Assembly: GCA_029262315.1 (NCBI GenBank)
Contig: JAJCZP010000044.1
Coordinates: 1-36,997 of the forward strand
Length of the DNA: 36,997 nt
DNA from: Deltaproteobacteria bacterium
GTDB taxonomy: Bacteria; Desulfobacterota; Binatia; UTPRO1
Reading direction: 5' to 3'
The notes beneath the pieces were generated by a model. That model was given only the letters and a program-made list of their open reading frames with translations, had not been told where the DNA came from and made no database searches. A program made the translations under genes and the position numbers. The stretch's first letter is position 1, and every line of letters starts with the position of its first letter. This document shows positions 1 through 36,997 of this stretch, piece by piece.

Positions 1-1684
<1,684 letters not shown>

Positions 1685-1763
1685 GGCTGGCCTCGTTTCT
1701 TCATGTTGTCGAGCATTGAACGGAGTCGACCGCGCGGCAGGATGACGGCGCGCGCAGCGGCGG

Positions 1764-1792
1764 AAGGTAGCCGGTCATTCTCAGACTGTCAA
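1764..1792 (-). promoter_or_regulatory. Candidate sigma-70 promoter of icd-mdh
   Basis: On the minus strand a perfect -35 hexamer TTGACA (1787-1792) is followed after 17 bp by TACCTT (1764-1769), a weak -10. It lies in the 131-bp gap after the HEAT-like gene and would give a leader of about 70 nt before the icd GTG. The -35 and spacing are good and the -10 is poor, so this is a candidate only. Confidence 0.55.
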
Positions 1793-1815
1793 CGCGCCCG
1801 AGCGCCCCGCGAGGC

Positions 1816-2337
1816 TCAACCACCACCCGGTCGGCGCAGAATCATGCGCTTGGCCTGGCCCGCCACTGTAGCCGGCACGTTCTTGCTCTTGGCGATTCGA
1901 CGCACGTCACGGTCCAAGAGCGATGACATCATCCTCAGCGCGACCGTGATGGGCGTCTTCGGATTCGTCACGAGCGCGTGACGGATCTGATAGCTCTTCG
2001 TCCAATCACGATTCTCCGCGATCGTGCGCAGCAACTCGTCATCGGCCGCCCGCGTCTTGGCGATCGCGAGCAACTCGTCTTCGGTAATGCGAGGGTTGCG
2101 CAGCACCAAACGCCTGATCACGGCATTGTTGTCGCGCACCAGATGCACCCGGGCCTCGCGATTCCCCCGAAGTGCCAACTTGATCCGCTGCGGCACCCCC
2201 ATCTCCCGCAAGCGCAGGACCAGACTCTGCTCGCCCTGCGCTGGCCCGTCGTCGACCAAGCTCGTCGGCACGACGACGTCGTCCTTTCCAGACTCGACGG
2301 CCTCGACGATCCGATCTTCGTCCCCCACCGCCGCCAC
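1816..2337 (-). CDS. Conserved hypothetical protein with HEAT-like helical repeats
   Basis: A 173-residue soluble protein with no signal peptide or membrane segment and no catalytic motif that I recognise. After an acidic N-terminal stretch of about 35 residues it is made of short helical units with recurring blocks such as REARVHLVRDNN, VLRNPRITEDELLAIA, LLRTIAENRDW and ALVTNPKTPITVAL. This pattern resembles the leucine-rich-variant/DUF2336-like repeat proteins that recur in Deltaproteobacteria. Such repeats usually serve as protein-binding scaffolds, but no partner can be named from sequence. It starts with GTG at 2337, only 9 bp after the EF-G-like gene, so it is very probably in that operon. 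The basic C-terminus (QAKRMILRR) may be a contact surface. Coding status is well supported by the operon position and the repeat pattern; function is unknown. Confidence 0.8.
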   Translation of the reverse strand: MAAVGDEDRIVEAVESGKDDVVVPTSLVDDGPAQGEQSLVLRLREMGVPQRIKLALRGNREARVHLVRDNNAVIRRLVLRNPRITEDELLAIAKTRAADDELLRTIAENRDWTKSYQIRHALVTNPKTPITVALRMMSSLLDRDVRRIAKSKNVPATVAGQAKRMILRRPGGG

Positions 2338-2346
2338 CCTGGTGCG

Positions 2347-4428
2347 CTAAGCGCCCTCCGCTGCTACGCCTCGCGCCTCGCGGAGCTCCTTCATGACACG
2401 CTCCGCGAGCTGCGTCGGCACTTCTTCGTATTTCGCGAAGCCCATATGAAAGTCGCCCCGCCCGCTGGTCATCGACCGTAGATCCGGCGCGTACTTGAGC
2501 ATTTCCGCGAGCGGGACCTCCGCACGAATGACCTGATGTGGTGGCTTGGGATCGACGCCGAGCACGCGCCCGCGTCGGCTGTTGAGGTCTCCGATCACGT
2601 CACCCATCGTCTCATCGGGAACCGACACCTCGGCCAGCATCACCGGCTCGAGGAGTACGGGCTTCGCACTCTGCACGGCCTCTTTGAACGCCATCGAGCC
2701 CGCGATCTTGAAGGCCATCTCCGAAGAGTCGACGGTGTGGTAGGAGCCGTCGAACAGGGTGACTTTGAAGTCCACAAACGGGTTGCCCGTCAGGACACCT
2801 TTCTGCGCGGACTCGCGAATGCCCTTTTCGACGGCCGGAATGTACTGCCGCGGAATCGCCCCTCCCGAGATCTCGTTCACGAACTCGAAACCCTCACCAC
2901 GTGGCAGGGGCTCGATCTTGATCCAGACGTCACCAAACTGCCCGCGCCCGCCGCTCTGCTTCTTGTACTTGTGGTGGACTTCGGCGCGCCCCCTGATGGT
3001 CTCGCGGTACGGCACTTTGGGCGCCTGGAGATCGACCTCCACACCATACTTCCGCTTCAGGCGCTCGACAGTGAGCTCGACGTGCAGCTGTCCCGTGCCG
3101 GACACGATAATCTCACGGCTTTCGGGGTCACGCTCGATCCGGAGCGCGGGGTCCTCTTCGGCCATCTTGTGCAACGCCTGCGTGGCCTTGTCCTCGTCGG
3201 CCTTGCTCTTGGGCTGCACCGCGAACGAGATCACGGGCTCGACGACCTCGAGCTTCGGAAGCAGAACCGGCTCCTTCTCGTCCGACAGGGTATCCCCGGT
3301 CGCGGTCTCCTTCAGCTTGGCCACGGCGCAGATCTCGCCGGCGACCGCCGCCGAGACGGGCGACTGCTTCTTGCCTTCGATGCGCAACAACTGCCCGAGC
3401 CGCTCTTTCGCGTCGCAACTGGTGTTGAGGACGTTGGAATCGCTACCGGCACGACCCGACACGATTCGCAGGAAGGACAACTTCCCCGCAAACGGATCGA
3501 TCACCGTCTTGAACACGAAGGCTGAGAATGGCGCTGTCGGATCCGCGGGACGCTCGACCGCCCCGCCTTCCTTCGCATCGACGACGTCGAGCGCCGGAAG
3601 ATCCGCCGGCGACCCCAACAGGGCGATCGTCGCATCGAGCAGCGCGTCGACGCCAATCCCCTTCTCGGCAGATCCGACGAGCAAGGGGAGGAAGGCCCGG
3701 GCGAGCACGGCCGCCCGCAGCCCCGTGCGCACCTCATCTTCGGAGAGCTCGCCACTCTCCAGGTAGCGCTCCAGCAGCGCGTCGTCCGATTCCGCGACCG
3801 CCTCCACGAGCTGATCGCGATAGGTGCTCACCATGTCCTCGAGTTCGGCTGGTACCGGCCCGGTCTTGCCCGTGCCCATGATCGCTTGACCGCCAATCAG
3901 GTCGACATACCCGGCGAAACCGTCGCCGCTCCCAATCGGCAACGCGATGGGGACGAGCTTCGTCCCCAGTAGCCGCGCGACGGGCTCGATGGCTGCCGCC
4001 AGGTCGAGTTCCTCGCGATCGAGCTTGCTCACGAATCCGATCGCGGGGATTCCGTATTCGCCACACCAATTCCACACACGTTCGAGCTCGACCTTGACCT
4101 CGCCGTGCGGCGAGAGCACGAGGACCGCTCCCGTCATGGCGGCGAGCGTCGCACGTGCGTCCGCTTGGAACACCGCATAGCCCGGCGTATCCGCGATAGT
4201 CAGCTCGTGCTTCTTCCACGTGCAGTGATGCAGAGCGCTGAAGACCGTCGACTTTCGACGAACCTCCTCGGGCTCGAAATCGAACAACGAGCTGTCATCA
4301 TCCGTGCGACCGAGGCGATTGGTCGCTCCGGCAGCCAACAGCAAGGCATCGGCGAGCAACGTCTTCCCCACCCCGCCATGTCCGACGATCCCGATGTTCC
4401 GAATCCGTTCAACCTCTTCAGCAGCCAT
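2347..4428 (-). CDS. Elongation factor G-like GTPase (EF-G2 / FusA2 type)
   Basis: A five-domain translational GTPase of 693 residues, the length of EF-G. It belongs to the divergent EF-G-like branch rather than canonical FusA: the P-loop is GHGGVGKT (16-23), not the usual GHIDAGKT, and GSGDGFAGYVDLI follows as in that branch. The G3 motif reads DTPGY (80-84), so the catalytic histidine of DTPGH is a tyrosine. The G4 motif is SKLD (134-137) instead of NKMD. Domains III-V are well conserved (KKQSGGRGQFGDVW, GGAIPRQYIPAVEKG, DGSYHTVDSSEMAF). It probably binds the ribosome, but its role (translocation helper, stress or recycling factor) is unknown for this family. GGGAGGA precedes the ATG. It sits 24 bp after coaX in the valS operon; a canonical fusA is expected elsewhere in the genome. 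Confidence 0.92.
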   Translation of the reverse strand: MAAEEVERIRNIGIVGHGGVGKTLLADALLLAAGATNRLGRTDDDSSLFDFEPEEVRRKSTVFSALHHCTWKKHELTIADTPGYAVFQADARATLAAMTGAVLVLSPHGEVKVELERVWNWCGEYGIPAIGFVSKLDREELDLAAAIEPVARLLGTKLVPIALPIGSGDGFAGYVDLIGGQAIMGTGKTGPVPAELEDMVSTYRDQLVEAVAESDDALLERYLESGELSEDEVRTGLRAAVLARAFLPLLVGSAEKGIGVDALLDATIALLGSPADLPALDVVDAKEGGAVERPADPTAPFSAFVFKTVIDPFAGKLSFLRIVSGRAGSDSNVLNTSCDAKERLGQLLRIEGKKQSPVSAAVAGEICAVAKLKETATGDTLSDEKEPVLLPKLEVVEPVISFAVQPKSKADEDKATQALHKMAEEDPALRIERDPESREIIVSGTGQLHVELTVERLKRKYGVEVDLQAPKVPYRETIRGRAEVHHKYKKQSGGRGQFGDVWIKIEPLPRGEGFEFVNEISGGAIPRQYIPAVEKGIRESAQKGVLTGNPFVDFKVTLFDGSYHTVDSSEMAFKIAGSMAFKEAVQSAKPVLLEPVMLAEVSVPDETMGDVIGDLNSRRGRVLGVDPKPPHQVIRAEVPLAEMLKYAPDLRSMTSGRGDFHMGFAKYEEVPTQLAERVMKELREARGVAAEGA

Positions 4429-4452
4429 GCGATCCTCCCTGCCGCAGCGTAC

Positions 4453-5226
4453 CTACTTGTTACGACGATGGATCAGTCGAAGTCCATCTAGGGTGAGGAA
4501 CTCGTCCACGGCCTCGATCGTCCGGGACTCCGGGCCCATCAAGCCGGCGTGCCCCCCCGTCGCCACGACCCGGGCACCGGGGTCGATCTCGCCCCGAATT
4601 CGCTCTACCAGACCGTCGACCAGCGAGACGTATCCGTAGACCAACCCCGACTGAATCGCGTGCACCGTGGTCTTGCCCACCACCTTCGCCGGCTTGATCA
4701 TCTCGACACGGGGAAGCTTGGCCGTCTTGGTCACGAGCGCCTCGAGCGACACTCCGAGACCCGGCGCGATGACGCCCCCGAGATACTCCCCGCGCGCGGA
4801 CACGCAATCGAAGGTCGTCGCCGTGCCGAAATCCACGACGACACACGCCTGATGATAGCGTTCATAGGCAGCGACCGCGTTGCAGATCCGGTCCGCGCCG
4901 ACCTCTCTCGGGTTGTCGTAGAGAATCGGCATGCCCGTCTTGATACCCGGCCCCACCACCTGCGGCACCGCGTGCAGATAGGTACGGCATACGTCCTCGA
5001 TCACAGCGGTCATCGAGGGCACGACGGAGCACACGATGACATCGGTCGAGTCAGTGATGGCCAACTCCGACAGATGATGCAGGTTCCACAGCAGCACGCC
5101 GTACTCGTCCGCCGTGCGCCCGGCATCAGTCACCAGCCGCCAGTGCCGTGTCAGATCGTCGTTGTGATACACTCCAATGACGGTGTGGGTATTGCCGACA
5201 TCGATCGCTAGCAACGCATTGCTCAT
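4453..5226 (-). CDS. coaX: Type III pantothenate kinase
   Basis: Phosphorylates pantothenate, the first step of coenzyme A synthesis. Type III enzymes belong to the ASKHA fold and are not feedback-inhibited by CoA. The phosphate-1 motif is IDVGNTHTVIG (8-18), with D9 binding the metal. GADRICNA (110-117) is the pantothenate/catalytic motif, and VVDFGTATTFD (130-140) is the phosphate-2 motif. Length is 257 residues, as expected. I place the start at the ATG at 5226. A GTG at 5232 would add two residues and would overlap the birA stop as GTGA; either way the gene is translationally coupled to birA. Neighbours nadC, birA and coaX form a common cofactor cluster for NAD, biotin and CoA. Confidence 0.96.
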   Translation of the reverse strand: MSNALLAIDVGNTHTVIGVYHNDDLTRHWRLVTDAGRTADEYGVLLWNLHHLSELAITDSTDVIVCSVVPSMTAVIEDVCRTYLHAVPQVVGPGIKTGMPILYDNPREVGADRICNAVAAYERYHQACVVVDFGTATTFDCVSARGEYLGGVIAPGLGVSLEALVTKTAKLPRVEMIKPAKVVGKTTVHAIQSGLVYGYVSLVDGLVERIRGEIDPGARVVATGGHAGLMGPESRTIEAVDEFLTLDGLRLIHRRNK

Positions 5227-5228
5227 GA

Positions 5229-6281
5229 TCACCGTGCTCCGTCGTCCGTCGTCCGTGTCCCCCGGGCGGCCGCATAGCCGTCCACGACGCTCACGTCACC
5301 GGCGACGATTCGTTCTTCCCCTTGCGGCCCGTCCAATACGAGTCGCCCATCCGGGTCAAGACCGCGGACGATTCCCCTGAGGCGACGGCCACTGCACTCC
5401 ACGGTCACCGCGCGGCCGGTCAGGCAGGATCGCGCCTCCCATTCGGGAGCAATAGCCTCGAATCCCTGATCGAGGAAGCGATCGTAGACCTCCTCGAGCT
5501 CGTCGCACAGCCTTGCCGCGAAGCCAACGCGATCGACCCGAGAGCCCAAGGCGTGCAGGAGCGACGTCGCCGTGTCTCGAAGCTCCTCCGGGAAGGCCTC
5601 GATCGGCATATTCAGGTTCACACCGATACCGAGCACGACCGCACGCACCCGATCGACCTCGGCGTCCATCTCGGTAAGAATGCCCGCGACCTTGCGACCA
5701 CCGAGCAGACAGTCATTCGGCCACTTGATCGCAACGTCCTCCGCGCCAACCGCCACCAACGCACGCGCGACCGCAACAGCCGCGGCGAGTGAAATCTGCG
5801 GAGCGTCTCCCGGCGGAATCGACGGACGCAGTACGAAGCTCGCGTAGAGATTCGCGTGCGGTGGCGAGACCCAGTGGCGTCCCAACCTGCCCCGCCCCGC
5901 CGTCTGACTCTCCGCGAGCACGAGGGTGCCTTCAGGCGCATCGGCACGTGCCAGACGCGCCGCCTCCTCGTTGGTCGAGGCAATCTCGGCGCGGTATGCG
6001 ATCTCGGCGCCGAAGCGAGTCGCGCGGAGCCGACGTTGGATCTCGCCCGGCAACAGGCGATCGGGAACCGCCGCCAAACGATAGCCGCGGGCCTGGCGTG
6101 CCTCGATGTCGTACCCCAGCGCCCGCAATTGCTCGATGTGCTTCCAGACGGCGGCACGCGACATACCGAGCATGCGAGCGAGATCCGCACCCGAAACCTC
6201 GGGCTGTTGATGCAAGGCGTGGACGATCCGGGCCGTGACGGTCCCGGCCGTCGCCGTTTCCCGTGAGCCCGGCGTCGTCAT
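5229..6281 (-). CDS. birA: Biotin-[acetyl-CoA-carboxylase] ligase / biotin repressor
   Basis: Makes biotinyl-5'-AMP and transfers biotin to the carrier protein of acetyl-CoA carboxylase. At 350 residues it is a group II, E. coli-like BirA. An N-terminal winged helix (about 15-70, with GADLARMLGMSRAAVWKHI) precedes the ligase domain, so it may also repress biotin genes. The biotinyl-AMP loop GRGRLGRHW (129-137) and the catalytic KWPND (186-190) with K197 in GGRKVAGIL are intact. The C-terminal SH3-like domain is present (GRAVTVECSG onward). The ATG overlaps the nadC stop by 4 bp (ATGA). No biotin biosynthesis genes are in the window, so the repressor role cannot be tested here. Confidence 0.96.
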   Translation of the reverse strand: MTTPGSRETATAGTVTARIVHALHQQPEVSGADLARMLGMSRAAVWKHIEQLRALGYDIEARQARGYRLAAVPDRLLPGEIQRRLRATRFGAEIAYRAEIASTNEEAARLARADAPEGTLVLAESQTAGRGRLGRHWVSPPHANLYASFVLRPSIPPGDAPQISLAAAVAVARALVAVGAEDVAIKWPNDCLLGGRKVAGILTEMDAEVDRVRAVVLGIGVNLNMPIEAFPEELRDTATSLLHALGSRVDRVGFAARLCDELEEVYDRFLDQGFEAIAPEWEARSCLTGRAVTVECSGRRLRGIVRGLDPDGRLVLDGPQGEERIVAGDVSVVDGYAAARGTRTTDDGAR

Positions 6282-7126
6282 GCCACCGTTTCCACGCGCA
6301 AGTGCAGCGGCACCGCCGGCGCCGAGTGCGTGAGCGCCCCGACCGAGATGCGATCGACACCGGTCTCGGCGTACCCACGTACGCTCTCGAGCGTAATCCC
6401 CCCGGACACCTCGACAGGCACACGGCCAGCGACCAGACGAACCAACGCCCGCACCTCATCGACCGTTTGATTGTCCAACAACACCGCGTCGGCCCCGGCG
6501 GCGAGCGCAGCCTCGACCTCCGCACGGCTCCGGCACTCGACCTGCACACGTAGGCCGAGCGGCGCCTCGCGGCGCGCCCGGGCGACGACCGCGGCCGTGC
6601 CGCCACCGAGCGCCACGTGGGTATTCTTGATCAGGATCCCGTCATCGAGGCCGAACCGATGGTTCATTCCGCCGCCGAGATGAACCGCGTGCTTCTCCAA
6701 CAACCGCAACCCTGGCACGGTCTTCCTGGTATCGACGATCGCCGCCGATGTTCCATGCACCGCCTCCACGAACTGGCGTGTAAGGGTCGCAACCCCACTC
6801 AGATGCTGGACGAAGTTCAGGGCGACCCGCTCACCGGTGAGGACACTCGCGACCGGACCCCGCATCCGCGCCACGGCGGTCCCCGGCGCTACCGCAGCCC
6901 CATCGGACACGAGCACCTCGACATCCAGCCGTGGGTCGCAGCACTCGTAGGCCAACGACACCAGGAACACGCCCGCGACCACGCAGTCGGCCTCGGCCAG
7001 CATCACCGCCGAGCCCTGGAGTCCGGGCTCGAGCGCTACGCGTGTGGTGACATCACCGCGCCCGACGTCTTCCTGCAACGCCCCCAGCACACTCCGTCGT
7101 ACGGCAGGATGCTGTGACAAATCCAT
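6278..7126 (-). CDS. nadC: Nicotinate-nucleotide pyrophosphorylase (carboxylating)
   Basis: Quinolinate phosphoribosyltransferase: converts quinolinate and PRPP to nicotinate mononucleotide in de novo NAD synthesis. Length 282 is typical. Recognisable motifs are EDVGRGDVTT (19-28), the LNFVQHLSGVAT stretch (103-114), the substrate-binding DTRKTVPGLR (132-141), and GGGMNHRFGLDDGILIKNTH (151-170) with the lysine K167. The C-terminal barrel strands VQVECRS, VLLDNQ and EVSGGI are in order. The ATG lies 6 bp downstream of the valS stop and the 3' end overlaps birA by 4 bp, so it is an internal gene of the valS operon. nadA and nadB are not in the window. Confidence 0.96.
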   Translation of the reverse strand: MDLSQHPAVRRSVLGALQEDVGRGDVTTRVALEPGLQGSAVMLAEADCVVAGVFLVSLAYECCDPRLDVEVLVSDGAAVAPGTAVARMRGPVASVLTGERVALNFVQHLSGVATLTRQFVEAVHGTSAAIVDTRKTVPGLRLLEKHAVHLGGGMNHRFGLDDGILIKNTHVALGGGTAAVVARARREAPLGLRVQVECRSRAEVEAALAAGADAVLLDNQTVDEVRALVRLVAGRVPVEVSGGITLESVRGYAETGVDRISVGALTHSAPAVPLHLRVETVA

Positions 7127-7132
7127 CGGCCA

Positions 7133-9793
7133 TCACCCCGCGCGCGCGTCGTCCAACGTTTTGAGGCTCCGCTCGAGCGTCGCCTTCTTCGTGGTCAGAT
7201 TCGTCGCCTTCAGCTCTTGCTCCTCGACGATCGCTTCGGGCGCCCGGCTGCGGAACTTCGGATCAGCCAGCTTGCGCTCGACGCGAGACAACTCGTCGGC
7301 GAGCTTGTCGATCTCTCGGCCCAGCCGCTTGGCTTCGCCATCCAGGTCGACGAGGCCCTCGAGTGGAACCAGGATCTCGATGTCCCCAACGATCGCCGTG
7401 GCGGCACCGCGAAGCTTCGTCCCGGGATCGAGGAAACGCAGTGCCTCTACCCGCGCCAAGGTGCGCAGCATGCTCTCGTCGGCCGCAATGGCCTCTCGAA
7501 TCGTCTCGTCCGCGACGATCAGCGAGACGTCCAGGGTTCGGCTCGGAGGAATCCGCATCTCGGACCGAATGTTGCGCACCGCACGCACGATCTCCACCAA
7601 CCGACCGACCCTGGACTCCGCGTCCGGATCACGCGTTGCCGACGATGCGTCCGGGTATGCCGCGGTGCAGATCGAGGTGGTGCCCGCTGGCCGCGTCAGG
7701 GCCTGCCAGATCTCCTCGCTGATGAAAGGTACGATCGGGTGGAGGAGCCGCATCAGGCACTCCAGCACGTGCGCGAGGTTCCGCCGTGTCGCCGCAGCCT
7801 CCGCCCCCCCGGCCGCAAGCGAGATCTTGCTCATTTCGATGTACCAATCGCAGAACTCGTGCCAGGTGAACTCGTACAGTCGCGCCGCGGCATCGTTGAA
7901 GCGATACTCGCCGAACGCGGCGTCCGTCTGCTCGATGGTGTCGGCGAGGCGCGAGAGGATCCAGCGGTCCGCGATCCCGAGCGCCGCGTCCCCGTCCGAA
8001 GGCGACGCATCTGGCGCGGCGCCTGACGCATCGTCGAACTGCATCATGACGAAACGCGCCGCGTTCCAGATCTTGTTCATGAAATTGCGGTAGCCCTCGA
8101 TCCGCGACTCCGAGAGCTTGACGTCGCGCCCCATGGCCGCAAACGCCATCAACGCAAAACGGAATGCGTCGGTCCCGTACTTCTCCATGATGACGAGCGG
8201 GTCGACCACGTTCCCCTTCGACTTGCTCATCTTCTGGCCCCGCTCGTCGCGTACGAGCGCATGGATGTACACCTCGCGAAACGGCACCTCATCCATGAAT
8301 TTGAGGCCAAGCATCATCATGCGAGCCACCCAGAAGAAGATGATGTCGAAACCGGTCACCAGGACGGTCGTGGGATAGTAACGCGCGAGATCCGGCGTCT
8401 GCTCAGGCCACCCCAACGTCGAGAACGGCCAGAGGGCAGAAGAGAACCAGGTGTCGAGCACGTCGGGGTCCTGGCGAAGCGCGCCTCCGCAGGTGCACAC
8501 GCTCGGCTCCGTGCGGCTCACGATCGTCGCCTCGCAAGCGTCGCAGTACCAGGCGGGAATCCGGTGCCCCCACCACAGTTGCCGCGAGATGCACCAATCG
8601 TGGATGCGCTCCATCCACGAAACGTACGTCTTCTCCCAATGCGACGGCACGAAGCGCATCCGCCCATCACGAACCGCCGCCAGTGCCGGCTCCGCTAGCG
8701 AGGCGACGCGTACGAACCACTGCAGGGACAGGTGCGGCTCGACCGGTGTCTGGCAGCGGTAGCACGTCGCCAGTGCCAAGGTGTGGGGCTCGGTCCGCAG
8801 CAACACGCCGTCGCGCTCGAAGTCCGCGACGATCTGCTTGCGGCAGGCATAGCGCTCGAGACCCGCATAGGGCCCCGCCGCGGAGGTCATCGTCGCCCCC
8901 TCGTCCATGACCGGAATCATCTCGAGCTCATGCCGAAGCCCGATCGCGAAGTCATTGAAGTCGTGTGCGGGGGTGATTTTGACGGCTCCCGACCCGAACT
9001 CGCGATCGACGTAGTCGTCGGCGATGATTGGAATCTCCCGGCCAAGAACGGGGAGCCGCACCGAACGTCCCACCAACGCCCGATAGCGTTCGTCCTCAGG
9101 ATGGACGGCGACAGCCGTGTCACCGAGCATGGTCTCGGGGCGCGTGGTTGCGACCTCGATGCTGCCCGAACCGTCGGTCAGCGGATACGACAAATGGTAC
9201 AGCGCGCCGGCCGTATCCTCGTGACCGACTTCGAGATCCGAAAGCGCCGTCCTGCACCGGGGGCACCAATTGATGAGGTACCGATCGCGGTAAATCAGCC
9301 CTTCCTCGTACAACCGAACAAACACCTCGCGGACCGCGGCCGACAACCCCGCGTCCATCGTGAAACGCTCCCGCGACCAGTCGCACGATACCCCGAGGCG
9401 CTTGAGCTGATTGACGATGGTACCGCCGGAACTGTCGCGCCATTGCCATGTACGTTCGAGGAAGGCCTCACGACCGACCGCGTGGCGGTCGGTCCCCTCG
9501 TCGTGCAGCTGCCGCTCAACGACGTTCTGTGTGGCGATACCGGCGTGGTCGGTCCCCGGCACCCACAGCACATTCTCGCCCCGCATCCGCTTCCAACGAC
9601 AGAGCACATCCTGGAGCGTGTTGTTGAGCGCATGCCCCATATGGAGCGACCCGGTGATGTTTGGGGGTGGAATCACCATCGAGAACGCCGGGCCTGGGGC
9701 CTCGGGGGCGGCGCGAAACAGATCGCGCGACTGCCACTCGTCGTACCATCGCTGCTCGACGTGCTGGGGATCGTACACTTTGTCGAGCGCCAT
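7133..9793 (-). CDS. valS: Valyl-tRNA synthetase
   Basis: Charges tRNA-Val and edits mischarged threonine. A class I enzyme of 886 residues from the ATG at 9793. The HIGH-type signature is PPPNITGSLHMGHALN, with HMGH at 51-54; the KMSKS loop is at 521-525. The editing (CP1) domain includes TTRPETMLGDTAVAVHPED (217-235). Paired cysteines CPRC and CYRC, plus the CDAC/CTC region, fit zinc-knuckle elements. The C-terminal 70 residues form the tRNA-binding coiled coil (LVDLDGEAKRLGREIDKL and on). A GTG at 9811 would add six residues; neither start has a clear Shine-Dalgarno site. I prefer the ATG because MALDKVYDP resembles the usual family N-terminus. It is the first gene of the valS-nadC-birA-coaX run. 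Confidence 0.96.
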   Translation of the reverse strand: MALDKVYDPQHVEQRWYDEWQSRDLFRAAPEAPGPAFSMVIPPPNITGSLHMGHALNNTLQDVLCRWKRMRGENVLWVPGTDHAGIATQNVVERQLHDEGTDRHAVGREAFLERTWQWRDSSGGTIVNQLKRLGVSCDWSRERFTMDAGLSAAVREVFVRLYEEGLIYRDRYLINWCPRCRTALSDLEVGHEDTAGALYHLSYPLTDGSGSIEVATTRPETMLGDTAVAVHPEDERYRALVGRSVRLPVLGREIPIIADDYVDREFGSGAVKITPAHDFNDFAIGLRHELEMIPVMDEGATMTSAAGPYAGLERYACRKQIVADFERDGVLLRTEPHTLALATCYRCQTPVEPHLSLQWFVRVASLAEPALAAVRDGRMRFVPSHWEKTYVSWMERIHDWCISRQLWWGHRIPAWYCDACEATIVSRTEPSVCTCGGALRQDPDVLDTWFSSALWPFSTLGWPEQTPDLARYYPTTVLVTGFDIIFFWVARMMMLGLKFMDEVPFREVYIHALVRDERGQKMSKSKGNVVDPLVIMEKYGTDAFRFALMAFAAMGRDVKLSESRIEGYRNFMNKIWNAARFVMMQFDDASGAAPDASPSDGDAALGIADRWILSRLADTIEQTDAAFGEYRFNDAAARLYEFTWHEFCDWYIEMSKISLAAGGAEAAATRRNLAHVLECLMRLLHPIVPFISEEIWQALTRPAGTTSICTAAYPDASSATRDPDAESRVGRLVEIVRAVRNIRSEMRIPPSRTLDVSLIVADETIREAIAADESMLRTLARVEALRFLDPGTKLRGAATAIVGDIEILVPLEGLVDLDGEAKRLGREIDKLADELSRVERKLADPKFRSRAPEAIVEEQELKATNLTTKKATLERSLKTLDDARAG

Positions 9794-9839
9794 GATCGGC
9801 TCGGCTACCACGCGACTTGGGGCTAGTCAAACTTCTGTT

Positions 9840-9868
9840 CTTACAGGAGTTTCTCGGAATCGCCGCAA
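9840..9868 (-). promoter_or_regulatory. Possible promoter of the valS operon
   Basis: On the minus strand TTGCGG (9863-9868), 17 bp, then TGTAAG (9840-9845). This is 3/6 and 4/6 to the sigma-70 consensus with ideal spacing, in the only gap upstream of valS. The implied leader is 20-40 nt, too short for a T-box or attenuator. Confidence 0.33.
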
Positions 9869-9902
9869 TCAGATACACGCGCGAACCCAGACCCCGGTTC
9901 AC

Positions 9903-9931
9903 TTGCCAGCCTCGCCGGGGAGACATATGCT
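9903..9931 (+). promoter_or_regulatory. Candidate sigma-70 promoter of tRNA-Leu
   Basis: TTGCCA (9903-9908; 5/6 to TTGACA), a 17-bp spacer, then TATGCT (9926-9931; 4/6 to TATAAT). Transcription would start near 9938, about 40 nt before the tRNA 5' end. The match, spacing and position are all as expected for a stable-RNA promoter. Confidence 0.6.
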
Positions 9932-9977
9932 GCTCGGCACGGAGGCGGTGGTGGGCGAGTCGTCGCCATCTCTGCTC

Positions 9978-10061
<84 letters not shown>

Positions 10062-10122
10062 CTCGTTATGATGTAATCGGCGCCGGGTGGCCGGCGGTGG
10101 TGGAGGGGAAGCAGGTGGGGAG

Positions 10123-11580
10123 ATGCTGATTCAATGTCCGCGGTGTTCGACCGGGTGGCGTGTCGCCGACACACCGTCCACTGACAATCCGATCTTCAAG
10201 TGCGGGAGATGTCATCACCTCTTCCGACGCTTCCCTGGGGCTCCCCAAGGCGGCGAGGCGCGCAGCGTGTCCACAAAGCGCAAGACTCGACCGCCAGCCG
10301 GGGATAACCTCGAGTTCATCTTTCCCGACGAACCAGAAGGCGACGTCGTAGAACACGCAACTGTCGACGACCTCGTCCAGCCAGTCCAGGTCGCAGCGGC
10401 CCCACCGTGCGACGACGAGGTCGACGCCTCCGACGACGACACTGAGGATGTCGAGGAAGAGTACGCCGAGGGCGAAGAAGAAGGCGAGAGCGAAGAAGAC
10501 GAGGACGAAAGCGAAGACGAAGATGAGGACGAGGACGAGGACGAAAGCGACAGCGAAGACGAAGAAGAAGAAGAAGAAGAGGACGAAAGCGACAGCGAAG
10601 ACGAGGACGACGAAGGCGAAGACGAAGACGACAGCGAAGAAGACGACGAAGACGAGGACGAGGACGACAGCGAAGAAGAAGACGACGAAGACGAGGACGA
10701 GGACGATAGCGAAGAAGAAGACGACGAAGACGAGGACGAGGACGACAGCGAAGAAGAAGACGACGAAGACGAGGACGAGGACGAGGACGAAGACGACAGC
10801 GAAGAAGAAGACGCCGCCGACGACAGCGACGACGACGCGGACAGCGAGGACGAGGACGCTGCGCTACTCGATGCCGACCTCGAGTACGAGACCGACGACG
10901 ACCCTGGCGCGGAAGTCACCGATGATTGGGGGCATGAACTCGAAGCCCTCGAGACCCCGAAGCCAGTACACGCTCCGCGTGTGCTCCACGTGGAGGACGT
11001 CATGTCGCATTCGCACGGATTGGGCACCATCGCACGGTCGCTGCTGGCGATCGTCGCGCTCCATGCGCTGCTCGCCTTGTCGATTCGCGTCGCGCCGAGC
11101 TACGCCAGCACGTGGCTCTCGCACATTCCACTTGCCGGACGCCTGCTCGCACGCGAGCCGACGCTCATGCAACACGTCGAACTCCGCAACGTCGCAGGCA
11201 CCTTTCAGGAGCTTCGGAACGCGCGGCGCGTATTCGTCATCACCGGCGAAGCGGTCAACCGCTCCCCTGCCTCGGTCGAGCGGATCGAGGTCGAAGCCAC
11301 GCTCTACAATGGCGAGGGCCGAGTCGACAGGAAGGTCGTCAGTGCCGGGAACCGCACGATGCTTCGGGATCTCTCCGAGAAAGAGATCGCACTCCTACAG
11401 CGACTGGACCCGCGACGCGTGGTCGAACCGGGAGAGAGCAGTACGTTCCTGATCGTGTTCCTGGAGCCACCCGGAACCGTACTGGAGTTCAGCTCTCGGG
11501 TGTTGAACGTCCGTCCGACGCGTCGCCTGGCTCGCCCGGCGACGAAGGATCGGCCGGATTCGCCGGGTTCGGTGGGGTAA
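10123..11580 (+). CDS. MJ0042-type zinc-ribbon protein with long acidic tract and DUF3426-like domain
   Basis: A 485-residue membrane protein in four parts. An N-terminal zinc ribbon has Cys pairs C5-x2-C8 and C27-x2-C30 (MLIQCPRC and FKCGRC), the MJ0042 pattern. An extremely acidic, low-complexity Asp/Glu/Ser segment follows (about residues 96-275). Then comes one transmembrane helix (about 303-321, [18 protein letters not shown]) and a C-terminal domain (about 345-470) with the DUF3426 layout ([33 protein letters not shown]). The ribbon plus DUF3426 architecture is common in Proteobacteria and function is not established. The predicted topology puts the ribbon and acidic tract in the cytoplasm and DUF3426 outside. 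I chose ATG 10123 because AGGTGGGG lies just upstream; an in-frame start at 10087 would add 12 low-complexity residues before the ribbon. The 3' end overlaps the convergent tatA gene by 92 bp. Confidence 0.85.
10627..10812 (+). repeat. 39-bp in-frame tandem repeat ([13 protein letters not shown])
   Basis: Consecutive units within the acidic tract: a 36-bp unit (10627-10662), three 39-bp units (10663-10701, 10702-10740, 10741-10779) that differ only at single sites such as GAC/GAT, a 12-bp insertion (10780-10791), then a partial unit (10792-10812). Every length is a multiple of three, so copy-number change keeps the frame. The flanking sequence from about 10480 is also irregular GAC/GAG/GAA/AGC repeat. 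The near-identity of the three full copies points to recent duplication by slippage. Confidence 0.9.
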
Positions 11581-11731
11581 CGTCGATTGAGTCGGGCTCG
11601 CTCGTCGCCTTGCGAAAGTTACGGATACCCCGGCCAAGCCCCTCACCGAGCTCGGGAAGTCGGCCGGCTCCAAAGATGATCAGGACGATCACCAGGATGA
11701 CCAACATTTCACCGATTCCGAAACCGAACAT
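11489..11731 (-). CDS. tatA: Sec-independent protein translocase TatA/E-like protein
   Basis: Pore-type subunit of the twin-arginine translocase, which exports folded proteins across the inner membrane. It is an 80-residue protein with the classic layout: a short N-terminus ([10 protein letters not shown]), one transmembrane helix (about 6-21), the hinge [14 protein letters not shown] (20-33), an amphipathic helix ([10 protein letters not shown]) and a polar, Pro/Asp-rich tail. The ATG at 11731 has GGGGGAGG just upstream. Longer in-frame starts up to 11887 lack such a site and add an unlikely Arg-rich leader. The last 30 or so codons overlap the 3' end of the convergent zinc-ribbon gene on the other strand. 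No tatC or tatB is next to it, so it may act with a translocase encoded elsewhere. Confidence 0.92.
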
Positions 11732-11785
11732 GCGCCTCCCCCATCCAGCCCGTCTGCCAGCCGGAAGTCTTCCGCTGCGGTCACG

Positions 11786-11815
11786 ACTATAAGTGAACCG
11801 CTCCGGAGCACGCAA
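11786..11815 (-). promoter_or_regulatory. Possible promoter of tatA
   Basis: On the minus strand TTGCGT (11810-11815), an 18-bp spacer, then TATAGT (11786-11791; 5/6 to consensus). It lies in the 135-bp divergent gap between tatA and the TonB-like gene and would give a leader of about 48 nt. The -35 is weak. Confidence 0.4.
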
Positions 11816-11866
11816 GTGGGCGTCGTGGATTGAGGACCTCGCATCCACGCAGTAGGATCGCATGGA

Positions 11867-12883
11867 ATGACACGCGGGCGCCGGCATCCTCTGTTTCTCG
11901 CGCTAGCCGTCTCGATGCTATTTCATGCTTTGGCCGTATTCACGTTCCCGGTCCCCGAGGGAGGCGCGGTCGTTCCTGTACGTCAACCGATCGAGGTCGC
12001 CCTCCTCGATCCACCTCCGCCGCCAGAACCAGTCGAGCCCGAGCCAGAGCCGCAAATCGTCTCGCCGCCCGATGAGGTAAACGAGCAAGAACCTGACGAG
12101 ACCCGCTTCCAGAGCGACCACGACAATGTCGTCCTACAAGAGACGGTCCGAAAGGGCGTGCCCAACCCCGCCCCACCCGAGCCCCAGCGCAAGGCCCAAC
12201 CCGAAGTGCGCGAGGAGCCGAGCGAGAGCCAACCGCCCCCTGCCGAGGCCGCGCCGCGCGAGCCGGACCCCGGACATGCCCCCGCGCTCGAGGATCTTTT
12301 CGCTTCCACCGACGAGCTCGTCCGCGCACAACAGGGCAAGGCCGCCCACGACACCCCCCCTGAGGAACCCTCCGAGACGAGCGAAAGCGAGCGCCGACTC
12401 GCGCGCGCGGTTGCCCCCGCGGCACCTACGTGGTCACTCCCTGGGCCGGCCGGGACCCTCGACCACCTTCCCAGCATCCAACGAGGCGATGTCACCCTGC
12501 TCAACACCAAGGCCAACGTGTTCGCCCCCTTCGTGCGACGCGTTGGCGAACGCGTATTTCAGCACCTCATCATCCGACAACGCCGCCTGGAGATCGAGCA
12601 GATCTTGAGCGCACGCGAATACGTCAAGATGCGGGTGTTGCTCGATCCGCAGGGCCGGCTCCGATCGGTCACACTCGAAGGCCAATCGGGAAGCGCTACG
12701 ATGGACCGAACACTCGCCGACGCGCTCGATACCGCCGCCTTCGACAACAACCCACCGCGTGCCGCTGCCAACACAAACGGGGACTACGAGTTCCTGTTCC
12801 AGGCGCGTCTGCGCGCGGTGCAGCAGGCGCCACGCGGACGCCCGAGTAGAATCGAGAGCCGCCTGAGCGTCGCCCTACTCTGA
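11867..12883 (+). CDS. TonB/TolA-like energy-transducer family protein
   Basis: A 338-residue protein with the TonB/TolA architecture. A short basic N-terminus (MTRGRRH) leads into one membrane anchor (about 8-27). A long periplasmic spacer rich in Pro, Glu and Arg follows (about 45-190; it contains [18 protein letters not shown]). The C-terminal domain of about 130 residues ([55 protein letters not shown]) resembles the TonB/TolA C-terminal fold, with the family's 'value-times-residue' strand and the closing AF.NPP motif. Such proteins couple inner-membrane proton-motive force to the outer membrane. No exbB/exbD or receptor gene adjoins it, so the partner is unknown. The ATG at 11867 has AGGA about 11 nt upstream. 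It ends 38 bp from the convergent gcvPB; I saw no clear terminator in that gap. Confidence 0.78.
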
Positions 12884-12921
12884 ACTCAGGCGACTCCCCA
12901 CGCTTGGAAGATGCGGGGCCA

Positions 12922-14415
12922 CTAGGGCGCGGTCGGCTTCCGGTAGCGCAGCACGGGGCGGCGCGCGGCCCGCGTTTCATCGAGGCGGCCAATGAACGTG
13001 CCGTGGGGGGCCTGCGTCACCTGCGCTGGATCGGCGTGGGCCTCGGCGACGATGGCTTCGACGGCGGCCACGAACTCGTCGAGCGTCTGCTTGCTCTCGG
13101 TCTCGGTGGGCTCGACCATGATGGCGCCCGGTACGACCAGTGGAAAGTAGATCGTCGGTGCGAAGAATCCATAGTCGAGCAGGCGCTTGGCGATGTCGAG
13201 AGTATGGACGCCGGTCTCCCCGAGGTCCTTGTCACTGAAAACGCACTCGTGCATCGACGGCGTCGCGACCGCGAGCGGAAGCGAGCGCGAAAGATGCGCA
13301 CGTAGGTAGTTGGCGTTCAGCACCGCCTTCTCGGTGGCGTCGGTCAATCCGTCCCCACCGAGCATCCGCATGTAGCAGTACGCTCGAACGAGCATGCCGA
13401 CGTTGCCATGGAACGAACGCACCCGACCGATGGCCTTCGGGAAATCGCTACTCCACCGCCATGCGCCATCGCTCTCAACGAGCCGTGGCGCGGGCAAATA
13501 GGGTTCGAGCAGCGCCGACACCGCGACCGGCCCCGAGCCAGGTCCCCCACCTCCATGTGGAGTCGAGAATGTCTTGTGGAGATTGAACTGCAACACGTCG
13601 GCGCCCATGTCGCCCGGTTTGGCGACACCCATCAGCGCATTCATGTTCGCGCCATCACAGTAGAGGAGCGCGCCCGCCGCGTGCAACGCGTGGGCGATGC
13701 CACGAATCTCCTGCTCGAAGACACCGAGCGTGTTCGGATTCGTGATCATCATCGCGGCCACGTCGTCGTCGAGCATCCTCTTGACGGTCTCGACCTCGAG
13801 CATGCCCGCTGGGCCGGCCGGCACCTCGGTAACACCGTACCCACACAGGGCCGCGCTCGCCGGGTTCGTCCCATGCGCGCTCTCCGGAATCAGCACCCGC
13901 CGGCGCGGATTCCCCCGGTCGACGTGATATGCGCGCACCATCTTCAGACCGGTCAGCTCGCCATGTGCTCCCGCGGCCGGCTGCAGCGTCACCTCCGGCA
14001 TCCCACTCACGTCGCGCAAGAACTGCGTCAGCCGCGCCATGAGTTCGAGCGTCCCCTGAGCCCACTGATCCGGCACCAGAGGATGGAGACCCGCGAACCC
14101 GGAAAGCCGCGCCACGACCTCGTTGGCCAGCGGGTTGTACTTCATCGTGCAGGATCCAAGGGGATAAAGCGTCGTGGCGGCAGAGAGATTCCACTGCGAA
14201 AGACGCGTGAAGTGCCGAACCACGTCGAGTTCGCTGACCTCGGGCAGGCCATCGAGCCCGTCCTCACGGCGAAGTTCGGGGGGAAGCATCCCCGCTGCCG
14301 CCTCGTCCCGTGACGAGCGCGGCGACACGTGATCGCCACGGCCCGATGCCCCGCGCTCGAAAATCAACGGCTCCGGCAACGTCCCAGGCCGAAGCACAAC
14401 GCGCGGCGTCTTCAC
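12922..14415 (-). CDS. gcvPB: Glycine dehydrogenase (decarboxylating) subunit 2
   Basis: C-terminal, PLP-carrying half of the split P-protein of the glycine cleavage system; it decarboxylates glycine and passes the aminomethyl group to lipoyl-GcvH. It is 497 residues long. The PLP lysine is K281 in QFNLHKTFSTPHGGGGPG, and the cofactor Asp is D254 in YCDGANMNA. YPLGSCTMKYNP (84-95) and PESAHGTNPASA (177-188) are strongly conserved family blocks. It starts with GTG at 14415, overlapping the gcvPA stop by 4 bp (GTGA), so the two halves are translationally coupled, as suits a heterotetramer. It is the last gene of the folD-gcvT-gcvH-gcvPA-gcvPB run. Confidence 0.97.
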   Translation of the reverse strand: MKTPRVVLRPGTLPEPLIFERGASGRGDHVSPRSSRDEAAAGMLPPELRREDGLDGLPEVSELDVVRHFTRLSQWNLSAATTLYPLGSCTMKYNPLANEVVARLSGFAGLHPLVPDQWAQGTLELMARLTQFLRDVSGMPEVTLQPAAGAHGELTGLKMVRAYHVDRGNPRRRVLIPESAHGTNPASAALCGYGVTEVPAGPAGMLEVETVKRMLDDDVAAMMITNPNTLGVFEQEIRGIAHALHAAGALLYCDGANMNALMGVAKPGDMGADVLQFNLHKTFSTPHGGGGPGSGPVAVSALLEPYLPAPRLVESDGAWRWSSDFPKAIGRVRSFHGNVGMLVRAYCYMRMLGGDGLTDATEKAVLNANYLRAHLSRSLPLAVATPSMHECVFSDKDLGETGVHTLDIAKRLLDYGFFAPTIYFPLVVPGAIMVEPTETESKQTLDEFVAAVEAIVAEAHADPAQVTQAPHGTFIGRLDETRAARRPVLRYRKPTAP

Positions 14416-15746
14416 GACGACGCCCCAAGCGCATCGACCAGTACCCCCAGAGCCTGCTCGTCATGCACTTCAGTCGCGCAAAGCAGCAGGGACTGCTCCA
14501 ACTCTGGATACCAATCGCCCAGGGGCAATCCCGCGAGTACCCCCCGCTCCAGCGCACGCTCCCAGCGGCGACGCGCGTCGGGAAGCTCGAGCACGAACTC
14601 GTTGAAGTAGGGCCCTCCGAACCGAAGCCGCCCGACGTCTGCGAGCCGCGCCGCCGCAGCGTGCGCCATCCGCAGGTTGTCCTCGGCGACGGTGCGCAGT
14701 CCGTGACGGCCGAGGAGCGACAGATACACGGTGGCTTGGAGCGCGCAGAGGGCGTGATTGGTACAGATGTTCGACGTCGCGCGCTCGCGACGGATGTGCT
14801 GCTCGCGCGTGGCCAACGTCAGCACGAATCCGCGCTCGCCGTTGGCAGCGACCGTCTCGCCGACGAGACGCCCCGGGAGGCTGCGGACGAACTTGTCACG
14901 GCTTGCGAACAAGCCGAGTCCGGGTCCACCGTATGCGAGCGGCAGCCCGAGACTCTGCCCCTCACCAACCGCGATGTCGACGTCCGCGGCACCCGGCGAC
15001 TTGATGACTGCCAAGGCCAGAGACTCCGCCGTAACGCTCACGAGCAGTCCATCGCAGGCATGCACCGCCGCGGCGATCGGCGCCAAATCCTCGACGATCC
15101 CCAATGCATTGGGATAGCCCACGAGAAAGCACGCTGCACGTTCGAGCAACTCGGTGGCAGGCAGCACGGTCGTGCCATCATCGTTGAAAGGCACCTCGCG
15201 GAGTTCGACGTCTTCGACACCTTCCAGATAGGTCGCAATGACTTGCCGGTACTGCGGGTGCAGCGCGCGAGAGAGCAGCACCAGCCGCCGGTCGCGCCGC
15301 AACCGGAGCGCCATCAGTACGGCCTCCGCCGCTGCCGTCGCCCCGTCGTAGACCCCGGCGTTCGCAACGTCCATGCCAAGCAACGCGGCGATGGACGACT
15401 GAAACTCGAATGTGGCCTGCAACGTCCCCTGGCTGACTTCAGGCTGATACGGCGTATAGGCCGTCGCAAACTCGGCGCGCCCCGCAAGCTGGTCGACGGC
15501 CGCGGGCACGAAGTGCGGGTACGCTCCCGCACCGAGGAAGGTGGTGCGGTCGTCCGCACGATTCGCGTTCGCCAGATCCGCGAGCTCACGTCGGACCGTC
15601 TGCTCTGAGACCCCCTCGGCCAACGCCAGCTCCGCGCGCTCGCGAAGCGCCCCGGGGACGTGCGCGAACATCGCGGCCGCGTTCTCGACGCCGATGACGT
15701 CCAGCATCTGGCGGACCTCCGCCTCGGTGTGGGGAGTAAAACGCAC
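14412..15746 (-). CDS. gcvPA: Glycine dehydrogenase (decarboxylating) subunit 1
   Basis: N-terminal half of the split P-protein; it pairs with GcvPB to form the active glycine decarboxylase. It is 444 residues long. It begins with MRFTPHTEAEVRQMLDVIGV, the usual N-terminus of the family, and carries GAGAYPHFVPAAVD, TAYTPYQPEVSQGTLQA and YDGATAAAEA in order. This subunit keeps the fold but lacks the PLP lysine, which sits in GcvPB. The start is GTG at 15746, 3 bp after gcvH, behind GGAGAAGAG. Split P-proteins are typical of many bacteria outside the gamma- and beta-proteobacteria and support the taxonomic inference. Confidence 0.97.
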   Translation of the reverse strand: MRFTPHTEAEVRQMLDVIGVENAAAMFAHVPGALRERAELALAEGVSEQTVRRELADLANANRADDRTTFLGAGAYPHFVPAAVDQLAGRAEFATAYTPYQPEVSQGTLQATFEFQSSIAALLGMDVANAGVYDGATAAAEAVLMALRLRRDRRLVLLSRALHPQYRQVIATYLEGVEDVELREVPFNDDGTTVLPATELLERAACFLVGYPNALGIVEDLAPIAAAVHACDGLLVSVTAESLALAVIKSPGAADVDIAVGEGQSLGLPLAYGGPGLGLFASRDKFVRSLPGRLVGETVAANGERGFVLTLATREQHIRRERATSNICTNHALCALQATVYLSLLGRHGLRTVAEDNLRMAHAAAARLADVGRLRFGGPYFNEFVLELPDARRRWERALERGVLAGLPLGDWYPELEQSLLLCATEVHDEQALGVLVDALGASS

Positions 15747-15749
15747 GGG

Positions 15750-16139
15750 TCAGCTCTTCTCCTTGGCGACGAACTCTTCGTACTGCGCGGCCGTCATCAG
15801 CTGTTCGACCTCGGCCGGGTCCGCCAAGGCCACTTTGGCCATCCAACCGTCGCCGTACGGGTCGCTGTTCACGACTTCGGGCGTATCGGCGAGCCCATCG
15901 TTGGCCTCGACGACCGTCCCTGAAACTGGCGAGTACACGTCACTCACGGCCTTGACCGACTCGACCACACCGAACGGCTTGCCCTTCGTCACAACGCTAT
16001 CTTTGGCCGGCAGCTCCACGAACACGATGTCGCCGAGTTCGTCCTGCGCGTGATCCGTGATGCCGATGACGGCGATGCCGTCCGTCACCCGTACCCACTC
16101 GTGCTCCTCCGAGTAGCGGAGCGTGTCTGGCGCCTCCAT
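15750..16139 (-). CDS. gcvH: Glycine cleavage system H protein
   Basis: Lipoyl carrier that shuttles the aminomethyl group from the P- to the T-protein and electrons to dihydrolipoamide dehydrogenase. It has 129 residues, the standard length. The lipoylated lysine is K63 in GVVESVKAVSDVYSPVSG, and the N-terminal YSEEHEWVRV (9-18) is characteristic. The ATG at 16139 shares its A with the gcvT stop (TGATG), so translation is coupled. No lpd or lipoate-attachment gene lies in the window. Confidence 0.97.
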   Translation of the reverse strand: MEAPDTLRYSEEHEWVRVTDGIAVIGITDHAQDELGDIVFVELPAKDSVVTKGKPFGVVESVKAVSDVYSPVSGTVVEANDGLADTPEVVNSDPYGDGWMAKVALADPAEVEQLMTAAQYEEFVAKEKS

Positions 16140-17254
16140 CAGCTGCCTCCTTTCGGCGTGCCTTTGCGCGCACGCCGGTAGAACGGTGTTGGGACGATCG
16201 CGACCTCAACTTGGCGACCGCGGATCTCGACCGTGAGCCCCTCGCTCGCCTCGGACCACGCCGCCTCAACGTACCCGAGTGCCACCGCACGCTCGAGCGT
16301 CGGCGAACGCGTCCCGCTGGTAACGACGCCGACGGGCTGTCCCGCACCAAGAATCGGATAGCCATGGCGAGCAATACCTGCCCCACGAACTTCCAATCCC
16401 ACCAAACGGCGACCACTGCCCGCCTCGCGCTCCGCGCGCAGGGCGTCACGACCTACGAAATCATCGCCGTCGAGTTTCACGAACCGCGCAAGGCCGGCCG
16501 AGAGCGGTGTCGTCTCATCGTCGAGATCGTTCCCATAGAGCGCCAAGGCCGCCTCGAGCCGGAGCGTGTCGCGCGCCCCCAACCCCACGGGCTGCAAACC
16601 TGCCGGGCGCCCGGCCTCGATCAACGCGCCCCAGAGCGCCGCAACGTCGGTGGCGGCGGCGTACAGTTCGAATCCGTCTTCGCCTGTGTACCCGGTACGC
16701 GACACGATGGCGGGCTTGCCAGCAACCGCGCCTTCGGCGAAACGAAACGTACGGAGCGCAGCGATGTCGACGTCTGTGAGCGATGCCAGGATCTCGGCCG
16801 CGCGGGGCCCCTGCAACGCCAAGAGCCCAGTGCGGTCACTCTGGTCGTCGACGGACACCCCCTCGGCGTGCGCTTGTACCCACGCCAGGTCTTTGGCGAT
16901 GTTGCCGGCGTTCACGCACAGGAGATAGCGATCAGCGGCACGCCGGTACAATGTAATGTCGTCCACGACACCACCGTCGTCGCGACAGAGCAACGTGTAC
17001 TGCACCTGCCCATCGACCAGTAAGTTGACGTCGTTGGTCGTCAGTCGTTGGCAGAGTCCTGCCGCCCCTGGGCCCGCGACCTCGAACTCCCCCATGTGAC
17101 TGACATCGAACAAGCCGGCGGCAGTACGCACGGCACGATGCTCCTCGAGAATGCCGGCGTACGACACGGGCATCTCCCAGCCGCCGAACTCGACCAGCTT
17201 CGCGCCCGCCGCCTGATGCGCCGCGTACAATGGTGTGCGTTTCAACGCGGTCAC
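16139..17254 (-). CDS. gcvT: Glycine cleavage system aminomethyltransferase (T protein)
   Basis: Transfers the methylene carbon from aminomethyl-lipoyl-GcvH to tetrahydrofolate, releasing ammonia and forming 5,10-methylene-THF. It has 371 residues from GTG 17254. The N-terminus TALKRTPLYAAHQAAGAK and the FGGWEMPVSYAG (23-34) and GLFDVSHMGEF (47-57) blocks are diagnostic. The folate-site Asp lies in GGVVDDITLYRR (D98/D99). The GTG overlaps the folD stop (GTGA). The frame stays open upstream to 17341, but that part would lie inside folD and encodes an Arg-rich, non-conserved leader, so I exclude it. There is no room for a glycine riboswitch directly upstream, unlike in many gcv operons. Confidence 0.97.
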   Translation of the reverse strand: MTALKRTPLYAAHQAAGAKLVEFGGWEMPVSYAGILEEHRAVRTAAGLFDVSHMGEFEVAGPGAAGLCQRLTTNDVNLLVDGQVQYTLLCRDDGGVVDDITLYRRAADRYLLCVNAGNIAKDLAWVQAHAEGVSVDDQSDRTGLLALQGPRAAEILASLTDVDIAALRTFRFAEGAVAGKPAIVSRTGYTGEDGFELYAAATDVAALWGALIEAGRPAGLQPVGLGARDTLRLEAALALYGNDLDDETTPLSAGLARFVKLDGDDFVGRDALRAEREAGSGRRLVGLEVRGAGIARHGYPILGAGQPVGVVTSGTRSPTLERAVALGYVEAAWSEASEGLTVEIRGRQVEVAIVPTPFYRRARKGTPKGGS

Positions 17255-18096
17255 GATGCCATCTCTGCGGCCGACACGGTGTTCGCCAGGAGCATGGCGA
17301 CCGTCATCGGCCCGACGCCGCCAGGGACCGGCGTAATCCAAGAGGCCCTGCGAGCGGCCTCGTCAAAGTGCACGTCGCCGATCAACTTGCCCTCCGCCGT
17401 ACGGTTGATGCCGACATCGATGACGATCGCGCCATCCTTGATCCACTCGCCACGCACGAGCTCGGGTCGACCGACCGCCGCCACGACGATGTCGGCCCCG
17501 CGCACGGTGCTCGCCAGGTCCCGCGTCCGCGAATGACACAGGGTGACCGTGGCGTGCTGCTCGAGCAGGAGCATGGCAACTGGTTTCCCGACGAGCTGAC
17601 TCCGCCCGAGAACCACCGCCTCCAAGCCCGCGAGCACCGCTCCGGTCTCGGCGAGGAGGTGCATGATCCCGAGTGGGGTACACGGCCGCAGCCCAGGCGA
17701 GCCTGCGAGTAGCCGCCCCTGGTTCACCATCGTCAATCCGTCGACATCCTTAGACGGCACGATCTTCTGCACGACGGCCTCCGCATCGACATGGGCCGGC
17801 AGTGGGAGCTGCACCAGAATGCCATGGACGTCCGCTGCCTCGTTGAGTTCCCCGACAACGTCGAGCAGCGCCTCGGTCGTCGTCTCAGTCGGCAATCGAC
17901 GACCGACCGAGCGGATGCCAACCTCGGCGCACGCTTTCTCTTTGTTGTTCACGTATACGCGCGACGCCGGATCGTCCCCCACCAAGACCGCAGCAAGGCC
18001 GGGCGTACCATGCGGCTCACGGCGCGCATCGACGCGTCGGCGCACGTCGGCGCGCAACGCGCGGGCGACTAACTTGCCATCCAGAATTGATCCCAT
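17251..18096 (-). CDS. folD: Bifunctional methylene-THF dehydrogenase / methenyl-THF cyclohydrolase
   Basis: Oxidises 5,10-methylene-THF with NADP and hydrolyses the product to 10-formyl-THF. It has 281 residues. Catalytic Y48 and K52 lie in SRVYVNNKEKAC, Q96 in ILVQLPLP and D119 in PSKDVDGL. The Rossmann part shows VVLGRSQLVGKP, and the family C-terminal block TPVPGGVGPMTVAML is present. Its product overlaps gcvT, and its substrate is exactly what GcvT makes, so the operon runs from glycine to one-carbon units for purines and formyl-Met. An AT-rich promoter candidate lies immediately upstream; no clear Shine-Dalgarno precedes the ATG. Confidence 0.97.
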   Translation of the reverse strand: MGSILDGKLVARALRADVRRRVDARREPHGTPGLAAVLVGDDPASRVYVNNKEKACAEVGIRSVGRRLPTETTTEALLDVVGELNEAADVHGILVQLPLPAHVDAEAVVQKIVPSKDVDGLTMVNQGRLLAGSPGLRPCTPLGIMHLLAETGAVLAGLEAVVLGRSQLVGKPVAMLLLEQHATVTLCHSRTRDLASTVRGADIVVAAVGRPELVRGEWIKDGAIVIDVGINRTAEGKLIGDVHFDEAARRASWITPVPGGVGPMTVAMLLANTVSAAEMAS

Positions 18097-18114
18097 GGGA
18101 GTGGAGAAACACCC

Positions 18115-18142
18115 TGTATATCGGGGCTTTCGAGTTTGTAAA
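18115..18142 (-). promoter_or_regulatory. Candidate promoter of folD-gcvTH-PA-PB
   Basis: In the 51-bp gap upstream of folD the minus strand has TTTACA (18137-18142; 5/6), a 16-bp spacer and TATACA (18115-18120; first four bases match). Transcription would start about 12 nt before the ATG. The local A+T richness stands out in this GC-rich region and suggests the folD-gcv part can be expressed apart from hisS-aspS. Confidence 0.5.
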
Positions 18143-18147
18143 GTTTC

Positions 18148-18849
18148 CTACCACTCGCGCGCTGGGATGGGCGTAGCCGCCCCTCCATACAGCGCGTGGT
18201 GCATCTCTCCCACCACCTGCCCCGCCCCGATCGAGGCCAGCTCGCCCGCGCGCAGCCAACGCCCACGTGCACGGACGAACCCGAACAGATTCGACAGATC
18301 CTCGGACAACGGCCGCTGCTGCTCGACGAACTCCGCCCGCCAGACGGCTTCGCCTGCGGGAAACAGCGTCAGAGCCACCTCGAAATCGACCAGTGCCGGA
18401 CGCTGGGCGGCGTACTCGGCCCCGACGCGAGTCTCGAACCTTCGCACGATCCCATACAGCACCCCGTCCACGCCCAGCAGACGTCCGACCTGTGCAGCCT
18501 CCTCCGGGCCTACGGGTCGAATCGTACCGAAGAGCTTCCGGATCGCCTCCCCGACGACGAGGTCGTCTGTCACCTTCCACCCGGGGAGGACGAGCATCGC
18601 GTCGGTCACCGCGCGATGGATCGTGGTCGCGGGCGCCTCGCCCCGGACTTCCTGTCCGGGCTCAAACGGATCCGCCCCGACTTCCGGTGCGGCCTCGAAC
18701 GGCAGCACCGCGACGTATCGCACCTCGCCGCGCGGCAATGGCGCCAGACGCTCGGCTCGCACCGCTACCGGCGTCCGATTGCACGCCGCCGCCAGAAGCA
18801 AGATGCACACGACCCCCCCCGTGCAACGCCAGCGTCCGACTCTCGTCAT
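18148..18849 (-). CDS. Predicted outer-membrane or periplasmic lipoprotein, CsgG/PelC-like
   Basis: A 233-residue secreted protein. The N-terminus is basic (MTRVGRWRC) and hydrophobic (GGVVCILLLAAAC) and ends in a lipobox with the modifiable cysteine at C23. The mature part opens with RYVAVLPFE, the 'VAVLPF' strand typical of TolB-N/CsgG/GNA1162-like periplasmic domains. Alternating helix and strand segments follow (LVVGEAIRKLFG, VGRLLGVDGVLYGIV, FEVALTLFPAGEAVWRAEF). Members of these groups take part in outer-membrane assembly or export, but nothing here names the partner. GGAGAG precedes the ATG, 13 bp after aspS, so it is co-transcribed with the synthetase genes. Lipoprotein status is well supported; the superfamily placement is moderate. 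Confidence 0.82.
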   Translation of the reverse strand: MTRVGRWRCTGGVVCILLLAAACNRTPVAVRAERLAPLPRGEVRYVAVLPFEAAPEVGADPFEPGQEVRGEAPATTIHRAVTDAMLVLPGWKVTDDLVVGEAIRKLFGTIRPVGPEEAAQVGRLLGVDGVLYGIVRRFETRVGAEYAAQRPALVDFEVALTLFPAGEAVWRAEFVEQQRPLSEDLSNLFGFVRARGRWLRAGELASIGAGQVVGEMHHALYGGAATPIPAREW

Positions 18850-18862
18850 ACCGCTCTCCGCG

Positions 18863-20650
18863 TCAGCGGGTCAGCTTGATGCTCAGCTCCCGCAGTTGCT
18901 TCGCGTCTACCTCGTTCGGCGCCTCGGTGAGCGGGTCGACGGCACGCTGCGTCTTCGGAAACGCGATCACGTCGCGGATCGATTGCTCGCCCGCAAGGAG
19001 CATCACCAATCGATCGAATCCGAAGGCGATCCCCCCATGTGGCGGGGCCCCCGACGCGAGGGCGTCGAGCAGGAAGCCGAACTTGGCCCGCGCCTCGTCG
19101 GCGTCGATCCCGAGTAGCGCGAATACCCGTTCTTGGACACTGGCTTGATGCAGCCGGACGCTACCACCACCCAGCTCGGTACCGTTCAGCACCAGGTCGT
19201 ACGCCTGTGCCCGAACGGATCCTGGCTCCGTTTCGAGCGTCGCAAGATCCTCGTCGACGGGCGCGGTAAAGGGATGGTGCACGGCCACGTATCGTCGCTG
19301 TTCTTCGTCGTACGCTAGCAGTGGAAAATCGGTGACCCAGACCAGACGCCATTCGCCCTCGGGAATCAGCCCGAGCTTCGCCCCGAGATGCAGTCGAAGA
19401 TTCGCCAACGCATCGTGCGCGACCTTGGCCTGATCGGCGACCATCATGATGACGTTGCCCTCGCGGAGACTCGCGGTGCTGGCGAGCGCCGCCCGCTCCT
19501 CGTCCGAGAAGAACTTGACGATCGGGGACTGCCAATCGTCCGCCCCGATGCGAATCCACGCCAATCCCTTGGCACCGTACGTACCCACGAATCCCGTCAG
19601 GTCATCGAGATCCTTTCGTGAGAGCGAGGTGCCGTCGGGAACGACGACCGCCTTCACGACGCCACCGCGCTTCAACGCCTCAGCAAAGACCTTGAACCCG
19701 GAACCGGCGAAGACCGCGGAGCAGTCGACCAATTCCAATCCGAACCGGGTGTCCGGACGATCCGTACCGAAACGGCTGATGGCCTCGGCATACCCCAACA
19801 CCGGAAGGGGACGGGCCGGCATGGGCACGCCGGCTTCATCGAACATCTCGGCAACGAGCCCCTCGGCCAACTCCAGGATGGCCGCTTGGCCCATGAAGGA
19901 CATCTCGATGTCGATCTGTGTAAACTCCGGCTGACGGTCGGCACGCGAATCCTCGTCCCGGAAACAACGAGCCAACTGGTAGTACCGATCGATACCGGCC
20001 ACCATCAGCATTTGCTTGAACAACTGCGGGGACTGAGGCAACGCAAAGAAGGTCCGTGGATTGACACGACTCGGCACCAGATAATCACGTGCGCCTTCGG
20101 GGGTGCTCCTGGTGAGCATCGGTGTCTCGACCTCGACGAATCCCGCACCGTTCAGATACCCACGCGCCCGCTGCGCCAGGCGATGCCGAAGCCAAAGGTT
20201 CCGGAACATGCGCGGCCGACGCAGATCCAGGTAGCGATGACGCAGACGCACCGATTCCGACGCCTCGGTCTCGTCCTCGACCGGAAACGGGCTCGGACGA
20301 GCCACGTTGAGCACCCGCACATCTCGGCCGATGATCTCGATCTCCCCCGTGGGAAGCTCCGGGTTTACCGTGTCAGCGGTACGCGCAACGACCTCACCCT
20401 GCACGGCAACAACGTACTCGAGCCGAACATCCGCACCGCTGGCGTGCGCCTCCTTGCTGCACTCGGGATCGAGCACAACCTGCACGAGACCCGAGCGATC
20501 GCGGAGATCCAGAAACACGACCCCGCCGTGATCGCGACGCCCATGCACCCAGCCCATGACCGTGACCTTCGACCCGATGTCGGTCGCACGGAGCTCGCCT
20601 CCGTAGTGTGACCTCGTCCACGCACCGAGTGCGGTGATCTCAACAGCCAC
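18863..20650 (-). CDS. aspS: Aspartyl-tRNA synthetase, probably non-discriminating (Asp/Asn)
   Basis: A class II synthetase of 595 residues. Its domains are an N-terminal OB-fold (about 20-120), motif 2 (CFRDEDSRADRQPEFTQID), a bacterial GAD insertion, and motif 3 (GIAFGFDRLVMLLAGE). In the anticodon-binding OB-fold the loop reads RRDHGG, with His (H41) where E. coli has Leu30. That His is the marker of non-discriminating bacterial AspRS, which charges both tRNA-Asp and tRNA-Asn and relies on GatCAB. I start it at GTG 20650, preceded by GGGGGAGG and overlapping hisS by 11 bp. The frame is open further upstream to 20848, but that part lies wholly inside hisS and is Arg/Ser-rich and unlike the family. 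Confidence 0.95.
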   Translation of the reverse strand: MAVEITALGAWTRSHYGGELRATDIGSKVTVMGWVHGRRDHGGVVFLDLRDRSGLVQVVLDPECSKEAHASGADVRLEYVVAVQGEVVARTADTVNPELPTGEIEIIGRDVRVLNVARPSPFPVEDETEASESVRLRHRYLDLRRPRMFRNLWLRHRLAQRARGYLNGAGFVEVETPMLTRSTPEGARDYLVPSRVNPRTFFALPQSPQLFKQMLMVAGIDRYYQLARCFRDEDSRADRQPEFTQIDIEMSFMGQAAILELAEGLVAEMFDEAGVPMPARPLPVLGYAEAISRFGTDRPDTRFGLELVDCSAVFAGSGFKVFAEALKRGGVVKAVVVPDGTSLSRKDLDDLTGFVGTYGAKGLAWIRIGADDWQSPIVKFFSDEERAALASTASLREGNVIMMVADQAKVAHDALANLRLHLGAKLGLIPEGEWRLVWVTDFPLLAYDEEQRRYVAVHHPFTAPVDEDLATLETEPGSVRAQAYDLVLNGTELGGGSVRLHQASVQERVFALLGIDADEARAKFGFLLDALASGAPPHGGIAFGFDRLVMLLAGEQSIRDVIAFPKTQRAVDPLTEAPNEVDAKQLRELSIKLTR

Positions 20651-21929
20651 GGGCCTCCCCCTCTCCGAGCGCGCGAATCGCCGCGGCGGTCGTAAGGCCG
20701 TCCACGTCGAACCCGATCGCAAGCGGGTGGTCCGCCTGGCGCTGCATGTCACGGACGGTCGCGCGTCCGGCCTCGATCTCGGCGTCCCCGATGAGCAACG
20801 CGAAACGCACTCCGAGTTTGTCCGCGCGCCGCATGGCACTCTTGACACTCCGACCGGCGGTTTCCAACTCGCACCGCGCGCCCGCTCCCCGCAACGCGCG
20901 CGCCAACTGGAGCGCCGACGCTGCGGCCGCCTCCGTCAGCGGAATCACGCACATCTCCGGCGTCGCATCCTCGCCCGTGGAGCCGGCAGACATCAGGAGT
21001 CGCTCCAGTCCAATCGCAAAGCCGACACCGCCTATCGGCGCGCCACCAAGCGCGGCCACCAAACCGTCGTACCGCCCACCGCCACCCACGGCGTTCTGCG
21101 CCCCGAGCCCAGGCGCGATGACCTCGAATGCGGTCCGCACGTAGTAGTCCAGCCCGCGCACCAACGTCGGATCGACGGTGAACTCGATCCCTGCGGCCGT
21201 CAGTAGCCGCTCAACGTCGTTGAAATGCGTCCGACACTCGTCGCACAGGTGCTCGCGCAAGCGTGGCGCGTCGACCATGAGCGCTCGGCACGACTCCTCC
21301 TTACAATCCAGAAGCCGCAGCGGATTGCGCTCGAGCCGGAGCTTGCAGGTCTCGCACAACTCCGCTTCATGCGCGCGCCCGAACGCCTCGAGTGCGGTCC
21401 GGTAGCCGGGGCGACACGTGGCATCGCCGAGCGAGTTCAGGAGCAGCTTGACATCGCGCAGCCCCGCCGCCGCCAGGCAATCCATCAGAAGCGCGACGAC
21501 CTCCGCGTCGGCCAGCGCGTCCTCACGTCCGAGCACCTCGACCCCGATCTGGTGAAACTGCCGCAAACGACCCTTCTGTGGTCGCTCGCGGCGGAACATG
21601 GGTCCGAGATAGTAGAGCTTCGCCACGCGGTCACGGCCGGCAAGTCCACCCTCGATCGCCGCGCGTACGACCGATGCCGTACATTCGGGCCGCAGGGTGA
21701 GCATCGTACCGTCCCGATCCTCGAAGGTGTACATCTCCTTCTCGACGATATCGGTCGCTTCACCGAGGGATCGGGCGAACAGCTCGGCACGCTCGGCGAT
21801 CGGGGTCCGAATCTCGACGTAGTTGTAGGAGTCCAGGACCGTGCACAGGTTGCGTTCGATCCTGTGGAACCGTTCGCTCTGCGGCGGCAGGACGTCGTGG
21901 AACCCTCTCACGCCGCTTAGCCTGCTCAT
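20640..21929 (-). CDS. hisS: Histidyl-tRNA synthetase
   Basis: Charges tRNA-His. A class II enzyme of 429 residues from ATG 21929. It begins with the typical RLSGVRGFHDVLPP. Motif 2 is FRRERPQKGRLRQFHQ (112-127), the histidine-specific motif is RGLDYY (258-263), and GGGGRYDGL follows. The cysteine-rich insertion (CETCKLRL, LLDCKEESC, LCDEC) is a common feature of the bacterial family. The C-terminal anticodon-binding domain is present. A TTG at 21950 would add seven residues (a poorer start). hisS overlaps aspS downstream by 11 bp and follows comEC by 41 bp. Confidence 0.96.
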   Translation of the reverse strand: MSRLSGVRGFHDVLPPQSERFHRIERNLCTVLDSYNYVEIRTPIAERAELFARSLGEATDIVEKEMYTFEDRDGTMLTLRPECTASVVRAAIEGGLAGRDRVAKLYYLGPMFRRERPQKGRLRQFHQIGVEVLGREDALADAEVVALLMDCLAAAGLRDVKLLLNSLGDATCRPGYRTALEAFGRAHEAELCETCKLRLERNPLRLLDCKEESCRALMVDAPRLREHLCDECRTHFNDVERLLTAAGIEFTVDPTLVRGLDYYVRTAFEVIAPGLGAQNAVGGGGRYDGLVAALGGAPIGGVGFAIGLERLLMSAGSTGEDATPEMCVIPLTEAAAASALQLARALRGAGARCELETAGRSVKSAMRRADKLGVRFALLIGDAEIEAGRATVRDMQRQADHPLAIGFDVDGLTTAAAIRALGEGEARGC

Positions 21930-21940
21930 GAAACCCCGCA

Positions 21941-21969
21941 CAGGTACCAAAGGGGTGGCGCGAATTCAA
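21941..21969 (-). promoter_or_regulatory. Weak possible promoter of hisS-aspS
   Basis: On the minus strand TTGAAT (21964-21969), 17 bp, TACCTG (21941-21946). The -35 is 4/6; the -10 is poor but shares TACCT with the icd candidate. The implied leader is only a few nucleotides. I list it because it fills the only gap before hisS. Confidence 0.22.
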
Positions 21970-21970
21970 A

Positions 21971-24370
21971 TCAGCGATACCACCCACGCGCCACAGCATG
22001 CAGGCCATCGGACTCGACACGCACGGCCCCGTCGCGATCCGTACGCCATACAAGGGCCCCACCGGCCCCAAGCCGAGCCAGGACAGCTGGGGCCGGAAAG
22101 CCGAAACGATTGCCGTACCCCGCCGAGACCACGGCAACCTGAGGAGACACCGCGCGAAGGAATTCGTCCGAACTGGAAGTCGCGCTGCCATGATGTGCGA
22201 CCTTCAGTACGGTACTGGCGAGCCCTCCCCGGGCGAGGAGCGCGGCCTCGCCGCGCGCTTCGATGTCCCCGGTAAACAACATGGAGACGGCGCCGTGCGT
22301 GAGTCGGAGCACCAGAGACGCATCGTTGGCGCCCAATCGCGGCCCCTGCGCCGCTGGATGCAAGGCTTCGACGTGCACGGCGCGGTACGCAAGCGGAACA
22401 TCACCGGCGCGAAGCCGCACCTGGCGCGCGCCGACGCGCATCAGCGCCTCTTCGAGCCGCCTGAACCCCGCGGCGGGCGATCGCGCTCCGGTCGACCAGA
22501 ACTCGCGCACCCGAAACTCCTCCGCGAGATATGCGAGCCCTTCGTAGTGATCGTGTTGCGGATGCGACAGTGCCATGACGTCGAGCCGCTGAATTTTCCG
22601 CGACCGGAGAAATGGCCCCACGACCCGCGCTCCCGGGTCGAACGGCCCCGGCAACCCCCCGCCGTCGACGACCATCACACGCCCATGCGGGAGCTCGATC
22701 ACCGCGGCGTCCCCCTGCCCGACCGAAAGAAACGTCACGCGCACGCGTGCGCTGTAGACGCGTTCGAGAACCCAGTACCCAACATCCCCGATCACGAGGA
22801 GGAGCACCGCTAGTACCAGGCCCGCGCGGAGCTGGCCCGCGCGAGGACTCGAAGACCACGCGCGCCCGCGCCCCAGGTAGCACGCCAGCACCGCATAGCA
22901 GAGCCCGAGCTCGAACATGGACAGCCGCGGCGTCGAGATCGCGGCCCACGGGAGCTGCGCCATCGCCCCTGCCCCGGAGAGTCCGAGCCGCGCCGCTGCC
23001 GCCGCGCACGCCAACAGGAGGTCGGCAAGCCCGCCCGCCACGGGAACGAACGGCAGGGCCAGCAGTCCGGGTACGAGTGTGCCGGGACCCAACAGGGGAA
23101 GCACCAGCACGTTCGCCAACGGTGCCACCAACGAGATCTCTTGAAAGTAGTGCGCCATCAGTGGTGCCGTTGCCAACCAGGCCGCCAGCGTGACCCGGAG
23201 CGGCTCGACTACTAGGAGACCGAGCCACTTCCCGACACGGCCCTTCCGGGGTCCGGGAGCCGCGCGACGCACGGCGAGCACGATCGCCAGGACCGATGCG
23301 AACGACAGGGCGAACGAGGGCTCGATCACACGGGCGGGCGCTGGCATCGCCACACAGCAGGCTACCGCGGCAAGCGCCCGTACCGCATCGCCGCGCCGAT
23401 CCATCCACAGCGCCGAGCAGCCGACGACGTACATCAGGAGCGCGCGCGTGGCCGGCACTTGCCCCCCCGCGATCGCGCAATACGCAAGCGCCAGGGGGAG
23501 TCCTCCCAGGACGGCAAGCTTTCGGACATCGCAGCGTCGCAGCAGCCAGATCCGACGCCGTACGATCCACGCCACGAGCAAGGCCCCCGCGCCCGCGGCG
23601 ATCGCCACATGCAGCCCGGAGACGGCCGCGACGTGCGCGAGTCCGGCGCGTGCCAGCTCGCGGCGCTGCGAGGGATCGAGCGCGTGACGCTCGCCCAACA
23701 GCACCGTCCGTAGATACGCATTGGCACCCGCATCGGGCGTGCGCAGGAGACGTCCGCGTAGCCGCTCGCGCACGCGGTGCTGCAATTCGCGGCCGGCGAG
23801 CCGCGCCGCATCGATCTCCTCGAGTGCCCGGTCGTCCCACGCAAAGGCGGTCACAAAGATCCCTTGGCGCTCGAGGGTTCCGACATGATCGTAGTCACTC
23901 GGGTTCCCGAAGTTGCGAGGCCGCTTCAACCGCGCGCGAACACGCACCAGGGCACCCGGCGGCCACGAGCGGGCGGGATGTGCGATGGTCACAGCGACGC
24001 GACCACTCACGGCGGCCCACGACGGCCCTCGGCGGACACGCGCCGCGTCGACGATCACCCGGCGACGTGCCCCCCGTACGCTGCTGGCAACGATGCGGCC
24101 CTCGACGACCGCTCGCGTGCCTGACGCCTGGTGAGCCACGTGGACTGGTGGCAACGGCAACGTCGTGAGCGCCAGGCTCACGGCCGCCAGGGCCGCCCCG
24201 GCGGCGAGCGCCGCCATTCGCCCCCGCACCGGCGAACGTCCGGCAAGCGCCAGCGCCAAGACGATACCCGCGCCGCCGGCCGCGGGCACCGCTTCGCCAA
24301 CGAGCCCCGCGGCGACCACTCCAGCCGCGAACGGCACCGTGACGTCAGCGGGACTGAGGTTGTCTTCCAT
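21971..24370 (-). CDS. comEC: ComEC/Rec2-family DNA-uptake channel protein
   Basis: Predicted inner-membrane channel that carries single-stranded DNA into the cytoplasm during natural transformation. It is 799 residues from ATG 24370. All three family parts are present: an N-terminal OB-like DUF4131 domain (about 55-190), the polytopic competence domain (about 210-510, with AAVSGLHVAIAAGAGALLV and GGQVPATRALLMY), and a C-terminal metallo-beta-lactamase-like domain (about 540-799). The latter keeps its metal motif HPQHDH (603-608) and the later GANDASLVLRL, FTGDIE and KVAHHGS blocks. It could act as a nuclease that degrades the non-transported strand. A GTG at 24385 would add five residues. 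No other competence gene (comEA, pilQ) is nearby, so competence itself is not shown. Confidence 0.95.
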   Translation of the reverse strand: MEDNLSPADVTVPFAAGVVAAGLVGEAVPAAGGAGIVLALALAGRSPVRGRMAALAAGAALAAVSLALTTLPLPPVHVAHQASGTRAVVEGRIVASSVRGARRRVIVDAARVRRGPSWAAVSGRVAVTIAHPARSWPPGALVRVRARLKRPRNFGNPSDYDHVGTLERQGIFVTAFAWDDRALEEIDAARLAGRELQHRVRERLRGRLLRTPDAGANAYLRTVLLGERHALDPSQRRELARAGLAHVAAVSGLHVAIAAGAGALLVAWIVRRRIWLLRRCDVRKLAVLGGLPLALAYCAIAGGQVPATRALLMYVVGCSALWMDRRGDAVRALAAVACCVAMPAPARVIEPSFALSFASVLAIVLAVRRAAPGPRKGRVGKWLGLLVVEPLRVTLAAWLATAPLMAHYFQEISLVAPLANVLVLPLLGPGTLVPGLLALPFVPVAGGLADLLLACAAAAARLGLSGAGAMAQLPWAAISTPRLSMFELGLCYAVLACYLGRGRAWSSSPRAGQLRAGLVLAVLLLVIGDVGYWVLERVYSARVRVTFLSVGQGDAAVIELPHGRVMVVDGGGLPGPFDPGARVVGPFLRSRKIQRLDVMALSHPQHDHYEGLAYLAEEFRVREFWSTGARSPAAGFRRLEEALMRVGARQVRLRAGDVPLAYRAVHVEALHPAAQGPRLGANDASLVLRLTHGAVSMLFTGDIEARGEAALLARGGLASTVLKVAHHGSATSSSDEFLRAVSPQVAVVSAGYGNRFGFPAPAVLARLGAGGALVWRTDRDGAVRVESDGLHAVARGWYR

Positions 24371-24457
24371 GGGCCTTCGCGACACACGGGGTGGCCATCG
24401 CTCCTGAGCAGTCCCGATCAGGGCGCCAGGTCGCGCGTGTCTCGCACAGCCGTTCTA

Positions 24458-24474
24458 GTCGGCGTTTCGGCGAC
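24458..24474 (-). terminator. Weak hairpin downstream of uvrC
   Basis: GTCGGCG (24458-24464), TTT, CGGCGAC (24468-24474) can fold into a 7-bp stem with one G-G mismatch, 9 bp after the uvrC stop. It has no following T-run on the minus strand, so it is at best a weak or Rho-dependent end. The rest of the 112-bp gap to comEC shows nothing I can name. Confidence 0.2.
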
Positions 24475-24482
24475 GCGCAGCG

Positions 24483-26369
24483 CTACTCGGCGGGGTCGAC
24501 CGCCCCGAGCTGCGCACGAATGCTGGCCGCGAGACGGGCCGAGATCCCCGGAACCTCGGCGATCTCACCTTCTGACGCCGCCCGCAATCGCTTCAGGCTT
24601 CCGAAGTGCTTCAGCAGTACTCGGCGGCGTTCCGGTCCCACGCCGTCCAAATCCTCCAAACGGGAACGGAGCCGATCCCGACGTCGCAGCTCTCGGTGAT
24701 AGGTGATCGCGAAACGGTGCGCCTCGTCACGCACCCGCTGCAGAAGAAACAACGCCGTCGAGTTCCGACGGAGCACCACCGGGTTCTTCCTGCCCGGCAG
24801 GAACACACGCTCCTCGGAGCGAACGATCTCCGCACCACGCACGTCACTCTCGACCCGCATCTTGGCCAGCGACACGATGTCGACATCCTGAACGTCGAGT
24901 TCCCGGAGCGCCTCGAGGGCGGCGTTCAGCTGCCCCTTTCCGCCATCGATGACAATGAGATCCGGGAAGTCGTTCTCGGCGCGCGCCCGGCGATACCGGC
25001 GCCCGAGGACCTCGTACATCGACGCGAAGTCATCGCTCCCCTCCACGGTACGAATCCGGTAACGCCGATAGCGCGCCCGGCAGGGCTCTCCTTCATCGAA
25101 GGTGACCATCGATCCGACCGAGAGGTTCCCCTGAATATTCGAAATGTCGAAGCATTCGACCCGCTTCGGCGCATTGCGCAGATGCAATCGTCGTCGTAGC
25201 TCCTCGAGCATTCGCTCGCGCCGCGCGCCGACGTCCCGACGCTCGGTGTAGCTGTGGCGCGCGTTCTCGGCCGCCATCTCCACGAGGCGCAGCTTGGCGC
25301 CGCGCTGCGGGCAGAGGATCTCCACCTGCCGCCCCTTGCGCTCGCTCAGGTACTCCGCGCGCGTGGGCGCGTCCTCGAGCACCACGGGCACCAGAATGCC
25401 ATCGGGCACCGGCCGTTCCCCTTGATAGAACTGCGTCAGCACCGCTGACAGTACGTCGTCGTCCGAAAACTCCAAATCCTCGAACGTATACGCCTGATTG
25501 CCGGTGAGCTTGCCGGCCCGGACGAAGAGCACCTGGACCTCGACGAAGCCGCCCTCGCGATACAAGCCGAAGACGTCGTGGTCCCGCCCCCAATGCGCCA
25601 CAACCTCCTGACGCTCGACCGTCGTCTGGATCGCCTGCAGCTGATCGCGCAGCCGCGCCGCCTCCTCGAACCGCTCTGCCTCGGCAGCAGCGCGCATCCG
25701 CGCCTCGAGCCCATGCACGATATCGCGATTTTTCCCCTGCAGCAGCTCGATCGCTTGCTCGACGTCGCGGAGGTAGTCTTCCCGATCGGTCTCGAGACAG
25801 CACGGGGCCGGACAGCGCTTGATCTGATACTCGATGCACGGTCGCGAGCGGTTCCGGAACACCGCGTCACTACAGTTGCGCAGTGGGAATGCCTTGCGAA
25901 TGGTGTCGACGGTCTCGCGCACCGACCATGCCGACGAAAACGGACCCAAGTACCGTGAACCGTCCCGAACCAACTTGCGCGTCACGATCAGACGTGGCCA
26001 CGGGTGCTTGTCCTCGACTTTGACGCTCACGTAGCTCTTGTCGTCCTTCAGACGAATGTTGTAGCGGGGCTTGTACTGCTTGATCAGATTGTTCTCGAGG
26101 ATCAGTGCTTCCTTGTCGTTGGTGGTGACGAGGGTATCGAAGGTCGCGAGCCTGGTAACGAGAAAACGTACCTGCGCGCGCTCGTCGCCGCCCCGCACGT
26201 ACGAGCGCACCCGACTCCGTAGATTCTTCGCCTTGCCGACATAAATCACCTTGCCGTGGCGATCGCGTAGCAAGTAGACGCCGGGGCGCGTCGGGAGGCT
26301 TTTCAGCTTCGCCTCGAGCGCCGCGGTCACATCGGACTCGGTCGACGATTCGCTCGGTGGTTCAGGCAC
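24483..26369 (-). CDS. uvrC: UvrABC excinuclease subunit C
   Basis: Makes the two incisions on either side of a DNA lesion during nucleotide-excision repair. It has 628 residues from GTG 26369. The N-terminal GIY-YIG nuclease shows [20 protein letters not shown] (30-49). A UVR motif ([15 protein letters not shown]) binds UvrB. The RNase H-like half has CFDISNIQG and VIDGGKGQL. The tandem helix-hairpin-helix ([20 protein letters not shown] and [15 protein letters not shown]) closes the protein. The start overlaps the uvrB stop by 8 bp; GTG 26330 is an alternative closer to the family N-terminus. The open frame further upstream lies inside uvrB and is not coding. Confidence 0.96.
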
Positions 26370-28389
26370 GGCTACTGTCCGCCGTGAGACCCAACCGGTG
26401 GCGCTCGAGTGCCTGAATGCGATCCCGGAGCTCGGCGGCTCGCTCGAACTCCAGGTCGGCGGAGGCGCGGCGCATATCCTTCCGCAATCGCTCGACCATC
26501 GCGGGAATCTCCGCTGGTGCGGGCCAGTCGTCGCCGGCGACCTCTTCTCCAGGCGCAAGCTCGACGTAGTCCGCGTCCAGCACCGCCACCAGCGGATCGC
26601 TGATGGCCTTGCGGATCGTCGTCGGGGTGATCCCGTGCGCCTCATTGTACTGCCCCTGGATCGTTCGACGACGCGCCGTCTCGTCCATCGCCTTCCGCAT
26701 CGAGTCCGTCACGACATCCGCGTACATGATGACCGTCCCGCGCACATTCCGCGCCGCGCGGCCGATGGTCTGGATCAACGAGCGCGCCGAGCGCAGAAAT
26801 CCTTCCTTGTCGGCATCGAGAATGCCGACAAGCGACACCTCTGGCAGATCCAGGCCCTCGCGAAGCAGATTGATACCCACGAGAACGTCGAAGACGCCGC
26901 GACGCAAGTCCCGAATGATCTCGACGCGCTCGAGCGTCTCGACGTCGGAGTGGATGTAGCGGACCTTCACGCCAATCTCCTGAAAATAGTCGGTCAGGTC
27001 TTCGGCCATCTTCTTCGTCAGCGTTGTGACCAGCACCCGCTCGTCGAGCTCGACCCGACGGCGGATCTCCTCGACGAGGTCGTCGACCTGCTCACGGGCC
27101 GGGCGCACCTCGATCTGCGGATCGAGCAAACCGGTGGGCCGAATGATTTGCTCGACGGGCGGGCTGTCCGCCTTCTCGAGCTCGTAGGGGCCCGGCGTTG
27201 CCGACACATAGACGACCTGCCCGATCCGCCCGTCGAACTCTTCGAAGTTCAGTGGGCGATTGTCGAGGGCCGACGGCAGACGGAAGCCGAAGTCGACGAG
27301 AGTCTCCTTGCGCGAGCGATCGCCACGATACATGCCGCCGATCTGCGAGACGGTGACATGGCTCTCATCGATGAAGAGCAAGAAGTCGTCCGGAAAGTAG
27401 CTGATCAGCGTCGAGGGAGGGTCGCCCGGGTTCCGCCCATCGAGGTGGCGCGAGTAGTTCTCGATCCCGTGGCAGAAGCCCATCTCCTCGAGCATCTCGA
27501 GGTCGTACATCGTACGCTGCTCGAGACGCTGCCCTTCGAGAAGCTTGTTCTCGACCCGTAGCTCCACCAGGCGCTCGGCGAGCTCGGCACGAATACCGGC
27601 GACCGCCTTCTTCAAAATGGGAGCCCGCGTCACGTAGTGGCTGGCCGGATAGATGGCCACCCGCTCGAACCCACGCAGGGCCTTGCCACGAATGGGATCG
27701 ATCTCGGTGATCGCCTCGATGGTATCCCCAAAGAACTCGACGCGCAGCGCGCGAGCCTCCTCGTAGGCGGGAAAGATCTCGACGACGTCGCCCCGAACGC
27801 GAAACGTTCCGCGATGAAAGTCGACGTCGTTCCGTTGATACTGGATCTCGACCAGCTTGCGCAGCATCTGGTCACGCTCGGTCTCGACCCCACACTCGAG
27901 AAAGACCAAGTTCTCGAAGTATTCGGCCGGTGACCCCAGACCGTAGATACAAGACACGCTCGCGACGATGATCGTATCCCGCCGTTCGAGCAGCGCCTTC
28001 GTACTCGAGTGCCGCATCTTGTCGATCTCATCGTTGATCGACGCATCCTTCTCGATGAAAGTGTCGGTACTCGGTACGTACGCCTCGGGCTGATAGTAGT
28101 CGTAGTAGCTGACGAAGTAGCGGACGGCATTGTCCGGGAAGAGTCGCTGGAACTCGTGGTAGAGCTGGGCCGCCAGAGTCTTGTTGGGGGCGATGATCAG
28201 GGCCGGCCGGTTCACTGCCGCGATCAGGTGCGCCATGGTGAACGTCTTCCCAGAGCCCGTGACGCCGAGAAGCACCTGGCGGGCGAGCCCGTCATGGATG
28301 CCCGCCGTCAGTTGGCGGATCGCCTCGGGCTGGTCGCCGCAGGGCTCGACGTCGGCCGCGAGCCGAAAGGTGCCGGGTCGCCGTTCCAC
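26362..28389 (-). CDS. uvrB: UvrABC excinuclease subunit B
   Basis: The damage-verifying helicase-like subunit, loaded by UvrA and then joined by UvrC. Its 675 residues match the family. Walker A is GVTGSGKT (42-49). The beta-hairpin region that clamps DNA contains [16 protein letters not shown]. The helicase motifs [24 protein letters not shown] and QTIGRAARN are in order. A C-terminal UVR motif ([16 protein letters not shown]) contacts UvrC. It begins with GTG at 28389 without a Shine-Dalgarno, and the best promoter would start transcription at or next to this codon. uvrC overlaps its 3' end. Direct uvrB-uvrC overlap implies one repair transcript. Confidence 0.97.
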
Positions 28390-28392
28390 GCG

Positions 28393-28406
28393 GCGAGTAT
28401 ACTCGC
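28393..28406. promoter_or_regulatory. 14-bp perfect palindrome (candidate operator) at uvrB
   Basis: GCGAGTATACTCGC reads the same on both strands and begins 4 bp upstream of the uvrB GTG. Its centre TATACT/AGTATA overlaps the proposed uvrB -10. It does not match the E. coli (CTGT-N8-ACAG) or Gram-positive (GAAC-N4-GTTC) LexA boxes that I know. A bound dimer here would block uvrBC transcription. Confidence 0.45.
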
Positions 28407-28424
28407 GCCGCCATGGACGACCAA
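28396..28424 (-). promoter_or_regulatory. Candidate uvrBC promoter
   Basis: On the minus strand TTGGTC (28419-28424), a 17-bp spacer and TATACT (28396-28401; 5/6 to TATAAT). The start point would fall at about 28389-28390, the first base of the uvrB GTG or one before it, giving a leaderless message. The lack of any Shine-Dalgarno upstream of uvrB agrees with this. Confidence 0.5.
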
Positions 28425-28438
28425 CGCGCGAGGATCGG

Positions 28439-28467
28439 TTGTCGGCCCCCTGGCTTTCTGGAATGAT
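28439..28467 (+). promoter_or_regulatory. Candidate promoter of the cupredoxin gene
   Basis: TTGTCG (28439-28444), a 17-bp spacer, AATGAT (28462-28467); each hexamer is 4/6 to consensus. Transcription would start near 28474, leaving about 27 nt that contain the ribosome-binding site GGGAGG before ATG 28501. Confidence 0.42.
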
Positions 28468-28500
28468 CGCCGCTCATTCGCGCAGCGGGAGGGAACATCG

Positions 28501-28893
28501 ATGGGCATGCGGAATCAGGCAGCGGTCGTGGCGAGCGTCATCGGATTGGTCCTCGCATTCGGCACGGGGCTCGCAGGGGCTGAGGAAGCGAGCGCGAAGC
28601 CGGATGTCGAAGTGACAATCGTCGCCGTACAGTACGAGGGCACCAAAGTCTGGGTCCCTGCCACCATCGCGGTCAGCGAGGGCGACCGCGTCAAGGTGAA
28701 CCTGATCAACAAGATCCCCACCGACCCGGCCCAGCACGGCTGGGCGATCGACGCCTTCAAGGTCGCCAAGGTCGTCAACCGGGGCGAGCCAACGTCGGTC
28801 GAATTCGTCGCCGACAAAGAAGGGGTGTTTCCGATCTACTGCCAGCTACACCCTGCGCACGTCGGCGGGCAGTTGATCGTTCTCGACGACTGA
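28501..28893 (+). CDS. Secreted cupredoxin-like protein
   Basis: A 130-residue protein with a signal peptide (about 1-27, cleavage near LAGAEE) and a single cupredoxin fold. Likely copper ligands are H79 (PAQHGW) and the C-terminal loop IYCQLHPAHVGGQLIV, with C114, H117 and H120. The usual C-x2-H-x2-M loop of small blue copper proteins has its axial Met replaced by His here (H120). The family relation is to plastocyanin/CuA-like domains; it probably carries or buffers copper or electrons in the periplasm. GGGAGG lies 7 nt before the ATG. The frame is open much further upstream (to 28009), but that part is antisense to uvrB and not coding. It is divergent from uvrB and convergent with the sigma-factor operon. 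No redox partner gene adjoins it. Confidence 0.88.
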   Translation: MGMRNQAAVVASVIGLVLAFGTGLAGAEEASAKPDVEVTIVAVQYEGTKVWVPATIAVSEGDRVKVNLINKIPTDPAQHGWAIDAFKVAKVVNRGEPTSVEFVADKEGVFPIYCQLHPAHVGGQLIVLDD

Positions 28894-28927
28894 TCGGCGG
28901 CGCCAGCCCTCACGCCCCCGGACCGCG

Positions 28928-29242
28928 TCACTCGTCACGCTGCAAACGGCGGCGCTCGTTCCGCGGAAGATCCTGGTACTCCTGATAGTTGGAGCGGAGC
29001 CGCTCCTTCTCGTTGGGAGGTAATTTCTGCCAGCGATCGTAGTTGCGCTCGACCTTTTGGCGAGTCTCAGGAGGCATCTTCTGGAAGCGCTCGTAGTTCC
29101 GACGCGCCTCGCCTCGCTCCTTGGCAGACATGTCGTCCCACTGCTGCGCGCCCGCCACCCCAACGACAACGATCGCCGGAGCGACCGCGAGCAGCAACGC
29201 CAACAGCCATCGCCTCAGCCCCCCCGCAAGGGCTGTCCTCAT
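28928..29242 (-). CDS. Small secreted or membrane-tethered protein with three 18-residue repeats (DUF3106-like)
   Basis: A 104-residue protein. An N-terminal hydrophobic segment (about 11-30, WLLALLLAVAPAIVVVGVA) ends at AGAQQ, which fits a signal peptide. The rest is charged and made of three tandem 18-residue units starting at N49, N67 and N85, each of the form NY-x2-(F/W/Y)-Q-x-(M/L)-P-x2-(T/E)-(R/K): NYERFQKMPPETRQKVER, NYDRWQKLPPNEKERLRS, NYQEYQDLPRNERRRLQR. This matches the DUF3106 pattern. Each unit is likely a helix pair. The ATG overlaps the stop of the anti-sigma gene (ATGA), so it belongs to the sigma/anti-sigma operon and may be the periplasmic sensor or effector of that system. 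That role is inferred from position only. Confidence 0.85.
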   Translation of the reverse strand: MRTALAGGLRRWLLALLLAVAPAIVVVGVAGAQQWDDMSAKERGEARRNYERFQKMPPETRQKVERNYDRWQKLPPNEKERLRSNYQEYQDLPRNERRRLQRDE

Positions 29243-29925
29243 GCCCACGCCGCACGTTCCCGGTCGAGGCATGGCCCACGGCCGATCCGATCTTGGTCGC
29301 CATCAGCTCGCACTGCCTCGAAGTGTTCCAACGTCTGCAGGCGATGCACAACCGGCAGACGGAGATAGAGTTCGGGGCGCTCCAGAAGATCGGGCGGAAG
29401 ATCCTCGGGCATGAGTTCGTCGGCGCCCCGTGCGTCAGCGACCGCGACCCTGGCAGCGCGTTGTGCCGCCGCAATCGCGCGGGGCGGCGACACAGCCATG
29501 GGGGCAGACACGGCGCTCGGAGCGGCGACCTCGACACTCTCCGTGCGCGACGGCGATACCGTACCGTGATTCAGCACGGAGCTGAGCGCCAGCGCCACCG
29601 CCGCGGCCGCGGCGAAGGCAACCGCCCAGCCGGGCGTCCCTGGCAGGCGCCGCCCGGTCGTGCGAGCGGATCCGGTATCGATCACGGAAGTTGCGGCCAT
29701 CCGATCCTGCAAGCGCTCCGCCAGATCGACCGAGGGCTCGATACGCGGCAGGGCCGTAAGCAAGGCCCCAACCTGCTCGATGCTCTGGATCTCGCGCCGA
29801 CACGACAAACAGGTCGCTATGTGCGTGACGACGACCTCGCGCGATTCTCCTGCAAGCTCATCGTCGACGTACGCGACGAGGTGCTCGGAGACCGCTGCAC
29901 ACGCCTCTCGCTTCGACTCGCTCAT
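29239..29925 (-). CDS. Zinc-finger transmembrane anti-sigma factor
   Basis: A 228-residue protein. The N-terminal cytoplasmic domain has the ZAS signature H35-x3-C39-x2-C42 (VTHIATCLSC), preceded by EHLVAYVDDELAGESR, the usual first helix of RsrA/ChrR-type anti-sigma domains. One membrane helix follows (about 99-118, GWAVAFAAAAAVALALSSVL). The remaining 110 residues are predicted periplasmic, Ala/Pro-rich at first, with an acidic segment later (ADELMPEDLPPDLLERPELY). It should hold the adjacent ECF sigma factor inactive and release it on an envelope or redox signal. Its ATG overlaps the sigma stop (ATGA) and its stop overlaps the repeat-protein start, so all three are coupled. Confidence 0.93.
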   Translation of the reverse strand: MSESKREACAAVSEHLVAYVDDELAGESREVVVTHIATCLSCRREIQSIEQVGALLTALPRIEPSVDLAERLQDRMAATSVIDTGSARTTGRRLPGTPGWAVAFAAAAAVALALSSVLNHGTVSPSRTESVEVAAPSAVSAPMAVSPPRAIAAAQRAARVAVADARGADELMPEDLPPDLLERPELYLRLPVVHRLQTLEHFEAVRADGDQDRIGRGPCLDRERAAWA

Positions 29926-30563
29926 AAGAACTCCGCCAAGGCCTTTCGCATACTGGCCGTTGCGCGAAAGACCAGACTCTTCACCGCGCTCTCGCTACAC
30001 TCGAGCGTTTCCGCCACATCCCGATACGACATCCCTTCCGTCCGACTCAGCAGCAACGCCGTCCGCTGATGCTCGGGCAACGCCGCCAACGCCTCTTGCA
30101 TTCTAGCCTCGAGCTCGCGACCGGCCAAGGTGCGCTCGCCCTCGCGTGCCGTGGCATCGGGGAGCTGGATCTCGGCACGCTCGCCGTCGTCAGGCTGCTC
30201 GTCCAGCGATCGAGAGGGAAAGCGGTGCTCAGGCCGGCGTGCCTCGTTCAGGCAGGCATTGCGTGCGATGCGATACAACCAGGTCGTGAACCGTGCCTGC
30301 GGCTCGTAGCGGGGCCCGGCCCGATAGACCTGAAGAAAGACGTCCTGCGTGAGTTCCTCGGCTCGATCACGCCTCCCGACGAATTGATATGCGAAGTTCA
30401 CGATCGCTCGGCTGTGTTTCTCGAACAGCGCACGAAATGCTGTTTCGTCTCCCGCGCGGACGCGCAGCATGAGCTGCACGTCCGGATCGCTTGTGGGTGG
30501 CTCCTTTGCTCGTTCCAATGGTTTCAACGCATTCGCCCCGCCAGAGTTGCGGGCGGCTACCAT
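29922..30563 (-). CDS. ECF-family RNA polymerase sigma factor (RpoE-like)
   Basis: A group 4 sigma factor of 213 residues from ATG 30563. Region 2 is about 40-110, with FAYQFVGRRDRAEELTQDVF for core binding and -10 melting and FTTWLYRIARNACLNEARR. A linker of about 45 residues joins it to region 4 (about 155-208), whose HTH is GMSYRDVAETLECSESAVKS. Regions 1 and 3 are absent, as usual for ECF sigmas. The first 30 or so residues are non-conserved, so a start inside them is possible; the frame is also open back to 30635. No strong ribosome-binding site helps. It is divergent from the histidine kinase. The downstream anti-sigma and repeat-protein genes are coupled to it. Such sigmas often autoregulate, but I could not assign its promoter. 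Confidence 0.94.
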   Translation of the reverse strand: MVAARNSGGANALKPLERAKEPPTSDPDVQLMLRVRAGDETAFRALFEKHSRAIVNFAYQFVGRRDRAEELTQDVFLQVYRAGPRYEPQARFTTWLYRIARNACLNEARRPEHRFPSRSLDEQPDDGERAEIQLPDATAREGERTLAGRELEARMQEALAALPEHQRTALLLSRTEGMSYRDVAETLECSESAVKSLVFRATASMRKALAEFL

Positions 30564-30676
30564 ATTCGGCGGCCGGCCACCACGCCCCCTGCCCCTCGGC
30601 CCGCACCACTCGGCCCGGCCCAGCGGACCGGGCAACGCTCTCTAGCTACTGCTTTTCCAAGTTGGTATGAGGACTT

Positions 30677-32260
30677 ATGAGTCAAGGCGTCGACCCCGAC
30701 GAAGGTCTCGCCGAACATCTGACGCGCATCGAAGGCTACATGCGCGGCTACGCGTTGCTGCGATTCCCCCGCGAGCGGAGCCCGCTCCGGGATGAACTCG
30801 CGAGCACGCTCGAGGATACCCTCGGCGACGCCATCACGGCCTGGGTGACTCAATTCGCCGAAGCATTCGCAATTCCCGCGCACCAGCACCCCTCCCTGAC
30901 CCAAGACGTCGGCGCCGCGCTCAAGCGCTGGATCGCCCATATCCGCGACCCCCAGAACTACGACACCTACGACGTCCTTCGCCAGCACGCCAGTCGCGGT
31001 TTCATCTCGAAATTCCCGGCGTCACGATTCATCTCGGGACAGATGAAAGTCTTCCAGCTCATGTCGAGCCACGTGCGCGCTCGCTACGCCCATGACCGCG
31101 ACCGCCGCTCGCAGCTTCTGTCGCTCCTGGCTCAGGAATTCGAGGAGCGCCTCCTGCACATCACGGATTTCTTCGTCGAAGCACGGGAGGAGCAACTTCG
31201 CGAGCAGGAGGCCACCTACCGACGCTCGATCGACAACGCGCCCGCGGCCATCCTCCGGATCGACTGGTACGAGGGGACGGTGCTGTCGGCAAACGTCGTC
31301 GCGGAGCAGCAACTCGGCTACGCCCCGGGCCACCTGCTCACCATGAAAGCATGGGACCTCCATCCCCCCCACGAGCGAGCCGCCGCCATGCGATTGCTCG
31401 ACGAGACACGCACCAAGGGAAACGCCAGCCGCGACGACCTCCATCACCAAACGCGCGATGGCCGGTCGGTGCCGCTCTTCATCAACGCTGGCGCGATCGA
31501 ATACGGCGATCAACGCCTCATCCAGCAGATCTGCGTCGACATCTCGGACCGCAAACGCCTCGAGGATCAGCTGATCCAATCGGAGAAAATGGCCGCGATC
31601 GGCCAGCTCGCGGCCGGCATCGCCCACGAGATCCGCAATCCGCTCGCGATCATCACCAACGCGCTCTACGATCTTTCCGAGATCGTCGATACCACCAACG
31701 GCGAGGTCAAAGAGGATCTACGGATCGCCACCGAGGAGATGGACCGCGTCCAGGCGATCATCAACAGCCTGCTCGAGTTCTCCCGCGAGTCCCGGTCCGA
31801 ACGTGAGCTCGTCGACGTCAACGACCTGGTACGCAAAACGTTGCAGCTGATGCAGAAATACCTGCAGAACAACGACGTGCATGTCGTGACCGACCTTCCG
31901 CAACTCGACCCCTGCCAGGCCAACGAGAACGCACTCCGGCAGATCTTTCTCAACCTGATCACCAACGCCGTGCAGGCCATGCCGCACGGCGGCGAGCTCC
32001 GTGTCCGCACCTCCCGTGCCACGGCCGACCGCATGCGGCTCGAGTTCAGCGACACCGGCATCGGCATTCCTGATCATCAGCTGAAAGACATCTTCAATCC
32101 ATTCTTCACGACCAAGTCGTCCGGGCAAGGGACCGGTCTCGGCCTCTCGGTGGTTCACTCGGTCGTCCGCCGCTATCACGGCGACATCCGGGTCCACAGC
32201 ACACCGAACGTCGGCACGACCTTCACGATCGACCTGCCGTGCGGGTGCGACGACCCGTGA
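30677..32260 (+). CDS. Soluble PAS-domain sensor histidine kinase
   Basis: A 527-residue kinase with no membrane segment, so it senses a cytoplasmic signal. The N-terminal all-helical domain (about 15-170) resembles the RsbR-N/sensor-globin-like class but I cannot name it firmly. A short coiled stretch (EEQLREQEATYRR) leads to a PAS domain (about 180-295; NAPAAILRID to QICVDISDRKR). The HisKA dimer has the phospho-acceptor H317 in AAGIAHEIRNPLAI. The ATPase domain has N430 (NLITNAVQAM), DTGIGI (459-464), F-box NPFFTTK and GTGLGL (485-490), all intact. The layout is NtrB/AtoS-like. GAGG lies 4 nt before the ATG. It overlaps the sigma-54 activator by 4 bp (GTGA) and surely phosphorylates it. 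Confidence 0.95.
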   Translation: MSQGVDPDEGLAEHLTRIEGYMRGYALLRFPRERSPLRDELASTLEDTLGDAITAWVTQFAEAFAIPAHQHPSLTQDVGAALKRWIAHIRDPQNYDTYDVLRQHASRGFISKFPASRFISGQMKVFQLMSSHVRARYAHDRDRRSQLLSLLAQEFEERLLHITDFFVEAREEQLREQEATYRRSIDNAPAAILRIDWYEGTVLSANVVAEQQLGYAPGHLLTMKAWDLHPPHERAAAMRLLDETRTKGNASRDDLHHQTRDGRSVPLFINAGAIEYGDQRLIQQICVDISDRKRLEDQLIQSEKMAAIGQLAAGIAHEIRNPLAIITNALYDLSEIVDTTNGEVKEDLRIATEEMDRVQAIINSLLEFSRESRSERELVDVNDLVRKTLQLMQKYLQNNDVHVVTDLPQLDPCQANENALRQIFLNLITNAVQAMPHGGELRVRTSRATADRMRLEFSDTGIGIPDHQLKDIFNPFFTTKSSGQGTGLGLSVVHSVVRRYHGDIRVHSTPNVGTTFTIDLPCGCDDP

Positions 32261-33651
32261 GCTCTCCCGTGCAGCACGCACGCATCCTGCTCGTCGAGGA
32301 TGAGATCAACATGGCGCGGACGCTCGCCAAAATCCTCGAGCGCAAGGGCTATCGCGTCGCGACGGCCAGCAACGGAGAAGAGGCCGTCGCACACCTGAAA
32401 ACGGAACGCCCCGACGTCATCGTCACCGACCTCAACATGCCCGTCATGGACGGCATGGCGCTCCTCCGACACCTGCGCGGCCCGGACGATTCGGACGACG
32501 GCACGCGCCGCCTCCTCACCCCACCAACAGTCGTACTGACCGGCCACGGCAGCACGCACGCCGCCGTCGAGGCCATGAAGATGGGTGCGTACGACTATCT
32601 CGTCAAGCCGTGCAACCCCGATGAGCTCCTGATGACCCTCGACCAAATCCTACGCGTCAGTCAGCTCGAACGGGAGAACGAGCGCCTGCGCGCCGAGGTT
32701 GCCCGGCACCAGGGCTTCGGCGAGATCATCGGCCACAGCGCCGCGATGCGCGAGGTCTACACGATGATCGCGGCCGTCGCTGGCAACGACTCGTCCATCC
32801 TCATCACCGGCGAGAGCGGCACGGGCAAAGAACTCGTGGCCCGGACCATTCACGACCGCAGCGCCCGCGCCGAGCAGCCCTTCGTCGCCATGAACTGCGG
32901 TGCCGTCTCCGATACCTTGCTCGACAGTCAACTCTTCGGTCACAAACGAGGCGCGTTCACAGGTGCGATCGCCGAGCACGACGGCGTCTTCCAAGCCGCC
33001 AACGGCGGCTCCCTTTTCCTCGACGAGATCGCCGAGATCCCGCTCGCGCTGCAACCGAAATTCCTGCGCGCGATTCAGGAGCGCGAGGTCGTGCCCCTCG
33101 GCACGCATAGGCCCGTCAGCGTCGACATCCGATTGATCGCCGTGACGAACCGAGACCTCGAACAGGAAGTCAGCGCCGGACGCTTCCGATCGGATCTCTT
33201 CTACCGCCTCAATGTCGTGCACCTCGAACTCCCGCCACTCCGGGAGCGCCGGGAAGACGTTCCCGCGCTGGCCCAGCACTATGTCGCGCGCTACGCCGAC
33301 GCCTTCAACGTCGAGCCCAAAATCATCGATCCGGAGGCCCTCGACCGACTGACCGGCTACGACTGGCCCGGGAACGTCCGCGAACTCCAAAACGTCATCG
33401 AGCGATGCTTCGCCCTGGCACCGGCCGCCCACATCGATCTGGCAAGCCTGCCGGCGAGTGTCCGGTCCGGCCCCCGTCCCACGAGCGGGATGGATTTCGG
33501 GGAGGAAGTGCCGTCGCTCGCCGCCATGGAGCGGGAGTTGATCGTGGCCGCCCTGCGGAAAAGCGCCGGCAACAAGAACCAGGCGGCACGCGCGCTGGGC
33601 ATCGATCGACAGCGCCTCTACCGGAAACTCGAAAAGTACGATCTCGCCTAG
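32257..33651 (+). CDS. Sigma-54-dependent response regulator (NtrC family)
   Basis: A 464-residue bacterial enhancer-binding protein. The receiver (about 8-125) has the acidic pair E14/D15, phospho-acceptor D58 (VIVTDLNMPVMDG), T95 and K117. It carries an insertion of about 14 residues before the fourth strand (GPDDSDDGTRRLL), which is unusual. The AAA+ domain shows Walker A GESGTGKE (185-192), the sigma-54 contact loop GAFTGA (232-237), Walker B GGSLFLDE (250-257) and GRFRSDLFYRLNV. A Fis-type HTH closes it (NKNQAARALGIDRQRLYRKL). The intact GAFTGA means it should activate sigma-54 promoters. I start it at GTG 32257, overlapping the kinase stop. The best candidate target is the promoter just downstream at 33795. 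Confidence 0.96.
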   Translation: MSSPVQHARILLVEDEINMARTLAKILERKGYRVATASNGEEAVAHLKTERPDVIVTDLNMPVMDGMALLRHLRGPDDSDDGTRRLLTPPTVVLTGHGSTHAAVEAMKMGAYDYLVKPCNPDELLMTLDQILRVSQLERENERLRAEVARHQGFGEIIGHSAAMREVYTMIAAVAGNDSSILITGESGTGKELVARTIHDRSARAEQPFVAMNCGAVSDTLLDSQLFGHKRGAFTGAIAEHDGVFQAANGGSLFLDEIAEIPLALQPKFLRAIQEREVVPLGTHRPVSVDIRLIAVTNRDLEQEVSAGRFRSDLFYRLNVVHLELPPLRERREDVPALAQHYVARYADAFNVEPKIIDPEALDRLTGYDWPGNVRELQNVIERCFALAPAAHIDLASLPASVRSGPRPTSGMDFGEEVPSLAAMERELIVAALRKSAGNKNQAARALGIDRQRLYRKLEKYDLA

Positions 33652-33673
33652 CCACCTGTTGCGGGGGCGGCAC

Positions 33674-33719
33674 CGTCCGGCCTTCCGCGGACGACGACCC
33701 AGGTGTCGCGCTTTGCGAC
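33674..33719. promoter_or_regulatory. Two inverted repeats, candidate enhancer sites
   Basis: CGTCCG-N8-CGGACG (33674-33693) and GTCGC-N5-GCGAC (33705-33719) are both perfect dyads in the 177-bp gap. Their centres lie about 137 and 109 bp upstream of the start predicted for the sigma-54 promoter, the usual place for activator binding. The first could instead be a terminator stem for the regulator gene, but no T-run follows. Confidence 0.4.
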
Positions 33720-33794
33720 CAGGGATGGTGGTGAAACGCACCCCTATTCCTCAATGGACCGCACGCACCTGCGCTGGCTCCAAGCGGGCAGTGC

Positions 33795-33810
33795 TGGCAC
33801 GAATCTCGCT
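33795..33810 (+). promoter_or_regulatory. Candidate sigma-54 promoter
   Basis: TGGCACG-AATC-TCGCT matches the -24/-12 consensus TGGCACG-N4-TTGCW at 11 of 12 positions and has the invariant GG-N10-GC. Transcription would start about 12 nt after the GC, near 33821, just before ATG 33829. It directly follows the gene of a sigma-54 activator. Confidence 0.65.
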
Positions 33811-33828
33811 CTGATTCCTACGGATCCT

Positions 33829-34200
33829 ATGGACACCTCCGCCCATATTCTGGTCGTTGCCAGCAATGAGAACTTCCGGACGACCCTGCGTCGAATTCTC
33901 TGCCGCTGTGGATACCAGACCCATACGGTCGCCTCGGGCGAGGATGCCGTCCAGGCGCTAGGGGAGCGCCCGTACGATCTCGTCCTCGCGGAGATGGCCC
34001 TACCCGGCATCTGCGGCCTGACCGTCCTCTGCAAGAGTCGGCAAGAAGGCCGGGAGGTTCCGTTCGTGCTCCTGACCGAGTGTCAGACCGAGCGAGCGCG
34101 CTGGGTCATGAGCGGGATGGAGGCCGTGCGCTGCCTCTCGCTGCCGCTGAACGTCGATCGTTTGAAGCACGTCGTTGCCGAGTCCATCACGGCCGCTTGA
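33829..34200 (+). CDS. Degenerate (pseudo-)receiver domain protein
   Basis: A 123-residue stand-alone domain with the fold signature of response-regulator receivers: first strand HILVVASN, helix FRTTLRRILCRCGY, strand YDLVLAEMALPGICG, strand VPFVLLTE. Key residues have changed. The phospho-acceptor Asp is Glu (E55 in VLAEMALPG), which often mimics phosphorylation. The acidic pair after strand 1 is S12/N13. The conserved Lys before Pro near the C-terminus is Leu (LSLPLN). The Thr of strand 4 is kept (T in LLTE). It therefore is unlikely to accept phosphate and may be locked in an active-like state or bind a partner. I chose ATG 33829 because it lies just after the predicted sigma-54 start point; an ATG at 33754 lies upstream of that promoter. 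No output domain is attached. Confidence 0.82.
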   Translation: MDTSAHILVVASNENFRTTLRRILCRCGYQTHTVASGEDAVQALGERPYDLVLAEMALPGICGLTVLCKSRQEGREVPFVLLTECQTERARWVMSGMEAVRCLSLPLNVDRLKHVVAESITAA

Positions 34201-34225
34201 TCACGGCGCAACGCCTGCGGGACGC

Positions 34226-34897
34226 TCACGACTGAGCGCGCTGCAGCACCACCAGCCGGATCGGCGCAGCTCGCCCTTCCTCGAGGACTCGACAGTCGAC
34301 GGCCGCCGACCGTAGGCGCTGCCGCCCACATGCCTGGTACAGTGGAAGGGTATCAGTCCGAAATCCGTCGGCCATGATGACGCGTCCGCCTGGGGCGAGC
34401 TGACGTTCGAAGAACGCCGCCAACTCGGCGAAACCCTCGCGTTCATAGGCCACCTCGGCCGCCAGGATCAGGTCGAAGCGTTCGTCCGTGGAGAGCCCAC
34501 GATAGTCCATACCGCGCAGGTCTCCCGACACGCCATTGGCATCCAGGCTAGCCTGCACGAACGCCAACGCAGGTTCCGCCATGTCGACGAAGGTGACCGC
34601 GGCACCCGCGACCGACGCCGCCACGCCGGGCAAGCCGAGGCCGCAGCCGATTTCGAGCACCCGAACGCCGGCGAGCGACAGGCGCCGGGTAGCGTACGCA
34701 GCTAGGACCCGCGCCCCAGTCCAGAGGTAGGCCCAGTACGGTGGCTCCGCCTCGCCACGCAACAGCGCGCCCCGATCGACCAATGTTTCGAGCTCTGGAA
34801 CGACGTAGAGGATGAGACTCCCCCCACCCAGCTCGATACGCTCCTGTACCGCCGGGAATCCCGCCAGCCGGGATGTGCATGAGGTCTGGTTTCTCAT
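34226..34897 (-). CDS. Class I SAM methyltransferase, protein-lysine methyltransferase-like
   Basis: A 223-residue Rossmann-fold methyltransferase. EPPYWAYLWTGARVLA (51-66) precedes motif I LEIGCGLGLPG (81-91), the acidic SAM ribose ligand is D105 (VTFVDM), and the post-motif sequence LAAEVAYERE contains E148-x2-Y151. The 'PYWAYLWPG' stretch and the (D/E)-x2-Y motif are hallmarks of the METTL20/METTL21-type lysine methyltransferases, whose bacterial members modify electron-transfer flavoprotein beta or ribosomal proteins; the substrate here is unknown. I start it at ATG 34897. The open frame further upstream to 35287 is antisense to uvrA and not coding. It converges on the pseudo-receiver gene with 25 bp between stops. 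Confidence 0.87.
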   Translation of the reverse strand: MRNQTSCTSRLAGFPAVQERIELGGGSLILYVVPELETLVDRGALLRGEAEPPYWAYLWTGARVLAAYATRRLSLAGVRVLEIGCGLGLPGVAASVAGAAVTFVDMAEPALAFVQASLDANGVSGDLRGMDYRGLSTDERFDLILAAEVAYEREGFAELAAFFERQLAPGGRVIMADGFRTDTLPLYQACGRQRLRSAAVDCRVLEEGRAAPIRLVVLQRAQS

Positions 34898-34903
34898 TAT
34901 AGT
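34896..34903. promoter_or_regulatory. AT-rich spot with overlapping -10-like hexamers between divergent genes
   Basis: The minus strand reads TATAATG, in which a perfect -10 hexamer (34896-34901) runs into the methyltransferase ATG; the plus strand reads TATAGT (34898-34903), suitably placed for a uvrA start near 34910. No convincing -35 was found for either, and the minus-strand hexamer cannot serve the ATG it overlaps. The plus-strand use is the more plausible. Confidence 0.28.
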
Positions 34904-34924
34904 GGCCCGTTCACCCAGCATCTC

Positions 34925-36997
34925 ATGCCGGATAACCATATCCAGATCCGCGGTGCCCGTCAGCACAACCTGAAGGGTATCGACGTCGACATCCCCATGA
35001 ATCAACTCACTGTCGTGACCGGCGTGAGCGGATCGGGCAAATCGACCCTGGCGTTCGACATTCTGTACGCGGAGGGGCAGCGGCGCTACGTCGAGAGCTT
35101 CTCGACCTACACCCGGCAGTTCCTCGATCGCATGGAGAAACCGGAGGTCGACTACATCGGCGGAATCCCGCCGGCGGTCGCCATCGACCAGCGCCGCCCA
35201 GTGACGACCTCCCGGTCTACGGTCGGCACCATGACCGAGATCCACGATCACCTGAAGCTGCTCTACGCGAATCTGGCTGTCCTCCACTGTCGCTCGTGCG
35301 ACCGGCCGGTGACACGGGCGACCGCCGTCTCGATCGCTGACGAGCTGTCCGACACGCTCGCCGACACCACCATCTACCTCGGATTCGATTTTCCGGTGCC
35401 CGCTCTCCCGTGGGAGGAGGTCGTCACCAGCCTCTCACGCGAGGGCTTCATTCGCGCGCTGGCCGGCGCCGACGTCGCGCGTATCGAAGCGTGCGCACCC
35501 GCGCCCGGCGACACCCTGCAGATCCTCGTCGACCGCATCGCCATCAAGCCGAGCGCACGCTCGCGACTCGTCGGCTCCATCGAGCAAGCCTACCGGTATG
35601 GCAAAGAGCAGTGCTGGATTCTCGACCCGGCGACGGGCGCCCAGCGGAGCTACAGCGGGGCCCTGTCCTGCACGGATTGCGACATCACCTACCGGGAGCC
35701 GACGCCGAACCTCTTCTCATTCAACAGCCCGCTCGGAGCCTGCGATGAATGCCGAGGTTTCGGCCGAGTGATCGATCTTGATCTGGATCTCGTCATCCCC
35801 GACGCCGCCCGTAGCCTGGACGACGGGGCCATCAAGCCATGGTCGACACCCTCGACGACGCGGGAGCGCAGCCAACTTCTCAAGTTCTGCCGTCGCAAAA
35901 AGATCCCGACCCGCGTACCGATCGCCGAGCTGAGCCCCACCCAGCGCGCGCTCATCGAACACGGGGACGATGACTTCTTCGGCATCCGCGGCTGGTTCAA
36001 ATGGCTCGAACGCAAAACCTACAAGATGCACGTGCGGGTCCTGCTGTCGCGCTATCGGACCTACCGCACCTGCCCGAGTTGCGAGGGCACGCGCCTGAAG
36101 CCCGACGCACTCTGCTTTCGCATCGCCGGCCGGACCCTTCCCGAGGTCAACCACATCAACGTCGCCGCACTGGCGGAGTTCTTTGCCGAACTGCCGATCG
36201 ACGCCGAGCGCGACCCAGCGTCGGCACTGATTCTCGACGAGGTCAAATCCCGCCTGGGCTACCTCGCGGAGGTCGGCCTCGGCTACCTCACGCTCGACCG
36301 GCAGTCGCGTACGCTCTCGGGCGGCGAGCTCGAACGCGTCGATCTGACGACCGCGGTCGGCTCGTCGTTGGTCAACACGCTGTACGTGCTCGACGAGCCG
36401 TCGATTGGCCTCCATCCCCGCGACAACGCCCGCCTGGTGCGCATCATGCGCAACCTGTGCGCCAGACAGAACACGGTCGTCGTCGTCGAGCACGACCCTG
36501 AGATCATCGCCGCCGCGGATCATTTGATCGACCTCGGCCCCGAAGCCGGCTCGGCCGGCGGTGAGATCGTCGCGGCCGGGACGGTTCAGACTGTCGCCGC
36601 AGCGTCCGAGTCACTGACCGGACAGTATCTCTCAGGCGCACGACGCGTTCCTGTGCCGGGCAGGAGGCGCCGGCCGTTGCCCACGCTCGACATCACAATC
36701 CGCGGCGCCCGCGCGCACAACCTGAAGAACATCGACGTCTGCATTCCCCTGGCGCGGATGGTGTGCGTCACGGGCGTCTCGGGCTCGGGCAAGAGCACTC
36801 TGGTGGAGGAAGTCCTGCATCGCGGCTTGCTCCGCCGGCGCGGGACGGCCACCGCCCCGCCAGGCGAGTGCGACGACATCGAGGGCGCTGAGAAACTGTC
36901 CGAAGTGATCTTCGTCGACCAAAGCGCCATCGGCTCCTCGCCGCGCGCGAACGCCGCCACTTACACCAAGATGTTCGACAGCGTACGTCGGCTGTTC
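34925..36997 (+). CDS. uvrA: UvrABC excinuclease subunit A, variant type (3' end outside window)
   Basis: Damage-recognition ATPase of nucleotide-excision repair; the first 691 codons are present and the frame runs off the right edge. Walker A of the first ABC is GVSGSGKS (33-40) and of the second GVSGSGKS (617-624). Zinc-finger cysteines appear as CRSC, CTDC...CDECRGFG and CPSCEGTRLKP, and the UvrB-binding insert (about 125-225) is kept, so it is not a UvrA2. It differs from textbook UvrA in signature blocks: YVESFSTYTRQFLDRMEKP rather than YVESLSAYARQFL, AVAIDQRRPV, and LSGGELERVDLTTAVGSSL rather than LSGGEAQRIRLA. This variant set recalls the long (about 1,800-residue) UvrA proteins I know from some high-GC lineages, but the missing 3' part must decide. 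The ATG has no Shine-Dalgarno. Confidence 0.94.
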   Translation, partial: MPDNHIQIRGARQHNLKGIDVDIPMNQLTVVTGVSGSGKSTLAFDILYAEGQRRYVESFSTYTRQFLDRMEKPEVDYIGGIPPAVAIDQRRPVTTSRSTVGTMTEIHDHLKLLYANLAVLHCRSCDRPVTRATAVSIADELSDTLADTTIYLGFDFPVPALPWEEVVTSLSREGFIRALAGADVARIEACAPAPGDTLQILVDRIAIKPSARSRLVGSIEQAYRYGKEQCWILDPATGAQRSYSGALSCTDCDITYREPTPNLFSFNSPLGACDECRGFGRVIDLDLDLVIPDAARSLDDGAIKPWSTPSTTRERSQLLKFCRRKKIPTRVPIAELSPTQRALIEHGDDDFFGIRGWFKWLERKTYKMHVRVLLSRYRTYRTCPSCEGTRLKPDALCFRIAGRTLPEVNHINVAALAEFFAELPIDAERDPASALILDEVKSRLGYLAEVGLGYLTLDRQSRTLSGGELERVDLTTAVGSSLVNTLYVLDEPSIGLHPRDNARLVRIMRNLCARQNTVVVVEHDPEIIAAADHLIDLGPEAGSAGGEIVAAGTVQTVAAASESLTGQYLSGARRVPVPGRRRRPLPTLDITIRGARAHNLKNIDVCIPLARMVCVTGVSGSGKSTLVEEVLHRGLLRRRGTATAPPGECDDIEGAEKLSEVIFVDQSAIGSSPRANAATYTKMFDSVRRLF

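Follow-up and report, generated by a model that had tools for sequence, protein, structure and literature searches.

What does a lone receiver domain do behind a histidine kinase and an NtrC-type regulator when it lacks almost all of the residues used for phosphorylation? This question is raised by a small gene, here called REC, in the window, by which we mean the whole stretch of 36,997 nucleotides that was analysed (contig JAJCZP010000044.1 of a Deltaproteobacteria bacterium, assembly GCA_029262315.1). The REC ORF starts with ATG and runs without an internal stop, and its product scores 51.7 bits in the Pfam family Response_reg (PF00072), for which the cut-off is 30.2. The features of the locus are collected in Table 1.

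Table 1. Features of the REC locus (positions are those of the window)
Feature	Position	Strand	Basis
Anti-sigma factor with zf-HC2 domain, neighbour	29239..29925	-	
Divergent ECF sigma factor; beside most, not all, compared loci	29922..30635	-	
Histidine kinase (PAS, HisKA, HATPase_c)	30677..32260	+	Pfam
NtrC-type regulator (receiver, Sigma54_activat, Fis-type HTH)	32239..33651	+	Pfam
Weak candidate for an activator-binding site, inverted repeat TGTCGCGCTTTGCGAC	33704..33719	+	
Sigma-54-like -24/-12 site TGGCACGAATCTCGCT, 11/12 consensus positions, ATG 20 nt past the -12 C	33795..33810	+	
Stand-alone degenerate receiver (REC), 123 aa	33829..34200	+	ORF, Pfam, alignment, AlphaFold2
REC residues 15-29, region of helix alpha-1, where REC resembles the cognate NtrC receiver	33871..33915	+	

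The kinase-NtrC pair is preceded by the ECF sigma/zf-HC2 anti-sigma pair. Downstream of REC are a methyltransferase gene on the opposite strand and a gene that, from its sequence, we take to be UvrA-like. L021, L023, L024 and L025 have two UvrA-like stretches in a row next to REC, the second at approximately 40% identity, and this may be a doubled UvrA, in tandem or fused. In the kinase, the N-terminal 185 aa (30677-31231) match no Pfam family at E-values up to 1 and may represent an undescribed sensor region; of 148 genomes of the class, 79 have a match to the kinase's first 293 residues.

Alignment of the window REC with its relatives and with normal receivers places Glu55 at the phospho-Asp position, Ala11 and Ser12 at the two metal-binding acidic positions, Leu105 at the position of the conserved Lys, Thr83 at the Thr position and C102 at the K-3 switch position. 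Four of the five receiver phosphorylation residues are thus gone and the Thr is retained, so that REC cannot be counted as a canonical single-domain response regulator of the CheY/Spo0F type, which has the acidic pair, Asp, Thr and Lys together. A first-pass annotation made from the sequence alone had read Glu55 in place of the phospho-acceptor and Leu in place of the Lys, and the alignment agrees; it had also recognised the loss of the acidic pair, but the residues that it named (S12/N13) are one residue off. Lacking the metal pair and the Lys, and with Glu for Asp, REC should be unable to accept a phosphoryl group.

Other receivers of the genome and of such loci differ from REC in this. Of the 47 receivers found in the window's genome, we compared 25 with REC (30 were taken, of which NtrC itself, L201, L204, L223 and L226 were left out). 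Asp55 and Lys105 are present in all 25, the first acidic position is acidic in 24 (Ala in one), the second is Asp in 25, and the Thr83 position holds Thr in 23 and Ser in two. Similarly, the NtrC receivers of such loci have the acidic pair, Asp, Thr and Lys intact in 24 of 24 cases. The fold of REC is retained, as the annotation had also proposed: an AlphaFold2 model of the window protein, made with four relatives, shows a complete (beta-alpha)5 receiver fold (mean pLDDT 83, weakest around alpha-4), and Foldseek gave TMq values of 0.80-0.89 between the REC model and the 50 solved receiver chains listed.

There are 15 RECs, all within one bacterial class (probably Binatota) and each behind the same histidine kinase-NtrC pair. 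They form a single clade (support 100/99) on a long branch, in which L102 is itself a long row. A search of 58 genomes found REC at 60-62% identity in all five other members of the family and at 49% in one further family (G030); more distant RECs in the same search, recognised later, have 30-35% identity. A scan of genome contigs returned five loci, namely four relatives (on contigs as long as those of G001, G003, G004 and G005) and one 30% match in an Akkermansia record. Among 395 genomes from the phylum, two other matches were found at an E-value of 1e-19 or better; each falls within a long open reading frame, of 473 and 499 aa respectively, and we left them out of the set of relatives. Further matches in f2, f5 and other families are, taken as a group and not singly, mostly in long open frames.

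We read 52 HK-NtrC loci including the window, of which 41 have a close kinase and 11 a remote one (L126-L136, family f9, which has 27 further kinase matches outside the 52 loci). REC lies directly behind NtrC in 15 of the 41 close-kinase loci: in 6/6 of family f1, 2/2 of f13 and 6/9 of f6, and as one divergent copy (L102) in f7. A profile search of ORFs of at least 60 aa found no REC at the other 26 (the absence being provisional at L121, where no more than some 230 bases lie beyond NtrC), and none was found at the 11 remote loci. Because 26 of the 41 loci have none, the kinase-NtrC pair can work without REC. At L102, the NtrC match ends at residue 450 of 470 and the frame stays open far beyond, which may reflect a frame shift or an assembly error.

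The acidic pair and the Lys are missing in all 15 RECs. The phospho-site is Glu in nine (E-type, L102 counted) and Asp in six (D-type); the E-type proteins are therefore aspartate-less receivers (ALRs), and the D-type proteins retain the Asp. The loss of the acidic pair noted in the annotation is thus fixed among the relatives and the Glu is not. No relative combines a normal Asp with an acidic pair, and frame-breaking mutations were found in none.

A sigma-54-like promoter lies upstream of REC. When the best matches to the sigma-54 -24/-12 consensus between NtrC and REC were scored at 14 loci, they reached 9-11 with a sum of 139, against a mean of 109 for shuffled sequences and with 0/500 shuffles reaching the observed sum; five of the 14 score only 9 and are individually not significant (shuffle p 0.09-0.14). 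One rule was then applied to all loci (230 nt after NtrC, score of at least 9, GG and GC cores). It finds a site at 14/15 loci with REC versus 3/26 without, and at a score of at least 10 these become 10/15 versus 1/26. The GC core is missing at L119. At 12 of the 14 loci, a start codon (ATG in ten, GTG in two) is placed 15-20 nt past the -12 C, so that, at the usual distance from -12 to the transcription start, the REC mRNA would be almost leaderless. The window's genome has one match to rpoN. Since a sigma-54-like site stands upstream of REC and NtrC belongs to the sigma-54 activators, REC is probably a target of the adjacent NtrC, a control that we infer from position.

The second clue comes from helix alpha-1, the main kinase-recognition (docking) helix of receivers. 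Region by region, each REC was compared with its own NtrC receiver and with the 25 receivers from elsewhere in the window's genome. At 8/8 E-type loci, the cognate NtrC is closer to REC in the alpha-1 region than any of the 25; at the six D-type loci, 0-3 of the 25 equal or surpass it. With NtrC as the reference instead, 0-2 of the 25 equal or surpass REC at 13 of the 15 loci, and 5 and 8 do so at the remaining two. Alpha-1 is the only region with a consistent likeness to the cognate NtrC; beta2-alpha2 shows a slight closeness of this sort in the E-type (0-13 of 25).

The title of PDB entry 4jav names four residues of RR468 that were changed in a rewired HK853-RR468 interface. At the four alpha-1 positions that we match, by residue numbering, to those of RR468, E-type RECs have two or three residues in common with NtrC in 9/9 cases, and 0/25 of the other receivers have as many. 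D-type RECs have 0-2 in common, and at five of the six D-type loci this is no better than for other receivers (8-25 of 25 as good). Two changes are common to both partners, Gln16 in L031 and His29 in L102, and these pairs are suggestive. A tree that joins REC and the NtrC receivers in one clade is not rejected (p 0.70) and was the better tree found, so the likeness in alpha-1 may be partly ancestry.

Gene order, loss of catalytic residues, purifying selection (see below), a promoter-like sequence and an NtrC resemblance restricted to alpha-1 form the basis of the reading that we prefer, to which we give an even chance: REC would serve the kinase-NtrC pair as a dedicated third component under sigma-54 control, a non-phosphorylatable feedback decoy that damps the kinase. 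The kinase would produce NtrC-P, and NtrC-P would activate RNA polymerase-sigma-54 at the sigma-54-like site, so that REC is made from an almost leaderless mRNA. Having kept features of the docking helix alpha-1 of NtrC, REC would bind the transmitter domain of the kinase in the stead of NtrC, and bound REC would damp autophosphorylation or phosphotransfer, giving negative feedback by a decoy. Use of the promoter, activation by this NtrC, binding to the kinase and the sign of the effect are all inferred here. Among the observations that speak against this reading are the weakness of the D-type at the four alpha-1 positions, the five low-scoring promoter sites, the possible shared ancestry in alpha-1, the searches across genomes that found no wider regulon and the 26 loci without REC.

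The same promoter evidence would also fit a system in which output depends on expression, with a raised level of an always-active pseudo-receiver binding some other protein and no feedback on the kinase. This model is spelled out for CmrRST in the excerpted text of PMC12632262, and Cys62, found in 14 of the 15 relatives, could serve another partner of this kind. We regard it as unlikely, however, because it leaves unexplained why the likeness to the cognate NtrC is consistent in alpha-1 and nowhere else.

REC also has a fixed place behind NtrC, and it might pair with the NtrC receiver, tuning its assembly or phosphorylation up or down and leaving the kinase untouched. Heterodimers of a pseudo-receiver with a receiver are known or proposed (BldM/WhiI and CmrT, in the same excerpt of PMC12632262). 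The beta4-alpha4-beta5 face is the usual pairing face of receivers. It is here that REC differs most from both NtrC and other receivers, and over beta4 to beta5 the other receivers are closer to NtrC than REC is; pairing with NtrC thus appears rather improbable.

That Glu55 mimics phospho-Asp and locks REC as an active receiver, which would make it constitutive, one of the two readings in the first-pass annotation, is very unlikely. Glu is fixed in nine of the 15 relatives, and Asp-to-Glu changes can activate receivers such as NtrC, often only with further changes (PMC4395418, in the portion available); the title of PDB entry 2jb9 likewise calls a D10A/D53E double mutant of PhoB constitutively active. 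However, the six RECs that retain Asp have the same other losses. Moreover, the Thr position is Thr in only two of the 15 (the window and one relative, so that its retention, noted for the window, is not a family trait) and Ser in two more, the Lys is gone, and the K-3 position, usually a switch Tyr or Phe, is Cys in 12. Glu is therefore not the defining change of the family; judged from the alignment, the common trait is the loss of metal binding and of the Lys, and Glu is an addition in one part.

Nei-Gojobori counts gave dN/dS ratios of 0.07-0.14 for REC in seven of nine pairs, although dS is near saturation in one of the seven (L026/L099), and the remaining two pairs have 0.33 and 0.49. 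For the NtrC receivers, these nine pairs gave 0.09-0.34. From these ratios, REC is under purifying selection and not decaying, and the annotation's preference for a protein-binding receiver over decay is supported by this, by the losses shared by 15/15 RECs and by the retained fold. That REC is a relic under no selection and heading for loss is hardly credible: the 26 of 41 loci without it do imply gain or loss more than once, and two of the nine pairs have the higher ratios, but the other seven resemble the NtrC receivers, the REC matches are free of stops and the promoter-like site is conserved.

If REC is a feedback decoy, how does it compare with known systems? Pseudo-receivers or ALRs such as FrzS, ChxR and RitR have a receiver fold without the phosphorylation residues, and Glu is the most frequent substitution for the Asp (26%). 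They differ from REC in that the first acidic residue is mostly kept (65%) and the Lys position is mostly basic (70%), both of which are lost in 15/15 RECs (values from the excerpted part of PMC4395418). CmrT of the Clostridioides difficile CmrRST system is an atypical receiver protein encoded together with a normal kinase and regulator, on which it is thought to depend for expression, but it is an OmpR-family DNA-binding response regulator and REC is a lone receiver (PMC12632262, in part).

A close parallel in description is Osp of Rhodobacter sphaeroides, the product of a CtrA-activated gene that inhibits the kinase CckA by binding to its transmitter domain (PMC9430884, as far as the excerpt goes). 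Like the D-type RECs, Osp is a single receiver domain that has kept the Asp and lost the acidic pair and the Lys (PMC9430884). Its gene is activated by the regulator of its own system, whereas for REC there is only a conserved sigma-54-like site behind the gene of a sigma-54 activator. Osp further differs in having a CtrA-type regulator and site instead of NtrC and sigma-54, in a gene that lies apart from that of its kinase and in belonging to a hybrid-kinase phosphorelay; the comparison is one of descriptions.

On pSymA, fixJ is followed by a receiver-like ORF that has Ala-Ala in place of the acidic pair, and then by a Crp/Fnr-like gene. From its position, we take this ORF to be FixT. In the tree it stands apart from the RECs, on a branch that is very long and weakly placed, and this one row gave no sign of orthology. 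FixT also differs in its neighbours, which are FixL and FixJ with no NtrC or sigma-54, as against the HisKA kinase and NtrC-type regulator that REC adjoins. In Sinorhizobium meliloti and Caulobacter crescentus, FixT is a receiver-only negative-feedback inhibitor of FixL autophosphorylation and not a phosphoryl sink (PMC7078487, from the part available). The four-Cys motif of the Caulobacter protein (C53, C56, C59 and C64) has no counterpart in REC.

A separate idea, that REC is an Fe-S receiver like Caulobacter FixT, was rejected. Eight E-type relatives all have Cys27, Cys62 and Cys102, but the family as a whole does not: the six D-type relatives have Cys62 in six, Cys102 in four and Cys27 in one, and L102 lacks all three. 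Residue 62 (34012-34014) is Cys, for the usual Asp ahead of a conserved Gly, in 14 of the 15 relatives, and is a possible redox or binding site.

Competition of a pseudo-receiver at its kinase has already been printed as a hypothesis (PMC12632262, excerpt). No NtrC/sigma-54 decoy receiver was found in the openly available literature searched, and one may still be in print. What is new here is the NtrC/sigma-54 setting, together with the constant position after kinase and regulator and a likeness confined to the docking helix of the partner. Somewhat short of an even chance, in our estimate, is the broader claim that a sigma-54 system with its own decoy exists in part of an uncultured class, where feedback on the kinase through receiver mimicry would take an NtrC-type form. 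If it is true, the inhibition of kinases by receiver-like proteins seen in alphaproteobacteria (FixT and Osp) extends to the sigma-54 systems of a distant lineage. A 2025 review calls the on/off switching of bacterial pseudo-receivers a mystery (PMC12632262, in the text available), and the REC family is a case open to experiment, with a kinase and a regulator that are the likely partners by position, a defined candidate docking helix, and natural loci both with and without REC.

As for the activator-binding site, half-sites related to TGTCGCGCTTTGCGAC are present upstream in several loci and the exact octamer in 4/14. A shuffle test of the half-sites gave 91 versus 75.7, which is circular as the pattern was written from these loci. 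A pattern of half-site plus promoter occurs at 99 places in six genomes versus 168 for the control (24 versus 39 in the window's genome, G000), and two of these places are REC loci (G002 and G004). A tighter pattern occurs at seven places in four of 14 genomes versus 10 for the control: those in G035 and G049 are REC promoters, G001 has one, and G000 has four versus none for the control, one of them ahead of another receiver gene. We claim no wider NtrC regulon, as these cross-genome searches are not above control. With up to two mismatches, the inverted repeat alone occurs at 155 places in G000 versus 61 for the control, partly as a repeat family, and the window's copy is the only one free of mismatches to this pattern, itself derived from these loci. 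On contigs C56, C155 and C297 of the same genome, TGCCRCGGTTCGCGAC or close variants recur approximately 70-85 bases apart as a tandem repeat family.

A further NtrC-type gene is present elsewhere in the window's genome (L238, contig C48, approximately 21072-23784, minus strand) and is followed by a TTTGCGACA site. At the same locus, a sigma-54-like site, TGGCATGGAACATGCT (10/12), is followed by a receiver-kinase frame that starts 16 nt past the -12 C, a layout like that of REC but with a normal receiver.
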